Below, one piece after another: positions 1-64,000 of a DNA stretch of 64,000 bases; the stretch's first letter is position 1, and every line of letters begins with the position of its first letter. The DNA comes from Flavobacteriia bacterium (GTDB lineage: Bacteria; Bacteroidota; Bacteroidia; Flavobacteriales; Schleiferiaceae): positions 1 through 64,000 of the forward strand of contig JABXHW010000014.1 of the NCBI GenBank assembly GCA_013373425.1, in the 5' to 3' direction. The notes below the pieces were generated by a model. The model was not told the origin of the DNA. It was given only the letters and a program-made list of their open reading frames with translations, and ran no database searches. The translations under genes were made by a program, and so were the position numbers.

Positions 1-579
1 ATAGAGCGTATCGCCGCCCTCAAACCCGATTTGATATTGGGAAATGCTGAGGAGAACACTCGTAAATCGATACTCGAACTCGAGCGCCTCTTCCCAGTTT
101 GGCTCAGCGATGTAAAAGATCTAGAGTCCAATCGCGAGATGATGCTCAGCATTGGCGAAATAACGCATCGACGAGATTTAAGTGGAGATTGGTCAAAGAG
201 AATTGATCATGCCTTTAGCCAAGAGCATCTGCCACAAACCGGATTGAAAGTCTTATATCTTATTTGGCGAGACCCTTGGATGGCTGCAGGAAAGGATACC
301 TTCATCAACAGCATGATTGAAGCCGCAGGTTTTGAGAATGTGATCACGGATCCAGATTCTAGATACCCTGTTGTGACAGAAGAGCAAATCAATGCGTGGT
401 CGCCCGATCTCATTTTCCTTTCTACAGAGCCCTACCCTTTCAAAAACGAGCATGAAACTGAGTTAACGCACTTGTTTGGTTCACCGGCCCATACCGTGGA
501 TGGAGCACTGTTTAGTTGGTACGGGTCGCGTCTTGTGCACAGTCCAGCTTATTTTAAATCGCTTCAGTTAAGAGTGTAA
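1..579 (+). CDS. Periplasmic metal/cobalamin-binding protein (BtuF/TroA-like), C-terminal part
   Basis: The reading frame is open from base 1, so the 5' part lies outside the window; 192 codons are present. The first visible residues, IERIAALKPDLILGN, are the typical segment of helical-backbone metal receptors (the BtuF/FhuD/TroA fold), in which a periplasmic protein delivers vitamin B12, haem or a siderophore to an ABC importer. The end of the second lobe follows, with NAWSPDLIFLSTEPYPF near residues 131-147. No permease or ATPase gene follows: the next gene, which starts in the stop codon (TAATG), is an RND-type exporter. The ligand cannot be told from this fragment. The fold assignment is fairly sure; the B12 role is inferred from resemblance. 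Confidence 0.75.
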   Translation: MERIAALKPDLILGNAEENTRKSILELERLFPVWLSDVKDLESNREMMLSIGEITHRRDLSGDWSKRIDHAFSQEHLPQTGLKVLYLIWRDPWMAAGKDTFINSMIEAAGFENVITDPDSRYPVVTEEQINAWSPDLIFLSTEPYPFKNEHETELTHLFGSPAHTVDGALFSWYGSRLVHSPAYFKSLQLRV

Positions 580-2849
580 TGAAAAGAAGCGAAAGGCCAT
601 CAAAATTCTTTCTGGGAGTAGCCGATAGCATTTGGCGCTACCCGAAGAAGTGGTTGCTCGGAACTGTATTGATCCTAGGCTCTTTATTCGCAGGTATACC
701 TCAACTGGACTTTGCACTCGACTACTCTCGATTCTACACGGAGGATAGTCCGGTTACCACCTTCTTTGAAACTTTTCAAGACGAATTTACAGGTGATCCT
801 CAGGCGGTCTGGCTCATTCCTGAAACAGAAGAACACGCTTTTCACCCTTCAACGATACGTGAATTACGGACCATCACAGCGTTTGTGAAATCGATTTCCG
901 ATGTAGATGATGTTCTTTCTGTAGCCGATTTAGAGCTTCCTGTACGCGATGCATTTGGCATCCGCACAGAGCGACTAGTTGTAGGAGATTCAATTAGTTC
1001 TTTCGATTCTACTCGTATCATGGCACTGCCATTCTTGCGCAATCAGCTTGTTTCTGAGGATGGACGTTACCCTGCGATGGTGATTCAATTCGATGAAGAA
1101 AGTCCGAAGGACAGTATCTACAAGCGATTGCTGCAAATCGACGCGCACGTTGGAGAAATGTACGACGAGTGGCATTTCGCGGGCAGGTATTGGGGAGAAG
1201 TACAATACAATCAGATGCTCCAAGAGGAGACAATCCGGGGCATTGCTCTCTCGGTCGTGATTATTGTTGTTGTACTCTGGCTTCTCTTCAAAAGGGGAGG
1301 CAGTATCATCCTACCCGCCATTGCCATCATTGCCGGTGTTGCTAGCTTCTTTGGATTAAAGGGTTGGGCAGAATGGCCGATTGACTTATTGGGAGTTCTC
1401 TTCCCTCCTCTCCTGCTCATAGTTGGGATGAGTGATGTTGTCCACCTCTACGCGAAAATTCAGTGGAAGCTTCATTTAGGCAAGAACCTCAAGGAATCTA
1501 TTCGAGAGGCCTGGAAAGAAACCGGCTACGCCACGTTTCTAACTTCACTTACCACGGGAATCGGATTTATGAGTTTGCTCACGACGAAGGTACTTCCGAT
1601 ACGTAATTTTGGATGGGAAGCTGCGTGGGGCGTGGTAATGATGTTCGCTGTTTGTATCGTGGTTATTCCCATCTTTTTAAGATTTGCGAAGCGCGATTGG
1701 CTCATTCCTCGTTCGGCCTCAAATGAAACTTGGACGAAGCTTGGGCAAATGAGCTACTCCATTGCTAGGAGTATGTGGAAAGTGCCATTGGCAGCCGTGA
1801 TGCTCATCCTCTTTGCCACTTTTGGTGTATTGAAAGTAGAAACTGGAGTCTCGAATTACTGGCAAATCGACCCATCATCTGAGTTGAAGTCGGACTTGGA
1901 TTTTTTTGATGAACACTTTGGGGGAGCTCGATATCTGGATATGGGTATTCGGAGGATGGATGGTGAGAAAGTAGGAAATGGTGAAGACTTCAAGCTTATC
2001 GATGAATTGACCAGGTATCTCCGGAGCTTGGAGGTTATGGGTCCTGTTCTATCCGCTTCAGATGCACCAGCTATCCTTCACATGGCTAGATACGGAGGTG
2101 TTGCTGAATTCTTCGCACTTGAGGAGAACGACAGTCAGTTAGAGGATGACCTCGATCAATGGTACAATGTGGATTCTGCTGGATATCATCAATTTGTATC
2201 CTTCGATGGCGAATGGATGAGAATTTCGGCTCGGTTGAAGAATGTGAAGTCGGATAGCGCATTTAGAATCGAAGATTCCATCATTGCGAAGTTGGGTCAA
2301 TTGGATAGCGAATATGAAATTCGTTTCACCGGAAATTCTGTGTTGATGGACACTACCACCGAGATGTTGGTAGGCAGTATGTTTGATAGTCTAGCCTTAG
2401 CCTTTGTAGTCATTGCACTATTGATGGGTCTGCTATTCCGGTCTATCCGAATGTTGATTATCTCTCTTCTACCGAACATATTGCCATTGCTTGTCGCTTT
2501 AGCACTTATTGGTTACCTCAACATTCCATTAGGAACGAGTACAGCACTGATTCTCACCATCGGATTCGTGATTGCCGTAGATGACACCATTCATTATCTG
2601 ATGAAATTCAGGTTGAAGTATATCGAAACGGGAGATTTGGAAAGGAGTGTCAAAGAATCAAACGCACAGGTTGGACGTGCACTCGTGCTGAGCTCTGCCG
2701 TTATGTTAGCTGCATTCCTACCCCAGTTCTTCTCGAGCTTTTTGGAGCAATTTTACTTTGCAGTGGTAACGAGTGGAGTGATTGTAGCCGCTTTAATTTC
2801 TGACCTGGTTCTCCTGCCCTGGTTGCTTCTTAGATTTTTCCGAAAGTAG
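579..2849 (+). CDS. RND/MMPL-superfamily transporter
   Basis: A 756-residue inner-membrane protein with the duplicated RND layout. One membrane helix near residues 24-42 is followed by a large periplasmic loop, then a five- to six-helix block (about 215-385); a second helix (about 400-418), second loop and second block (about 605-750) repeat the pattern. Its size and simple layout match the MMPL/Patched-like predicted exporters (COG1033) rather than the 1000-residue AcrB pumps. These proteins use the proton gradient to move lipids or hydrophobic compounds. No membrane-fusion or outer-membrane partner lies beside it, so the substrate is unknown. The ATG overlaps the stop of the upstream binding-protein gene by one base. 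The stop directly abuts that of the convergent T9SS gene. Confidence 0.82.
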   Translation: MKRSERPSKFFLGVADSIWRYPKKWLLGTVLILGSLFAGIPQLDFALDYSRFYTEDSPVTTFFETFQDEFTGDPQAVWLIPETEEHAFHPSTIRELRTITAFVKSISDVDDVLSVADLELPVRDAFGIRTERLVVGDSISSFDSTRIMALPFLRNQLVSEDGRYPAMVIQFDEESPKDSIYKRLLQIDAHVGEMYDEWHFAGRYWGEVQYNQMLQEETIRGIALSVVIIVVVLWLLFKRGGSIILPAIAIIAGVASFFGLKGWAEWPIDLLGVLFPPLLLIVGMSDVVHLYAKIQWKLHLGKNLKESIREAWKETGYATFLTSLTTGIGFMSLLTTKVLPIRNFGWEAAWGVVMMFAVCIVVIPIFLRFAKRDWLIPRSASNETWTKLGQMSYSIARSMWKVPLAAVMLILFATFGVLKVETGVSNYWQIDPSSELKSDLDFFDEHFGGARYLDMGIRRMDGEKVGNGEDFKLIDELTRYLRSLEVMGPVLSASDAPAILHMARYGGVAEFFALEENDSQLEDDLDQWYNVDSAGYHQFVSFDGEWMRISARLKNVKSDSAFRIEDSIIAKLGQLDSEYEIRFTGNSVLMDTTTEMLVGSMFDSLALAFVVIALLMGLLFRSIRMLIISLLPNILPLLVALALIGYLNIPLGTSTALILTIGFVIAVDDTIHYLMKFRLKYIETGDLERSVKESNAQVGRALVLSSAVMLAAFLPQFFSSFLEQFYFAVVTSGVIVAALISDLVLLPWLLLRFFRK

Positions 2850-4394
2850 TTATTGCAGAATAATACGAAGGGCCGCAACACGGTTCCCATCGACCATCAA
2901 ACTAAGAATGTACATCCCGCCTGGAAGTCGATTTCTTTCGAATTCGATTCTTCTTTCCACATCAAGTATTCCAGATTTCAAAACCACTCCAGTGGAAGAT
3001 GTCAATGTGAACGCTACCTCTCCTGCCAGCTGATCCAATCCGTAGACCCTCGTGTAATCCATCACTGGATTTGGCGATGCGAAAATCCCATCGGTCACCT
3101 CAACCCCTTCTGACTCTGATAGAGATCCATCCGAATTTAAAAAGAGCCAAAGGATGTTCATGTCATTGGAGCCTGACCTTCCATACTCACTCAACCCAAC
3201 AAGTATTCTGTTCGAATCCGAACGACAAACGGCAATGTTCGAACCTACGACATGGTTCGAATGAATCATTTTAACATAATTGATGGTTCTAGTATGTGCA
3301 TTGTAATTGTAGAGCATGGCATGCGCTGTATCCAAGTACCGGTTAACAGCACCTATTCCCTCCAGTTGATGACCTACTTGAACGATCAATACACTATCCG
3401 AATGTTCATCATCAACGGCATCAACTGGCAAAATCAAAGAAAAAGGGCTGTTGATGATTTCACTGGCCAATTGAAATGTGTCTGGATCCATCACGTTCGT
3501 AGGATTGAAGGGATTGAGCTCTACAACCACTTGCTTTCTTGCGAGCGTGACGGGTTCGTTCAGGTTGCTTACATCTATTCCACCGTATCCGGTGGCCAAA
3601 TAATCTCGTGAATTAACCTCTATGAGCGAACCAAAATTCCAATAGTCGAAGGTGTAATTGTAATTTCCGAGGAATACCCCACTATCAACATTGACAAAAT
3701 CGCCATCCAGTAGCAGCCACGAAGATCGGTCGTATCTACTGTAAATCAACAAGGTCGAATCGGAACCATATTGTCTGCAATCGCTAATGTCTCCACTCAC
3801 GGTCCGTAAGTCAACTTGAATCACATTATAATTCGACTGTACATCTGCGTCATTCAATTTGACACGCACTTTATCGAACAAAAAACCATCACAATCGCGA
3901 CGCTTGCCAAGTGCGAACAGTTCACCATTTACGGTGTAGAGTCTTTGAAGATTGAGCAGTGTATCTAACCCACCATAAATTGTAGAATCGACTACATTCA
4001 AGTTTGAGTCGAGTTTAAAATATACACTATATCCATAGCATTGATTAGGGATGAATGAAGAGAGGAGTATATGAATCATGCCATCCTCAATCAACATATC
4101 TTGAAACGCACATTGTGTTGTTGCTACGAGACCTGGAAACTTTGATCGGAGTTCAATTTGAGTTGTCTCATTGAACTGCCTGTCTCGTTTAGACACGAAA
4201 ATACCCATCGTCGCTCCATATCGAGAGTCAATGTTGCTCAGGTGAGACTTCACGTAGATGTACTCTCCTTGGTGGAATTCAACAGCGTGAACGGTAGTCT
4301 GAGGGCTACTCTGCTCAATAATTCCTTGGTGTTGAGCAACAGCCATCAAAGGCAAGCTAAAACATAGTACGTTGACAATCCATTTCTGCAGCAT
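2850..4394 (-). CDS. Secreted protein with T9SS type A sorting domain
   Basis: A 514-residue exported protein. The N-terminus is a Sec signal peptide (LCFSLPLMAVAQ) with cleavage predicted near residue 20. The last 75 residues form a type IX secretion C-terminal domain: an ASPNP start motif near residue 440, alternating beta strands, and an ending of the GGMYILSLMVDG type, which directs passage through the outer membrane and surface anchoring or release. The middle (about 30-430) has a repeated pattern suggestive of a beta-propeller, but I do not recognise a catalytic domain. It stands alone, convergent with the RND gene with no bases between the two stops. The T9SS call is sure; the function is unknown. 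Confidence 0.88.
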   Translation of the reverse strand: MLQKWIVNVLCFSLPLMAVAQHQGIIEQSSPQTTVHAVEFHQGEYIYVKSHLSNIDSRYGATMGIFVSKRDRQFNETTQIELRSKFPGLVATTQCAFQDMLIEDGMIHILLSSFIPNQCYGYSVYFKLDSNLNVVDSTIYGGLDTLLNLQRLYTVNGELFALGKRRDCDGFLFDKVRVKLNDADVQSNYNVIQVDLRTVSGDISDCRQYGSDSTLLIYSRYDRSSWLLLDGDFVNVDSGVFLGNYNYTFDYWNFGSLIEVNSRDYLATGYGGIDVSNLNEPVTLARKQVVVELNPFNPTNVMDPDTFQLASEIINSPFSLILPVDAVDDEHSDSVLIVQVGHQLEGIGAVNRYLDTAHAMLYNYNAHTRTINYVKMIHSNHVVGSNIAVCRSDSNRILVGLSEYGRSGSNDMNILWLFLNSDGSLSESEGVEVTDGIFASPNPVMDYTRVYGLDQLAGEVAFTLTSSTGVVLKSGILDVERRIEFERNRLPGGMYILSLMVDGNRVAALRIILQ

Positions 4395-4588
4395 TGGGAG
4401 AGGTTATCTACTAAAGGTAAGAATTAAGGTGGATTCGGAAGTGGTTTGATTTTCTCTCTGAGATTAAGTGCATCGACTCTTTTATTTCAAGTGAATGACT
4501 TCTATTACAGAAATTGTAACGATATTTGCACCCTCAAATTCAATTATTTATTAATCAACTGGGTTTCGGACCCTTAACCGATTAAAGC

Positions 4589-5185
4589 ATGGCAACACGT
4601 ATTCGTTTGCAACGTCACGGCCGCAAGCGCCGCGCAATCTTCACCATCGTAGTAGCAGATCAAAGATCTAAGCGTGATGGACGTTATATCGAGAAGATTG
4701 GTCAGTACAATCCTAACACTAACCCTGCAACCATCGATATCGATTTCGATAAGGCTGTAGAGTGGGTTATGAAAGGTGCTCAGCCAAGTGACACAGCACG
4801 TGCCATTCTTTCTTACAAAGGTGTGCTTATGAAAAAGCACCTTTTGGAAGGTGTAAAGAAAGGTGCTCTTACTGAAGAGCAAGTTGAAGAGAAATTCAAC
4901 GCTTGGATGGAAGAAAAGGAGAATCGCATTGTAGCGAAGCGCGAAGGTTTGACTAAGGCTGCTGCTGATGAGCGTAAAGCTCGTTTGGCTGCTGAAGCTG
5001 AAGTTAGCAAGAAGCGCGCTGAAGAGCTAGCTGCGAAAAACGCTCCAGAAGAAGTAGCTGAAGAGGCTGCTGAAGAAGAAGCAACTGCAGAAGCGGCAGA
5101 GGAAGCTCCAGCTGCTGAGGCTACTGAAGCTCCGGCTGAAGAGGCTCCTGCTGAAGAGGCTTCAGAAGAAAAATCTGCCGAGTAA
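4589..5185 (+). CDS. rpsP: 30S ribosomal protein S16 with long acidic tail
   Basis: The first 80 or so residues are canonical S16 ([18 protein letters not shown], then [14 protein letters not shown]), a small-subunit protein needed for 30S assembly. The protein is 198 residues, more than twice the Escherichia coli length. The extra part is a charged helical stretch (about 100-150) followed by a tail made almost only of alanine and glutamate with some proline (about 150-198). Longer S16 proteins are usual in Bacteroidota, but this tail is very low in complexity and its DNA contains repeated GCTGAAGAGGCT-like units. rimM follows after 15 bases, the conserved order for this operon. Confidence 0.97.
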
Positions 5186-5200
5186 TATAATTGAGGCGAT

Positions 5201-5722
5201 ATGCGTCCCGAAGATTGTTTCGTTCTCGGAACCATCACTCGCCAACATGGTTACAAAGGCGATGTAGTCGCTAAGATCGATACTGATCGACCTGAGCACT
5301 ACGAAAATTTGGAATCAGTCCTTTTGCTGCAAGGCGGGGGACTGATTCCTTTTTTTATTACCCATTCCCAGCTCCTCAAAAAGGATCAGCTTTTACTCCG
5401 TTTCGAGGAGAGCAAAAGCGCTAAAGAAGCAGATGCTTTCATGGGAAAGGACTTATATCTGCCTCTCGCTTCACTTCCCAAGCTCGAAGGGAAATCCTTC
5501 TACTTCCACGAAATCGAAGGCTTTGAAGTTCTCGATCACGACGAAGTGATTGGAATTGCGCAGGATGTTATGGACCGACCAGGTCAGCCTGTACTTCGAG
5601 TGATGCATGAAGAATCAGAAATTCTCATTCCATTGGTGGATGAGTTCATCGACAAAATTGACCGTTCAACGCGTAAGTTGTACCTTCAAGTTCCAGAAGG
5701 ATTGGTCGATTTATATCGATGA
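5201..5722 (+). CDS. rimM: Ribosome maturation factor RimM
   Basis: A 173-residue protein of normal length for RimM, which binds S19 and helps mature the head of the 30S subunit. The N-terminal RimM barrel starts at residue 3 (EDCFVLGTITRQHGYKGDV), with the conserved glycine-containing GYKG loop; the C-terminal PRC-barrel starts near residue 100 (YFHEIEGFEVLDHD) and ends with IPLVDEFIDKID, a hallmark of the family. It lies 15 bases after rpsP and 9 bases before a small membrane protein gene, so it is almost certainly in one operon with them. trmD, the usual next gene in E. coli, is absent here. Confidence 0.96.
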   Translation: MRPEDCFVLGTITRQHGYKGDVVAKIDTDRPEHYENLESVLLLQGGGLIPFFITHSQLLKKDQLLLRFEESKSAKEADAFMGKDLYLPLASLPKLEGKSFYFHEIEGFEVLDHDEVIGIAQDVMDRPGQPVLRVMHEESEILIPLVDEFIDKIDRSTRKLYLQVPEGLVDLYR

Positions 5723-5731
5723 GCTGATTAC

Positions 5732-6160
5732 ATGAAACAACCGCCTTTAGACCCGCGTTCACTACAAAACATCTTTGTCCTGTTGCTACTTGCGCAGCTG
5801 GCGTTCCTCGGCGTTGTTCTAGTATTTATGCGAACGGACAATGAACTTCTATTCGACTTTACGAACCTCTATCATTGGGCTGTGCCTATTGGTATTTTAG
5901 GGCTGGATATCATTTCATGGAATCTCTTTCAGCAGAAGATTTCAACCTCAGAATCCGATGCAGAACTCCTCGACAAGATCCACCAAGTGCAAGGCGCTTA
6001 TATTGTCCTATGGGTTATGGTGCAAATAGGCACCTTCCTCCTGCTCGTCTTCGCCATCTTGGAACAGAACGACTTCTTCATCGTTCTCTCGATTGCGCAA
6101 ATCATCTTTTACATTTCGCTTCGTCCGAGGTTATTCAACTTCCTCGACGAAATGGGCTAA
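5732..6160 (+). CDS. Small integral membrane protein of unknown function
   Basis: A 142-residue protein that I do not recognise at family level. Hydrophobic segments near residues 14-33, 48-66, 87-108 and 113-130 suggest four membrane helices, with a short polar stretch (about 66-85) between the second and third. The N-terminus (MKQPPLDPRSLQN) is not a cleavable signal. It sits 9 bases after rimM and 10 bases before trmN6, so it is co-transcribed with translation-related genes. No charged catalytic motif is visible. Coding potential is supported by the tight operon spacing and the helix periodicity. Confidence 0.75.
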   Translation: MKQPPLDPRSLQNIFVLLLLAQLAFLGVVLVFMRTDNELLFDFTNLYHWAVPIGILGLDIISWNLFQQKISTSESDAELLDKIHQVQGAYIVLWVMVQIGTFLLLVFAILEQNDFFIVLSIAQIIFYISLRPRLFNFLDEMG

Positions 6161-6170
6161 CTAATTTCCT

Positions 6171-6872
6171 GTGTTTCGATTCAAGCAATTCACTGTACAC
6201 CACGACCGATGTGCCATGAAGGTAGGCATGGATGGTACACTCTTGGGATCTTGGGCAGGACAGAGCACCTCTCCTGAACGCATACTCGATGTAGGCACAG
6301 GTACAGGATTAATCGCATTGATGTGTGCTCAGCGCTTTCCAGAAGCTGAAATCGATGCGATCGACATTCAATCGGAATGCTTGGGCCAGGCGCAAGAGAA
6401 CGTGGACGACTCGCCATTCTCTGAAAGAATCAAACTCCACGCTTCTTCTTTACAAGACTTTCAATGTGGGCCTTTCGACCTCATCGTTTGCAATCCACCC
6501 TTTTTCAAGAATAGTAGTAAAACAGGGCAATCCGGCAGAGACACCGCTCGCCATGATGACAGTTTGCCTTTCGAAGAATTAGCAGCACACTCGGCAAGAT
6601 TGCTCACTCCCAAAGGGATTCTTTCGCTCATCATCCCCGAAGATCGGGCAAGTGAGTTCATGACGTTGGCCGAAAAGAACGGACTTCACCTTCTAAATAG
6701 CATGAAGGTTTATGGACGAGTTGGCAGTGTCGCCAAACGCCGAATGCTAGAGTTCTCTCCTGCTATTCCCAAAGAGGCACCACAACTTAAAGAAATGGCT
6801 GTGGAAGCCGATGTGAAAGTTTGGACGGAAGAATACAAAGACCTTTTGAGGGACTTTTACATCGTGCTCTGA
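6171..6872 (+). CDS. trmN6: tRNA1(Val) (adenine(37)-N6)-methyltransferase
   Basis: A 233-residue class I SAM-dependent methyltransferase of the YfiC/TrmN6 type. The SAM-binding motif I (LDVGTGTGLIAL) is at residues 39-50, the acidic loop near 63-65, and the N6-adenine catalytic motif NPPF at 108-111. The family methylates N6 of A37 in valine tRNA. The opening FRFKQFTVHHDRCAMKVGMDG is typical of the family, so the GTG at 6171 is the likely start; a later ATG at residue 16 would remove the conserved beginning. It is the last gene of the rpsP-rimM run. No clear intrinsic terminator follows. Confidence 0.9.
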   Translation: MFRFKQFTVHHDRCAMKVGMDGTLLGSWAGQSTSPERILDVGTGTGLIALMCAQRFPEAEIDAIDIQSECLGQAQENVDDSPFSERIKLHASSLQDFQCGPFDLIVCNPPFFKNSSKTGQSGRDTARHDDSLPFEELAAHSARLLTPKGILSLIIPEDRASEFMTLAEKNGLHLLNSMKVYGRVGSVAKRRMLEFSPAIPKEAPQLKEMAVEADVKVWTEEYKDLLRDFYIVL

Positions 6873-7015
6873 GTCAGCTGAAAAAAGGAGTTCGGTGATA
6901 AACGAGGAGTTATTGGTATCTCCTGGGGCCTCCACCTCCTCCCCTAGGATCAAGATCGCGATTCGCGCCTGAAAAAGCCGGAGGGTAAACGTTTACGTAC
7001 GGATTCATGTGAACC

Positions 7016-7918
7016 CTAACGAACAGAATCGAGTAACCCAACGTAAACTGAATTTGATCTGAAGGCAGAATCGGGTACCTCAATGAATGTTTTATAACCT
7101 GAATAATCCCATCCAGGATAAAAGTGGAGCTCTACTTCTTCCAGTCCAGCACAATCTCGAATCACGCGAGCATGTGTGGCATAGTCTGATGTGCTATCCA
7201 ACCCATAATACCGGATTAGAAAATGTTCTGGGACATAAGCTAACTCGACCTCGGCCTCCATTCTATCACCACTCTCATCGACTATTGAATCTACAATGAG
7301 TGCGGGACTTCGCATGTTTCCAAAAAAAGTTGACCTTTTAACCGCATAGCCCACTTCAAACACTCCTCCTTGAAAGCGTGTTGATAGGGGTGTAAAATCA
7401 AAAGATGTGCAACCTTCACCCCTGTACTGAGCCACGGCCAGGTAGAGTAAACAATGTTGACGCACTTGTAGATTAAGTGTCATGTTGCGAAGCTTCAATT
7501 CTTTAGTTGAAGCATCACTTATATCAATAGTATCACCGCAATTTGAATAACTGCCATGATATCGAGCAGACAGCTCGTGTATTTTACGGTTCAATCCTTT
7601 GATCGCCAAACGATACTTACTCTCAAGCTCACCAATCCCTGAAAGCGATTCTCCATCCTCGAGCTTCATCAAGAAATCATCTACGAGTGCCCTTGATTGC
7701 TCGAGTTCAAGCTCAATTGATTCGTAAATTTCATGAGCTGAAAGCCGCTCGTACGCTTCAGCAAGCATAACTCCTCTCAAAAGAGAATTATGCCTATGAT
7801 AAGAGGAGACAGCTTCTTTAAACAGCCAATCTTCTCTCGTCTTGTCCTGAGGGTTTGAACAACTTACTATCAGTGAAACAACTCCCAATAGGAGGATTAG
7901 CGCGAATGAACGATTCAT
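7016..7918 (-). CDS. Predicted lipoprotein of unknown function
   Basis: A 300-residue lipoprotein. I chose the ATG at 7918, which gives MNRSFALILLLGVVSLIVSC, a signal sequence ending in a lipobox with Cys20; an upstream in-frame start would add seven residues before it. Residues 25-125 are helical and charged, with coiled-coil character (LELEQSRALVDDFLMKLEDGE); the C-terminal half is predicted beta-rich. No known domain is recognised. The sequence resembles the style of gliding-associated or membrane-anchored lipoproteins, but there is no motif to support a function. It is 59 bases downstream of the saccharopine-dehydrogenase-like gene on the same strand and may be co-transcribed with it. Confidence 0.75.
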   Translation of the reverse strand: MNRSFALILLLGVVSLIVSCSNPQDKTREDWLFKEAVSSYHRHNSLLRGVMLAEAYERLSAHEIYESIELELEQSRALVDDFLMKLEDGESLSGIGELESKYRLAIKGLNRKIHELSARYHGSYSNCGDTIDISDASTKELKLRNMTLNLQVRQHCLLYLAVAQYRGEGCTSFDFTPLSTRFQGGVFEVGYAVKRSTFFGNMRSPALIVDSIVDESGDRMEAEVELAYVPEHFLIRYYGLDSTSDYATHARVIRDCAGLEEVELHFYPGWDYSGYKTFIEVPDSAFRSNSVYVGLLDSVR

Positions 7919-7977
7919 GCAAATGGAGTTTTTAACCAAACGCCAAGTTGCAATTAATCTTATCGAGTCAATTCTCC

Positions 7978-9324
7978 CTAATATCCCTTATACGGTACTT
8001 CTCTCTCGGTAAAGGTGATTCCCTCTTCAGCGAGCTCCGCTAGAATGGGCTCATAAATCTCTTTGGTGATCGGAATGTGAACTCCAGGAGTTGTAATGAT
8101 TTCTTGAAGGATCATTCTAGTTGCAATACCAACAGGGAGGCCTACGGTTTCCGCCATGGCAGTGTCTTCAGCGTTTTTTCCCTTGCGAACCATATGACTT
8201 TCAATCATCTTGTCTTCGCCATTCAAGCTAAAGCCGAATTTGTGCCACATGACAATCATGTCTTTGTCCTCGGGCTTCATCGCCCACTTCTTCTCAAGGA
8301 TCTTTTGTAGTACTTGTGCTGGGGTGGCTTCGTCGAGTCCAACAGGCGTATTGTCGAAAATTCCCAACCACTCCAATTTTTCCATCAATTCAGAATCTTG
8401 TGGGATTTGGAGATAATGCATCAATTTGAGTTCAACCGAATCATTCTCGTTGTAGGCCAAGAATGTATTGATGAATGAACGGTGAGTCATTTCTGAAACG
8501 CCTTCCAGTTGATAGCTGTCGTCGGTCATTCCCAACTTCACAAACACATCCCATGCTCTACAGAATCCTGGTCGACGTAGAGTTCCCCTGAAGATGGTCG
8601 GGATATTCTCCAAGCCATAAACGGAGCGATACTTTAGGGAATCGCGGTTAGCATAGCCTTCAAAACGACCGTATTCTGGAATCTCAATAAACTCCGTACG
8701 GCGGAATAGCTGATGATGGGGAATGTACTTGTATTTGCCTTCTTGGATAAACTTCACAGCTCCACCTGCTCCTGCCAGAACCACATTACGAGGATTCCAA
8801 CTGAATTTATAGCCCCATGGGTTGTCATCGGATTCTGGAGCAACTAATCCGCCAGTAAAGGATTCAAAGATCTTCATCTCCCCCCCTTTATCGCGGATCT
8901 CGTCTAGAACTTTCATTGCCGAGAGGTGATCGATACCTGGATCAACACCAATCTCGTTCATGAGCACAACACCAGCTTCCTTGGCGGCCTCGTCGAGAGC
9001 CTCCATTTCTTTACTTACATAGCTCGCCGTCACCATGTGTTTCTTCATCTCCACACAATCCTTCGCAACAGGAACGTGCATATGTGCTGGAAGCATGCTA
9101 ATCACAATGTCGGCTTTAGCAATGGCCCCTCTCCTTGAGTCGTCGTTAGTGATGTCTAAGTTGATAGCTTCAATTCTGGAGCTTCCACTCGCTCTTTTTT
9201 GAGCAAGAGAAAGATCGCGGTCACAGACCGTCATGGTCCAATCTGAATCTTCAGCGTGTTTAGTAAGGTAATCGACAAGACTTTTGGTTGACCTTCCGGC
9301 GCCAATAAGGAGTATATGCTTCAT
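7978..9324 (-). CDS. Saccharopine dehydrogenase-like NAD(P)-dependent oxidoreductase
   Basis: A 448-residue enzyme of the Lys9/saccharopine reductase family. The N-terminus MKHILLIGAGRSTKSLVDYL is a Rossmann fold nucleotide site (GAGRST), which fixes the start at 9324 rather than the longer upstream in-frame start. Residues 120-340 form the substrate domain, with the family segment EIGVDPGIDHLSAMKVLDEI near residue 128. In eukaryotes the homologue splits or forms saccharopine in lysine metabolism; in Flavobacteriia a single-domain copy is common and probably acts in lysine breakdown, but this is inferred. A -7 box at 9365-9372 lies in the divergent gap shared with the DUF4476 gene. Confidence 0.88.
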   Translation of the reverse strand: MKHILLIGAGRSTKSLVDYLTKHAEDSDWTMTVCDRDLSLAQKRASGSSRIEAINLDITNDDSRRGAIAKADIVISMLPAHMHVPVAKDCVEMKKHMVTASYVSKEMEALDEAAKEAGVVLMNEIGVDPGIDHLSAMKVLDEIRDKGGEMKIFESFTGGLVAPESDDNPWGYKFSWNPRNVVLAGAGGAVKFIQEGKYKYIPHHQLFRRTEFIEIPEYGRFEGYANRDSLKYRSVYGLENIPTIFRGTLRRPGFCRAWDVFVKLGMTDDSYQLEGVSEMTHRSFINTFLAYNENDSVELKLMHYLQIPQDSELMEKLEWLGIFDNTPVGLDEATPAQVLQKILEKKWAMKPEDKDMIVMWHKFGFSLNGEDKMIESHMVRKGKNAEDTAMAETVGLPVGIATRMILQEIITTPGVHIPITKEIYEPILAELAEEGITFTEREVPYKGY

Positions 9325-9427
9325 AAAGCGGTTAAGCGTTAAGCGAGTCACAATTAATGGGATTCAAAGTTATAAATCGAACACAGCTAGCCGCACGAAT
9401 GCTCACTTTTTTCTTAGTTTGGTCGCC

Positions 9428-10177
9428 ATGTTTAGCAGACGGTTTGCACACATCCTTTCTATCCTTTTGATTTCGTGTTCGGTACATGGACAACGAATTC
9501 AGCTACAGCTTCCGTTTGCAGTCTCGGTAGTGGTCAACAATCATTCAACAGAAGGTGAAAAGGAAGTTTGGACGTTCGAATTAGAGCCAAATGTTGCACA
9601 TCGCGTCCAATTGTTCAGTAACGACAAGCTCGTTGCTTCGAAACAGCTCACGTTATCCGTAAGCGAATCGCGCGTATATATAATTGAGGAAGTCGACGAA
9701 GGTAAATATGAACTCTTCTTTCGCGATTTACCTTTTGTCGAAGCCGAATTGGATGTACTCGCTCCTCAGCAAGAATCGTTATCCGTCGTTGCAGTCCTAG
9801 AGAAAGTTCAAGAAGAGGAGCCTCAAGTTGAAACTGTTGATGATTCAGTAGCTGTAACTGAAATTGAGCAAGTGCTCACCTCTTCGCTTGGAGCTGAATC
9901 CCATGAAGAAGCATTGGAGCGAATCGGTGCGATGAACTACGAGTTTGAAAAAACGAAGGAGATGATCAGCTGGTGTGAAAACTATACAGCCACCACCGAT
10001 CAAATTAGAGGATTCGCAGACCTGTTGAGCTACGATCCTTCTAAGTTCATGCTTTTGCAACGCTTATTTCCTCTTTGCAGTGATAAGGACAACTATTCTC
10101 AATTAGAGGATGTTCTACACTATGACAATTTCAAAAATCAGTTTAAAGAATGGCTAGCCACTCAAAATCAACCTTAG
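9428..10177 (+). CDS. Secreted DUF4476-domain protein
   Basis: A 249-residue exported protein. The start at 9428 gives a signal peptide (MFSRRFAHILSILLISCSVHGQ) that the longer in-frame opening would bury. Residues 25-100 are beta-rich; 110-150 are acidic and probably unstructured; residues 160-245 match DUF4476, a helical domain common in Bacteroidota exported proteins, with features such as YDPSKFMLLQRLFPLCSDK and a closing LHYDNFKNQFKEWL. The molecular role of DUF4476 is not known. A -7-like box, TTAGTTTG, ends only six bases before the ATG. The 3' end overlaps the DUF423 gene by 28 bases, so the two are likely co-translated. Confidence 0.82.
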   Translation: MFSRRFAHILSILLISCSVHGQRIQLQLPFAVSVVVNNHSTEGEKEVWTFELEPNVAHRVQLFSNDKLVASKQLTLSVSESRVYIIEEVDEGKYELFFRDLPFVEAELDVLAPQQESLSVVAVLEKVQEEEPQVETVDDSVAVTEIEQVLTSSLGAESHEEALERIGAMNYEFEKTKEMISWCENYTATTDQIRGFADLLSYDPSKFMLLQRLFPLCSDKDNYSQLEDVLHYDNFKNQFKEWLATQNQP

Positions 10178-10542
10178 TTTTCGGAGCATCCTTCATGCTT
10201 TTTGGAGTTGTACTCGGTGCTATTGGCGCGCATGCACTGCAGAAAGCGGGGTTAGACACGGAAAGTCTTGGGAGTTACGAAACAGCCGTGAGATATCAAA
10301 TCTATCACGGATTGGCATTGCTGATTTTAGCACAAACAAAGTACTTAACCAGGGAGGTCAAGGGATTTTTAATCGCTGGGACACTCCTATTTTCTATATC
10401 CATTTATATTCTGGCACTTGACGAACTTCTTGGGTTTAGCGCATCCTTCTTAGGTCCTGTAACCCCAATTGGAGGAAGCCTTCTCATTTTAGGATGGGCC
10501 TTACTGATTATCAAGATTGTTCGTGAAAAATCAGCAAACTGA
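10150..10542 (+). CDS. DUF423 family membrane protein (YgdD-like)
   Basis: A 130-residue protein matching the DUF423 family of small inner-membrane proteins, typically about 125 residues. The family signature GAIGAHALQKAGL is near residues 24-36, followed by YETAVRYQIYHGLALL; four membrane helices are expected (about 10-30, 48-64, 73-90 and 100-122). Function of the family is unknown. It overlaps the preceding DUF4476 gene by 28 bases in another frame, so its translation should depend on that gene. The next gene, pckA, has its own -7 box. Confidence 0.88.
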   Translation: MASHSKSTLVFGASFMLFGVVLGAIGAHALQKAGLDTESLGSYETAVRYQIYHGLALLILAQTKYLTREVKGFLIAGTLLFSISIYILALDELLGFSASFLGPVTPIGGSLLILGWALLIIKIVREKSAN

Positions 10543-10565
10543 CCCGCTGTTCCACGAGAAGTGTC

Positions 10566-10573
10566 TAATTTTG
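10566..10573 (+). promoter_or_regulatory. -7 box of the pckA promoter
   Basis: TAATTTTG matches the Bacteroidota -7 consensus TAnnTTTG at all six informative positions and lies 31 bases before the pckA ATG. No good -33 TTTG is visible at the expected distance. Confidence 0.6.
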
Positions 10574-10604
10574 CCAGATAAACCCAACAAGTCGATTCTG
10601 TCTC

Positions 10605-12215
10605 ATGAGTAATGAAGCCATCAAACCCCTCAACTCTGACCTCTCAGGGTTAGGTATCAAAGATGCGCAGGTGCATTGGAATCTTAGTCCGGATACGCTA
10701 TCTCAAATTAGCGTTGACAACAACATGGCAGTTCGTGCCAATTCCGGAGCAATTGCAGTAAACACAGGAGAATTTACCGGTCGTTCCCCAAAAGACCGCT
10801 TCATCGTGCGCGATGAGATCACCGAAGACAAGGTGTGGTGGGGAGATATCAACATTGGTTTTGATCCAGAAGCATTCGATCGTTTGCACACGAAGGTGTG
10901 CGATTACCTTTCAGGTAAAGAGCTTTATGCTCGCGACGTATATGCTTGTGCCGACGAGCGTCATCGTATCAGCATTCGTGCTATTAATGAGTACCCATGG
11001 AGCAACATGTTCGTTCACAACATGTTCATCAATCCATCTGACGACGATTTGAAAAATTTCGAGGCGGAATGGACCATTTTGAACGCTCCTGGATTCAAAG
11101 CTGACCCTGCTGTTGATGGAACCCGTCAACACAACTTTGCTATCCTCAGCTTCTCCAAGAAAACCATCCTCATTGGAGGTACGGGTTATACAGGAGAAAT
11201 GAAGAAAGGAATTTTCTCAGCATTGAACTTCATCCTTCCTGCACAGCAGAACACCTTGAGCATGCACTGCTCTGCCAACGTAGGTGAAGAAGGAGATACA
11301 GCTATTTTCTTTGGTCTTTCTGGAACAGGAAAAACTACACTATCAGCTGATCCAAACAGAAAGCTTATCGGTGATGATGAGCACGGTTGGACGGCAGATA
11401 ACGCTATCTTCAATTTTGAAGGTGGTTGTTATGCGAAAGTAATTGACCTTAGTGAAGAGAAAGAGCCAGATATTTTCCGTGCAATCAAGCTAGGTGCACT
11501 CCTCGAGAACGTGACCTTCAAAGAAGGTGGTGAAGTTGACTTCCACGACAAGTCAATCACTGAGAACACTCGTGTGAGCTACCCTATTGAGCACATTCGC
11601 AATATTCAAGAACCATCAGTTGGACATAATCCGAAGAACATCTTCTTCCTAACTGCTGATGCGACAGGAGTGTTGCCTCCGATCTCAAAATTGACTCCAG
11701 GTCAGGCTGCTTACCACTTCATCTCTGGATATACCGCTAAGGTGGCTGGAACTGAAGCTGGAATCACCGAGCCAGTCGCAGCATTCTCAGCTTGCTTTGG
11801 TGCGCCATTTATGCCTCTCCACCCTACTGCTTATGCAGAAATGCTTTCTGCTAAAATGCAAGAAGCGGGTGTGAACGTATGGTTGGTGAACACTGGCTGG
11901 TCTGGTGGAGCATACGGAACCGGTTCGCGTATTAAGCTCAAGTTCACTCGCGCTATGATTACCGCTGCTTTAGCTGGTGATTTGAACGATGTTGAGTACA
12001 AAGAGCACCCAGTATTCGGGTTGAACATGCCAACTGCATGTCCGAATGTTCCAGATGAAATCCTAGACCCGAAGCAAACTTGGGAGGATGCAAATGCATA
12101 CGACGAAGCAGCTATGACACTTGCTGGTAAGTTTGAAAAGAACTTCACCAAGTTTGCTAGTGATGCAAGTGAAGAGATTCTAGCTGGCGGACCAAAGGTT
12201 TCTGCCAAGGTATAA
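10605..12215 (+). CDS. pckA: Phosphoenolpyruvate carboxykinase (ATP)
   Basis: A 536-residue enzyme of the usual length, which converts oxaloacetate and ATP to phosphoenolpyruvate, CO2 and ADP, the first committed step of gluconeogenesis. Visible motifs are the substrate-site segment NTGEFTGRSPKDRFIV (about 52-67), the kinase P-loop GLSGTGKTTLSA at about 236-247 and the metal-binding LIGDDEHGW just after it (about 253-261). It has its own -7 box and ends in a strong terminator. acs lies directly downstream in its own unit, so the two suggest growth on acetate, amino acids or other non-sugar carbon. Confidence 0.97.
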   Translation: MSNEAIKPLNSDLSGLGIKDAQVHWNLSPDTLSQISVDNNMAVRANSGAIAVNTGEFTGRSPKDRFIVRDEITEDKVWWGDINIGFDPEAFDRLHTKVCDYLSGKELYARDVYACADERHRISIRAINEYPWSNMFVHNMFINPSDDDLKNFEAEWTILNAPGFKADPAVDGTRQHNFAILSFSKKTILIGGTGYTGEMKKGIFSALNFILPAQQNTLSMHCSANVGEEGDTAIFFGLSGTGKTTLSADPNRKLIGDDEHGWTADNAIFNFEGGCYAKVIDLSEEKEPDIFRAIKLGALLENVTFKEGGEVDFHDKSITENTRVSYPIEHIRNIQEPSVGHNPKNIFFLTADATGVLPPISKLTPGQAAYHFISGYTAKVAGTEAGITEPVAAFSACFGAPFMPLHPTAYAEMLSAKMQEAGVNVWLVNTGWSGGAYGTGSRIKLKFTRAMITAALAGDLNDVEYKEHPVFGLNMPTACPNVPDEILDPKQTWEDANAYDEAAMTLAGKFEKNFTKFASDASEEILAGGPKVSAKV

Positions 12216-12239
12216 GTCTAGAACTACCCCATATTTAGA

Positions 12240-12270
12240 AAGGCCCCGCTCATCGAGTGGGGCTTTTTGT
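12240..12270 (+). terminator. Intrinsic terminator after pckA
   Basis: GGCCCCGCTC and GAGTGGGGCT form a stem with one mismatch around a short loop, followed by TTTTT. It lies 25 bases after the pckA stop. Confidence 0.85.
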
Positions 12271-12329
12271 TGGTATCCATTTGAAGTAAGCTCTGGATTT
12301 TAGATATTCAGCTATCTAAAAAACAAAGC

Positions 12330-14228
<1,899 letters not shown>

Positions 14229-14232
14229 AAGC

Positions 14233-14267
14233 AAAAGCCCCCTGACATAATTGTCAAGGGGCTTTTT
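14233..14267 (+). terminator. Intrinsic terminator after acs
   Basis: AAAGCCCCCTGACA pairs with TGTCAAGGGGCTTT around a TAAT loop with a run of T after it. The A-run before the stem means it could also end transcription coming the other way, from the convergent gene at 14299. Confidence 0.92.
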
Positions 14268-14298
14268 CGGTCTGGGTTTATTGGTGTGATGTAAGACC

Positions 14299-15423
14299 CT
14301 AGTTTGGAATTTGTCTTACTGGAGTTTTGGCAATGTTAAAGCCAAGGACGAGACCGAATGTGTTACTTTCTAACTGTGGTGAAGGCGACCAGTATACGTT
14401 GATTGGAAAGTTCAAATAACCAGAAGTAAAGGTCTTGCCTACAGCCACTACGAGTCCAGTATTCAACCCTACTGGTGCACGTCTATCGAAGGCCGTTACT
14501 ATTCTCTCATTTTCCGGAACTTCCGCTCCATCGAGGAGCACCCACTGATCGTCATTTTCTCCTGTGAAGTAGCCTTCTCCTAGTCGACTCAATCGGAAGG
14601 CTGGGCCGAAGCCGAGTTCCCAACCTTTGTAGCGAGCACCGTGTAAGATGGTCAGACTAAAGGTTACATTTGACTCAATGGCATTCACTGAAGGAATGAA
14701 CTCGAATAGCGCTGAGAAGTCGCCGGCGCTCACATACTGAGTTTCCCATTGGTAGCCGAACATACTTGCTATTGGCGCAGAAAGTCCGAGACCGCCATTC
14801 TCCCTATCATCCATTAACCTACTAGCCATAGTACCCGTGGCAAGGAGAGCGCCGAATCTCGGACCATCTAAACTGAGAGAGGTTCTGCTATTCGTGATTG
14901 GACGTTGGAATGATACCAACATCTCAAAGATTGTAGGATCGTTCTCGATTCCGAGAAGATCATTGACAATGAGAGTCGTCATTGTCTGAATATCCTCAGG
15001 CTGGTAAACGAACTCGATCACCGAAGCCTTCTTAATTCTATTTCCTTTTACATCGATAAGACGTAACGTGTAGATGATTTTGTCGCCGAAACGGTCTACC
15101 GATCCAGTAAGCATATTGTCTACGCCTAGAATGGATCCAGCCTCTACTAGTTGATTCTTACCGAAGCAATGTCCGGCATCAATTCCGGCATCTTCCATTT
15201 GAAATGCAACGTCGTATTTATCCATTACTTCAAAACGTTGCGTTTTTTCGATTTCGAGTCGTACGAGATTCCCCATTGGAACATTCTCGATATTCACTCC
15301 TCTAGAGTCCATACTTAAGATGGCGATGGATTCCTTATTTCCCTCTAGCGAGTTACTTCGATTCATCTGACCATTCATATTAAAGAATGATGCGATACTT
15401 AAAAGGAGCACTAACTTTTTCAT
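14299..15423 (-). CDS. Exported CsgG/LpoB-like protein
   Basis: A 374-residue exported protein; the start at 15423 gives MKKLVLLLSIASFFNMNGQ as a signal peptide. Residues 30-165 have the order seen in CsgG/LpoB-like periplasmic domains: a strand with IAILSMDSRGV, then LVRLEIEKTQRFEVMDKYDV, then a helix and GVDNMLTGSVDRFGDKIIYTLRLIDV. In other bacteria such domains act in outer-membrane export or activate penicillin-binding proteins. Residues 190-374 are beta-rich and resemble an outer-membrane barrel or surface domain, but I cannot name it. There is no lipobox. A TACGTTTG box lies 24 bases upstream. Assignment is by fold resemblance only. Confidence 0.65.
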   Translation of the reverse strand: MKKLVLLLSIASFFNMNGQMNRSNSLEGNKESIAILSMDSRGVNIENVPMGNLVRLEIEKTQRFEVMDKYDVAFQMEDAGIDAGHCFGKNQLVEAGSILGVDNMLTGSVDRFGDKIIYTLRLIDVKGNRIKKASVIEFVYQPEDIQTMTTLIVNDLLGIENDPTIFEMLVSFQRPITNSRTSLSLDGPRFGALLATGTMASRLMDDRENGGLGLSAPIASMFGYQWETQYVSAGDFSALFEFIPSVNAIESNVTFSLTILHGARYKGWELGFGPAFRLSRLGEGYFTGENDDQWVLLDGAEVPENERIVTAFDRRAPVGLNTGLVVAVGKTFTSGYLNFPINVYWSPSPQLESNTFGLVLGFNIAKTPVRQIPN

Positions 15424-15447
15424 GGCTCTGTAGATTTGATTACAGGA

Positions 15448-15455
15448 CAAACGTA
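15448..15455 (-). promoter_or_regulatory. -7 box of the CsgG-like gene
   Basis: On the minus strand TACGTTTG matches TAnnTTTG fully, 24 bases before the ATG at 15423. Confidence 0.5.
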
Positions 15456-15628
15456 CGAGGGATTATTAGCCATGCATAACGGAATCACAAGGGCTCTGAA
15501 CTGAAATCATCGTCAATCCGTAAGCAGCGTCATTGTGTTAAAATCTGAATGCTCAGATATGCGCATTTCACAATGGTCAATCTGAGATTTGCGAAAAATG
15601 CAAATATGATTTGTATCTTTCTCACCGT

Positions 15629-16633
15629 ATGAGAAAATTAGACGCGCATAACATTCAGGAGGTCTTTCTCGAGCATTTAAAAACGATGCTCCCCTCCTCT
15701 ACGTCCTTGGCTGCAGAGCTCTCCGATCTACTAGACATCAGCATGGACAGCGCCTACAGAAGAATCCGCGGAGAAACTCCTCTTTCCCTAGCAGAGACTT
15801 TCAAGCTTGCAGAAGCTCACAATATTTCTCTAGCCAGCATGTCATCAGAAGCTCAAGGCGTAGTTCAGTTCAGCTATTTGAAGATGGCGGGCAGCATCGA
15901 GAGTATGGAACAGTACCTCATCCGCCTGCTACAGAACTTGAAACGAATTCGCGCGGCGGGTGACGCAACGATATACTATTGTGGTCAGGATGTTCCCCTA
16001 TTCCACAATCTCAAATACAATTATCTAGCGCGATTCAAGATCTTCTATTGGATGAGATCAATTATGAATCACGGCGACATCACAGCTGAAAAGCTAGGAG
16101 AGGAAACTATTCCTCAACGCTTAGTGGATTTGTGCGAGGAGATTTTTGAAGAGTATCAGAACATCGATTCAAAAGAACTTTGGTCCACCTCATCACTACA
16201 CAGCACGCTCCGTCAACTTCGATACTACTGGGAATCCGGACTTCTAGAAAGTGATGAATTCGGAAAGAAAGTGCTTGAAGACGTGCGGTCTCTACTCGAG
16301 AATATAGAATCTATGGCTACCTCTGGTTGGAAGAACAGCCGGGAGGAAAAGGGTAAATATGATTTCTACGCGAGTGAGATTGAGCTAACTACGAACTGTG
16401 CTCTTGCCGAAATGGGTGGTGTCAAGGCCGTCTTTTTAGGTCACCATACCTTCAATATGCTAGAAACTATGCACGAAAGCTATTCCGAGCAAACGAGTAT
16501 ATGGTTCAGAAATATGATGAGTAAGGCTACATTGATTAGTAGTGTAGGAGAAAAGTATCGCTATCAATTCTTCCAAGATGGAAAGCGGAAGATTGATAGA
16601 CTAGAAAAGGATATGCTCGGCGACCTCGACTAG
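15629..16633 (+). CDS. Helix-turn-helix regulator with unknown C-terminal domain
   Basis: A 334-residue cytoplasmic protein. Residues 20-75 look like a DNA-binding helix-turn-helix of the lambda-repressor/XRE kind (SLAAELSDLLDISMDSAYRRIRGETPLSLAETFKLAEA). The rest (90-330) is helical and may sense a ligand or bind a partner; I cannot assign it. I chose the ATG at 15629 because the longer reading starts from TTG inside a promoter-like box. TATCTTTC (15614-15621) ends seven bases before the ATG. It is convergent with a lipoprotein gene, three bases apart at the stops. No target operator is recognisable. Confidence 0.72.
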   Translation: MRKLDAHNIQEVFLEHLKTMLPSSTSLAAELSDLLDISMDSAYRRIRGETPLSLAETFKLAEAHNISLASMSSEAQGVVQFSYLKMAGSIESMEQYLIRLLQNLKRIRAAGDATIYYCGQDVPLFHNLKYNYLARFKIFYWMRSIMNHGDITAEKLGEETIPQRLVDLCEEIFEEYQNIDSKELWSTSSLHSTLRQLRYYWESGLLESDEFGKKVLEDVRSLLENIESMATSGWKNSREEKGKYDFYASEIELTTNCALAEMGGVKAVFLGHHTFNMLETMHESYSEQTSIWFRNMMSKATLISSVGEKYRYQFFQDGKRKIDRLEKDMLGDLD

Positions 16634-16636
16634 GCT

Positions 16637-17050
16637 TTATCGCTCTACGAAAGTATAGGTTTGGTAAAACGTAGCGTTGCTGCTCACAATAACACGAGTG
16701 ATTTCCATGTTCGTGGTCGTCAATACTGGTACATTCCAAACCGATGTATCTCCAGCACCAGTCTCCATATATAAGGTGGATCCAAATACCGAGTAGTAAA
16801 GCGAATGCGTTGGTGTTGCGCCGTAATTCTCGTAACGATTGTAGATATCCTGCGGTGTAAACTCTAGCTGAAAAGCACCACTAATGCTAGATTGAACATT
16901 GTACGTGGTATCCCCTCCTGCTGTTACATTCGTTTCGCTTAGTAGCTGCACATCCCATTGCTTTTCCAGAGTCACCACTTCTTCATCTGATTCATCTTCA
17001 CATGAAAAAAGTAGAGTAGCAAGAAGCAGCAGAGGAAGGTAAAGTCGCAT
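16637..17050 (-). CDS. Small predicted lipoprotein (lipocalin-like)
   Basis: A 137-residue lipoprotein: the signal MRLYLPLLLLATLLFSC ends in a lipobox with Cys17, followed by acidic EDESDEE, a stretch common in Bacteroidota surface-exposed lipoproteins. The remaining 110 residues have alternating strands that start EKQWDVQLLSE, the pattern of small lipocalin-like proteins in this phylum. No ligand is implied. The gene is convergent with the regulator gene at 15629 and lies after guaB's terminator, so it probably has its own promoter; TTATTTTG is present about 24 bases upstream. Confidence 0.72.
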   Translation of the reverse strand: MRLYLPLLLLATLLFSCEDESDEEVVTLEKQWDVQLLSETNVTAGGDTTYNVQSSISGAFQLEFTPQDIYNRYENYGATPTHSLYYSVFGSTLYMETGAGDTSVWNVPVLTTTNMEITRVIVSSNATFYQTYTFVER

Positions 17051-17076
17051 AAGGCAGTTGTTCTTAGGAGGTCACA

Positions 17077-17104
17077 AAATAAAAAATCCCGCCGAAGCGG
17101 GATT
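17077..17104 (-). terminator. Intrinsic terminator after guaB
   Basis: On the minus strand AATCCCGC-TTCG-GCGGGATT forms an eight-base-pair stem with a UUCG tetraloop, followed by a T-run. It lies 22 bases after the guaB stop. Confidence 0.93.
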
Positions 17105-17125
17105 CAATCTATAACGCGGAAGCAA

Positions 17126-18598
17126 TTATGAACGGCTATAGTTCGGCGCTTCTCGAGTAATTGTTACATCATGAGGATGAGACTCAGCCACACCAGCAGC
17201 AGTAATTCTTACGAACTGTGCTGAATCTTTCATCGTTTCGATATCCTTCGCACCGCAGTATCCCATGCCCGCACGTAGTCCACCGATAAACTGATACATC
17301 ATTTCAGCTACCTCACCTTTATAAGCTACTCTTCCAACGATTCCTTCTGGAACAAGCTTCTTAATATCATCTTCAACATCTTGGAAGTAACGATCTTTTG
17401 AACCTTGTTGCATGGCTTCAACTGACCCCATACCTCGGTACGACTTAAAGCGACGTCCTTCGTAAATGATGGTTTCACCAGGAGATTCTTTGGTGCCTGC
17501 AAGCAATGAACCCAACATTACACAGTCGGCTCCACCGGCAACGGCCTTAACAATATCACCTGTGTAGCGAATTCCACCGTCGGCGATAACAGGAACACCC
17601 GTACCCTTGAGGGCTTCAGACACTTCCATTACTGCACTTAGCTGCGGTACACCCACCCCAGCCACAACGCGTGTTGTACAAATTGAACCAGGTCCAATTC
17701 CCACTTTCACTGCATCTGCACCGGCTTCAACTAGATACTTGCCTGCTTCAGCGGTTGCAACGTTGCCAACCACTACATCGAGGTTAGGGAACTTAGCTTT
17801 CACCGCCTTCAAGGCGTCAACTACCCCTTTGGTATGTCCGTGTGCTGTATCGATGATTACTGCGTCCACCTGTGATTCAACCAAAGCACTTACTCTGTCG
17901 ATTACATCAGGTGTTACCCCAAGAGCAGCGGCAACACGTAAGCGACCATAACTGTCCTTACATGCATTTGGCTTGATTTTCATCTTGGAGATGTCACGGT
18001 AAGTGATGAGACCTATCAAAGTTCCATCTTCCTTGATTACCGGCAACTTTTCAATTTTGTGACGCTGAAGGATATCCTCTGCCTCTTCCATTGAAGTGTT
18101 CTCAGTTGTAGTAATCAAGCCGTCTTTAGTCATGATGTCGGCGATTGAACGACCTTCGTTGCGCTCAAAACGCAAATCGCGATTCGTGATGATTCCGATC
18201 AACTTGCGATTGCTGTCAACCACTGGAATCCCACCAATCTTGTATTCAGCCATCATGTTCTTCGCATCGTTCACTGTGGCATCTGGCTTCAGTGTAACAG
18301 GATCGAGGATCATTCCCGACTCAGCACGCTTCACCTTGCGAACCTCCATGGCTTGCTGCTCAATGGTCATGTTCTTGTGAAGAACACCAATACCACCATC
18401 TTGCGCAATTGCAATGGCCATAGCCGATTCCGTTACCGTATCCATAGCAGCGGACACGATTGGAGTCTTTAGTTCAATATTGCGTGTGAATTTGGTACTT
18501 ATGTCCACATTGCGTGGAAGCACTTCAGAATAAGCAGGGACGAGTAGAACGTCGTCGTAGGTGAGATACTCACCGATAACTTTACCAGAACTGGACAT
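17126..18598 (-). CDS. guaB: Inosine-5'-monophosphate dehydrogenase
   Basis: A 490-residue enzyme oxidising IMP to XMP, the rate-limiting step of guanine nucleotide synthesis. The TIM barrel is split by two CBS domains at about 97-215 (for example [12 protein letters not shown] and [13 protein letters not shown]). The catalytic loop [11 protein letters not shown] has its active-site Cys at about 307, and the mobile flap segment GVGVPQ and YRGMGS follow. I start at the ATG at 18598 ([19 protein letters not shown]); the longer in-frame opening adds four residues. It is monocistronic: a full -7 box upstream and a terminator downstream. guaA, the next enzyme, is about 36 kb away. Confidence 0.97.
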
Positions 18599-18630
18599 AG
18601 AACGATGCAATTTTGGGGTGAAATTGCATG

Positions 18631-18662
18631 CAAAAATAGTCCTTTTCTAAGACATGTACGAA
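18631..18662 (-). promoter_or_regulatory. guaB promoter (-33/-7)
   Basis: On the minus strand TATTTTTG (18631-18638) matches TAnnTTTG fully. A weak TTCG (18659-18662) lies 20 bases further up. A 10-base palindrome, TTGCATGCAA (18624-18633), overlaps the box and could be an operator, but this may be chance. Confidence 0.55.
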
Positions 18663-18705
18663 TGTTTGTTCATGAACTGATTTCATTCTTTTCAGTTATA
18701 TCTAC

Positions 18706-20184
18706 ATGCGCATACTTCTAACTGGTGCTAATGGCTATGTGGGCCAACGACTTCTACCTGGCCTGATTGAAGGTGGACACGAAGTGCATTGTGTGGTTCG
18801 CGACCGAAAGAGGTTGAGTCTCCCAGATGAATTTAGTCAACAAGTCCATATCCACGAACATGACTTTAACGATAAGGTAGAGCCTGAAAGCCTGCCCAAT
18901 GGAATTGACGTGGCCTATTATCTGATTCATGCCATGCGCTCCTCCATCCAGGGCTTTAGCGAGGAGGAAACCAACACAGCCACTAACTTTATCGATTATA
19001 TCGAGGACACGGAAGCGACACAAATTATCTATCTCAGTGGGATGGATTCATCTGAAGAATTAAGTGAGCACTTAGAAAGTCGAAAGCAAGTAGGCGAGAT
19101 TCTTATGAGTTCTAAGGTGCCTTCGACTATACTCAAAGCCGGTATCATCGTAGGTTCGGGAAGCGCCTCGTTTGAAATTATCCGCGACCTTGTTGAGAAG
19201 TTGCCCTTCATGATCACACCGCGTTGGTTGAATACCAAATGCCAGCCGATAGCAATTCGCAATGTCATTGAATATTTGATTGGAGTAATCCACAAGCAAG
19301 GTGCGTTCAATCGTTCCTTCGATATAGCCGGACCTGATACGCTCACGTATAAAGAAATGCTCCTTGGAATGGCTGAGGTCCGAGGATTAAAAAGATGGAT
19401 TTGGACTATTCCAGTAATGACACCTCATCTTAGTTCCTACTGGCTGTTCTTCGTCACGAGCACGAGTTATCCGCTCGCAGTGAACTTAGTACACAGCATG
19501 AAAGTGCCTGTGGTGGCGAAGGAATCAGACATACGCGAGATTGTCCCTACTCGGCTCATTGGATTCCGTGAGAGCGTAGAACTGGCCTTTTCAAAGATTA
19601 AACACAACTTGGTGCTTTCCTCTTGGACCGACTCTCTTATTGGTGGAGTATTCAAGAAAGAGCTGTCCCCATTCGTGGAGGTTCCGAACTATGGCTGCTT
19701 TGTGGACAAGCGTTCTCGCCAGTTCCCGAAAGAGGTGAAGAAAGGTATAATTGATTCTTTCTTCTCGATAGGTGGAGATCAAGGATGGTACTATGGCACT
19801 TGGCTATGGCGTACCCGTGGACTATTAGACAAGATGGTTGGTGGTGTTGGACTGAGAAGAGGACGCAGGGATCCAAATCGACTAAAACAGGGAGATGCAC
19901 TCGATTTTTGGAGAGTTGTACTGGCAGACCAAGAGAATGGAAAGCTCCTATTATTCGCAGAAATGAAACTGCCCGGTGATGCTTGGTTAGAGTTCAAGAT
20001 TAGCGATGGTGAGACGAATGACCACTTGCAACTTACTCAAAAGGCCATCTTCAGACCTAAAGGGATATGGGGAAGATTGTACTGGTTTAGTGTGTGGCCG
20101 TTACACCATTTCATATTCAATGGAATGATCAATTCCATACTTCGGAAAGGACACCAGCATACGGGAGCTTTACAAGATGTATAG
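18706..20184 (+). CDS. SDR-type NAD(P)-binding protein with C-terminal DUF2867 domain
   Basis: A 492-residue two-domain protein. Residues 1-290 are an extended NAD(P)-binding Rossmann fold beginning MRILLTGANGYVGQRLL, with the atypical SDR site TGANGYVG at 6-13 and no clear catalytic YxxxK. Residues 310-480 match DUF2867, seen fused to such domains in YbjT-like proteins of many bacteria. The role is unknown; redox regulation or NAD(P)-dependent repair has been suggested for relatives, without clear proof. It is a single-gene unit, 142 bases from the next gene. Confidence 0.85.
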   Translation: MRILLTGANGYVGQRLLPGLIEGGHEVHCVVRDRKRLSLPDEFSQQVHIHEHDFNDKVEPESLPNGIDVAYYLIHAMRSSIQGFSEEETNTATNFIDYIEDTEATQIIYLSGMDSSEELSEHLESRKQVGEILMSSKVPSTILKAGIIVGSGSASFEIIRDLVEKLPFMITPRWLNTKCQPIAIRNVIEYLIGVIHKQGAFNRSFDIAGPDTLTYKEMLLGMAEVRGLKRWIWTIPVMTPHLSSYWLFFVTSTSYPLAVNLVHSMKVPVVAKESDIREIVPTRLIGFRESVELAFSKIKHNLVLSSWTDSLIGGVFKKELSPFVEVPNYGCFVDKRSRQFPKEVKKGIIDSFFSIGGDQGWYYGTWLWRTRGLLDKMVGGVGLRRGRRDPNRLKQGDALDFWRVVLADQENGKLLLFAEMKLPGDAWLEFKISDGETNDHLQLTQKAIFRPKGIWGRLYWFSVWPLHHFIFNGMINSILRKGHQHTGALQDV

Positions 20185-20287
20185 GTAATAAACATCAACA
20201 ACAGCGAATGAAGGCCTCACTTAGTAAACGGCAGTTTGAAACGAGTGAATTCCGGCTTTAAAACAAACCATTCTCAAAGTTACAACG

Positions 20288-20295
20288 TAAATTTG
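20288..20295 (+). promoter_or_regulatory. -7 box upstream of the small gene at 20327
   Basis: TAAATTTG is a full TAnnTTTG match, 31 bases before the ATG of the small gene. The spacing fits a short leader. The whole 142-base gap before it holds no other feature I can name. Confidence 0.5.
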
Positions 20296-20326
20296 CAGTA
20301 CCTCTCAACATCAACACAATACCTAT

Positions 20327-20680
20327 ATGGTTGCCTTTATCAGCAAAAATTCTTGGAGCAATCCAATAAGTAGTATCTCTCTTTACCTTCAAAAACAAAA
20401 GCTTCATCAACTCGCCAAAAGTCAAAAAGGTTATCGCGGATTGCGTGCTAAGTGGACCCTTACAGGTGTCTACTTCATGACTTTATGGAAGGATGAAGAA
20501 TACCTGAACACCTTCCTTTCTTCTGCCGAAGTTCAAGAAGTCTTCAATGAAAGAATTCACAAGGTGGAAGTCACCACTCTGAAAATGTCGGCCATCAACT
20601 TTATTCCATGGAGAGAAGTAGTTCAACTCATGTCGAAGAACTCAATTAGAGTGAACAACCCGGAGACGTTGACTCGCTAG
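20327..20680 (+). CDS. Small protein, possible antibiotic-biosynthesis-monooxygenase-like fold
   Basis: A 117-residue protein that I do not recognise with certainty. The order of a strand with TGVYFMTLWKDEEYLNTF, then a helix SSAEVQEVFNERIHKV, then a strand VTTLKMSAINF resembles small dimeric alpha-beta barrel (ABM/DUF3291-like) proteins, in which monomers pair around a small-molecule pocket. No catalytic residue is visible. It has its own -7 box and ends in a strong two-way terminator, so it is a single-gene unit convergent with ettA. The coding call is good; the fold call is weak. Confidence 0.6.
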   Translation: MVAFISKNSWSNPISSISLYLQKQKLHQLAKSQKGYRGLRAKWTLTGVYFMTLWKDEEYLNTFLSSAEVQEVFNERIHKVEVTTLKMSAINFIPWREVVQLMSKNSIRVNNPETLTR

Positions 20681-20700
20681 TTGACGTATACATTATAAAT

Positions 20701-20742
20701 GAAAAAGCGCCCTGACAATTCATCTTCAGGGCGCTTTTTTAT
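20701..20742. terminator. Two-way terminator between the gene at 20327 and ettA
   Basis: AAAAGCGCCCTGA and TCAGGGCGCTTTT form a 13-base-pair stem. T-runs on both strands mean it can stop transcription from either side, which suits the convergent genes. Confidence 0.93.
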
Positions 20743-20759
20743 TGAAGTATGATTAATGG

Positions 20760-22457
20760 CTATTGATCCTTCATCAACTTTTTATATTTGAATCGCGTAG
20801 GCTCTACTCCTGTACCGAGACGCTTCTGCTTGTTCTCCTCGTATTCCGAGAATGAACCTTCGAAGTAGTACACTTGTGAGTCGCCTTCAAAGGCCAAGAT
20901 ATGTGTACACACACGATCGAGGAACCAACGGTCGTGAGAAATAATCACAGCACAACCCGCGAAGTTCTCCAAGCCTTCTTCCAAAGCGCGCAATGTATTC
21001 ACATCAAGGTCGTTAGTCGGCTCATCCAGCAACAAGACGTTGCCGCCTTCCTTGAGTGCCATAGCGAGGTGAAGACGGTTTCTCTCTCCTCCGGAAAGCA
21101 CTCCCACCTTCTTGCTTTGGTCGCCACCAGCAAAGTTAAATCGACTGAGGTAGGCTCTAGAGTTCACGATCTGTCCTCCCATCTCAAACTGCTCCTGACC
21201 ATCTGCAACGGTTTCGTAGATGGAGCGTTCGGGCTGAATCTTCTCATGGGTCTGATCGACATATGAGATTTTTACAGTATCACCTGTAATGAATTCACCT
21301 GAATCCGGTGTCTCTTGTCCCATGATCATTCTAAAGATGGTGGTCTTACCCGCACCGTTCGGCCCGATAATACCCACAATACCCGCTGGCGGCAAAGAGA
21401 AGTTCAAATCTTCATAAAGAAGCTTGTCGCCATAGCCTTTCTTCACCCCTTTTGCTTCAATCACATTGGTACCCAAACGCGGTCCAGGTGGGATGAAGAT
21501 TTCGAGTTTGCTCTCTTTCTCCTTCTGCTCTTCAGATAGGAGTTTCTCGTAGTTATTCAAACGAGCCTTGCTCTTAGCTTGGCGTCCTTTCGGATTCATA
21601 CGAACCCAATCCAATTCTCGCTCAAGAGTCTTTCTTCGCTTACTCGCTTGCTTCTCTTCCTGAGCCATTCTCTTGGTCTTCTGATCCAACCAGCTCGAAT
21701 AGTTCCCTTTCCATGGAATGCCTTCTCCTCTATCCAATTCGAGAATCCAACCTGCAACATTGTCAAGGAAGTAACGGTCGTGCGTTACAGCAATCACTGT
21801 CCCTTTGTACTGTTGTAAGTGATGCTCCAACCACAAAATTGATTCAGCATCCAAGTGGTTCGTCGGTTCGTCCAGTAGAAGTACGTCTGGATTCTGAAGT
21901 AGAAGTCGGCACAAAGCAACCCTACGACGCTCACCACCAGATAGCACGCTGATTGGCGTATCCTCATCTGGGCAGTTCAATGCGTCCATTGCACGTTTCA
22001 ATACAGTATCGATTTCCCATGCATTTGTTGCATCAATCTTATCCTGCAGTTCTGCCTGTCGTGCCATGAGTTTCTCCATCTTATCAGGATTCTCATAGAC
22101 TTCTGGCAATCCGAACTGATCATTTATGGAATTGTACTCATTGAGGAGCTCCATGGTTTCACCGGCACCCTCTCGTACAATATCGATGACAGTTTTCGAC
22201 TCGTCGAGTTGAGGTTCCTGTTCAAGGTAGCCTACGGAGTATCCCTGAGCGAATACCACATCACCGCGGTACTCCTTCTCTACACCAGCAATAATTTTAA
22301 GCAAGGTGGACTTACCGGAACCATTCAGACCAATGATACCAATCTTGGCTCCGTAAAAGAAGCTCAAATAGATATCCTTAATAATGGCCTTGTTGTTATT
22401 CGGGAGGATTTTAGAAACTCCCGACATCGAGAATATAATCTTCTTGTCGTCTGACAT
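20760..22457 (-). CDS. ettA: Energy-dependent translational throttle protein EttA (ABC-F)
   Basis: A 565-residue ABC-F protein with two ATP-binding cassettes and no membrane segments. Cassette 1 has Walker A GLNGSGKSTLL (about 42-52) and signature LSGGERRRVALCRLLL (about 168); cassette 2 has GPNGAGKTTIFRM (about 360) and LSGGERNRLHLAMALKEGG (about 460). The region between them carries the P-site-tRNA interaction motif. EttA binds the ribosomal E site and gates the first peptide bond according to ATP/ADP ratio. Length and order match E. coli EttA. It is single-gene, ending at the two-way terminator. Confidence 0.93.
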   Translation of the reverse strand: MSDDKKIIFSMSGVSKILPNNNKAIIKDIYLSFFYGAKIGIIGLNGSGKSTLLKIIAGVEKEYRGDVVFAQGYSVGYLEQEPQLDESKTVIDIVREGAGETMELLNEYNSINDQFGLPEVYENPDKMEKLMARQAELQDKIDATNAWEIDTVLKRAMDALNCPDEDTPISVLSGGERRRVALCRLLLQNPDVLLLDEPTNHLDAESILWLEHHLQQYKGTVIAVTHDRYFLDNVAGWILELDRGEGIPWKGNYSSWLDQKTKRMAQEEKQASKRRKTLERELDWVRMNPKGRQAKSKARLNNYEKLLSEEQKEKESKLEIFIPPGPRLGTNVIEAKGVKKGYGDKLLYEDLNFSLPPAGIVGIIGPNGAGKTTIFRMIMGQETPDSGEFITGDTVKISYVDQTHEKIQPERSIYETVADGQEQFEMGGQIVNSRAYLSRFNFAGGDQSKKVGVLSGGERNRLHLAMALKEGGNVLLLDEPTNDLDVNTLRALEEGLENFAGCAVIISHDRWFLDRVCTHILAFEGDSQVYYFEGSFSEYEENKQKRLGTGVEPTRFKYKKLMKDQ

Positions 22458-22562
22458 AGGATGAGTTTTGAAATACGGAACTGCGAATATCGTTAAAGTT
22501 ATGCGTAAGTGAGCGCCCTTGAAAGCCCATTCAATCGAAATTCGTTCATTTGTGATTGGACC

Positions 22563-23312
22563 ATGAATCGCCTATACCTATCCATATTCATACTGCTCTC
22601 TTCCTTAAGTTACTCTCAAGTTACTTTGGAAGGGTTTGTCCGCGCAGAAGATAATGGTGAGCCCATACCCCAAGTGTATGTGGTGAACCTATCAACGGAA
22701 GAAAGCGCTACAAGTAATAGCAATGGATTCTTTTCAATTGAGATGTCGAGTTCCGATACATTACTCCTCTCCCATATCTCCTTCAAGTATCAGCAGTTCA
22801 TTCTCCCCAATATCGAAGATGAAGAGCGATGGATCACAGTTATCAACTTAGAACCACGCAGTTATCTTCTTGAGGAAATTGAAGTAGTTGAGTATCAAAT
22901 TAGCACCAATCGCCCTCGACCAATGGTGCTGGAAGAACCCAACGTTCCCTACGAAGAGGATGTAGTTTATCCTGAAACCGCAGGAAGGCCAAGCGTTTCG
23001 TCACCGGTGGATTTGCTGTACTGGTACTTTGGTAGTAGGCCTCGTCAGCTGCGCGAGCTACAGCGACTAAAGGAAGAAGATCGTTACCGTCGTCAATTGG
23101 TGGAAGGGAATAATCGCGAAATTCTTCAAGAAATAACTGGACTTAGTCCAGAAGAGTTAGAAGCTTTCGTTTGGACGTGTAAGTATCGTGACATTCCTAT
23201 TTCAACATTGAACGACTACGATTTGCTGGTCAGTCTACTCCGCTGTTACGCAGAGTATGTACAAGAAATAGAAGACAATCAAGTCTTAGACGACGCCCAG
23301 AACGGCTGGTAA
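22563..23312 (+). CDS. Exported protein with carboxypeptidase-regulatory-like domain
   Basis: A 249-residue exported protein. The start at 22563 yields a signal peptide (MNRLYLSIFILLSSLSYSQ). Residues 22-105 form a CarboxypepD_reg-like beta sandwich (VTLEGFVRAEDNGEPIPQVYV, then a serine-rich turn and ISFKYQQFILPNI), the module that precedes TonB-dependent receptors but here stands alone. Residues 130-249 are mostly helical (arginine and glutamate rich, for example RQLRELQRLKEEDRYRR) and match nothing I know. The longer in-frame opening would place the signal peptide inside. Function unknown; such proteins are typical of Bacteroidota envelopes. Confidence 0.75.
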   Translation: MNRLYLSIFILLSSLSYSQVTLEGFVRAEDNGEPIPQVYVVNLSTEESATSNSNGFFSIEMSSSDTLLLSHISFKYQQFILPNIEDEERWITVINLEPRSYLLEEIEVVEYQISTNRPRPMVLEEPNVPYEEDVVYPETAGRPSVSSPVDLLYWYFGSRPRQLRELQRLKEEDRYRRQLVEGNNREILQEITGLSPEELEAFVWTCKYRDIPISTLNDYDLLVSLLRCYAEYVQEIEDNQVLDDAQNGW

Positions 23313-23347
23313 AACCCTCATTCTCAAGTCAAGAACCATACAGGGAG

Positions 23348-23378
23348 TTTGGATATCTCAACCTTTTTCGTAATATTG
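23348..23378 (+). promoter_or_regulatory. Promoter of the small gene at 23423
   Basis: TTTG (23348-23351), a 19-base spacer, then TAATATTG (23371-23378, five of six informative positions) match the Bacteroidota -33/-7 pattern well. The ATG is 44 bases downstream. Confidence 0.6.
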
Positions 23379-23422
23379 TAAGTGCATTCCTACAAGAATG
23401 CAAACCATCCAAACCCTACGTT

Positions 23423-23740
23423 ATGATTCTCGCTCAACCAGACTCCAAGCAAATCAGAAATGATGTTTTCAAGCGCATCATAGGTGGTGCTCAGCATTCT
23501 GAATCAGTTCACCGAGTAGCCACTAAAATTGTAGATGAATTATCCGCCGACTTAGTGCTCTTAGAAGATCCTTCGGAACGCAAGGCTGTGATTCACGACA
23601 CCTACTCAAAGATTCAGAACATTCATAAAATTAGAAGATTCAATTATGGCTACGCTTCTCAGGAACGAAATCAGTTCGTGGGATTAGCCATCAACGAAAT
23701 ATTGTATCGATTTAAAGCGAAGTACGCTCGATACTTTTAA
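23423..23740 (+). CDS. Small cytoplasmic protein of unknown function
   Basis: A 105-residue protein, basic and mostly helical. Residues 20-60 look helical (HSESVHRVATKIVDELSADLVLLEDPSERKAVIHDTYSK), followed by FNYGYASQERNQFVG and a final AINEILYRFKAKYARYF. I do not recognise a family, and there is no signal peptide, membrane segment or metal motif. It is single-gene, with a good promoter and a terminator, which supports real expression. The ATG sits 44 bases from the -7 box. Confidence 0.7.
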   Translation: MILAQPDSKQIRNDVFKRIIGGAQHSESVHRVATKIVDELSADLVLLEDPSERKAVIHDTYSKIQNIHKIRRFNYGYASQERNQFVGLAINEILYRFKAKYARYF

Positions 23741-23767
23741 GATTCATTGGTGTTTCATTGTTCCTCT

Positions 23768-23807
23768 GAAGGCCTTCTCGTGCACAAGCGAAGGCCTTCT
23801 TTTTTTG
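23768..23807 (+). terminator. Intrinsic terminator after the gene at 23423
   Basis: GAAGGCCTT pairs with AAGGCCTTC across a 14-base loop, followed by a run of T (TTTTTTT). Confidence 0.9.
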
Positions 23808-23828
23808 CGCTAATCGCGGCCGATTAGC

Positions 23829-23836
23829 TATATTCG
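23829..23836 (+). promoter_or_regulatory. -7-like box four bases before the ATG at 23841
   Basis: TATATTCG matches five of six informative positions of TAnnTTTG and leaves only TTGC before the ATG, so a transcript starting a few bases after the box would begin at the start codon. Confidence 0.45.
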
Positions 23837-23840
23837 TTGC

Positions 23841-24344
23841 ATGCCTTTGAAGAAGCTACTCTTCTACTCCTTTATGGTGTGGACTACCCAGTTCTCTACC
23901 GCTCAAACTCGCACGTTAGACGAGCTTGCGGGAGAGGCATTCACGGCTATTACGACCAACAGCCAGACTCCCGATTCGTTATACATCTCTTTGCAGGAGT
24001 ATCACATGCTCATTGAGCGTCAACCTATGTCGAATTCCGACAAGTCGAACTTCAAAACCGAGGTGAACTCTTTTCATGGAAATCAAGAGCGTGAGTTCTA
24101 TTCCGGTATCACTTCATTCCGACAGATTTATACAAATGAGATCGCTCGAGGCGCAGAAGTTCAACTCGATAGTGTTTGGTCTCAACCGATGGAAGGAACT
24201 CGAAATATTTTCGAAATAAAATTCCAAATCTCCTTTCAATATGAAGAAGATGAGGAACCCGTATTGACCTTCCTGGAAACGATGGTCGGGACCGTCCGCC
24301 GCCGGTATTCCTTCCTTTCACCTATCGTCGAATCTTACGAATAG
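23841..24344 (+). CDS. Small exported protein of unknown function
   Basis: A 167-residue protein with a signal peptide (MPLKKLLFYSFMVWTTQFSTAQ). Residues 25-165 alternate helices and strands; the strand pattern near 115-145 (ARGAEVQLDSVWSQPMEG, then IFEIKFQISFQYE) suggests a small alpha/beta domain. There is no known motif. It starts four bases after a -7-like box and is followed three bases later by the zinc-ribbon gene, so it leads a five-gene run ending with the NRDE gene. The start is well placed because an upstream in-frame alternative is absent. Confidence 0.7.
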   Translation: MPLKKLLFYSFMVWTTQFSTAQTRTLDELAGEAFTAITTNSQTPDSLYISLQEYHMLIERQPMSNSDKSNFKTEVNSFHGNQEREFYSGITSFRQIYTNEIARGAEVQLDSVWSQPMEGTRNIFEIKFQISFQYEEDEEPVLTFLETMVGTVRRRYSFLSPIVESYE

Positions 24345-24347
24345 TAC

Positions 24348-24572
24348 ATGACATTTTTCGACTTCCTACACATGACCACCAAGGAGATTCGTCAACTGGA
24401 AATCGAGAAGTGTCCATTCTGTGAAACCGAACAACCGCGCAAGTTGTGTAGGAACCGATATTGGATACAGATCGCATTCATTCCTATCATCCCTTACAAA
24501 ACCAAGTACGTATCCCGTTGCACATACTGCAGTGGTGACGTGGTCGTTAATGATATCAACCATGGAAATTGA
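24348..24572 (+). CDS. Small zinc-ribbon protein
   Basis: A 74-residue protein with two Cys pairs, CPFC (22-25) and CTYC (58-61), separated by 32 residues, which fits a single zinc ribbon. The middle (NRYWIQIAFIPIIPYKTKYVSR) is hydrophobic and basic, as in zinc-ribbon membrane-associated proteins of the zinc_ribbon_15 type. An alternative ATG at 24372 would drop eight residues. It follows the secreted protein gene by three bases and overlaps the DinB-like gene by 11 bases, so it is co-translated. Binding of zinc is inferred from the cysteines; the partner is unknown. Confidence 0.7.
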   Translation: MTFFDFLHMTTKEIRQLEIEKCPFCETEQPRKLCRNRYWIQIAFIPIIPYKTKYVSRCTYCSGDVVVNDINHGN

Positions 24573-25083
24573 CCCTTCCGAATACGCTGCGTTTTACGCC
24601 AACTACATCTCGTATGCAAGTGAAGACACTGCTCGTGAAGCGCTGAGCAATAGGACTAAGGAGCTCATGGCGCTACTTCAAGCCTATAAAACCAATGAGG
24701 AGGCAGCGAACTATTCCTACGCTGAAGGGAAGTGGTCCATCAAGCAACTCGTCCTGCATCTGATCGATTCAGAAATGAACTTTGTAATCAGAACCCTTTG
24801 GGCGCTACGAGGTGAGTCTTCCGAGTTGCCTGGATTTGACCACAACAAATGGGTAGAAGAAAATCCGGATGAGAATATCACCTTGGAGGCTACTCTAGCT
24901 TGGTTCGAAAATCAGAGCGCTTCAACGCTTGCACTGTTTCAAACCGTGAATGAAAATCAATGGGACAATCGCGTGACTGCCAATGGAGTCACCTTTACCG
25001 TTAGAAGTCTTGCGGCCATCATATGTGGCCATACCAGACACCACGCCAAAATCATATCCGAACGTTACATACCCTATCTATAA
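24562..25083 (+). CDS. DinB-like (YfiT/BstA-type) putative metal-dependent enzyme
   Basis: A 173-residue protein of the DinB superfamily: a four-helix bundle with three metal-binding histidines. Candidate ligands are the His in SIKQLVLHLIDSE (about residue 64) and the pair in IICGHTRHHAKII (about 157-162). The start at 24562 is preferred (MEIDPSEYAAF); the longer opening is a shadow of the zinc-ribbon frame. In Bacillus, relatives are nickel-dependent bacillithiol transferases or hydrolases; the substrate here is not known. It overlaps the zinc-ribbon gene by 11 bases, and its stop TAA overlaps the next ATG by one base (TAATG). Confidence 0.82.
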   Translation: MEIDPSEYAAFYANYISYASEDTAREALSNRTKELMALLQAYKTNEEAANYSYAEGKWSIKQLVLHLIDSEMNFVIRTLWALRGESSELPGFDHNKWVEENPDENITLEATLAWFENQSASTLALFQTVNENQWDNRVTANGVTFTVRSLAAIICGHTRHHAKIISERYIPYL

Positions 25084-26402
25084 TGGCAAGTTTGAATATT
25101 CCTGAGTCAAAAAAAAATCGTGTTGTCATTCTAGGTGGTGGCTTTGGTGGTCTCACTCTCGCGAAAAAACTTTCATCACGTGAATTCCAGGTTGTACTTG
25201 TGGACAAGCATAATTATCACACCTTTCAGCCTCTACTCTATCAGGTTGCTACCGCTGGGCTAGAACCCGACTCAATCGCTTACCCGCTCAGAAAAATCTT
25301 TCACAAGAAGCAAGAATTCTATTTCCGTGTTGCGGAGGCCAAAGCTGTTGATGAAGAGAAGTCAGAGCTGGTTACTGATAGAGGAAATTTGCGTTACGAT
25401 CACCTAGTGCTAGCCATGGGGAGCACAACAAACTTCTTCGGCAATGAGAATGTGGAGCGCTACGCCATGCCGATGAAGTCATTGCCTGAAGCCTTGAACC
25501 TGCGAAGCCTAATTCTTCAAAACTTCGAAGCTTCACTGCTAACCGACGACCTCAAGGAGCGAGAACGACTCATGAACTACGTCATTGTAGGCGGTGGTCC
25601 GACAGGCGTAGAACTGGCAGGAGCCATTGCAGAGCTCAAAACACACGTTCTTCCTGAAGACTATCCCGATTTGGACTTTAGGAGAATGACCATCCACTTG
25701 CTCGAAGCTTCACCAAGACTGCTCAATGGAATGAGTGATAAGTCTGGAGATCAAGCCGTGAAAGGATTGGAGAAACTTGGCGTGCAAGTTTGGACCGACA
25801 CTATGGTTAAGGATTATGATGGAGAAACGGTGATCACGGAAGACCGGAAGCTACCGGCAAGTACGCTCATTTGGGCTGCCGGAGTTAAAGGCAACCAACT
25901 TGATGGCATCCCCGACGCATCTAAGGAGAGAGGTCGAATTTTAGTGGATGAACAATGTCGAATCATGGGCATGAAATCCGTGTACGCCATTGGCGATGTA
26001 GCATTGATGAAGCAAGATTCTCACCCCAATGGACATCCAATGGTTGCTCCAGTTGCCGTTCAGCAAGGAAAGCTGTTAGCGGCCAACTTGCGCCGCACAA
26101 TTAAAGGAGGAGAATTGAAGACATTCTCATACTTCAACAAAGGAAGTATGGCAACCATAGGAAGGAACAAAGCGGTTGTTGATGTTGCAGGCCTGCACTT
26201 CAAAGGATTCATAGCATGGCTTATGTGGATGTTCCTTCACTTGATGGAACTCGTAGGATTCAGAAACAGAATCATTGCACTCGTCAACTGGATGTCGTCG
26301 TATTTCTCTTATGACAAAGGAATTCGATTAATTATCCGACCTTTCTCAAGAGAAGAAAGAAAAGTAGAAGATGTGCACGCTGACGTACCTTCCGAATCGT
26401 GA
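25083..26402 (+). CDS. ndh: Type II NADH dehydrogenase-like FAD oxidoreductase
   Basis: A 439-residue flavoprotein of the NDH-2 family, which passes electrons from NADH to quinone without pumping protons. The FAD site is near residue 16 (VVILGGGFGGLTLAKKL), the diagnostic segment NYHTFQPLLYQVATAGL near 43-59, and the NAD site near 176 (YVIVGGGPTGVELAGAIAEL). The C-terminal stretch (about 375-410, AWLMWMFLHLMELVGF) is the amphipathic membrane anchor. The start at 25083 agrees with the TAATG overlap with the DinB-like gene. The 3' end overlaps the NRDE gene by 32 bases. Quinone reduction is inferred from the family. Confidence 0.9.
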   Translation: MASLNIPESKKNRVVILGGGFGGLTLAKKLSSREFQVVLVDKHNYHTFQPLLYQVATAGLEPDSIAYPLRKIFHKKQEFYFRVAEAKAVDEEKSELVTDRGNLRYDHLVLAMGSTTNFFGNENVERYAMPMKSLPEALNLRSLILQNFEASLLTDDLKERERLMNYVIVGGGPTGVELAGAIAELKTHVLPEDYPDLDFRRMTIHLLEASPRLLNGMSDKSGDQAVKGLEKLGVQVWTDTMVKDYDGETVITEDRKLPASTLIWAAGVKGNQLDGIPDASKERGRILVDEQCRIMGMKSVYAIGDVALMKQDSHPNGHPMVAPVAVQQGKLLAANLRRTIKGGELKTFSYFNKGSMATIGRNKAVVDVAGLHFKGFIAWLMWMFLHLMELVGFRNRIIALVNWMSSYFSYDKGIRLIIRPFSREERKVEDVHADVPSES

Positions 26403-27051
26403 TGGATTTATAGTCACACAAAATCGAGATGAGAGCCCTCTTCGCGGCAAACCTATATTCCCATTCCGTAGTGAAGAAGGCTACACCTATCCCAAGGATC
26501 CTGATGGGGATGGCTCGTGGATGATGACCGACGGAAAATCGGTAGTGTGCGTTTTGAATGGTGGCTACGAACCCCATGAAAGGAACCCTCCCTATCGACA
26601 TAGCCGCGGACTACTGCCTCGAATATTGCTCGACCGTCCTCAATTAGAATTGACTCCGAGCGATGCGGAAGGTTTGGAGCCCTTCTCTGTTTTTATTTTC
26701 AACGCATCCAAGGTCGTTAGGTATACTTGGGATGGAACATCACTCTTTGTGGAGTCCTTCTCCCCCAATGAAAATCACATATTCCAGTCTGCTCCTCTTT
26801 ATTCCAATGCTATGCAATCTATGCGTTCGCTTTGGTTCGACGAGTGGCTCTCCGAGCATTCACCGTCTAAAGACACCATTCTCGACTTCCACTTCAATGG
26901 AGGCGATGGTGCAGGAGAAACGAATATCTGCATGTATCGTCCAGGCGTACAAACTACCGCAATTACTCAGGTTTCGATTTCTACTAATTCACCTAGCACG
27001 TACTTCTTCCACTCCATTCTGTCTGGAGAAGAACTAACTATCCATCTATAA
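26371..27051 (+). CDS. NRDE/TANGO2-family protein
   Basis: A 226-residue protein of the NRDE family, named after the conserved motif seen here as QNRDESPLRGKP (about 17-28) behind the near N-terminal MCTLTY. The N-terminal Cys2 is conserved in this family and is proposed to act as the nucleophile of an Ntn-type fold. Human TANGO2 affects lipid and haem handling; bacterial roles are unknown. It starts inside the 3' end of ndh (32-base overlap), so translation is coupled. It ends the five-gene run that begins at 23841; no terminator is evident. Confidence 0.85.
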   Translation: MCTLTYLPNRDGFIVTQNRDESPLRGKPIFPFRSEEGYTYPKDPDGDGSWMMTDGKSVVCVLNGGYEPHERNPPYRHSRGLLPRILLDRPQLELTPSDAEGLEPFSVFIFNASKVVRYTWDGTSLFVESFSPNENHIFQSAPLYSNAMQSMRSLWFDEWLSEHSPSKDTILDFHFNGGDGAGETNICMYRPGVQTTAITQVSISTNSPSTYFFHSILSGEELTIHL

Positions 27052-27092
27052 GTTGATAGTGTCCGAATTGCTGGATGTAAATTGACTTCACA

Positions 27093-27148
27093 GTACTTTG
27101 CATTCACATAGTACTTTAATTTTTTAGGTACCTTGCATTGCATAGTAC
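27093..27148. promoter_or_regulatory. Tandem palindromic operators upstream of the PadR operon
   Basis: Copy 1 (27093-27114) begins GTACTTTGCA and ends ATAGTAC. Copy 2 (27128-27148) begins GTACCTTGCA and ends GCATAGTAC. Both are imperfect palindromes with GTAC at each end and a TGCA core. Copy 2 overlaps the likely -33 region of the promoter whose -7 box is TATATTTG, so binding would block transcription. PadR itself, encoded two genes later, is the obvious candidate binder. Confidence 0.6.
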
Positions 27149-27159
27149 CATATTCTTTC

Positions 27160-27167
27160 TATATTTG
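27160..27167 (+). promoter_or_regulatory. -7 box of the PadR-PspC operon
   Basis: TATATTTG matches TAnnTTTG fully. A TTGC at 27138-27141, 18 bases further up, could serve as a -33 element, and it lies inside the second palindrome. Confidence 0.6.
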
Positions 27168-27191
27168 ACCCATCAACAAAAACTAAAACAC

Positions 27192-27629
27192 ATGAAACCA
27201 GTACTAACAATTCTCTTCTTGGGTGCCTTCACATGGGCAACACAAGCTCAAGATTTAGGATCTATTCACGGCTACCTTGCCGACATTGAAGGGAGCATTT
27301 CGATGGACATCGACATGGACTTGGATGACATTTTCGATGGAGAAGTCAACGGCTACTCTGTAGAAGGAGATGCAAGCAGAACCAAGTTCAGTGTAATCAG
27401 CGAGTCGGAATACGACATGGATGAGATTTACCACTACGTGTACAATGCGCTGAATCGCTCTGGATTGAAGAAGCTTGTCATTGAAGAATCAGATGACGGT
27501 CAAGCTTTCATCTTCGTAGAAGAAACAGGACGAAACGTAGAGGAGGTTTACGCATTCATTATCAGCGATGAAGACGTGCTCGTTTTCGCAACGGTGTACG
27601 GAAACTTCATTATCACAGAAGAAGACTGA
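27192..27629 (+). CDS. Small secreted protein, first gene of a PadR-PspC operon
   Basis: A 145-residue exported protein with a signal peptide (MKPVLTILFLGAFTWATQAQ; start at 27192). The mature part is very acidic, with the run MDIDMDLDDIFDGEV near 37-51, and ends with short strands (VLVFATVYGNFIITEED). It may belong to the DUF4252-like small exported proteins found near such operons, but I am not sure of the family. It is the first gene behind the double palindrome, three bases before the PadR gene, so it should be expressed with padR and pspC. Confidence 0.65.
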   Translation: MKPVLTILFLGAFTWATQAQDLGSIHGYLADIEGSISMDIDMDLDDIFDGEVNGYSVEGDASRTKFSVISESEYDMDEIYHYVYNALNRSGLKKLVIEESDDGQAFIFVEETGRNVEEVYAFIISDEDVLVFATVYGNFIITEED

Positions 27630-27632
27630 AAG

Positions 27633-27971
27633 ATGAAGATAGAGAACACAAAAGCGCAGATGCGCAAGGGAGTACTAGAGATGTGCATACTCTCTACCCT
27701 TCAGAATCAAGATGCATATGCATCCGACATTATCGACAAACTCAAGGAAGGCAAGATGATCGTTGTGGAGGGTACACTCTACCCCCTACTCACACGATTG
27801 AAGAACGCCGGATTACTTTCCTACAGATGGGAAGAAAGCAAAAGTGGTCCACCTCGAAAATACTACAGCATTTCAACAGAGGGAAAGGCCTTTTTAGATG
27901 AGCTACAAATCACATGGGAAGAGCTCGTAAAAGCCGTTGAAGTAACCACAGCCAAGAAAACAAAGTCATGA
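27633..27971 (+). CDS. PadR-family transcriptional regulator
   Basis: A 112-residue regulator. The winged helix-turn-helix runs from 10 to 90: MRKGVLEMCILSTLQNQDAYASDIIDKLK, then the recognition element TLYPLLTRLKNAGLLSYRWEES and the wing GPPRKYYSISTEGKAF. Short PadR-s1 regulators are dimers held by the C-terminal helix (about 90-110). In many bacteria PadR binds palindromic sites and is released by small molecules or stress. The stop overlaps the ATG of the PspC gene by four bases. It probably represses its own operon through the palindromes at 27093-27148 (inference). Confidence 0.9.
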   Translation: MKIENTKAQMRKGVLEMCILSTLQNQDAYASDIIDKLKEGKMIVVEGTLYPLLTRLKNAGLLSYRWEESKSGPPRKYYSISTEGKAFLDELQITWEELVKAVEVTTAKKTKS

Positions 27972-29767
27972 ATAAGACCATCAACATAAATCTAGCCGGT
28001 GTTATTTTTCACCTGGACGAGAAGGCTTACGAGCAGCTGACCGACTATCTAGCGAAACTCAAAAGCCAGTTTAAGAATCAAGAAGGTGGGGATGAAATCC
28101 TTACTGATATTGAAGCTCGTATTGCCGAAATCTTTACTGACCGTCTCAACGACGGCCGTGAAGTGGTAAGTCAGGAAGATGTACAATCTGCCATCGCAAT
28201 CATGGGTCAGCCTGAAGATTACGCAGATGCAGACGAAGATGAGCCTGCTTCAAAGAACTATAAGGAGGATACATATGCCCACGTTGGCAAGAAACTCTAC
28301 CGCGATACCGAGGACAATATTCTCGGTGGTGTAGCCAGTGGTTTGGCACATTACTTCAACACCGACCCTGTTTGGTTGCGTTTGATATTCCTACTTCTTC
28401 TATTCGGAGGTGGCTTCGGATTCTGGGCATACATCATCCTATGGATTGTTATTCCAGGTGCAAATACCACTGCTCAGAAACTCCAGATGCGAGGAGAGAA
28501 AATAAATATCTCCAACATTGAGCGCTCTGTCAAGGAGCAAATCAAGGACTTGGGTTCTGAGTTGGAAAATCTTGGAAAGAAGGGCACTTGGAAGCGCACA
28601 GGAAATAAAATTGGCAATGCAATCGAAGACATCGTGGATGGAATCATCTCTGTGCTAGGTGCCATTTTTCGTGTGGTCATGAAGATTTTCGGCGTGGCCT
28701 TGCTGATTGCAGGAACTATCTTCTTGGTGGTTGCATTCTCAGCAGTGGTGGGTCATGGAATCGACTTGAATGGTGCCCACTTCGGATTGAGTGAAGCACG
28801 TGAATACTTGACTGTTTTCCTTCCTGAAGGATACACCCACACTTATGTTTGGGTTGCGAGCATCCTCACCGTAATTGCTCCGCTCGTTGGACTTGTTTAC
28901 CTCGGTGCACGCATCCTCTTCAACTACAAAATGAAGAACCGCATGCTCACAGGCATCACCGGATTCTTGAGCTTTTGCGGAATCGTGATGTGGATTGTAT
29001 TGGCTTTTGCTTCTGCGAATGACTTCGACAACGGAGAACGCCTTCGTCAGGATTTGGCTCTTGACACCATTGACAAAGAGATGGCGATTGAGATTCGTGC
29101 AGAGAACGCTGGGTACAGTATTCCAAATAACGGCTTGTTCTACATTGAAAATGATGAAATGGTGATTGATGCCGTGTACTTCGATATCCGCAGAACGCTC
29201 GACACAGTGCCGTACATCGAGATTGAAAGAGAATCAAGAGGTGAGTCTGAGCGCGAAGCCATTGAACTTGCCGAAGGCATAGAAATGAATGTCCTTCAAG
29301 ATGGAAACATCCTGTACATCGACAGATTTGTTCGTGTGTCTACAGACCAGAAGTATAGAGGTCAGCATGTTTCAGTGACCCTTTACCTTCCTGTTGGATA
29401 CAGTGCGTACTTGAGCAGTTCATCTAGACATATCATCCACGACATCGATAATGTAGACGATCGATTGGACAGACATATGGACGGTCACGTTTGGATCATG
29501 ACAGAGAAGGGTCTCGACTGTGCCGATTGCTCTAGCTTCGAAGGGAATGCACGCCTCAGATCGAGAAACGACTTTGAGAAAGAGTGGATTGATGAAGCTC
29601 AGAAATTTGAAGAAGACCGTGAGAATGGTGTTGATGAAGAGGAAGAAATGGACATCCCAGAAATTCCTTCACGCCAGAATCGAGATACCGTTCCTCAGCT
29701 CAATGCATCCATTCACATAGATAGCATTGGAGCCAATAATTACAGTCAGACAGAAGTCCTGATATAG
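27968..29767 (+). CDS. PspC-domain membrane protein
   Basis: A 599-residue protein. Residues 1-80 form a soluble N-terminal part (INLAGVIFHLDEKAYEQLTDYL, then EILTDIEARIAEIFTDRL), residues 110-170 are the PspC domain (GKKLYRDTEDNILGGVASGLAHYF, then a membrane helix), two or three more helices lie at about 225-350, and the C-terminal 240 residues form an extracytoplasmic beta-rich part. PspC partners respond to membrane stress in other bacteria; in Bacteroidota this fused form almost always sits after a PadR gene. It overlaps padR by four bases (ATGA) and ends at a strong terminator. The stress role is inferred. Confidence 0.88.
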   Translation: MNKTININLAGVIFHLDEKAYEQLTDYLAKLKSQFKNQEGGDEILTDIEARIAEIFTDRLNDGREVVSQEDVQSAIAIMGQPEDYADADEDEPASKNYKEDTYAHVGKKLYRDTEDNILGGVASGLAHYFNTDPVWLRLIFLLLLFGGGFGFWAYIILWIVIPGANTTAQKLQMRGEKINISNIERSVKEQIKDLGSELENLGKKGTWKRTGNKIGNAIEDIVDGIISVLGAIFRVVMKIFGVALLIAGTIFLVVAFSAVVGHGIDLNGAHFGLSEAREYLTVFLPEGYTHTYVWVASILTVIAPLVGLVYLGARILFNYKMKNRMLTGITGFLSFCGIVMWIVLAFASANDFDNGERLRQDLALDTIDKEMAIEIRAENAGYSIPNNGLFYIENDEMVIDAVYFDIRRTLDTVPYIEIERESRGESEREAIELAEGIEMNVLQDGNILYIDRFVRVSTDQKYRGQHVSVTLYLPVGYSAYLSSSSRHIIHDIDNVDDRLDRHMDGHVWIMTEKGLDCADCSSFEGNARLRSRNDFEKEWIDEAQKFEEDRENGVDEEEEMDIPEIPSRQNRDTVPQLNASIHIDSIGANNYSQTEVLI

Positions 29768-29792
29768 CACTCACCAAACAACTAACTGAATG

Positions 29793-29820
29793 AAGGTCAC
29801 CGGAAACGGTGGCCTTTTTT
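29793..29820 (+). terminator. Intrinsic terminator after the PspC gene
   Basis: AAGGTCACCG-GAAA-CGGTGGCCTT is a 10-base-pair stem with one G-T pair and a GNRA tetraloop, followed by T-run TTTT. It overlaps the cruF 3' end by two bases. Confidence 0.92.
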
Positions 29821-30442
29821 ATTGTGCAGCGATGAGAACGAGGAAGAATGCGGATTGAATCGTGTAAATGAGAATATCCCCTTTAGTATCCCATTTTGAT
29901 GCCTTGAACACCGTGCCTATCAAGTGCAGAGCTAGCGCGACTAAAAACCATCCCACATAGTTGGAGAAAGGTGCCACTCCCCCATCAAACTCCCAGTAAT
30001 CCAATGTCGGTGCCACCGGTTCAATTAAAACATCAAGGAGGACCATGAGAACTGAGGCTATAACTGCTTGCATCCATCCGTTGGAAACCATACGATTGGC
30101 CATACTTCTCGTTACTAGCAAGAGCATCGCCCAATTCATTCCAATCGCCAGTGGAATATCCTCCCATTTAGGGCCCAGTCCTGCGCCATACGAATAGTCT
30201 CCAAAGATCAATCCGGTATGCACTCCCAAATATTCTGCGCCAAATCCCCCAGCAAAACCAAGAACCATCATGGGGATAAGTGAACTCGATTTGCCTCGGT
30301 CAATCAGTAGTATAGCAACTAGGAATGTGATGAGGAGGTTTAAAGGAGTCAGAGAAAGGAACCACTCTCGCTCGCTGCTGGTCAGGCCAAAAAGCCCAAC
30401 TACATGAAGGACAACGAGAATAAAGGGAAGGTACTTCTTCAT
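29819..30442 (-). CDS. cruF: CruF-like carotenoid 1',2'-hydratase (DUF422 family)
   Basis: A 207-residue membrane protein of the PF04240/CruF family with about six helices. The family's conserved stretch GFGAEYLGVHTGLIFGDYSY spans about residues 63-82, and NWAMLLL and DVLIEPVAPTLDYWEF follow. Known members add water to the psi end of carotenoids. The start at 30442 (MKKYLPFILVVLHVVGLFGL) is chosen because it overlaps the stop of crtD in an ATGA pattern; the longer in-frame opening would extend back inside crtD. Position directly after crtD matches the myxol and saproxanthin gene pairs of other Flavobacteriia. Substrate order is inferred. Confidence 0.82.
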   Translation of the reverse strand: MKKYLPFILVVLHVVGLFGLTSSEREWFLSLTPLNLLITFLVAILLIDRGKSSSLIPMMVLGFAGGFGAEYLGVHTGLIFGDYSYGAGLGPKWEDIPLAIGMNWAMLLLVTRSMANRMVSNGWMQAVIASVLMVLLDVLIEPVAPTLDYWEFDGGVAPFSNYVGWFLVALALHLIGTVFKASKWDTKGDILIYTIQSAFFLVLIAAQ

Positions 30443-31908
30443 GCGTTCTCTCTTACTAATTGGTCGACTATTCGAGCGGACAAGAGGCACAGCGGAATTC
30501 CTCCGCCGGGATGCACACTCCCTCCTACGAAGTAGAGGTTATCAATTTGTCTACTGAAGTTAGGGTGACGGAAAAAGGCCGACATGCTCGAATTAGAGCT
30601 TGCTCCATAGAGCGCCCCACCAAATGAAGACGTCTTCGATTCGATCAGTTCCGGCGTCAGTAATTCCTCAACTTGAATATGCGATTCCAAGTCAACGCCA
30701 AACTGACCATTGATTCGCTCAATGATTCGAGCGCGTGTCTTCACAATCTCTTCTTTCCAATTCTGACCTTGATTGCTAGGTACATTCACCATTACAAACC
30801 AATTCTCTCCCCCTTCAGGAGCTTCACCTTTCACATCTTTTGAAGTGATATTGATATAGATGGTTGGATCCGAAGGAGCCTCCTTGAAATCGAAGATCTC
30901 GTGAAACTCTCGTCTATAGTTTGAGCTAAAGAGAATGTTATGAAGATCGAGTTGAGGGAAGGAGCGATTTACTCCCCAATAGAAAATGAGTGCAGAACTG
31001 CTTCGTTCTTGCATGAGTGTTTTCTCTGGCGCTCGTTGCCCCTTTAAGAGATGTCGATATGTTGGGACCACATCCATGTTACTCACTACGAGTTCAGCAG
31101 GATGCTCTTGTCCGTTTTCGAGCTTCACACCTGTCGCGACTCCGCCTTCAATATGGATCTTATCCACCTTTGAGTTGAAAGAGAAGGTTACCCCCTTTCT
31201 CTTGGCCAGTGCCACGAGTTCTTCTGTAATCTGATGCATTCCTCTTTCGGGAAGGAAGGTACCGATGTTGTGCTCCAAGTGCGGAATCATCGCAAGAACA
31301 CCGGGGGCCTTATATGGATTGGAACCGTTGTAAGTCGCATAGCGGTCGAATAGCTGAACTAATTTATCCGACTTAAACTTCTTTGCAGCCACCTCATGCA
31401 TGGATTCGGTAAGATGCAGCTTGTGAACCACTTGCAATGCCTTAATTACATCTTTACTCAAGTAGGTGTCCCATTTATGAAGACTCTTCTCTAGAAAGAG
31501 TCCCTTGGTTCGCTCGTAAAGCAACTTGACATTCTCCAGATGGTCCAGCACTTTGTCTCGGCTTTCACCGAGCTTGTCTTCAACTTCATCCGCGAATTTC
31601 TCAGAATCAGCCCAAGCGGTCAGTTCGGTGCCATCTTTCCAGAAATATCTACAAGCGACGTCTTTCTTTATATATGGAAAATGATCCGAAGCTCGCTCAC
31701 CAGCAATCTGAAATAGTTCCTCTACAAGGTGGGGCAAAGTAAAGAGAGACGGGCCGGCGTCGAATCGATACCCATCCTTTTCGAACGCTGTGAGCTTACC
31801 GCCAGGATAGTTATTCGATTCATAGACGGTAACTTTATATCCGCTAACCGCCAACCGAATGGCTGTGGCTATTCCTCCAATTCCTGATCCTATAACGACA
31901 GCTTGCAT
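30439..31908 (-). CDS. crtD: 1-hydroxycarotenoid 3,4-desaturase (CrtD-like, CrtI family)
   Basis: A 489-residue flavoprotein of the phytoene-desaturase family. The N-terminal FAD motif MQAVVIGSGIGGIATAIRLA is followed by VTVYESNNYPGGKLTAF, and the C-terminal signature VGGSVHPGGGIPLCLLSARI lies at about 462-481. CrtI-type and CrtD-type enzymes share these motifs; I prefer CrtD because the next gene is a CruF-like hydratase (four-base overlap), the order of 1-hydroxycarotenoid pathways, and length (about 490) fits. A general CrtI role cannot be excluded from the sequence alone. A TACCTTAG sequence lies five bases before the ATG. Confidence 0.78.
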   Translation of the reverse strand: MQAVVIGSGIGGIATAIRLAVSGYKVTVYESNNYPGGKLTAFEKDGYRFDAGPSLFTLPHLVEELFQIAGERASDHFPYIKKDVACRYFWKDGTELTAWADSEKFADEVEDKLGESRDKVLDHLENVKLLYERTKGLFLEKSLHKWDTYLSKDVIKALQVVHKLHLTESMHEVAAKKFKSDKLVQLFDRYATYNGSNPYKAPGVLAMIPHLEHNIGTFLPERGMHQITEELVALAKRKGVTFSFNSKVDKIHIEGGVATGVKLENGQEHPAELVVSNMDVVPTYRHLLKGQRAPEKTLMQERSSSALIFYWGVNRSFPQLDLHNILFSSNYRREFHEIFDFKEAPSDPTIYINITSKDVKGEAPEGGENWFVMVNVPSNQGQNWKEEIVKTRARIIERINGQFGVDLESHIQVEELLTPELIESKTSSFGGALYGASSNSSMSAFFRHPNFSRQIDNLYFVGGSVHPGGGIPLCLLSARIVDQLVRENA

Positions 31909-31961
31909 ATGGGCTAAGGTAAGGTATCAGAACAAGGAATATATTCTATTGTTTTAGTGAT

Positions 31962-32516
31962 ATGAACGAAAAACTACTTCTTAGAGGTGTTCTCCTTTTC
32001 GTAGTCCTACTCTTGGGCATCTCTTTTTTGTTTCCTCATAAAGAGAGGCTTTTAGAAAGAGATGAATTCAGCTTCACCACCACTGCAGATAGTAGATTGC
32101 ACTTCAATAATGTACGTTCATATTGGTACCAAAAAGAAGAAATCCCAAATCAAGGTGCTGACAAATTCAACTACTCGAAGTGGGATTCTGAAATGGATGT
32201 TAGCCTTCGACCATTAATTATCAATCAATGGCGGGTAGATGAGGCAACCCTTTTCTTGATGCCCGATGTCAATGGACTTTCAACGGAAAGAGTGGATATC
32301 ATCCTAGCTGAGGACACCCTTTCCATACTGATGAATGAATTAGATAGAGATGCACACATCGATATTGCCGATAAGTGGTATCGCCATTTGGACACAACGA
32401 ACTCCTATATCCTATTCACAGAAATGTTAGGAGAAGTAGCTCCCTCCGACACTGAAGTAAAAGCGGTTAAGGCGGTCCTGAAAGACTACTTCACCTTGGT
32501 CAATTACCTCAGATAA
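31962..32516 (+). CDS. Membrane-anchored protein of unknown function
   Basis: A 184-residue protein with one N-terminal membrane segment (LLLRGVLLFVVLLLGISFLF, about 5-24) and an outside domain. Residues 30-80 are strand-rich (RDEFSFTTTADSRLHFNN, then YWYQKEEIPNQGADKF), the rest helical. I do not recognise it. It is divergent from crtD (53 bases between the two start codons) and its stop codon directly abuts that of the convergent terC-like gene. A carotenoid role is possible from position, but nothing in the sequence supports one. Confidence 0.65.
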   Translation: MNEKLLLRGVLLFVVLLLGISFLFPHKERLLERDEFSFTTTADSRLHFNNVRSYWYQKEEIPNQGADKFNYSKWDSEMDVSLRPLIINQWRVDEATLFLMPDVNGLSTERVDIILAEDTLSILMNELDRDAHIDIADKWYRHLDTTNSYILFTEMLGEVAPSDTEVKAVKAVLKDYFTLVNYLR

Positions 32517-33287
32517 TTAAGATTTCACAGCTTTCTTAGCCTTCTTACGGTCGGCTCGCATATTCACAAGCTCAACAACGAACGAGTAGGCCACAGCAAA
32601 GTAGATATAGCCTTTTGGCACTTCAATATCAAACCCTTCGGTTACAAGCACGGTTCCAATCAAGATGAGGAAGCTGAGTGCCAAAATCTGCAGAGAAACA
32701 TGCTTTTCTATGAAGTCGGCAATGCGTTTTGCAAAGGTCAGCATCACCAAGAGGGAAATCACAATCGCTGCTATGATGATCAGAATGTGACTTGGATTTG
32801 AATCTAAATCGGTCATACCAATAGCAGTAAGGATACTATCGAAACTGAAAACTACATCCAGTAGTGCAATTTGAAGAACCACAGAAGCCATGCTCGACGC
32901 AACCGACGCTTTGCCTTCCGAAGAATGGTCTTCCTCTGTTCTTACTTTCTTGTGAATCTCCTTGGTGCTTTTCGCTAAAAGGAAAAGTCCACCGGTAATG
33001 AGAACCAGATCTCTACCACTTATTTCATTGATAATTGCAGGGCCTGATTCCCATATAGGCGATGTCAGTTGAATTATCCATGAGATACCAAACAACATGG
33101 CTATGCGAAACACCAAAGCGGCAAGAATACCCAGTGTTCGAGCTCTTTTTCTCTGATTATCAGGAAGTTTATTCGATAGGATGGATATAAAAATGATATT
33201 ATCAATCCCCAATACAATCTCAAGAAAAGTCAGGGTAGTGAATGCTATTAGTGCATCCATTGTAAGCAGTGCGTCCAGTTCAAACAT
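32517..33287 (-). CDS. TerC-family integral membrane protein
   Basis: A 256-residue protein with about seven membrane helices. The TerC family signature is clear near the start, FLEIVLGIDNIIFISILSNKL (about 21-41), with its conserved acidic residue inside a membrane helix; a second acidic membrane motif appears at DVVFSFDSILTAIGMTD (about 143-159). TerC/Alx proteins are linked to tellurite resistance and manganese or calcium export. The exact ion cannot be told. The sequence ends with a lysine-rich tail. Its stop abuts the stop of the convergent gene, and TAAATTCG lies 18 bases upstream of the ATG. Confidence 0.86.
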   Translation of the reverse strand: MFELDALLTMDALIAFTTLTFLEIVLGIDNIIFISILSNKLPDNQRKRARTLGILAALVFRIAMLFGISWIIQLTSPIWESGPAIINEISGRDLVLITGGLFLLAKSTKEIHKKVRTEEDHSSEGKASVASSMASVVLQIALLDVVFSFDSILTAIGMTDLDSNPSHILIIIAAIVISLLVMLTFAKRIADFIEKHVSLQILALSFLILIGTVLVTEGFDIEVPKGYIYFAVAYSFVVELVNMRADRKKAKKAVKS

Positions 33288-33386
33288 TCGAAGTAACTTT
33301 AGTTCCGAATTTACGCTCAGCTAGCTTCGCAACCAACTCTCTCAATCATTTGTTTGTCGGTTATTTCCTACATAATCAAATTCGCA

Positions 33387-33394
33387 TATCTTCG
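33387..33394 (+). promoter_or_regulatory. -7-like box five bases before the Hpt gene
   Basis: TATCTTCG matches five of six informative positions of TAnnTTTG and is followed by TACCA and the ATG at 33400. Confidence 0.45.
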
Positions 33395-33399
33395 TACCA

Positions 33400-33801
33400 A
33401 TGACCTCACTGCGCATGGAGAACGTATTTAGATTTAGCACTGCCCTGGATAGCAGTGTTTTGTCTTCATTTTACGACGGAGACTTGAGTTACGCCCTTAT
33501 GATGTTCGAGATCTTCTTGGTTGAAATACCAAGCGAGGTTAAAACATTGCGCGCTGAACTAGAGCAAGAGAACCTGGAAGGTTGTCGACGTATTCTGCAC
33601 AAAATCAAGCCCAATTTTGTCATGGTAGGCAATGAACCCCTTACGGATCATTGCACTAAGATTGAGAAAGGCATTAAGGAAGGGCAGCTTACTATGCAAA
33701 TAGCCGCACCAGAAATCGAAAGCATAGTTGATGAAATAAATCAAACGCTTATCTTGCTCGAACAAGAGACCAATGACTTAAAGCAATTCCTCAATCAGTG
33801 A
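33400..33801 (+). CDS. Hpt-domain phosphotransfer protein
   Basis: A 133-residue single-domain histidine phosphotransfer (Hpt) protein. The four-helix bundle carries the phosphorylatable His67 in CRRILHKIKPNFVMVGN, the recognisable H-x-x-K-P core. The domain passes phosphate between hybrid kinases and receivers. It lies directly upstream of a LytTR response regulator, overlapping it by four bases (GTGA), and no histidine kinase sits beside it, so the kinase must be encoded elsewhere. The ATG at 33400 is preferred because it directly follows a -7-like box; ATG at codon 6 is another option. Confidence 0.82.
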   Translation: MTSLRMENVFRFSTALDSSVLSSFYDGDLSYALMMFEIFLVEIPSEVKTLRAELEQENLEGCRRILHKIKPNFVMVGNEPLTDHCTKIEKGIKEGQLTMQIAAPEIESIVDEINQTLILLEQETNDLKQFLNQ

Positions 33802-34493
33802 ACAGCTTACGTTCGATTATCATTGAAGACGACTTAGTCGCGCTAAAGAACCTTGAAATCCTCTGTGGGAAGGATCCTCGCGTGAACCTTATTGGATCAT
33901 TTGGAAACAGCGAAGACGCTGTGGACTTTATGACTTCAAACGATGTAGATCTCATTTTCTTGGATGTTGAACTTCCTGGAGAAAGTGGTCTCGACTTTTT
34001 AGAGAATTCCCCTGCTCTTCCCCAAGTAATCTTCGCTACCGCCAACAAAGAATATGCTTTCGATGCTTTCCAATTTGAAGCAACCGACTTCCTGAAGAAG
34101 CCAATTTCAGTTGGTAAGTTTGAAGCAAGCGTTACAAAGGCCATGAAAAATGCCAACGAAACGCGCACATTCCGTGAAAAGCCAAACTACATTTTCGTAA
34201 AGTCCGACGGTCGCCTCGTAAAGATTATGATTAGTGACATTCTCTTCATTGAGAATGTGGGTGATTACGTGAAAGTAGTAGCGAACACAGGCAACTTCGT
34301 GACATACAACACGATGCGCGCCGTGGATGAGAAGCTCTCCCAGTACGACTTTTACAAGGTACACCGTTCCTTTATCGTGAATCTGAGCAAAGTGGTAGAC
34401 ATAGAGGATAACTCTCTCATAATCAATGACAAAGTCATCCCTATCAGTCGTTCCAACCGACAAGGCTTAATGGACCGCCTCAATCTTTTGTAG
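33798..34493 (+). CDS. LytTR-family response regulator
   Basis: A 231-residue regulator: receiver domain (about 6-120) with acidic pocket Asp11/Asp12, phosphorylated Asp56 in DLIFLDVELPGESG, and Lys101 in DFLKKPIS; then a LytTR DNA-binding domain (about 140-230) with the characteristic SDGRLVKIMISDILFIEN and YKVHRSFIVNLSKV. LytTR proteins bind direct repeats and often control cell-surface or quorum functions. The start is GTG, overlapping the Hpt stop (GTGA), so the two are translated together. Upstream kinase unknown. Target genes cannot be read from here. Confidence 0.93.
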   Translation: MNSLRSIIIEDDLVALKNLEILCGKDPRVNLIGSFGNSEDAVDFMTSNDVDLIFLDVELPGESGLDFLENSPALPQVIFATANKEYAFDAFQFEATDFLKKPISVGKFEASVTKAMKNANETRTFREKPNYIFVKSDGRLVKIMISDILFIENVGDYVKVVANTGNFVTYNTMRAVDEKLSQYDFYKVHRSFIVNLSKVVDIEDNSLIINDKVIPISRSNRQGLMDRLNLL

Positions 34494-34596
34494 TCCGTTA
34501 TTAACCATTAATAGGACGATTTCTACCGTTTATCGAAAGAGCCGTAATCAAACCGGAGTTGATTCCGACATTTGATATAGCATTTCGAATACGGAT

Positions 34597-34968
34597 ATGG
34601 GACATATACTCTTAGCAGACGACCATAGGTTCTTATTGAAGGCTCTTTCTATTTTACTTAGTAAAGAAGGATTCACCTTTGAAACCGCCAATAACGGTCA
34701 AGAGGCTATTGATTTATTTGAACTAAGTCAGTTTGACGCGGTAATCACCGACCTCAACATGCCACTAAAAAATGGGTATGATGTAATTCAGCATATCCGC
34801 CGTAACCGACTTTCGGAAACGCCAATCATCGTGTTTTCTTCGATGATTCAAGACGAGGCCTCCATCCAAAACCTAGAGGAAGCAGGTGCTTCCCTATTCC
34901 TATCAAAGACCGATTCGCCGTTGGGAATCGTAAGTGCACTGCACTCACTCGTTCAAAAGGCATCCTAA
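34597..34968 (+). CDS. Receiver-only response regulator
   Basis: A 123-residue single receiver domain. Acidic Asp8/Asp9, phosphorylated Asp52 in AVITDLNMPLKNGYDV, the switch Ser (VFSSMIQ) and Lys (FLSKTDS) are all present. There is no output domain, so it probably works as a phosphate sink or by binding a protein target, like CheY or Spo0F. It is 103 bases after the LytTR gene, with a two-way terminator downstream, so it may be a separate unit in the same pathway. Hpt, LytTR and receiver together look like a phosphorelay that lacks its kinase here. Confidence 0.88.
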   Translation: MGHILLADDHRFLLKALSILLSKEGFTFETANNGQEAIDLFELSQFDAVITDLNMPLKNGYDVIQHIRRNRLSETPIIVFSSMIQDEASIQNLEEAGASLFLSKTDSPLGIVSALHSLVQKAS

Positions 34969-34988
34969 CCTCTGCCGCGAGTGGTTCA

Positions 34989-35021
34989 CAAAAAAAGCCC
35001 CGCGTAGTGCGGGGCTTTTGT
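34989..35021. terminator. Two-way terminator between the receiver gene and the DPP III gene
   Basis: AAAAGCCCCGC-GTAGT-GCGGGGCTTTT is an 11-base-pair stem with A and T runs on both sides, serving the convergent neighbours. Confidence 0.93.
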
Positions 35022-35041
35022 CTTTTATACTATCTCAATCT

Positions 35042-37072
35042 TTATAGATGTCCATATTCACGAGCATATCGCAACATCTGCTCCGTGAAACCTTCATCAT
35101 AATGAATCTCAACATCCACCATGTTGCCGTTGTCATCCATCACAGGTTCCATTCTCGGATTTACAAATCCAGAATAAGGAGGTTGGTTTAATGCTTCTGT
35201 TCTTCTAAGAACTTCTTCGTGAAGCTCTTGATCCACAATCACACCGTATCCTTCAACAAGTGCTTGTCCAGCTTCGAAGTCGCCTTCCGACTTGATGCGC
35301 TGTACTTCTCTCAAAAGCTCACCGAAAATAACGCGCAGTTTCTCGTAGTCATTGATCACGAAATACGTCTTACCATCAACCACCTTTCGCTCGATTACAT
35401 TGTCTTCTGCTCCGCGTTCGAAAGCCCATGAGGCAATCAACTGACGATTGCGCATGTGGTCTTCTTCAATAGAATCTCCAACTTCAATTCTGCGGAGTTG
35501 AAGCATCATGCCGTTTCGAATGTAGTTGTCGTATTCAGCTTTACCTACTTCTAAAGTCTCCATCAAACCGATGTCGACTAAGTGCTGATCCATGATATAG
35601 TACAGTGCTACTAGGTCGGCTCTCGCCTCTTCCAAGGTAGAAGCATAGTTACGTAAAGTCTCTTTTGTTGTACCTACACCAGGATTGAGCTTACCACTCG
35701 CGTGTCCAATCACTTCGTGGAGAGCCGTGTGCATCTTGCTTGATGAAGAGCCGTATTGCTCAGCGCGCTCACGCTCTTCTGTTGAGAAAGCGAACTCTTC
35801 CAAGAATCCTCCTCCTCTTGCCTCTTCGTAGGCATGTTCAATATTGCCAAGGCTAACCGACTTAGAACCATGCTCGGCTCTGATCCAGTTGGCATTTGGT
35901 AGATTAACTCCAATTGGCGTGGCCGGTGATGCATCTCCAGCTTCGCCTGCAACATTGATGATATTGTACGTAATCCCCACCACAGAGTGCTTCTTGTGCT
36001 CATCCATGATTGGAGAATTGTCTTCAAACCACTGTGCCTCCTGACTAACGCGAGCCATTCGTTCTGAAGCTTCGAAGTCGCGTACCTGAACGATGGTCTC
36101 ATATGAACCACGGTATCCGATAGGATCGTTGTACACCTCGATAAACCCGTTGATGTAGTCGATATCGCCTTCAGTAGCATTCACCCATGCGATATTGTAA
36201 TCGTCCCAAGTTTTCAAATCTCCCGTTTGATAGTACTCAATGAGGAGCTTAAGGGCATCGGCCTGTGCTTCATTCTCAGCATACTTCTGTGCTTCAGTCA
36301 AATGGTAAACCACCTGCTGCAAAGCTTCAGAATACATTCCTCCTACTTTGTACACTTCTTCACGAAGAGAACCATCTTCAGCACGAACAAGCTTGCTGTT
36401 TAGGCCAAGTGATACCGGACGGTCGGGATCATCACCGGCCGATTGCTGAGCGTAGAACGCTCTTACTTCCGCTTCTGTAATGTCTGGATCGTAAAAGTTC
36501 ACACAACTTGCAAGTAGAACATCGGAAGCACCCGATTTCACAACTTTCTTGGCATCCTTTGAATTATCAAAGATGGCCGCTTTAGCTGCATCGGAAAGCG
36601 TAGCACCGCTAGCCTCCAGTAGTTGGTCTAAATACTCAGGAGTAAAATCAGCTTTGAACTTTGCATTGGAATAGTGATGGTGAATTCCATTTGAGAACCA
36701 CACTCTACGAGCATAGGTGTGGAACTTCATCCAATCTTCAGATTCTCTGTCACCTTCATACCCACTTTCAATTGCATCAATCGCGCGACGAATTTCCATA
36801 TTGTAGCGGTAATTGGTCGAATAAATGATATCCCTACCATGCATCCCTGCTTCGGTAAGATGATATACCAACATTCTTTGCTCCGGACTAAGCTTATCGA
36901 AGCCCTCTACTTTGTAACGAAGAACTTGAATATCCGCAAAGCGATCTACCTGATGCTCTGATAATTCCACATTCATATCAGAATGGTCTTTTGTGTCGTC
37001 TGTTGATTCCGACTGGTTGCAAGAAGCCAAGATTCCAGCGGCCATAACAGACATTATTAGTTTTGATTTCAT
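35042..37072 (-). CDS. Exported dipeptidyl peptidase III-like metallopeptidase (M49)
   Basis: A 676-residue exported peptidase. The start at 37072 gives a lipoprotein-type signal (SVMAAGILASC) with the Cys near residue 18; an upstream start extends this without sense. The M49 zinc motif HEVIGH (HExxGH) lies at about 452-457 and the third-ligand motif EEARAD at about 478-483, both hallmarks of DPP III, which removes dipeptides from peptide N-termini. The cytosolic DPP III of eukaryotes lacks a signal, so this is an envelope form, known in Bacteroides relatives. It is flanked by a two-way terminator. The peptide-scavenging role is inferred. Confidence 0.87.
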   Translation of the reverse strand: MKSKLIMSVMAAGILASCNQSESTDDTKDHSDMNVELSEHQVDRFADIQVLRYKVEGFDKLSPEQRMLVYHLTEAGMHGRDIIYSTNYRYNMEIRRAIDAIESGYEGDRESEDWMKFHTYARRVWFSNGIHHHYSNAKFKADFTPEYLDQLLEASGATLSDAAKAAIFDNSKDAKKVVKSGASDVLLASCVNFYDPDITEAEVRAFYAQQSAGDDPDRPVSLGLNSKLVRAEDGSLREEVYKVGGMYSEALQQVVYHLTEAQKYAENEAQADALKLLIEYYQTGDLKTWDDYNIAWVNATEGDIDYINGFIEVYNDPIGYRGSYETIVQVRDFEASERMARVSQEAQWFEDNSPIMDEHKKHSVVGITYNIINVAGEAGDASPATPIGVNLPNANWIRAEHGSKSVSLGNIEHAYEEARGGGFLEEFAFSTEERERAEQYGSSSSKMHTALHEVIGHASGKLNPGVGTTKETLRNYASTLEEARADLVALYYIMDQHLVDIGLMETLEVGKAEYDNYIRNGMMLQLRRIEVGDSIEEDHMRNRQLIASWAFERGAEDNVIERKVVDGKTYFVINDYEKLRVIFGELLREVQRIKSEGDFEAGQALVEGYGVIVDQELHEEVLRRTEALNQPPYSGFVNPRMEPVMDDNGNMVDVEIHYDEGFTEQMLRYAREYGHL

Positions 37073-37178
37073 AATGGTTATTGTAAGAGGGCTTAAGATA
37101 ATCAGAATAGAAAGCTCTGCCATGTAGAAGGAGTTTAAAGTGATGATAGCTGCCCTCCTATTATCTACTCGTATGCAC

Positions 37179-37186
37179 TAACTTTG
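37179..37186 (+). promoter_or_regulatory. -7 box upstream of the SRPBCC gene
   Basis: TAACTTTG is a full match to TAnnTTTG, 17 bases before the ATG. Confidence 0.5.
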
Positions 37187-37203
37187 CCGACAAACCGACA
37201 ACT

Positions 37204-37716
37204 ATGCGCGCGCTAAAGATTCTCATCATTGTCACCTCATCCATCATGGTGGCATTTCTTCTCTGGAATCTCACACTTTCTCCTGAGTACGGAGTGACCG
37301 TTGAGCAAGAAATTCAGGCTGAGCCTTCGGTGGTAGCCGAAGAGATATCCGACCTCGAGAATTGGCACAACTGGGCTACCTACCTGCAACGCGATTCCGC
37401 CAAGACCGTCAGTTACTCTACGCCATCCACTGGCGAGAATGCATGGGTTGAATGGAAGCTAAAGAATCAAGGCGGCGGTAGACTTGAATTCAGAAGCATA
37501 GAAGACGACAGAATTAACTTCGTAGTTAGCTTGTCTAACTTCAGTGCAGTTGAATGTACCATGCGATGGGAGTCGACTGGAAATGGAACAGCGATTACTT
37601 GGGAAGCACACGGTGAGTTGCCATTCTTTGCGCGCTTCGCTAAAGGCCGATTTAAAGATATGATTGCAGCAGATTTCAAGACAACGCTTGAAAATCTATC
37701 GAAGCAGCTGAACTAA
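37204..37716 (+). CDS. SRPBCC (START-like) family protein with membrane anchor
   Basis: A 170-residue protein with an N-terminal hydrophobic helix (ILIIVTSSIMVAFLLWNLTL, about 6-25) and a SRPBCC/polyketide-cyclase-like fold (about 35-168), a hydrophobic-ligand pocket. The pattern VTVEQEIQAEPSVVAEEISDLENWHNW is typical of the first strand and helices of this fold. Ligand unknown; a lipid or pigment is possible because the next gene, convergent and overlapping by four bases at the stops, is the lycopene cyclase, but position alone is weak support. Confidence 0.77.
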   Translation: MRALKILIIVTSSIMVAFLLWNLTLSPEYGVTVEQEIQAEPSVVAEEISDLENWHNWATYLQRDSAKTVSYSTPSTGENAWVEWKLKNQGGGRLEFRSIEDDRINFVVSLSNFSAVECTMRWESTGNGTAITWEAHGELPFFARFAKGRFKDMIAADFKTTLENLSKQLN

Positions 37717-38423
37717 GCTTGCTGTTCCCATCTGTTCCGGAAGAATTCGTAGAGAGTGATATTCATCAATATCAGCCCCATTCCATAGAAGATATCGTCC
37801 AAAGGGATAGTAAAGAGTCTTCTTCCAAGGTTCATTTCATCATTATACCAGACCACTTCTTCAGCGATGAAGGAACCTGTGAGTATTCCGTTAATCAATA
37901 GAAATGGAACGAGGATGACGAGGTATGCTCTAAAGAAGTGTCCAATCCAACTCGCTTGAATCCAATACACGTGAATCGCCATCAATAGAGCTAAGAAGCC
38001 AAAAGCGCTAACGGTATACCATTGTCCCCAAGAAATTATAGCCACCGCCCCGCTAAACCACATCAGGAATTGAGCGATCATTCTACCTTGATAGACATCA
38101 ATCTTTGAATTGGGCCAGAAGTAATTCAACACTCGGTAGACGAATACACAAGCGAAGGGAATCACAATGAAGAACAACCATTCGCCTAAAGGCAAGTTGG
38201 CTATCTCAATTCCCGACAGATATTTATCGTTGAACCCCCAGTATCCCTTGTGGGTAAAGAAGATATCCCACGGAATGAAAACTACCATCGTAAGCGCAAT
38301 TGCACTAAACAAGGATTTGAATGATTTATAGTATGCAATCCTCGATTCAAAACTTCTAAGCAGAGGTCCGAACAGAGAAAAGGCCATTAGCCCGAGGTAG
38401 AGGTAGGGAGATTCTAAACTCAT
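37713..38423 (-). CDS. Lycopene cyclase, fused CrtYc-CrtYd type
   Basis: A 236-residue membrane protein with about seven helices, a length and order typical of CrtYc-CrtYd fusions that make beta-ionone rings on lycopene. The first half has the family stretch FIPWDIFFTHKGYWGFNDKY (about 49-68), then LPLGEWLFFIVIPFACVFVY, where the usual acidic pair has one Gly; the second has IPLDDIFYGMGLILMNITLY (about 205-224). It overlaps crtZ by four bases (ATGA) and is convergent with the SRPBCC gene. The ring count cannot be read from the sequence, but with CruF and CrtD elsewhere a one-ended product is plausible. Confidence 0.85.
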   Translation of the reverse strand: MSLESPYLYLGLMAFSLFGPLLRSFESRIAYYKSFKSLFSAIALTMVVFIPWDIFFTHKGYWGFNDKYLSGIEIANLPLGEWLFFIVIPFACVFVYRVLNYFWPNSKIDVYQGRMIAQFLMWFSGAVAIISWGQWYTVSAFGFLALLMAIHVYWIQASWIGHFFRAYLVILVPFLLINGILTGSFIAEEVVWYNDEMNLGRRLFTIPLDDIFYGMGLILMNITLYEFFRNRWEQQA

Positions 38424-38902
38424 GAAGATTTACTCAGCTTCATTGTTTTGCGCCTCTCTTCTCTCCAATATTTAAAGGGAAAAACGAGCATTCCGAAGCT
38501 CTCACCATCCTCTTTGGTTAGATGTTTATGATGCATCTTATGGGCTCTTCTGACCGCTCTGAAATACGTGGAATTCGCATTGCGCAACCACTTGAATCGC
38601 TGATGAATGAACACCTCATGGACGAGGAAGTATGCAATCCCATAAGCCAAGATTCCAAGCCCTGCAGCTACAAGTAAGTCAACTTGGTAAATCATTCCGA
38701 ACATAATAGACAGCCAACTCGGGATAGTGAAGATCAAGAAGAAAGCATCGTTCTTCTCAAAAAACCCGGGCTCCTTTACGTGGTGATCTTTGTGCAAAGT
38801 CCATAGAAAGCCATGCATGACATACTTATGCGCAGCCCATGCTACGAACTCCATCAAGAAGAAGGTTCCAATGAAAACCACACCGTTGAGTATCCAGTAC
38901 AT
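38420..38902 (-). CDS. crtZ: Beta-carotene hydroxylase
   Basis: A 160-residue membrane non-haem di-iron hydroxylase. All four histidine boxes are present: HKYVMH (about 25-30), HKDHH (about 38-42), HEVFIH (about 95-100) and HKMHH (about 121-125). CrtZ adds the 3-hydroxyl to beta rings, giving zeaxanthin-type ends. Length fits the bacterial family. Its stop overlaps the cyclase start by four bases. A -7-like box, TACCTTTA (38907-38914), lies only four bases before the ATG. Closely related enzymes of the sterol-desaturase superfamily differ in their box spacing. Confidence 0.9.
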   Translation of the reverse strand: MYWILNGVVFIGTFFLMEFVAWAAHKYVMHGFLWTLHKDHHVKEPGFFEKNDAFFLIFTIPSWLSIMFGMIYQVDLLVAAGLGILAYGIAYFLVHEVFIHQRFKWLRNANSTYFRAVRRAHKMHHKHLTKEDGESFGMLVFPFKYWREERRKTMKLSKSS

Positions 38903-38906
38903 AGCT

Positions 38907-38914
38907 TAAAGGTA
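38907..38914 (-). promoter_or_regulatory. -7-like box four bases before crtZ
   Basis: On the minus strand TACCTTTA matches five of six informative positions of TAnnTTTG, then AGCT and the ATG. The crtZ-cyclase pair would start here. Confidence 0.45.
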
Positions 38915-38918
38915 TGAC

Positions 38919-39437
38919 TTAGTCTTGTTGAATTCTTCTAATGGCATCCAAACTCTCTTGCATATGCGCTTCGGCACGAGTTTGTGAATCGAATACGTGC
39001 TGAATAATTCCCTCTTCGTCAATCACAAAAGTGACGCGACCAGGAATCAGTCCGAACAAGTCACCTTTCACTCCAAATGCCTTTCGAACTTCATTGTCGC
39101 TGTCTGCAAGAAGGGTAAAAGGTAGCCTGTAGCGTTCTACAAAACGCTTGTGCTTGCTCGGTGAGTCTGAACTAATGCCAAACACCGTTGCTCCTGCGTC
39201 CGAAAACTCCTCATAGCTGTCTCGAAAGGAGCAAGCCTCTCGAGTACAGCCAGGAGTATCGTCTTTAGGGTAGAAATATATCACCATCGGTCCTTTGCCG
39301 AGGTAGTCTGCAATATCTACTTGATTGCTGTCTTGATCTAAGAGTGAGAAATCTGGAATTCTATCACCAGTTCCTAACTGTTGAGCCATAGCTGAAAATC
39401 CTAGTGCGATTGATAATATGATAAATAGCTTTCGCAT
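38919..39437 (-). CDS. Exported peroxiredoxin (Bcp/PrxQ type)
   Basis: A 172-residue peroxiredoxin with a signal peptide (MRKLFIILSIALGFSAMAQ). The peroxidatic Cys64 and resolving Cys69 in DDTPGCTREACSFRD are the five-apart PrxQ pair; it reduces hydrogen peroxide and organic peroxides using thioredoxin-like donors. Cytosolic Bcp lacks a signal, so this copy should act in the periplasm, near membrane carotenoids. It is 16 bases upstream of crtZ on the same strand, but crtZ has its own box between them. Reducing partner in the periplasm is unknown. Confidence 0.88.
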   Translation of the reverse strand: MRKLFIILSIALGFSAMAQQLGTGDRIPDFSLLDQDSNQVDIADYLGKGPMVIYFYPKDDTPGCTREACSFRDSYEEFSDAGATVFGISSDSPSKHKRFVERYRLPFTLLADSDNEVRKAFGVKGDLFGLIPGRVTFVIDEEGIIQHVFDSQTRAEAHMQESLDAIRRIQQD

Positions 39438-39477
39438 GAATGAGGAACAGCCCAGACAATCGATTGTTTAACCTTAT

Positions 39478-40935
39478 TTACGCTTTTGGCGTTCTTTTCA
39501 AAGTTTCAAGCAAGAATCCCCAGAACTTCTGAACGGATGAGACTTGAACCTTCTCGTCTGGCGAGTGTGCACCTCGGATATTTGGTCCGAAGCTGATCAT
39601 CTCCATTTCAGGATATCTTTCACCAAGTAGACCGCATTCAAGACCTGCGTGACAAGCCAATACATGTGGATCTTCATTATACATCTCCAAGTACAAACTC
39701 TTCATGGTTTTCAAGATGGCAGAATCTGGATCAGGCGTCCATCCAGGGTAGCTACCACTGAACTCAACCTCAGCTCCACAAAGTTGCATTGCTGCACGAA
39801 CTGAACGAGCCATTTCCATCTTTTCAGAATCTACTGAGCTTCGTGTCAAGCAGAGGATTTGAAGATTACCTCCTCCAACTTGAACTCGTGCTAAGTTGTT
39901 TGAGGTTTGAACGAGGTCAGCGATATCCGGACTCATTCTGAAAATGCCAGAGTGAATTGCGAAAATTGCATTGATAAAGCCGTTTTGAGCCTCTACGGTC
40001 ATTACAGAAGCAGGCGTGTCCGCACTTTCAAGCGCAATTTCGAGCTTTGGATCTGTAGTCTTATACTCTGCTGTAATCTCAGTGATAAGTTCGTTCAATC
40101 TTGATTCTAATGCTGACTTTGCGCTCGTCTCAATGGCGAGCTCAGCGAAGGATTCTCTTGGAATCGCATTTCTCAGAGAGCCCCCATCGATTGTCGAAAT
40201 ACGTACCCCTCCTACTTCATTCAATTCGGATAGAATACGATTCATCAACTTATTGGCGTTTCCTAACCCCTTGTGGATATCCATCCCTGAGTGACCACCA
40301 TTCAATCCGCGTACGCGAAGCTTTGCGCCCTCATATCCACCAGGAGTAGACTCCTCAGCATAAGATGTAGTGCCCGTAATGTCAACTCCACCGGCACAGC
40401 CTACAGAGATTTCATCATCATCCTCTGTATCCAAGTTGAGAAGCAAATCGCCTTTCAACCAGTTCTGACGAAGTTCTTGCGCACCAGTCATCCCTGTTTC
40501 TTCATCTATGGTGAAAATCGCCTCAATTGGTGGATGAGGAATATCTGTGCTCGATAGCACAGCCATAATTGCAGCTACACCCATCCCGTTATCCGCTCCA
40601 AGCGTGGTTCCTCTTGCCTTCACCCAATCGCCATCGATGTACATGTCGATACCTTCATTCTCAAAGTCGTGATTGGTTCCTGCATTCTGCTGACAAACCA
40701 TGTCGAGGTGCGATTGCATAACAGTAATGCGACGATCTTCCATACCTGGTGTCGCAGGCTTGCGAATCAGCACATTTCCCACTTCGTCCTTCTCGGTTTC
40801 AAGTCCTAGACTCTTCCCAAAGTTCATCATAAACTCTATGACCTTCTCTTCCTTCTTCGATGGACGAGGAACAGCGTTTAAATCAGAAAAATGAGACCAA
40901 ACTGAAGTAGGCTCTAACTTGCGGATATCGCTCAT
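39478..40935 (-). CDS. pepD: Aminoacyl-histidine dipeptidase (PepD-like, M20 family)
   Basis: A 485-residue di-zinc peptidase of the PepD/carnosinase type. The metal site residues are HLDMVCQQ (about 76-83), the acidic DNGMGVAA near 119-126, IDEETGMTG near 147-155 and a C-terminal His in ACHAGLECG near 425. It splits Xaa-His and other dipeptides; length matches E. coli PepD (485). No signal peptide, so it acts in the cytoplasm. A full -7 box lies 25 bases upstream. It is 40 bases upstream of the exported peroxiredoxin gene on the same strand. Confidence 0.93.
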   Translation of the reverse strand: MSDIRKLEPTSVWSHFSDLNAVPRPSKKEEKVIEFMMNFGKSLGLETEKDEVGNVLIRKPATPGMEDRRITVMQSHLDMVCQQNAGTNHDFENEGIDMYIDGDWVKARGTTLGADNGMGVAAIMAVLSSTDIPHPPIEAIFTIDEETGMTGAQELRQNWLKGDLLLNLDTEDDDEISVGCAGGVDITGTTSYAEESTPGGYEGAKLRVRGLNGGHSGMDIHKGLGNANKLMNRILSELNEVGGVRISTIDGGSLRNAIPRESFAELAIETSAKSALESRLNELITEITAEYKTTDPKLEIALESADTPASVMTVEAQNGFINAIFAIHSGIFRMSPDIADLVQTSNNLARVQVGGGNLQILCLTRSSVDSEKMEMARSVRAAMQLCGAEVEFSGSYPGWTPDPDSAILKTMKSLYLEMYNEDPHVLACHAGLECGLLGERYPEMEMISFGPNIRGAHSPDEKVQVSSVQKFWGFLLETLKRTPKA

Positions 40936-40960
40936 GTCTTATGTTTTGCGTTATGAACAA

Positions 40961-40992
40961 CAAAGGTAGGGAGTAAAGAGGGAATGCGCGAA
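40961..40992 (-). promoter_or_regulatory. pepD promoter
   Basis: On the minus strand TACCTTTG (40961-40968) is a full -7 match with a weak TTCG (40989-40992) 20 bases above it. The ATG at 40935 is 25 bases after the box. Confidence 0.55.
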
Positions 40993-41041
40993 TGGAAGCA
41001 AGAGAGAAGAATCCAACACTCCACACTTAGGCTCGTCTATG

Positions 41042-41075
41042 AGTCTGGTAGTCTGGTAGTCTGGTAGTCTGGTAG
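41042..41075 (+). repeat. Short tandem repeat, AGTCTGGT x 4
   Basis: Four perfect copies of the eight-base unit AGTCTGGT (41042-41073), followed by AG. It is in the 213-base gap between divergent pepD and the SPFH gene, 74 bases before the SPFH start. The rest of this gap contains an ACAAC-GT-GTTGT inverted repeat (41110-41121) and nothing else I can name. Confidence 0.9.
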
Positions 41076-41148
41076 ACTCGGAACAATATTTGATTCTAAA
41101 ACATACATAACAACGTGTTGTGATTCTCTAATCTTAAATCCCAAGCCC

Positions 41149-41928
41149 ATGAAGAAGCTCTTCTACTCTCCTTTACTAATCGTCCTAGCCCTTGCTGTTC
41201 AAAGTTGCGCAGTAGTGAGACCCGGTGAAGCCGGTGTGAGACAAACTTTAGGCAAGCTCGACGACAAAGTATACGTTGAACGACCTGTCTGGTACTTTCC
41301 GTTTACGACTCGAGTGGTCACGACGTCTATCCGAACAAATAATCTCGAGTTATCCCTCAACATTCCAAGTAAAGAGGGCCTCAGCATTAACTCAACCATC
41401 TCCATACTCTACCGCATCGAGGCAGAAGATGTGCCACTGGTTCTACGCACTATAGGTTTAGAGTTTGAACCGATTGTAGCCAACATTTTTCGCTCTGCCT
41501 CAGCAGATGTATGTGCTCAGTATTTCGCAAAAGACATGCATTCCGGAATGCGCTCCGAAATTGAGCACGCAATCATGGAAAGAATGAACAGCACACTGAT
41601 AGAACAGGGGATCATAATAGAAGCCGTTCTCATGAAGAACATTCAATTGCCTTCTGGATTGGCTTCATCGATTGAACGCAGACTTCAAGCAGAGCAGGAC
41701 GCTATGCGAATGGAATTTGTACTTCAGGAAGAACGACTCGAAGCTCAACGCAAGATTATCGAGGCGGAAGGTACTCGTGATGCACAGACCATTCTCTCAG
41801 AAGGATTAACGGCACAGATCCTCGAGATGCGCAGAATAGAAGCGTTCCTTGAGCTGGCAAAATCCAACAATGCCAAGATTATAGTTACTCCTAGTAACGA
41901 AGGTTCTCAATTCATCATCAACGAATAA
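41149..41928 (+). CDS. SPFH/prohibitin-family lipoprotein
   Basis: A 259-residue SPFH (Band 7) protein. Residues 25-180 form the SPFH fold (RPGEAGVRQTLGKLDDKVYVERPVWYFPF, then IPSKEGLSINSTISILYRIE), and 185-235 a charged coiled coil (RRLQAEQDAMRMEFVLQEERLEAQRKIIEAEG), as in HflC and prohibitins. Instead of a membrane helix the N-terminus ends in a lipobox, VLALAVQSC with Cys near residue 20, so it should be lipid-anchored in the envelope. SPFH proteins scaffold membrane domains and control proteases. It has no partner gene such as hflB or nfeD here. Confidence 0.83.
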   Translation: MKKLFYSPLLIVLALAVQSCAVVRPGEAGVRQTLGKLDDKVYVERPVWYFPFTTRVVTTSIRTNNLELSLNIPSKEGLSINSTISILYRIEAEDVPLVLRTIGLEFEPIVANIFRSASADVCAQYFAKDMHSGMRSEIEHAIMERMNSTLIEQGIIIEAVLMKNIQLPSGLASSIERRLQAEQDAMRMEFVLQEERLEAQRKIIEAEGTRDAQTILSEGLTAQILEMRRIEAFLELAKSNNAKIIVTPSNEGSQFIINE

Positions 41929-41935
41929 ATATTCT

Positions 41936-41970
41936 AGCTGAGGTAGGTTTGGTTCGAGCTTGCCTCAGCT
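41936..41970. terminator. Possible hairpin between the SPFH and OsmC genes
   Basis: AGCTGAGG and CCTCAGCT pair perfectly across a 19-base loop (more base pairs with G-T wobble inside), between two convergent genes. There is no T-run after it, so it may stop transcription only weakly. Confidence 0.35.
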
Positions 41971-42377
41971 CACTTTCCCCACTCGAACTTTACATTCTGC
42001 TCAACATCCTCCTTTAAGCTTTTGGCTACAGGACAGGCCAATCCGGCTTTTTCAAGAATGGTTCTATCCTTTTCCGAATGATTTTGTGGAATGCGAATCA
42101 CCAAGCCGATTGCCGAAACCCTACGCGGATCGTTGGCCATCGTCTTGTCTACGGATATCTCAGTCCCCGAAATATCAAGCCCCATATCTCTGGCTTTAAT
42201 ACCCATAATCGTAATCATGCAAAGGCCCAACGATGTGGCCAACAAATCAGTTGGTGAGAATGCCTCGCCCTTTCCGTTGTTGTCGGTTGGCGCATCCGTT
42301 TCAATCTCCTTTGAAGATCGCAAATGACGTGCTGTGCAGTGAAGTTCTCCTTCGTAATTTATATGTGCTATTTCCAT
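41970..42377 (-). CDS. OsmC-family protein
   Basis: A 135-residue OsmC/Ohr-like protein. The two catalytic cysteines are present: Cys53 in LGLCMITIMGIKARDMG and Cys115 in GLACPVAKSL. Such proteins reduce organic hydroperoxides using lipoyl or small thiols. The sequence is closer to the OsmC side than Ohr, because of the ATSLGLCMITIM segment, but I would not commit to one substrate. It is a single-gene unit convergent with the SPFH gene. No promoter box of note in the short 138-base gap upstream, which also holds the end of the divergent VWA gene's leader. Confidence 0.88.
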   Translation of the reverse strand: MEIAHINYEGELHCTARHLRSSKEIETDAPTDNNGKGEAFSPTDLLATSLGLCMITIMGIKARDMGLDISGTEISVDKTMANDPRRVSAIGLVIRIPQNHSEKDRTILEKAGLACPVAKSLKEDVEQNVKFEWGK

Positions 42378-42515
42378 ACTCTTCTATTCTTTAGGCAAGT
42401 TACTGATTGCGCTTGCTCGATGCCGCAACCAACCCTCAAATTTGTCGAGAAATAGGAAAGGTCTACCTTGTTGTATCGTCTTGAAACAATCCAGAAATTC
42501 CTTTGTTCCTCTAGC

Positions 42516-43646
42516 ATGCGCGCAACTCGTTTTACAGAATTCATACCTCCTGAAAAGACCACTTTCGAGACACTCCTTGAAATATTCAGAGAGCTGATTA
42601 CCCACACCTCTGGTGATGTAGATGAGGCGCTGGATTGGCTGAGAGAGCTTGATAAAGAGTACGATCTCACTACGGATGACTATACCATTGATGATTTCAT
42701 TGAAGACCTGAAGGATAAAGGGTATCTCAGAATTGAAATGGGTCCCGACACTGGCGGTGAACCTGGAGGTTCAGGTGGCTCTGGCCAGTTAAGCATTACT
42801 GCGAAAACGGAGCGATTGATTCGGAAAGGCGCCTTGGATCAAATCTTTGGTAAGCTCAAGAAGTCAGCCAGTGGGGATCACAAAACCAAGTACGCGGGTA
42901 AAGGAGACGAGCCTTCAGGTGAGAACCGACCGTATCAGTTTGGAGATGATCTCACTACCATAAACATGACGGAAAGTTTGAGAAATGCCCAAATCAATCA
43001 CGGGAATCTCGAATCTGGCTTCACGGAAGACGATTTAGTTGTAGAGGATTCTCATTACCGCGCTCAAATGTCGACCGTGTTGATGATTGACATCTCACAC
43101 TCCATGATCTTATATGGAGAAGACCGCATCACGCCGGCCAAGAAGGTAGCTATGGCGCTGAGTGAATTGATTACCACACAATACCCTAAGGATACATTGG
43201 ATGTGATTGTCTTTGGTGATGATGCCTGGCCTATCGATATTGCTCAGCTCCCCTATTTGAACGTTGGACCTTATCACACTAACACCGTGGCTGGATTGGA
43301 GTTAGCCATGGATATTCTTCGAAAGAAGAAGAATTCCAACAAGCAGATTTTCATGATAACCGATGGGAAGCCAAGCTGCTTAAAGGAACGCGATGGCAGC
43401 TATTATAAGAACAGCTTCGGATTAGACGAATACATCGTTCGTCGCTGCTTGAACATGGCTTCTCAGGCAAGAAGACTAAAAATTCCCATCACCACATTTA
43501 TGATTGCGCAGGATCCTTATCTGCAACAGTTTATTCAAGAGTTTACCGAAGCGAACCAAGGCAAGGCTTTCTATACTGGACTCAAAGGACTAGGATCATT
43601 CATTTTTGAAGACTACGAACGAAACCGTCGAAAAAATATTAGGTAA
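42516..43646 (+). CDS. VWA-domain protein, partner of a MoxR-like ATPase
   Basis: A 376-residue cytoplasmic protein. Residues 180-370 form a von Willebrand A domain with MIDAS motif MIDISHSM (DxSxS, about 194-201), TDGKPSC (about 291-297) and a conserved threonine in between. Residues 10-60 form a helical segment, and 75-110 are Gly-rich. The start at 42516 gives [14 protein letters not shown]; a longer opening is possible. The next gene, an AAA+ ATPase, follows after one base. Such pairs act as metal-insertion or complex-assembly machines (CoxE/MoxR, BchD/BchI); no target is visible here. Confidence 0.83.
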
Positions 43647-43647
43647 C

Positions 43648-45129
43648 ATGTCGAAACCGAGTATCTCAACATTAGGAGAACTAAAGAAGTCAGGCTACAA
43701 GAGCAAATCCATCAAAGATGAGCTCAGGGAGAACTTACTCCAAGCCATACGCAATGGCGACAATCCATTCGAGGGGATTTGGGGTTACGAGCATACAGTA
43801 ATTCCAGAGTTAGAACGTGCCATTCTTTCACGCCACAATATCAATTTGCTAGGTCTTCGTGGTCAAGCGAAAACGCGCTTAGCTCGAATGATGACCGGCC
43901 TTCTTGATGAGTGGATCCCTGTTGTAGGTGGTTCCGAAATCAACGATGATCCGCTTCAGCCCATCTCTCGATACGCGCTTACTCTTGTCGAGGAGAACGG
44001 AGACAAAACTCCGATAGATTGGATGCATCGAGAGGAGCGTTATGCGGAGAAGCTAGCGACTCCAGATGTGTCTGTGGCCGACCTGATCGGCGACGTGGAC
44101 CCTATCAAAGCAGCCAACTTAAAATTGAGTTATGCAGATGATCGCGTGATTCACTTTGGAATGATTCCGCGAGCAAACCGCTGCATATTTGTCATTAACG
44201 AACTACCCGACTTACAAGCTCGAATCCAGGTCGCGCTCTTCAACATTCTTCAAGAAGGCGATATTCAAATCCGCGGATTCAAACTTAGACTACCATTAGA
44301 TCTTCAGTTTGTATTCACTGCCAACCCAGAAGATTATACCAACCGTGGATCCATCGTAACACCACTCAAGGATAGAATTGGGAGTCAGATTCTTACCCAT
44401 TATCCTGAGACTCGAGATGTTGCCCGAAAGATTACAGCGCAAGAAGCGAACCTCTCAGAAGATCAACGTCAACGTATTCGCGTGCCAAACTTGGCCTACG
44501 AGATATTGGAACAGATCGCTTTTGAAGCAAGAGAGTCGGAATACATCGATGCGAAATCTGGCGTTTCAGCACGGATGACGCTCACGGCTATGGAAAACAT
44601 TATGTCGGCCGCTGAACGCAGAATGGCCTTGAATGAAGATGATAAGACTACACTTCGCCTATCCGACTTCATGGCGGCAATCCCTTCTATTACAGGAAAA
44701 GTGGAATTGGTGTATGAAGGAGAGCAGGAAGGCGCCGGCGGCGTAGCCGAATCTCTGATTGGCAATGCTATTAAATCAGTGTTTCCAGAGGTTTTCCCTG
44801 CCATAGCTAAACTTAAGCGAGCAGATGACGACAATCCTTACCTCGGCATCATGAACTGGTTCGGAGAGGGTAAGTCCATCGACCTAGGAGATGACGTCAG
44901 CGATAAGGAGTATGCCGCAGCTCTGGATAAAATCAAGCCGCTTTCGGATTTCATTCAATCCAAGGCAAAGGAGGCTCCAAAAGAGGAAAAGCACTTTTAC
45001 AAGGAGCTAGTATTGTGGGGATTGGCCGAACATGCGAAGCTCGGACGTGATCGACTCAATGCAGGATTTCAGTTCAATGACTTATTCAATAGCTACCTCT
45101 CTTCTACTTTGAAAGGGGATGATGAATAG
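43648..45129 (+). CDS. MoxR/ChlI-like AAA+ ATPase
   Basis: A 493-residue AAA+ ATPase. Walker A is GLRGQAKTRLARMM near 70-83. The Walker B segment reads RCIFVINELPDLQARIQVAL near 178-197, with Asn in the place usually taken by Asp and the catalytic Glu kept. Sensor 1 is FTANPEDY (about 227-234). The C-terminal lid is helical. In ChlI/BchI and MoxR families the ATPase remodels a partner, here the VWA protein encoded one base upstream. The start at 43648 is preferred over a longer opening. It ends nine bases before the stop of convergent pbpC. Confidence 0.85.
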   Translation: MSKPSISTLGELKKSGYKSKSIKDELRENLLQAIRNGDNPFEGIWGYEHTVIPELERAILSRHNINLLGLRGQAKTRLARMMTGLLDEWIPVVGGSEINDDPLQPISRYALTLVEENGDKTPIDWMHREERYAEKLATPDVSVADLIGDVDPIKAANLKLSYADDRVIHFGMIPRANRCIFVINELPDLQARIQVALFNILQEGDIQIRGFKLRLPLDLQFVFTANPEDYTNRGSIVTPLKDRIGSQILTHYPETRDVARKITAQEANLSEDQRQRIRVPNLAYEILEQIAFEARESEYIDAKSGVSARMTLTAMENIMSAAERRMALNEDDKTTLRLSDFMAAIPSITGKVELVYEGEQEGAGGVAESLIGNAIKSVFPEVFPAIAKLKRADDDNPYLGIMNWFGEGKSIDLGDDVSDKEYAAALDKIKPLSDFIQSKAKEAPKEEKHFYKELVLWGLAEHAKLGRDRLNAGFQFNDLFNSYLSSTLKGDDE

Positions 45130-45138
45130 TACGGCGAG

Positions 45139-47448
45139 TCAGCGAACGACTCGAACTGATCGATAAGACGAATTGCCATACTCATCGGTAATTGTCAGCA
45201 CATGCTCACCGGGTTGAAGAATCACTTCAATCCGGTGCAAGCCCTGTGTTTCCCCTATATACTTGCTATCAACAGACCAATACATTGTAGACTCTTGCGA
45301 TTGGTGTCCCGCTTCTAGGATAACCGGACCGTAAGAACCATCAAAGTCACGTGTAAGACGGACCGTCTCGCCGTTATCCTCTGGATAAATCCACTGAACA
45401 GCAAGTTCGCTTGAACCTGCACAATCTTGCGACCAGGTTGGGAGAACATCAAAATTTTGCCCCGACACCGCTGCATACCATGCCATCGCCGGGGGCAGAA
45501 TAATCATTGAAGTGTCCTTGGCATTTTGATCACACCCCAGATTCACGCGCTCACCTGAATCATTTATGTAGAGTCGCTCGCAATAAGAGCACAGCTGTAA
45601 TCTACCTGTAGGAGAATTTTGTGAAACCGTTTCTATACAATTCCTGTTTGCTTTGTAACCGGATTTCGCACATATCTCGATTGTTTCGTAGGCCGGCGGA
45701 CTTTCGTAGAATTCTCCTTGAGGTAGATGAGAGAGTATTTCAAAAAGCACAGGAGATGATGTTTCTGTTCCAATAACACCCGGCCTTCCTTCGTTGCTCG
45801 CATTCCCGGTCCACACCACTACTAACCATCTTCCATCTGTTCCGACGGTCCAAGCATCCCGATAGCCAAAGCTAGTACCAGTCTTCCAAGCAACCCTTCT
45901 ACCCGAGACACTTCCAAACCCTTGCCATCGCTGCGGTCGGTTTAAGCCTTCCATAATTTGCAATACCTGATGGACGTTCCAGCTTCCATCACTTTCGAAT
46001 GGGTTGAGCTCTCGATTTCCCCAGACATCATAGACCGAGTCGTTTTCGTAGGAAGGCAGAATCCAGTTGCGGTAGGCCCGTGCGATTTGAAGAGGTCGAA
46101 TCTCTGCTCCTCCTAATATTAACGACAAGCCGTAATGTCCGGAAGAATAAACCAAGTCCTCCATCCCAAGCTTTTGCAGTCTCTTAGTAAACGTGGGCAA
46201 ACTCATTTCTCTCAATAACCGCACTGCTGGGATGTTCAATGACAACTGAAGCGCTTCATCCACCCGAACAGCTCCACGATACGCTTCATCGAAGTTCTCT
46301 GGAGTGAAGTCACCGATTCGCGTTGGAATGTCTGGAAGAATTGAGCTTGATACGAGAAGTCCCTGTTCCATGGCGGCTGCATACAGGAAGGGTTTGAGCA
46401 CGCTCCCTGTATTTCTCGGTTCATTCAGCATATCCACTTCGAATGCGTCCGACTCCGGATTTATCGTGTTACCGACATAGGCTACAATCTTGCCCGTTTC
46501 AACTTCCATCACGAGCGCAGCGGCGTTATGAACCTCGTTGGGTCTCCATCGATTTGCTTGTCCATCAATGATATACTGAACCCAATCCTGCCAAGCCCCA
46601 TCGATAGCCGTTCGGATGCGCGTACCAGGGAATTCTCTCACTTGTCTTTCAGTGAGGTGTCGGGCTTTATTGGGTAAAGGGTGTGGCTCATTAGGCAAAG
46701 GCTCGAGAATGGACATCCGATACGTGGATGAATCGATTTCGTCATTCTCTAGCAGCTTTTGCAAAAGAAAGTTCCGCTTTGAGAGGAAAGCATCCTGATT
46801 CAGATCAGGGCGGATATTTGAAGGATTGTTCGGTAGAACGGCTAAGGCGGCGCATTCAGCCCACGTGAGCAATTCAGGGGGGCGCTCGTAATAGCGCCAA
46901 CTCGCAGCATCCAATCCAACCACATTCCCTCCAAACGGAGCATGCGCCGCGTACATCAATAAGATTTCATCCTTGGTATACCTCGCTTCTAATCGAGTTG
47001 CTCGCAACATTTCCGTGAGCTTCTCGAAGTAAGTACGCGAAGGATTTCTCCTGCTCATGCGAATCACCTGCATACTCAGAGTTGACGCACCACTCACTAC
47101 TCGATTCTCGGAAATATTCTGACCAAGAGCGCGAATGAGCGCAATGGGATCTACGCCTGGATGCTGTCGAAAGTTTTCGTCTTCAAACGCAATCAAACAG
47201 GTTGCGAACTTCTCGGGTATGGAATCCGGTGGAGGAAACCGCCATTGGCCGTCACTTGCGATTCGAGCACCAAGTAGACGCCCGTCCCAAGATTCAGTTA
47301 CTGTCGCATACGGAACATCGAAAATCTGAGACGGAATGGAGAAATACCACCAAATTGTCAGTAGTATTCCTCCTCCCAAAATGTAAGGGCGCGCCTTTTT
47401 GAGAAAGCGCTTTCTCCCCTGTCTTATTCGTTCACGACTTCTATCCAC
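45139..47448 (-). CDS. pbpC: Penicillin-binding protein 1C
   Basis: A 769-residue bifunctional peptidoglycan enzyme: cytoplasmic tail, membrane helix (about 22-38), glycosyltransferase 51 domain with EDENFRQHPG at 89-98, transpeptidase with SVLK at 349-352, SLN at 403-405 and KTG at 522-524, then a C-terminal BiPBP_C beta domain (about 690-769). All catalytic motifs are intact. The start codon is GTG, inside the last codons of the alpha-2-macroglobulin gene (25-base overlap), as expected for the yfhM-pbpC pair; translation should be coupled. It is convergent with the ATPase gene. Role: cell-wall repair. Confidence 0.94.
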   Translation of the reverse strand: MDRSRERIRQGRKRFLKKARPYILGGGILLTIWWYFSIPSQIFDVPYATVTESWDGRLLGARIASDGQWRFPPPDSIPEKFATCLIAFEDENFRQHPGVDPIALIRALGQNISENRVVSGASTLSMQVIRMSRRNPSRTYFEKLTEMLRATRLEARYTKDEILLMYAAHAPFGGNVVGLDAASWRYYERPPELLTWAECAALAVLPNNPSNIRPDLNQDAFLSKRNFLLQKLLENDEIDSSTYRMSILEPLPNEPHPLPNKARHLTERQVREFPGTRIRTAIDGAWQDWVQYIIDGQANRWRPNEVHNAAALVMEVETGKIVAYVGNTINPESDAFEVDMLNEPRNTGSVLKPFLYAAAMEQGLLVSSSILPDIPTRIGDFTPENFDEAYRGAVRVDEALQLSLNIPAVRLLREMSLPTFTKRLQKLGMEDLVYSSGHYGLSLILGGAEIRPLQIARAYRNWILPSYENDSVYDVWGNRELNPFESDGSWNVHQVLQIMEGLNRPQRWQGFGSVSGRRVAWKTGTSFGYRDAWTVGTDGRWLVVVWTGNASNEGRPGVIGTETSSPVLFEILSHLPQGEFYESPPAYETIEICAKSGYKANRNCIETVSQNSPTGRLQLCSYCERLYINDSGERVNLGCDQNAKDTSMIILPPAMAWYAAVSGQNFDVLPTWSQDCAGSSELAVQWIYPEDNGETVRLTRDFDGSYGPVILEAGHQSQESTMYWSVDSKYIGETQGLHRIEVILQPGEHVLTITDEYGNSSYRSVRVVR

Positions 47449-50400
47449 TGCCCTACGGTTCCCGCCTTTACTCTATCGTGATACATCGCTTCCAAAGTGG
47501 TAGGTGGTAAGTACCATCTTCCTGGATAGGTCGCGGTCAAGTCTACCGTAATGGTCACGTCGTCTCTGCTCATACGTTGTAAAGAGAAATAGCTATAGAT
47601 GCGATCATCTCGAATGTCCATGTAGTCCAATCCGCTTCCACCTGTTTCTGAAACGCCCATAACCCGACTATTCGAAATCTCCCATCCAGAAGGGAAGATT
47701 TGAGTTAGAGCGAGATCGTTGTAATCTCTGGAGTTGGAACTTCTGCTGATGTGTACAATCACTCGAATCGGCGTACCGATTGACATTCTGCTTATGTTCA
47801 AAGGACGGTTTGTTCGAGGATCGATGTACTCAACCGTCATATTAACTCTATCCTGAAAATTCGTTTCCTCTCCATAGTGAGGCACTCCTTCTTTCAAGAC
47901 CCGAACATAAATCGGACTCTCGCCGTTGTTCACAACAGATATCTGCTGGCTTGATTCAAAATCATCCTTTGGAATACGAACGATGACATTATTCGTATTC
48001 ACTTGATGTGTGCGCCCACCAATAGTCACGTCCGCTTTTATACCCGACGAGCCGCTGGAGAACACCTGCGAAAGCACGTACAAGCTGAAAGCAATGTCCT
48101 GGGTTGAACGGTACTCGTCTTCAGATAGAGATTCTGCTAGCTCTAAAGCCAACCTCATGGTTTCTTCTTCATCACCAATGTGATGAAGTGCTTCGACTTC
48201 CATGGCTAAATCTCTCGTGTAACTACCGAAGGTATAATAGTAGTAATCTGAATTTACTGGAACTCCAGATTGATAATCTACAAGTTCACGTGCTATGCGG
48301 TCTTCATCGATTAAATTGAAGGCCAACGCCAATCGCCTAGCAGCAGCATTACTGAGGTTCGATCGGTTTCTCAACCTGTTCATAGCACCGATTTCAGGTT
48401 CACCTGCAAGGGCAAGAACGTACAGCCTATACGCCTGATTTAGGTCATTATTGTACTGATAAGGCGATGCAACATTCCACGATTGAGCCATGCGCTTCTC
48501 AAACCTCAAATAAGAGCTCTTCATACCAGCAGGAAGCGCCACGCCTCTCTCTTCTGCAGCTAACATAAAGTGACCTGCGTACGTGGAGCCCCAACCACTC
48601 GCATAGGTTGAACTCGGCCAATAACGGAAGCCTCCATCAGGCATCTGCAAATTCCTCAGTCGATAAATCGCCTGACGAACATTTTCTTCTGCTAGTCCCT
48701 TCTGATTGGCAGTCATTTCGACCCAATCTTGAAGATGAAGTTGAACAAATCCTTTTGAGGTGGTTTGCTCCAAGCAGCCGTGAGGGTATTGAATCAAGTA
48801 ATGCAATCGGTCTCCCAAATTGATAGATGGCACACTGCTCACCTCCACTACAAGGTCGTTACTCGTACTCACACCAAATGGTAGGGCTTCAAGTGAACGA
48901 GAAGACTGAGCTTGAACGACCATATCCTGTTCTCGTACTTGCTCGAGCAATGGGCTTCGAATCGAAATCTCTATTTCCTCGGTACTCTTCTCGCCTCTGC
49001 TTGTCGCTTCCATCGATATAGTAGCAATTCCGAGTGCATCAGCAACAGTTCCTTCGAAGTAGACGGTCTGTTGCCCGGTTGAATTCAGTCGGACCGATTT
49101 ACTAGTTGCGTCGAGTTGAATAGTCCTAGAAGTATTCAATCGGACGGTGACTTCACCTACTCCATCTTCGAGTGCAAATACAGTCACTGGAATTTGAACC
49201 CGCTCTCCCGGACCAATCACTCTAGGCATGGTCATTTGTGCCATCATTGGCTGAACAACACGAACGTTCTTCGCGGCGCTACCGTAGGCTTCCTGTGCGT
49301 TGGCTGCCACCACCATCACTCGAAGATTTCCGATGTAATTCGGCAATTCGATCTCGTGATTGGTACTTCGACCTCTTTCAAGTACAAACGGTCCGAGATG
49401 GCGAACAACGGGCTTGAATCGATCTGCACGAGCTTCATTCACTGGATTCAGAGCAGCATCACCCCCAACAGCTAGCACTTGAGCGATTCGCCCGGTAAAG
49501 GCACTCATTACATAGTCGTACATATCCCATGTTCTCACCCCCAACGCCTGTTTAGCATAGAAATGGTTCCATGGATTCGGGGTTGAAAAGCCTGTGATGC
49601 CGAGTAAACCTTCATCTACCACGGCGAGTGTATACTCCATTCTTCGTCCATCACGTTCAGAAACCTCAATTTCCAAAGTGGACTCGGGGCGCACCTTCTC
49701 AGCTACTTCAATTTCAGGATTGAGATGCGTTTGAGGATTCTCTGCCAAGATTGGGATTACGCCGTATAGTCGGATTGGAAGGTCATTCGAAGCCTGGTTA
49801 TGCGGCTGAATAATCATTGCATTCGCATAGATATTCGGAACCATCTCCTCTGTCACCTTGAAATTGACCTTGGTCTCTCCTTCGTTTGTATTTACCGCGA
49901 TAGTTCTAATCTGTCTTCGTCCATCTTCGAGACTCACAATCAAACGCCCACCGGCGCTCGAAGGAATAGAAAGTTCCACATTATCTCCCACGGCGTAGTT
50001 TTCTTTATCCGCGGTAATGCTCAAGATTGAAACGGCTTCTCCGCTTATGCGATTTGATCGATCTCTACCTCTCGCCCAATCCGCATAGAAAGTGGTGGAT
50101 GATTTGTGCTTTGAGTTTTGATCTTCGGCTACCACTAGCATGCTACCCCAGTAGTCATCTGGCACTTCAAAATCGTAGGTAGCCTCGCCATCTCTCGATG
50201 TAACCGTTCCTGAGATCACAAGTTGACGCGATTGGCTCTGTGAGTAGGTAGAATTACCGTTTCTAGCACTCCACCACCACGACCAATTCACCTTGTAAAT
50301 CGAAACCTTAACTGTGCTGTTGACCTTCTCACCTGTCGGATCAAGCGTTACCAGCTTCACTCGGTGTGTCTGCTCGGTTTCATAGTATCCGTAATCATTT

Positions 50401-52913
50401 GCATCTGACATGTCGACACCTACATAGCTATTGAACGGAGCGAGCGGTAAGGTCTCATTATCAATACTAAATCGTCCACCCGGCTCAAACACCTTAGTCG
50501 AAACAATCAACTTCAGCGGTCCGGATGCGTATCTCATATTGCTAGAGATCACATTCGCGGAATAGTCGCCTTCATCATCCAAATTCCCCTCTGCGAGTAG
50601 ATCGCCACTTAATCTTGGGATGGACAGAGACCGATCGTGGAAACTATATCGTCGATACTCTTCAAAAGGACGATAATCTCCTACAAGTCGGCCTTCCATG
50701 GTGAACGCCGCTCCGATTGCCTTCGCTCCAGTGAGCCATTCTGCATGCAAGGATATATTTGGATCATCAGGATTGAGAATCTCCCCTTCAGCTTCCACTT
50801 GAATGTCATATCTGTTAGGAAGTACCGTCTCAATCGGCAAGCTCTTGTAGAAGGTTTTTCCACCAATTTCCAATGTAGCTCTGTATGTTCCAGTCAGGGA
50901 CTCATAAGCGGTTGTAAAACTGAAATCCAAAATTTGACCGGATCCTCGCTGCACCGATTTCCGATACAATTGCTTGCCTTCAGGGTCGCGAATTGTGAGC
51001 ACAACTGGGTGATTCGCGGGTAGTGGGTTTTCCTTGTCATTGATCACGGCATTCAAGAACACCGTATCTCCCGGACGCCAAATACCACGCTCCGTGTACA
51101 TATAGGCATCGATACCAGAGGATACATCTACACCGCCAATGTCGAAACTGGATAACGATAAACTATTTCCGTAACCCAAAGTGAGATAGGAACGCTGATT
51201 TCCTTTTCGAGCCTCCACTCTAAAGGGCACACCATCGGCTTGAATGCTGACTTTTCCTTCGGAATCGGTGGTTCCCTTCCCTATTTCTATTCCTTGATAA
51301 TTATAGAGCAACACTTGAGAACCCGAGATAGGTGCGGCGGTAGTTAGAGAAGAAACGAAAGCGGTGTACGAATCGTCATTTCCTTTCACCATCAATCCGA
51401 GGTCTGTGGCCAAAATGTTCTTCTCTACCGACCTATTTCTCGCATAATACGATATATGGCAAGGATTATCTCGTTCACGGTAGTTGTAACCGCTGAAGTA
51501 ATAATATCCACCATAGCGGTCGAAATTGTCAAAATCTTCATCACGTGGACGGTAGCCACTGGCATCCATGGCATCCGTTTCTTCTTCCGAACAAGGATAC
51601 ATGCTGTAACTGTGTCTGAAACTCAACTCAACTCGATAGATGGCCCCTGGATCCCTCTCGATCATTTTATCGAGATCAATGGCGAAGGTGGTCCAGTTGT
51701 TATAGTCCACATTTTCGCCTGTCAAATCCACTTTCTGTTGATGGATGGGCCGTGCTACCCTTCGCAGTTCTCTATCTCCATTCAAAGAATTGATCTGGAG
51801 GAACTGATGCACGTTAGAGCTATATACCTTGTAGACCTTCACATCTACAGCTTTCAGACTCACCGCCTGGAATGGAATACTCACTTCCCCTGTGAGTGGA
51901 ACAATATTCCCATCATCCACAAACTTGACCTCAGGCTTGCGAACTTCAAATTTGATAGTAGTGGTATAGTCCTGCGGAAACCTATATCCGAGCACATTCT
52001 TCACTCCCTGCGATATTTGAAGTGGAATATCTCCTGAAAGTCGTTCGCTTGGATAAAGCGTAACCACGGAACCTTCAATCTCCACATTATCAACATTGAT
52101 TCCGTTGAGCGTAAAGAGCCCAGATGTTTCTTGAGATTCTAAAATGGGATCGGAGAATGAAACTTTAATCAATTGAACAGGGCTGTTCTCCACGAAAGTG
52201 GATAACACTGAAAAATCGCTCAAGCTCGGTATCCTAAAAGAACCAATGACTTCATCCTCAACCACTGCATCCATAGTGTACCCTTCCTCCTTGCGCTCCA
52301 AGGAATCGATAGTGAAGTAATAGCGGTATTCATTCGTGCCGGTCGACCAGTTTACGCGGGCATTGTCTACATCGGTGAAAGAGATAGCCTCCAGCATTTC
52401 ATCGATTGAGGCCCGGTCTGCACTTTGTACCATCCCCTTCAGCTGAATCCACTTCAAATCTCTTTGTGAATGAGGATTAATGTTGTATTCCAGTACAGAA
52501 TAACTCTGATGAATGACTTGAATCAAGAAATCAAATGTCTTGAACTGACTGGGCACATCCATCACCTTTCCCAAGTGGAATTCTCCTTCAAAAGAGGCTC
52601 CGGATGGCAGTGCCTCATCTGGTGTGAAAATAATCGTAGAGGCATTCAACCATATCGCTTCACCTTCGATGTCGGGTGAAAACTCAAACACACCCTCGTC
52701 GACCGGTGTGCCAGACTCAACCCCTGGATTGATATCTGATATCAGCTGAAATTGAATCTTCGAGTACGCAGAAATGACACCTGATGTATGCGCAGAGATA
52801 TAATCGGCAAAGCCCGGATCGTTCTCTGGAATTTCTGGTTCACTATTACAGGAGGAGATTGCGAGAAATAACGTGCTGAAAAACAGCCACTTCACGGAAG
52901 AGAGGAGCTTCAT
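47424..52913 (-). CDS. Bacterial alpha-2-macroglobulin (YfhM-like) lipoprotein
   Basis: An 1829-residue periplasmic protease-trap protein. The signal ends in a lipobox (FLAISSC, Cys near 22). MG-type beta domains run to about residue 1300, then a thioester-containing helical domain with YPHGCLEQTTSKG (thioester Cys at about 1380, partner Gln two residues on) and a C-terminal macroglobulin domain. The intact CLEQ motif means it can form the covalent trap. In E. coli the protein guards the envelope against foreign proteases together with PBP1C, encoded downstream with 25-base overlap. A Tyr/Gly-rich stretch occurs near residues 462-480 (DRYGGYYYFSGYNYRERDN). No other gene precedes it on this strand within 75 bases. 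Confidence 0.94.
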   Translation of the reverse strand: MKLLSSVKWLFFSTLFLAISSCNSEPEIPENDPGFADYISAHTSGVISAYSKIQFQLISDINPGVESGTPVDEGVFEFSPDIEGEAIWLNASTIIFTPDEALPSGASFEGEFHLGKVMDVPSQFKTFDFLIQVIHQSYSVLEYNINPHSQRDLKWIQLKGMVQSADRASIDEMLEAISFTDVDNARVNWSTGTNEYRYYFTIDSLERKEEGYTMDAVVEDEVIGSFRIPSLSDFSVLSTFVENSPVQLIKVSFSDPILESQETSGLFTLNGINVDNVEIEGSVVTLYPSERLSGDIPLQISQGVKNVLGYRFPQDYTTTIKFEVRKPEVKFVDDGNIVPLTGEVSIPFQAVSLKAVDVKVYKVYSSNVHQFLQINSLNGDRELRRVARPIHQQKVDLTGENVDYNNWTTFAIDLDKMIERDPGAIYRVELSFRHSYSMYPCSEEETDAMDASGYRPRDEDFDNFDRYGGYYYFSGYNYRERDNPCHISYYARNRSVEKNILATDLGLMVKGNDDSYTAFVSSLTTAAPISGSQVLLYNYQGIEIGKGTTDSEGKVSIQADGVPFRVEARKGNQRSYLTLGYGNSLSLSSFDIGGVDVSSGIDAYMYTERGIWRPGDTVFLNAVINDKENPLPANHPVVLTIRDPEGKQLYRKSVQRGSGQILDFSFTTAYESLTGTYRATLEIGGKTFYKSLPIETVLPNRYDIQVEAEGEILNPDDPNISLHAEWLTGAKAIGAAFTMEGRLVGDYRPFEEYRRYSFHDRSLSIPRLSGDLLAEGNLDDEGDYSANVISSNMRYASGPLKLIVSTKVFEPGGRFSIDNETLPLAPFNSYVGVDMSDANDYGYYETEQTHRVKLVTLDPTGEKVNSTVKVSIYKVNWSWWWSARNGNSTYSQSQSRQLVISGTVTSRDGEATYDFEVPDDYWGSMLVVAEDQNSKHKSSTTFYADWARGRDRSNRISGEAVSILSITADKENYAVGDNVELSIPSSAGGRLIVSLEDGRRQIRTIAVNTNEGETKVNFKVTEEMVPNIYANAMIIQPHNQASNDLPIRLYGVIPILAENPQTHLNPEIEVAEKVRPESTLEIEVSERDGRRMEYTLAVVDEGLLGITGFSTPNPWNHFYAKQALGVRTWDMYDYVMSAFTGRIAQVLAVGGDAALNPVNEARADRFKPVVRHLGPFVLERGRSTNHEIELPNYIGNLRVMVVAANAQEAYGSAAKNVRVVQPMMAQMTMPRVIGPGERVQIPVTVFALEDGVGEVTVRLNTSRTIQLDATSKSVRLNSTGQQTVYFEGTVADALGIATISMEATSRGEKSTEEIEISIRSPLLEQVREQDMVVQAQSSRSLEALPFGVSTSNDLVVEVSSVPSINLGDRLHYLIQYPHGCLEQTTSKGFVQLHLQDWVEMTANQKGLAEENVRQAIYRLRNLQMPDGGFRYWPSSTYASGWGSTYAGHFMLAAEERGVALPAGMKSSYLRFEKRMAQSWNVASPYQYNNDLNQAYRLYVLALAGEPEIGAMNRLRNRSNLSNAAARRLALAFNLIDEDRIARELVDYQSGVPVNSDYYYYTFGSYTRDLAMEVEALHHIGDEEETMRLALELAESLSEDEYRSTQDIAFSLYVLSQVFSSGSSGIKADVTIGGRTHQVNTNNVIVRIPKDDFESSQQISVVNNGESPIYVRVLKEGVPHYGEETNFQDRVNMTVEYIDPRTNRPLNISRMSIGTPIRVIVHISRSSNSRDYNDLALTQIFPSGWEISNSRVMGVSETGGSGLDYMDIRDDRIYSYFSLQRMSRDDVTITVDLTATYPGRWYLPPTTLEAMYHDRVKAGTVGQWIEVVNE

Positions 52914-52988
52914 GGTAGGAAAGGGGATAAAAGGAGATTACTAAGTATCCCTTTAAGTTAGTCTATAAATAGAATGCATTCAAAGCCT

Positions 52989-54968
52989 CTACTCAAAAAC
53001 TTTTTTCCAGATAAAATCCTCTAGGTGAAGCATGTAGGTTCCAGAGTTTTCATGGGAACCCATTACCGCTGAACGGGAGAAATCGTGACACTTCATCACT
53101 CCACCTTGCTTGTACCATAGCGGAGATGGATCCGTAGGATTCTGAAGTGCACCCAACACAAAGGATGGTATGAAGAACATACCCACATCGAATCCGTGAT
53201 AGGTGAATCGTGGAGGTTCATTGCCGAATTCATCGCGGTAGGTCTGAATGAACACGTGAGTATTGGTATCTGAATAATCCACGTACTCTACATCAGAAAG
53301 GTACAGATCTAAGCGATTGAGTTTTTCAACTTCCAATGTTCTCGCACCCATCAATCGGCTCGTGCTGAGTACCGCAATGTCGGTATCATTAATAGAAACC
53401 ACGTTGTTGATGAAGCTAGTAAGGAGAACCGGATCGGTATCTAGGGCAATGAATATGTCTCTTCTACCCGCCGCAAGTTTGTTGCGAATGGTAGATGTAG
53501 TTAAAAGCTCTTCTCCCATCACTAGGGACGACACCGTGCGAGAATTAGACGCTTCTAAGTGCTGTAAGAAGTTTTGCACGAGGCGCGCTTCGCTCTCCTT
53601 ATCGCGGTGGACAAAAATCAAGTTGGCTTCTGGCGCGTTTCGATTCACCCATCTCGCCAGTTGAAGATGCTCTGCTTCAATCGGAGATACCGCCTGAATC
53701 AATCGTGAGAAATCCGCATTGTTAATGGTACGTGACAAAGGTGTGATGATCCACTGGTTGGGCAACTCACGAGCTAAAAGCTCTGCATTTGCTGCGTAAA
53801 GCGGACCGAAAACTACATCGGGACGTTCTCTTCTGAGCTGATTGGCGATAGCTAGAATCTCAGCCTGACTGTTGCGTGTATCATAGACTGTCAACTCAAT
53901 ATTTAGTCCATAGCTCGTTAGAGAATCCATGGCCATTTTCAAACCCGTATAGAAATCGAAAGCAACGGTCGATTGAGGCACTACCTGCGGAGAAGCTTGG
54001 CCCATGTTGAAAAGCCCAGCAAGACTGTCATTTTCAGCTAAAAACAGCGGAAGGGCAACCGCAACCTTAAGGGAGCGGCGGTTCATTTGATGGAAGCGGT
54101 TATTCGCTCGCGTTTGTCCATCCGCAATTGAGGCAGGTTCGGCTGAACGCGGAACGATGAGGTTTCTGTGGGGACGAACACCTGAAATGAGTTCTGGATT
54201 CAAGCGAAGAAGCTCCTCTTTAGTGACATTGTACTTCGCAGAAAGTGTTTCCCAAGACTCTCCTGATACTGTTCGTATTACGATATACTTGGAAAGTTGA
54301 GTTTGCGTCGTGTCGTCATCAACATCCGAAGCCACGTGCTCTGTTTCGATAGATACAGGCTGTTCGCTTTCTTCGATATTCTCTTCTGGAATCCAAACCG
54401 ATTGACCCGCTTTTAGCCCCTCTTCAAGTACTTGGGGGTTGGCTTCGTAGAACTCGTCATCGTCTAGATCAAACTTGCGAACCAGACTGTAGACGGTTTC
54501 CATGGGCTGAACCTCATATAGAACGTAGCCTTCACGTTGAACCTCTACTCGGAGAGCAGTTAACGTACCCTTGGGCAATTTCAGCACCTGCCCCACTTTC
54601 AATCCCTCTGATAATCTTGGATTGAGCTCGAGGAGTTGCTCGTAGGTAATGCCCCACTCTCGGGTGAGCGAATAAATCGTTTGTTGCGGCTGAACCGTAT
54701 AAAAGTCGAAACGATTCGTATCACGTTGTACGGTTGCAGGGCGAACCTCTTGTTCAACAACGTAATCTGCGTCTGGAATGGAAAGGATCTGACCTTCTTT
54801 GAGGCCTTCTGCCAAAAAAGGATTCATTTCAATGAGCTCCTCAATAGTAACAAGGTAAAGACGGGATATTCCGTAGAGGGTTTCTCCGGCTTTAACTTCG
54901 TGTGTTTCCTCTTGAGCATTCAATGTTCCTGCTACAGCGAGCAGCAGGACTAGAATCCAATTTCGCAT
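52989..54968 (-). CDS. LysM x 4 protein with type 1 periplasmic-binding-fold domain
   Basis: A 659-residue exported protein (signal MRNWILVLLLAVAGTLNAQ; start at 54968, two bases after the guaA stop). Four LysM repeats bind glycan: about 25-70 (HEVKAGETLYGISRLY), 93-138 (YTVQPQQTIYSLTREW), 151-196 (YEVQPMETVYSLVRKF) and 229-270 (TVSGESWETLSAKYN). From about 300, LKVAVALPLFL begins a domain with a type 1 periplasmic binding fold (DVVFGPLYAANAELLARELP and YHGFDVGMFFIPSFVLGAL). The fold is that of ABC substrate-binding proteins and of LpoA, the outer-membrane activator of PBP1A. It is co-directional with and just after guaA. Function is inferred. Confidence 0.85.
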   Translation of the reverse strand: MRNWILVLLLAVAGTLNAQEETHEVKAGETLYGISRLYLVTIEELIEMNPFLAEGLKEGQILSIPDADYVVEQEVRPATVQRDTNRFDFYTVQPQQTIYSLTREWGITYEQLLELNPRLSEGLKVGQVLKLPKGTLTALRVEVQREGYVLYEVQPMETVYSLVRKFDLDDDEFYEANPQVLEEGLKAGQSVWIPEENIEESEQPVSIETEHVASDVDDDTTQTQLSKYIVIRTVSGESWETLSAKYNVTKEELLRLNPELISGVRPHRNLIVPRSAEPASIADGQTRANNRFHQMNRRSLKVAVALPLFLAENDSLAGLFNMGQASPQVVPQSTVAFDFYTGLKMAMDSLTSYGLNIELTVYDTRNSQAEILAIANQLRRERPDVVFGPLYAANAELLARELPNQWIITPLSRTINNADFSRLIQAVSPIEAEHLQLARWVNRNAPEANLIFVHRDKESEARLVQNFLQHLEASNSRTVSSLVMGEELLTTSTIRNKLAAGRRDIFIALDTDPVLLTSFINNVVSINDTDIAVLSTSRLMGARTLEVEKLNRLDLYLSDVEYVDYSDTNTHVFIQTYRDEFGNEPPRFTYHGFDVGMFFIPSFVLGALQNPTDPSPLWYKQGGVMKCHDFSRSAVMGSHENSGTYMLHLEDFIWKKVFE

Positions 54969-54970
54969 GT

Positions 54971-56503
54971 TTATTCCCATTCAATAGTTGCAGGTGGCTT
55001 AGAGCTGATGTCGTATACCACACGGTTCACTCCTCGTACTCTGTTGATGATTTTGTTGCTCACCTCAGCGAGGAATTCATAAGGTAAATGTACCCAATCT
55101 GCGGTCATGCCATCGGTACTTTCTACAGCTCTTAACGCAACTACTTGTTCATAAGTACGCTCATCGCCCATTACGCCTACCGACTGTACCGGTAACAAGA
55201 TTGCTCCTGCCTGCCAAACGTCGTCGTATAGACCGTGCTCTTTCAAGCCTTCGATGAAGATATGATCCACCTCTTGGAGGATGCTCACTTTTTCAGGAGT
55301 GATATCACCCAAGATACGAATAGCAAGACCCGGGCCAGGGAAAGGATGGCGACCCAACAATTCGTCGGCGATACCCAATTCCTTACCTACTCGGCGAACC
55401 TCATCTTTGAAGAGCGTGTTCATCGGCTCTACAATTTGAAGTTTCATGAAGTCGGGCAAACCACCTACGTTATGGTGACTCTTAATTGTAGCTGATGGTC
55501 CGTTTACACTCACACTTTCGATCACATCCGGATAGATGGTACCTTGAGCGAGCCACTTTACATCTTGAATATCCATCGCCTCTTCGTCGAATACTTCGAT
55601 GAACACGCGACCGATAATTTTTCTTTTCTCTTCAGGGTCTTTCTTTCCTGCGAGCTCTTTCATGAAATACTCGCTAGAATCCACACCCTTCACATTCAAG
55701 CCCATTCCTTCGTACTGCTTGAGAACGTTCTCGAATTCATTCTTACGTAGCAAGCCGTTGTTCACGAAGATACAGTGGAGCTGCTCTCCAATCGCTTCGG
55801 AGAGAAGGACAGCGGTAACTGTACTATCTACCCCTCCAGACAAGCCGAGAACCACTTTATCGTTTCCGAGCTTCGCCTTGAGCTGAGCTACAGTGTCTTC
55901 GATAAATGACGCTGGAGTCCAGTCGTTTGACGCCCCTACAATCTTCGTTACGAAATTGTCGAGGATGGTTTTGCCATCTGTACTGTGATATACTTCTGGG
56001 TGGAATTGAATTCCGTAAGTAGTTTCACCCTCAATACGGTAACCAGCTACACGAACATCTTTGGTAGATGCTTCAACATGGTAGTTTTCAGGAAGATCCA
56101 TAATGGTATCACCGTGACTCATCCATACTTGAGAGTTCATTGGAACCCCTGCGAAAAGGTCAGAACCTTCCTCAATGTAGCTCAAGTTAGCTCTACCGTA
56201 CTCGCGGTGTTTAGACTTCTCCACTTTACCACCAAAGTTCAATGCGAGGTATTGAGCACCATAGCATACTCCCAATAGTGGAAGCTTTCCTTTGATGTTG
56301 GATAGGTCGGGATGTGGCGCGTTGTGATCGAGGGTAGAATGTGGACTACCACTCAAGATAACTCCTTTAATCTCTGGCGTAAGCTCAGGGATTTTGTTGT
56401 AAGGATGAATTTCACAATAAACATTGAGTTCGCGCACTCGGCGGGCAATCAACTGAGTGTATTGCGAGCCGAAATCAAGTATGAGAATAGTATCCGGTGT
56501 CAT
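54971..56503 (-). CDS. guaA: GMP synthase (glutamine-hydrolysing)
   Basis: A 510-residue enzyme converting XMP, ATP and glutamine to GMP. The N-terminal glutaminase domain has the nucleophile Cys in GVCYGAQYL (about 79-87) and the His/Glu pair in [11 protein letters not shown] (about 163-173). The synthase domain has the ATP-pyrophosphatase P-loop [11 protein letters not shown] (about 223-233), and the C-terminal dimerisation part ends PPATIEWE, the typical end. Length matches other GuaA proteins (about 510). TACTTTTG, a full -7 box, lies just five bases before the ATG. The LysM gene follows two bases after the stop, so the two are co-transcribed. Confidence 0.97.
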
Positions 56504-56508
56504 GCGTG

Positions 56509-56516
56509 CAAAAGTA
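56509..56516 (-). promoter_or_regulatory. -7 box five bases before guaA
   Basis: On the minus strand TACTTTTG is a full match to TAnnTTTG and is followed by CACGC and the ATG, so the mRNA may have almost no leader. Confidence 0.55.
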
Positions 56517-56606
56517 GTGCAAAGCGATGGATTACGTAGCGTTGGACAAAGTCAAACCTACGTAAATACTAACAGCATTTTGTCGATGATTTGATACCTT
56601 GCAATC

Positions 56607-57197
56607 ATGAAACGCATCATCTCTCTGTTTACATTAGCTCTCTGTGTATCCAACCTTTATGGTCAATCATTAACCGATGACCCACTCGCAAGACAAAATC
56701 TCAGCGAGTCCGAATTGTCTTTTTATCAAGATTTCCTCAACTTCTTTAACAATCAGATTCGATGTGAAGATTTCACCACCTCTGAAGCGTGTTGGACTGA
56801 ATTTTTAGATGGAATTCAAACAGGGTACGGAGAAGGCTTGGACTTTATACCCTACGAAGACGTCAAAGCCTTTTTGTCATCAAGCGACACATCGGGTTTC
56901 AAGGTTTGGCACAAATCGCCATATGTTCGGTTTGGGCAGAGTGACACTTCATACAATTACAGTATTGCTCAAAACAGTCCATTCTTTTCCCTCCTAATGC
57001 AAGCCGCTGAAGAAGATGAATATTGGCAAAAGGTGATGGAATCATACGAGAATGCAGGATCATTCGTGTTCGGTATCCGTAATTGTCTCCAAAAGCCACT
57101 ATGCAACGAACGACTTGCCGACCCAAAAATGCAAACTTTGCTGGCCTTGTACTTTGCAGGCTTTAGAATGAGAATCCATGAACAGGTAGCCTACTAA
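56607..57197 (+). CDS. Exported protein of unknown function
   Basis: A 196-residue exported protein with a signal peptide (MKRIISLFTLALCVSNLYGQ). The mature part is helical, with a number of cysteines (in RCEDFTTSEACW near 52-63 and NCLQKPLCNERL near 158-169), enough for two disulfides in the periplasm. I do not know the family. It is divergent from guaA (103 bases) and convergent with dinB, whose stop overlaps its stop by four bases. TACCTTGC lies four bases before the ATG, a weak -7 match. Confidence 0.7.
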   Translation: MKRIISLFTLALCVSNLYGQSLTDDPLARQNLSESELSFYQDFLNFFNNQIRCEDFTTSEACWTEFLDGIQTGYGEGLDFIPYEDVKAFLSSSDTSGFKVWHKSPYVRFGQSDTSYNYSIAQNSPFFSLLMQAAEEDEYWQKVMESYENAGSFVFGIRNCLQKPLCNERLADPKMQTLLALYFAGFRMRIHEQVAY

Positions 57198-58267
57198 AAC
57201 CTCAACGTCAATTGCATTTCTTCCTTGGGCTCTTCAAAGTTGGAGAGTGTTACTCCTAGTAGGCGCACCGCATAATCCGGTACTGGATCATTTAAGAGCT
57301 GCTGCGCGGTTTCCATAATGACATCGATATCTGACGTCGGTTCAGCCAGAGTGTGACTTCTCGTCTGGGTCTTAAAATCAAAGGATTTGATTTTCACGGT
57401 GATCGTTCTCCCTTTCACCTTTGCTTTTCCCAATCGGTATTCTATCCGCTCTCCCAATTTCCAGATCGCTGACATCATGGATTCAACAGAATTTAAGTCG
57501 GTGGAGAAGGTCTCCTCCACTCCCAAGCTCTTCATCGGCCTGTCCACTCGCACCTCGCTGTCTTGAATACCACGTGCAATTCGATAGTAATGCCTGCCCG
57601 TCTTGCCAAATCGTGATATGAGCAATGGCAACTCCACCGATTTCAAATCCTTTCCATTGTATACCCCCAGCTTGTGAAACTTCTCTGCTGTTTTGACACC
57701 CACCCCAAAGAAGCGTTCAATGGGCAATGTGGCTAAGAAATCATCCACCTCATCAGGCGGAATCGTCTTTTGTCCGTTGGGTTTATTGATGTCCGAAGCG
57801 ACCTTAGCCAGGAATTTATTGATACTGATACCGGCGCTCGCTCTCAAATTGGTTTCTTCCCAAATTCGCTCTCGAATCTCCTTGGCGATTAATGTAGCGG
57901 ATGGAAGTCCTTTGTGATTGGAAGTGACATCCAGATAAGCCTCATCTAAACTCAAAGGCTCAACCTTATCCGTGTATTCGTAAAATATGTCGCGGATTTG
58001 GTGACTTACCTTTCGATACTTCTCAAAATTCGGCTTAACGAATATAAGCTCCGGACAACGTCGAGCAGCAATGGAAGACGCAAGGGCAGATTTCACGCCG
58101 AACTTCCTAGCCTCATAGCTAGCGGCGGCCACTACTCCACGTTCCGCAGAGCCACCGACAGCCACAGGTTTTCCTCGCAACTCCGGATTATCCCTTTGTT
58201 CGACGCTCGCATAGAACGCGTCCATGTCCACATGGATAATCTTCCGAATGGGCCTGTTCTCTTCCAC
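57194..58267 (-). CDS. dinB: DNA polymerase IV
   Basis: A 357-residue Y-family translesion polymerase. Catalytic acidic motifs are HVDMDAFYASVEQ (about 12-24) and PLSLDEAYLDV (about 102-112); the steric and fingers regions follow (SIAARRCPELIFVKPNFEKY), then the helix-hairpin-helix (GVGVKTAEKFHKLGV, about 186-200) and little finger with ETFSTDLNS (about 250). The C-terminus has QLTLRF, a possible beta-clamp motif. The start is GTG; TACTTTTA lies four bases before it, and the gap to the divergent MFS gene is only 34 bases. In other bacteria DinB is SOS-controlled; I see no clear LexA site in the gap. Confidence 0.93.
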   Translation of the reverse strand: MEENRPIRKIIHVDMDAFYASVEQRDNPELRGKPVAVGGSAERGVVAAASYEARKFGVKSALASSIAARRCPELIFVKPNFEKYRKVSHQIRDIFYEYTDKVEPLSLDEAYLDVTSNHKGLPSATLIAKEIRERIWEETNLRASAGISINKFLAKVASDINKPNGQKTIPPDEVDDFLATLPIERFFGVGVKTAEKFHKLGVYNGKDLKSVELPLLISRFGKTGRHYYRIARGIQDSEVRVDRPMKSLGVEETFSTDLNSVESMMSAIWKLGERIEYRLGKAKVKGRTITVKIKSFDFKTQTRSHTLAEPTSDIDVIMETAQQLLNDPVPDYAVRLLGVTLSNFEEPKEEMQLTLRF

Positions 58268-58271
58268 ACCT

Positions 58272-58279
58272 TAAAAGTA
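58272..58279 (-). promoter_or_regulatory. -7-like box four bases before dinB
   Basis: On the minus strand TACTTTTA matches five of six informative positions of TAnnTTTG and is four bases from the GTG start. Confidence 0.45.
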
Positions 58280-58301
58280 CAACCGAAGTTCGTACCTTCT
58301 G

Positions 58302-59654
58302 ATGGCTAATTTCCCACACATGTCAGCACAGCAACGCGCCCTCCTGCCTATCCTCTTTATTGGGTTCATCACGTCTTTTAGTATGAGTACCATCCTCCCG
58401 TTCCTCCCCCAATTGGTGCAGGATTTCAGGGGTGGTGACTTCACCCTTGGTGATACAGGTTTACTCTTTGGTATCCTCGGCGCTTCTTATGCGCTTTTCG
58501 AAATGATTGGCGCCCCCATTCTTGGTGGTTGGAGTGATCGAATAGGCAGAAAGAAGGTGTTGCTCATTAGTCATTTTGGATCCTTTGTCGCCTGGGGGAT
58601 ATTAGCTTATGCGTTCTATGTCGATTTAGATTCTGACGTCGCGTTCACCTTGCCGGGATTTCTATCTAGCTCAGATGGTGCCCCTATTCTGGTTTCGCTT
58701 TCTCTACCCTTAACGGTAGTTCTGGGAGCGCGGGTGCTCGACGGCCTGACGGGAGGTAACGTTGCCGTGGCGAATTCTTATCTCGCGGATATTACACCAG
58801 AGGAGAACAGCTCAGACAATTTTGGTAAAATGGCCGCGGCCAGCGGATTGGGATTCATTGTTGGACCTGCACTGGCTGGAATTTTAAGTGGTACTTCCAT
58901 GGGATATGTCCTTCCAGTGTTCGCCGCAATGGGTATTACAGCTATTGGCTTGGTTGCTCTAGCCATTATGCCCGACGCCGAAAAAGTGAGAATGGAGCTG
59001 GGGTTAAAACTGGAGGATTGCCACGGAGAACACGAGCGCAAGAAGCGTAAAATCAAACTCGGACAAGCCCTTAAGATTCAGTACATCCCCATCATACTCG
59101 CGCTCTACTTCTTGGTGTATTTCGCCTTTAACCTCTTCTACACTGCATTCCCAGTACATGCTGAGCAGTCACTAGAATGGAACCCTGCGCGTATCGGCTA
59201 TTACTTTTCGGCTTTATCAAGTTTGATGATTGTAGTGCAGCTATTTGTATTACCCCGCGTGAGTAAAAAGTTCAAGCCGGTAACGCTGATTGTAGTCGGA
59301 CTTCTGATCTTATCCTTGTACTTCTACTTCGCCATAGCATCCAATATCTATATCCTCTTCTTCGCCCTCATTTTCTTCGCTGTTGGCAATGGAACCATGT
59401 GGCCTTCCTTCTTGGGATTGATGAGCCGAATAGCGGGTCCTGATATTCAAGGTGCCATTCAAGGCTTCGGGTCTAGTGCGGGTGCAGCGGCCAGCGTTCT
59501 AGGTTTACTTATGGGAGGACTTTTGTACGATTGGATTGGAGCTGAGACATTTCTTTTCACAGGCATCGGGCTAACAATCGTTGCAATTGGGAGTCTGTAT
59601 TTACGATCTGCAAAGCAGAATAAAATTCCAGAAAAAAGCGGTGATTCGGAGTAA
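58302..59654 (+). CDS. MFS transporter (TetA-like/DHA1 family)
   Basis: A 450-residue major-facilitator protein with 12 predicted membrane helices. The DHA1 motif A between helices 2 and 3 is clear as GAPILGGWSDRIGRKKVLLIS (about residues 70-90; 21 residues in all), and motif C lies in helix 5 (SGLGFIVGPALAGIL, about 184-198). The length and layout match the TCR/Tet family of drug exporters, for example tetracycline efflux, but the substrate is not known. It is divergent from dinB with only 34 bases between starts. A start at an internal Met (residue 7) is also possible. No neighbouring repressor is seen. Confidence 0.87.
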   Translation: MANFPHMSAQQRALLPILFIGFITSFSMSTILPFLPQLVQDFRGGDFTLGDTGLLFGILGASYALFEMIGAPILGGWSDRIGRKKVLLISHFGSFVAWGILAYAFYVDLDSDVAFTLPGFLSSSDGAPILVSLSLPLTVVLGARVLDGLTGGNVAVANSYLADITPEENSSDNFGKMAAASGLGFIVGPALAGILSGTSMGYVLPVFAAMGITAIGLVALAIMPDAEKVRMELGLKLEDCHGEHERKKRKIKLGQALKIQYIPIILALYFLVYFAFNLFYTAFPVHAEQSLEWNPARIGYYFSALSSLMIVVQLFVLPRVSKKFKPVTLIVVGLLILSLYFYFAIASNIYILFFALIFFAVGNGTMWPSFLGLMSRIAGPDIQGAIQGFGSSAGAAASVLGLLMGGLLYDWIGAETFLFTGIGLTIVAIGSLYLRSAKQNKIPEKSGDSE

Positions 59655-59675
59655 AAGTCGCGTACTTCGAAGACG

Positions 59676-59683
59676 TAAATTTG
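59676..59683 (+). promoter_or_regulatory. -7 box four bases before the lipoprotein at 59688
   Basis: TAAATTTG is a full match to TAnnTTTG, followed only by CTCC and the ATG at 59688. Confidence 0.55.
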
Positions 59684-59687
59684 CTCC

Positions 59688-60035
59688 ATGAAAAAGTTGA
59701 CTTTCTCCCTCTTAGCCATTGGTTTTATTGCGAGTTCTTGTAACCGTGTTGGTTTTCCCACAAAGGAGGACATGGTGGGTACTTGGATTGAACAAGATCC
59801 CTACGCCGATACGCTCATATTTCGCGGAGACAACTCACTCATACGAATGCGCTCGGGAGTAACCGACACCGTTGAGTACATCACCGATCACGAAGAAGGA
59901 CTTGTTCGTTTCTTTGACTCTGACAACCCTGCTTTCTCAGAGCGTAAATACAAGGTTCTACAGTTGGGCGGACCGGGTACAATGAGCTTGGTGAAATACC
60001 GAGGAACCGTTGATGGATACTTCGACAGACAGTAG
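59688..60035 (+). CDS. Small predicted lipoprotein
   Basis: A 115-residue lipoprotein. The signal ends in a lipobox (AIGFIASSC, Cys near residue 18). The remaining 97 residues have alternating strands beginning MVGTWIEQDPYADTLIF, the pattern of small lipocalin-like proteins, with a possible last strand LVKYRGTVDGYF. There is no catalytic motif. It lies 33 bases after the MFS gene but has its own full -7 box, four bases before the ATG, so it probably has a separate, nearly leaderless mRNA. Confidence 0.75.
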   Translation: MKKLTFSLLAIGFIASSCNRVGFPTKEDMVGTWIEQDPYADTLIFRGDNSLIRMRSGVTDTVEYITDHEEGLVRFFDSDNPAFSERKYKVLQLGGPGTMSLVKYRGTVDGYFDRQ

Positions 60036-60111
60036 TCGGCACCCTTATTTCGATTAGATTTTTAGGCTGTGATTTTTGTCACTAGGAATCGTTACTTTTA
60101 ACACTTACCCT

Positions 60112-62781
60112 ATGGACACAGCCACCGCCATTCTGACCTTGCAAATCGCACTTCTAATTGCTGCAGCGATTGCATTTGGCATTGGTGTAAATACATGGAG
60201 GTTCCGCACACTTCCAGGCGCTACCTACTTCATTCTATTGATGTTCGGAGTTGCGGTTTGGTCAATTATGGACGGAATCATGCCTTGGGCTGAAACCACC
60301 GATCTGAAAACGACCTATGCTCAACTAAGCTATATCGGTATTGTGTCCACACCGATTTTTTGGTTCAACTTCACCTATAAATATTCGGGGTCGAAGCTCT
60401 CACAGTTTAAATACTTTCGGCTCTCGCTGTATGTCATCGGTGCGATGATACTTACTCTTGCGCTTACAAATGACTGGCATGGACTGCTCTATAGATCCAC
60501 TTCATATCACTTGGGTAATTACGGATTGAACTTTGAATACGGACCGGTATTCTGGATATGGGTGAGCGTTTCTTATCTCCTACTCTTGCTTTCCACCATT
60601 TTGTTGATACGCACAGCGCTCACTTCAAGCAAGCTGTTCCAGTCGCAAATCGTATTACTCATCATTGGAGCTTTCCTCCCGTGGATTGGCAACTTCTTCT
60701 ATCTGATAGGGTGGAATATTATGGAAGGCTTCGACTTAACCCCGCTTGCTTTTGTTGGCGTGGGTGGCGTGAGTGTTTCTGTAGTCTTCCAGAAAAGAAT
60801 ATTTGAGGTCTTCCCCGTTGCCTACGCGACTTTGTTTAAGTCGATGAGCGACTCTGCGTTCCTTCTCACTCCAGACTATTCCATCATTGACGCGAACGAG
60901 AGTGGTATTGCCATGCTGAACGACGACGATTGGAAAGGTGCTCCTCTTCGCAGATATCTGGCCAACGTACCCGCTAAACAGTTCAATGAGATTGTCATTT
61001 TCCTCGACACCGTGAAGAATGATGGCATAAACAATCAAATCGAAATTTCGCTGCCCAATGAAGACGGTCATTCCGTTTGGTTGGCGATTGCAGCATCTCC
61101 CATTGAGCAACGTTTTGGAGATGGTAATAACTTACTCGTTACGCTTCGCGAAATCACACAGGTTCGTAAGAATCAGGAGCGGGTTCAACGTACCGCAAAG
61201 GAGTTAGAAAGGGTAAACGACATCGCACAGGAGCTCCTTCAGGAAGGTTCTTGGGAGCGTAAGATGAAGTACATCCTCAAGTCTGTAAAAGAGGGTTTCA
61301 ATACCACTTACTCCTTTATCTGGTCGGTGGAAGACCGCGACATCCACGTACGCTCACAGCCCAATCTGCTCGTCACGGCGGATATTCTTGATTTGATGGC
61401 GAAGATCAACCTCACGCAGAGGATTGATCAATTCAACCAAGACTTGGTGGCGGGAGAGCCCATAAAGATTTACGATGAAGAGCTTCGCACCTTCCTAATT
61501 GGGTATCCTTTTATGAAGAAACTCAATGTCTGGGGAGTGTGGACCTTCGTTTGGAAGAACTATGAACCACAAGATCAGTCACTTCAAGCCCTTAAACTAA
61601 TGGCAGACCTGCTTGGTGCCGCTATATCCAGAGAAGATTACTTCAATGAAACGATTCTTGCGAAGGAAGAAGCAATCCAAGCGAACAAGGCGAAAACAGA
61701 ATTCTTGTCGATGATGTCGCACGAGATTCGCACGCCATTGAACGCAATCATTGGAATATCGAATATCATCGACGCATCAGAGAATGAAGCTGATTTTAAG
61801 AACCACGTTTCCTCACTCCGTCACGCCTCCACACACTTAAAAAGCCTAGTAGATGATGTACTCGACTTCTCCAAAATTGAAGGTGGATTCCTTGAACTTT
61901 CGCCCCGAGAAATCCATGTAAATGATCTTGTCAAGCCAATCATCAGCTCTTATAAAGATTGGGCGGCGGAGAAAGGCATCAAACTTACTTTGGAATGGAA
62001 GGCCACCAAGAAAGCGGTCCTTCTTGTTGACCCCGTTCGTCTCACGCAAGTCCTCAACAACCTCGTCAATAACGGAATTAAATACACCCAAAACGGCGAA
62101 GTTTGCCTCTGTGTAGTTGAAATGCCGAACAATTCTCTTCGTTTCGCAGTGAAGGATACGGGCATAGGTATTTCTAAAAGCGATCAGAAGAAAATCTTTG
62201 AAGAGTTTACTCAGGCCTACATGGGCCACGATAGAGAACATTCTGGGACCGGCTTAGGGCTAAGTATCTCGACCCAGCTCGTGAAAATGATGGGTTCTGA
62301 GCTCAAAGTTTCCTCGGAACTCGGCAAGGGTTCGCAGTTCTATTTCGATTTGCAGAATGTAATTGTTCGAATCAACTCCAAATACGACGAAAAGGAGCAA
62401 GTACAGCAATCCATCATCAAAGGGAACGTCCTGATTGTTGAAGACAACAATATCAACATGGCCATCGTTCGAACACTTCTTTCTAAGTGGGGATTGAACA
62501 CGAAAGAGGCTTCGAATGGTGAAGAAGCTGTAGCTATGGCGAAGAACCACCATTTCGATCTGATCCTCATGGATCTTCAGATGCCGGTGATGGACGGATA
62601 CGAAGCCACCAAAATAATCCGAGAGAAGGATACAGACGTACATATAATTGCCCTCACTGCGAGTGCTATGATTGACACGATTGAACGGGCGCGAGAAGCG
62701 GGAATGGACGATTATATTTCAAAACCTTTCCAGCCTTTGGAACTTCAACAGAAGATTGAAACGTATATATCTTCAAAATGA
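60112..62781 (+). CDS. Hybrid sensor histidine kinase with 7TM N-terminus
   Basis: An 889-residue sensor. The N-terminal 230 residues have about seven membrane helices (7TM histidine-kinase N-terminal region); a PAS domain follows (about 240-360), then a GAF-like region (about 390-520), HisKA with phosphorylated His537 in MMSHEIRTPLNAIIG, HATPase with NLVNNGIKYT and the G1/G2 boxes DTGIGISKS and GTGLGLSIS, and a C-terminal receiver with Asp821 in LILMDLQMPVMDG. The start at 60112 is the first ATG; the longer opening begins at TTG. The stop overlaps the ATG of the B1 beta-lactamase gene by four bases (ATGA). No Hpt is fused; one is at 33400. Confidence 0.92.
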   Translation: MDTATAILTLQIALLIAAAIAFGIGVNTWRFRTLPGATYFILLMFGVAVWSIMDGIMPWAETTDLKTTYAQLSYIGIVSTPIFWFNFTYKYSGSKLSQFKYFRLSLYVIGAMILTLALTNDWHGLLYRSTSYHLGNYGLNFEYGPVFWIWVSVSYLLLLLSTILLIRTALTSSKLFQSQIVLLIIGAFLPWIGNFFYLIGWNIMEGFDLTPLAFVGVGGVSVSVVFQKRIFEVFPVAYATLFKSMSDSAFLLTPDYSIIDANESGIAMLNDDDWKGAPLRRYLANVPAKQFNEIVIFLDTVKNDGINNQIEISLPNEDGHSVWLAIAASPIEQRFGDGNNLLVTLREITQVRKNQERVQRTAKELERVNDIAQELLQEGSWERKMKYILKSVKEGFNTTYSFIWSVEDRDIHVRSQPNLLVTADILDLMAKINLTQRIDQFNQDLVAGEPIKIYDEELRTFLIGYPFMKKLNVWGVWTFVWKNYEPQDQSLQALKLMADLLGAAISREDYFNETILAKEEAIQANKAKTEFLSMMSHEIRTPLNAIIGISNIIDASENEADFKNHVSSLRHASTHLKSLVDDVLDFSKIEGGFLELSPREIHVNDLVKPIISSYKDWAAEKGIKLTLEWKATKKAVLLVDPVRLTQVLNNLVNNGIKYTQNGEVCLCVVEMPNNSLRFAVKDTGIGISKSDQKKIFEEFTQAYMGHDREHSGTGLGLSISTQLVKMMGSELKVSSELGKGSQFYFDLQNVIVRINSKYDEKEQVQQSIIKGNVLIVEDNNINMAIVRTLLSKWGLNTKEASNGEEAVAMAKNHHFDLILMDLQMPVMDGYEATKIIREKDTDVHIIALTASAMIDTIERAREAGMDDYISKPFQPLELQQKIETYISSK

Positions 62782-63497
62782 GAAACTCTCTACTACTTAT
62801 ACTCACACTGTTTGCATCCATTTGCAATGCGCAATCTGAGCGCCCAGAAATGGAGTATTACCAACTCGATTCAAGAACCACTCTCATTGTTGCTTACGAA
62901 GAAATTGGAGGCAACTGGATAGGAGCCAACTACTTAGTCATTGAAGGTGATGCTTTCTCTGTTCTCCTCGACACCCCCTGGGATGATGCGCAAACGCGAG
63001 AATTATTGGCTTGGTCGGATTCAGCATTAACCCAGCCTATTGAGTTATGCGTGATTACTCATTCGCACAACGATCGCATGGGAGGCATAGCTGCTGTTCA
63101 TGAAAAGGGAATCAATACGATCATTCACCCGCTCGCTCAAGAGATGCGCGATGAATTCCAAGCGGCCAGAGAAACCATATCCGAGGAGCGTGAGATCAAT
63201 CTGGGTGGAACCTCACTTCGGGTTATTTATCCCGGTGACGGTCACGCTCCAGGGAATTTGGTCGTTAAAATTGGTCGACATGGCTTCTATGGCGGATGTT
63301 TCATCAAAAGTGCTAACAGCCGAAGCCTTGGTAACCTTGCGGATGCCGACGTAAAAGCATGGCATGCATCACTTGAGAAAATTGCACCAGAGGTTGAAGG
63401 GACCGTTTGGATGATTCCGGGTCATGGAAGCACGGAAGAAGGTTCCTTGGAACGCACGCGCGAACTCGTACAACTTCATTTGGATGAATTGGACTAG
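62778..63497 (+). CDS. Subclass B1 metallo-beta-lactamase
   Basis: A 239-residue exported enzyme (signal MRNSLLLILTLFASICNAQ) of the metallo-beta-lactamase fold with the full B1 zinc set: His95, His97 and His156 for zinc 1, and Asp99, Cys174 and His216 for zinc 2. Motifs THSHNDRMGG, PGDGHAPGNLVV, GGCFIKS (with B1 Lys) and LGNLADAD match the family, and the spacings fit BcII within two residues. B1 enzymes break penicillins, cephalosporins and carbapenems in the periplasm. The start overlaps the kinase stop by four bases. The end overlaps the methyltransferase start by 14 bases. Substrate range is not known; a beta-lactam role is inferred from the motif set. Confidence 0.87.
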   Translation: MRNSLLLILTLFASICNAQSERPEMEYYQLDSRTTLIVAYEEIGGNWIGANYLVIEGDAFSVLLDTPWDDAQTRELLAWSDSALTQPIELCVITHSHNDRMGGIAAVHEKGINTIIHPLAQEMRDEFQAARETISEEREINLGGTSLRVIYPGDGHAPGNLVVKIGRHGFYGGCFIKSANSRSLGNLADADVKAWHASLEKIAPEVEGTVWMIPGHGSTEEGSLERTRELVQLHLDELD

Positions 63498-64000
63498 TTG
63501 GAACCGGATCAGATATACGCTGTATACCCCCATTTACAACGTTATTCGTCCAGCCTTTGACCGTGCCCGTGCAACATCCATTTCAGCACTTCATTTGAAG
63601 GGTGGAGATCATGTGTTAATTGTAGGAGGTGGAACAGGCCTTGATTTACCATACATCCCGCCTAATGTTTATGTGACTTTCACCGACATCACACCTGCTA
63701 TGGTTGCCAAAGCCAAACGGGCTAAACTCGCTGAAGGAGTTCAAGTAGATTATAAGGTTGCTGATGGCTCTGACCTACCCTATTCCGACACTCATTTCGA
63801 CGCAGTAATTCTTCACTTGATTGTAGCGGTTCTTCCGGATCCACAAGGATGTATCGATGAATGTAACCGCGTATTAAAGAAGGGTGGCAAAATTGCCATA
63901 ATGGACAAGTTTAGGGAATCGTTCAAGCCATCATTGGGCAGAAAGATTCTGAATCCTGTAATAAAGCTGTTCTTCACCTCCATTAATCGGAGAGTTGAAG
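63484..64000 (+). CDS. Class I SAM-dependent methyltransferase, 5' part
   Basis: The first 172 codons of a gene that leaves the window. The start MNWTSWNRIRYTLYTPIYN is a membrane-surface type opening; then the SAM site HVLIVGGGTGLDLPYIP (about 43-59) and DAVILHLIVAVLPDPQGCIDEC follow. It resembles UbiE/phosphatidylethanolamine methyltransferase relatives that act on lipid or quinone substrates. It begins within the end of the beta-lactamase gene (14-base overlap, in another frame), so translation is coupled. The substrate is unclear; the function of the group is inferred. Confidence 0.8.
   Translation, partial: MNWTSWNRIRYTLYTPIYNVIRPAFDRARATSISALHLKGGDHVLIVGGGTGLDLPYIPPNVYVTFTDITPAMVAKAKRAKLAEGVQVDYKVADGSDLPYSDTHFDAVILHLIVAVLPDPQGCIDECNRVLKKGGKIAIMDKFRESFKPSLGRKILNPVIKLFFTSINRRVE

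Follow-up and report, generated by a model that had tools for sequence, protein, structure and literature searches.

The padR operon in the window, by which we mean the whole 64-kb stretch of DNA analysed, carries at its promoter a 21-bp element that recurs with padR and pspC in relatives and is nearly unique in its own genome. The sequence-only reading had described imperfect GTAC-ended palindromes at 27093-27114 and 27128-27148, upstream of TATATTTG, and both were found there; the second belongs to the recurring element. Judging from sequence comparisons, we consider it highly probable that both palindromes are operators of the operon's own PadR, which would repress itself by occluding the -33 region of the promoter.

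Operon, promoter and palindromes

The features of the region are the following.

27093..27114, + strand: site 1, distal candidate PadR operator, GTACTTTGCATTCACATAGTAC, 22 nt; 7 of 11 pairs complementary; about -79 to -58
27128..27148, + strand: site 2, proximal candidate PadR operator, GTACCTTGCATTGCATAGTAC, 21 nt; 8 of 10 pairs complementary; about -44 to -24
27138..27140, + strand: TTG, candidate -33 element within site 2, at -34 to -32; 19-nt spacer to the -7 box
27160..27167, + strand: -7 box TATATTTG (TAnnTTTG), from the sequence; inferred +1 near 27172
27192..27629, + strand: gene 1, small secreted DUF4252-like protein, 145 aa; ORF with a weak Pfam match (E 0.0035, below cut-off)
27633..27971, + strand: gene 2, padR, 112 aa; PF03551, 64.1 bits against a curated cut-off of 27
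27968..29767, + strand: gene 3, membrane protein with HAAS-like, PspC, LiaI/LiaF-TM and Toastrack parts, 599 aa; Pfam
29795..29820, + strand: probable intrinsic terminator, GGTCACCG-GAAA-CGGTGGCC-TTTTTT; GC hairpin and T run, read from the sequence

The sequence and its ORFs gave a tightly packed operon of three genes on the + strand, in which the padR stop is overlapped by the pspC start (ATGA). Gene 1 starts at the ATG at 27192; the automatic ORF begins further upstream, at a TTG. The 112-aa PadR passed the Pfam threshold for PF03551 (64.1 bits vs 27) and is the only PadR-family protein detected in the window genome (3.09 Mb, 96% complete). Its closest solved relative is PDB 5h20 (E 3.7e-39, residues 1-103), which we take to be BF2549 of Bacteroides fragilis; BF2549 was reportedly the subject of a 2017 paper by Lee, Kim and Hong. 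In the 599-aa protein, PF04024, PF22571 and PF22744 exceeded the Pfam cut-off and PF22564 (HAAS) fell under it. The HAAS-like N-terminal part matched with E values from 1e-5 to 5e-4 and fell short of the gathering score in all eight PspC proteins submitted, namely the window protein and seven relatives (seven of ten extracted PspC N-terminal parts). The ORF preceding the operon (26371-27051) starts with MCTLTYLPNRDGFIVTQNRDES and had no Pfam match at E 0.01; its start presumably resembles those of NRDE/TANGO2 proteins.

The transcription start (about 27172) was inferred by setting -12 at the first T of TAnnTTTG, after PMC6847099, whose passages place this box at -12 to -5 and report Flavobacterium promoters with only a weak -33 element. 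With this start, site 2 spans about -44 to -24 and contains a TTG at -34 to -32, which bears out the earlier suggestion that the second palindrome lies over the likely -33 site. An inverted repeat over the promoter of a PadR-encoding operon, a feature of autoregulation, is thus provided by site 2, given the inferred start. A scan of 26900-27400 for sigma-70-type promoters and terminators, which does not cover Bacteroidota promoters, returned nothing.

As bare palindromes the two sites are ordinary; comparison with relatives is decisive. The 64-kb window holds 532 22-mers with at least 7 complementary pairs and 30 21-mers with at least 8, and palindromy itself was discarded as evidence, since equally symmetric 21- and 22-mers are common. 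With the requirement tightened to GTAC at either end plus 7 or more pairs, 20 simulated 64-kb sequences together yielded one 22-mer and no 21-mer; the real window has such sites at 27093, 27111 and 27128, that at 27111 being an overlapping register between the two. A 21-position matrix derived from relatives, and retrained only on the 84 sites outside the window's family (see below), scored site 2 at 29.6, site 1 at 29.4 (with one inserted base allowed at a deduction of 2 bits) and the next stretch of the window at 7.4.

We searched the complete genome (3.09 Mb) with a profile of 27 positions and 40 rows, one of them site 2 itself, accepting E values up to 10 and scoring 150 of 958 first-look candidates. 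Only site 2 (24.3 bits) and site 1 (15.8 bits, E 0.042) were returned, each on both strands. A larger regulon in this genome was sought with up to three mismatches allowed; the 94 matches per strand, vs 73 for the reversed pattern, were no clear excess.

Conservation and anatomy of the proximal element

Among 395 genomes sampled from the phylum, 96 had a PadR match at E 1e-15, and the 92 orthologs other than those of the window's own family all belong to the same class (G306, G315 and G329, with weaker PadR matches, are outside this set). The proximal element was found upstream of 84 of the 92, in 46 of 48 genera. All 84 sites scored above all 3,075 simulated upstream regions, whose maximum was 12.3, and none of 206 downstream and 205 reversed upstream stretches reached 10. 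By family, the counts were 8/8 (f2), 37/40 (f3), 10/10 (f4), 12/12 (f5), 2/2 (f6), 1/1 (f7), 1/1 (f8), 3/8 (f9), 3/3 (f10), 3/3 (f11), 3/3 (f12) and 1/1 (f13), which leaves five of the eight f9 orthologs and three of the 40 f3 orthologs under the threshold.

A PadR match at E 1e-8 was obtained for 66 of the 88 genomes of the window's family, and the detailed footprint was drawn from the best 30 loci. The element stands upstream at 14.5 bits or more in 29 of these, the window included; the remaining locus, L024, has a weaker form beside TATCTTTG. A further set of named loci comprised the best 80 of at least 578 matches, 79 of them with at least 300 nt upstream (L061 was left out, L097 has 436 nt only, and L100 is labelled as another phylum). 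The element was present in 75 of the 79 and under the threshold in four. The named and the other locus sets overlap by at least one, L120 and L028 being identical around the site. The matrix behind the family and named counts (103 sites) was trained on those same two sets; the independent figure is therefore that of 84/92 in other families. We checked for absence of the element in relatives with the same operon and found the proximal site present both outside the family (84/92) and within it (29/30), a result that, at the level of sequence, supports the earlier proposal of a self-controlled PadR operon.

Four paralogous PadR loci (L215-L218), excluded from the ortholog counts, have neither the element nor a PspC-like gene downstream. 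Two of these padR genes, L216 and L218, are preceded by a different palindrome, approximately ATACATAGYATTACAATGTAT.

In the relatives, the proximal element is an oriented 21-bp site of the form GTAC-N13-GTAC with the consensus GTACTWTGYNTTGCATARTAC; the window's site 1 is one base longer. Across 188 sites, T2, A3, G8, C14, A15, T19 and A20 are near-invariant (each in 187 or 188), followed by C4 (181), C21 (177) and G1 (171). Its symmetry is imperfect, with a mean of 7.1 of 10 pairs, and its orientation toward the promoter is fixed, as expected for an operator with a promoter element inside it. The "TGCA core" seen in the sequence-only reading is really an oriented TGYA-N-TRCA and lacks full symmetry. 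With one site taken per genus, the 21 bp averaged 1.48 bits, vs 0.35 in the 57 bp upstream, 0.70 in the -7 region and 0.29 further downstream. Taken as an operator, the element appears to be the expected kind of thing, but unusually well conserved. A LexA box was considered and set aside; passages of PMC8565304 name TTAC-type, GTTC-type and other boxes, and "GTAC" does not occur in that text.

Many Flavobacteriaceae-type loci (for example L045, L064 and L080 among the named loci, and L123-L162 in the phylum sample) have in common TGTTAA-type repeats directly 5' of the operator and, early in the leader, a block resembling CATAAGAAACTATTATAT immediately past TAnnTTTG. Neither was seen in the window.

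Conservation of the PadR recognition helix, EGTxYPLLTRLKN, is 97% or higher in 202 pooled orthologs, and this unvarying helix fits the unvarying site. Residue-base covariation near the helix, calculated with kinship ignored, was clearest at positions 49 (L/I/V), 59 and 54. Position 59 is D in 20 of 20 loci with the ACAAGATAC operator variant, and position 54 is N in four of seven hand-picked f9 loci, kinship being ignored in both counts. These f9 loci (L181, L195, L199, L201, L204, L205 and L214) have the most drifted operators, for example GTACTTGGTCATGCACAGTAC and GAATTAGGTTATACAAGGTAG, and PadR positions 7, 21, 38 and 102 are changed in six or seven of the seven. They offer a natural test of co-change between PadR and operator.

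The distal copy, sites elsewhere and competing readings

The pair of palindromes did not hold as a general element. A distal copy occurs in five of the 30 family loci, from three genera; the other 25 lack GTAC at the corresponding offsets. L003 (the window), L004, L006 and L007 have a GTAC 34-35 bp before the proximal site, and L005 has ATAC at -35 and GTAC at -17. Two partial cases, L079 and L089, were seen among the named loci. On this footprint, the distal copy is a lineage-specific elaboration, and the class-wide element the proximal site. Binding of two dimers to the same DNA face, as had been suggested from a spacing of about three helical turns, is not favored either: the centres of sites 1 and 2 are 34.5 bp apart, which amounts to 3.29 turns of 10.5 bp each and would put the dimers about 100 degrees apart (the 34-bp spacing of L006 and L007 gives 3.24 turns). 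The four GTAC arms of the window start at 27093, 27111, 27128 and 27145, in steps of 18, 17 and 17 bp.

Site 1 could also be what is left of a promoter/operator duplication, decayed and without a present role, so that only site 2 works; this reading is to be taken seriously, if not the one we lean toward. The restriction of the distal copy to five of 30 family loci fits such decay, as do the poorly kept inner letters of the distal site in L004, L005 and L006 and its extra base in the window and L004. The GTAC arms and their 34-35 bp spacing have nevertheless been retained in three genera, and the window's site 1 scores as well as site 2. The same tandem pair, with 34-bp spacing, also stands at a second promoter in G025, before a small secreted protein, although the similarity of its leader to that of the padR promoter makes a recent promoter copy likely.

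Across the relatives, the element keeps company with padR and pspC. A PspC-like gene comes after padR in all 199 orthologs, the window included, that have more than 1.2 kb downstream. In 134 of 192 loci the gap between site and padR is at least 160 nt, enough to hold a cargo gene, and in 58 it is shorter, and the site remains at the promoter whether padR is near or far. In the loci whose translations were read by eye, the cargo gene varies by lineage (DUF4252-like, small multi-spanning membrane, small secreted, or none), whereas the operator, padR and pspC are constant. The element is tied to padR-pspC and not to the cargo gene. With a looser pattern, 49 of the 88 family genomes yielded 52 distinct sites, against one for the reversed control: 48 fall no more than about 1 kb 5' of a PadR match, two precede padR-like starts truncated by a contig end (G041, G047), and two are off padR, the G025 site and one in G024 between ORFs, one of which encodes a small secreted protein. 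The latter two, G025:C18 (L251 position 1565) and G024:C254 (L250 position 1501), are second operator copies in the two other genera with a tandem pair.

The strict exact pattern, which is much less sensitive than the matrix, matched ten distinct sites in nine of the 395 phylum genomes, with zero in the listed rows for the reversed control. Nine of the ten lie outside the window's family, and five are off padR: L034, L036, L041, L037 and L033 (G387, G458, G277 and G434). Two of these precede similar ORFs resembling outer-membrane beta-barrel/carboxypeptidase-regulatory proteins, one precedes a small secreted ORF, one is near small secreted ORFs and one is near an HtrA/Deg-like ORF, all of these ORFs being named from their translations only. 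These exact sites may be extra targets in envelope functions. The off-padR sites of both searches (5/10 and 2/52) leave room, in some lineages, for further PadR targets or for a second protein that uses this site, and those outside the family show that single-target control is not general.

It is accordingly conceivable, though we think it very unlikely, that a regulator other than PadR binds the element and controls the padR-pspC operon. In addition to the five off-operon sites, one of which is in a genome without a PadR ortholog at E 1e-15 (G387), this reading could draw on the difference between the motif and the textbook PadR motif. It is opposed by the company the element keeps: PadR orthologs in 12 families outside the window's own (84/92 loci), and none of the four paralogous PadR loci. 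We saw no other gene accompany the element so regularly.

A further reading, in our judgment most improbable, holds that the 21 bp serve mainly a sigma-factor subclass, as its promoter element in the -33 region, and that their symmetry is incidental. The orientation is indeed fixed, and a TAnnTTTG-like box (the looser TnnnTTTG was also accepted) follows within 30 nt in 183 of 192 loci, at 13 nt in 156 of them and at 11 nt after site 2 in the window. TTG occupies element positions 11-13 in 127 of 188 sites. The 61 sites without it still score as the element, so that a -33 role is not universal, and the Flavobacterium promoters in passages of PMC6847099 have only a weak -33 element. The window's site 1 lacks a TAnnTTTG box 11-13 nt after it, and the profile search of the own genome found the element only at this operon.

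Just as improbable is dual control, with activation of the operon by PadR at site 1 and repression at site 2: site 1 lies at about -68, a position from which activators often work, but short PadR proteins are not known to have an activator surface, and 25 of 30 family loci lack the pair when exact GTAC is required.

We return to self-repression by PadR, from which the following mechanism can be proposed. A PadR dimer on site 2 would cover about -44 to -24 and keep RNA polymerase off the -33 region, and the DUF4252-like/padR/pspC operon would thereby repress itself. Site 1, 34-35 bp upstream, would bind a second dimer in this genus and two others, making the repression stronger or steeper. Release would probably be triggered at the membrane, where the HAAS-like N-terminal part of the PspC-Toastrack protein might hold or alter PadR under envelope stress. 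What the sequences show directly is the sites, their position on the promoter, their conservation alongside padR-pspC and their near-uniqueness in the genome; that PadR binds and represses there, what site 1 does and which signal acts are inferred from it.

A wider generalization is more doubtful: a single, unusually stable pair of PadR and GTAC-N13-GTAC might control the PspC-Toastrack operon across Bacteroidia, with its cargo swapped and tandem arms that allow a dimer array. If so, lineages would exchange the cargo gene behind the promoter and keep the switch, and the tandem operator of the three genera, with four arms spaced near-evenly at 17 bp, could hold a regular array of PadR dimers.

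Comparison with known PadR systems

The regulator and the operon type are already known; the operator is, as far as we searched, undescribed. It did not appear in the searchable full-text literature on PadR with PspC or Bacteroidetes (subscription papers lay outside this scope), nor in the passages of PMC11237479, PMC6457526, PMC3506622, PMC4534193, PMC4517056 and PMC8565304. The main text of the Flavobacterium psychrophilum start-site map (PMC9723704) mentions neither PadR nor PspC. For PspC-type stress operons, a signalling logic (HAAS-PadR) has been proposed, and within the literature searched no DNA target was described in this group. With a candidate 21-bp operator retained in 46 of the 48 genera sampled, the system lends itself to direct experiment. 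The operator site predicts which accessory genes belong to the envelope-stress response, and it enables the design of reporters, footprints and inducer screens in a laboratory Flavobacterium.

The closest precedent for the gene arrangement is the HAAS-PadR dyad proposed in 2024 (PMC11237479), in which, according to its passages, HAAS domains pass membrane signals to PadR partners. HAAS-PspC-LiaI/F-TM-Toastrack fusions are described there with PadR beside them; the window has a similar arrangement, with a HAAS-like match below the cut-off. The word "operator" does not occur in the main text of that paper, and its passages give no DNA site.

For the DNA site, the nearest comparison is with the short PadR autoregulators LmrR (Lactococcus) and bcPadR1 (Bacillus cereus) of PadR subfamily 2, which likewise have an EGTLYPxLxRL helix. 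In passages of PMC3506622, PMC4534193 and PMC4517056, these are associated with ATGT/ACAT repeats whose spacer is 8-10 nt, a trait of the sites of characterised members and not of the PadR protein family. The canonical ATGT-N8-ACAT occurs zero times in 27040-27200, and ATGT-N8..10-ACAT was found within 10 nt of five of the 188 sites in relatives. LmrR and bcPadR1 bind their own promoters at or near an inverted repeat (passages of PMC3506622 and PMC4534193), which is what we predict for the PadR of the window. Their sites are of the ATGT/ACAT type (degenerate in bcPadR1), whereas the element described here is GTAC-N13-GTAC with a TGYA-N-TRCA core, and their setting is drug-pump genes or the regulator's own genes, whereas here it is an envelope-stress operon.
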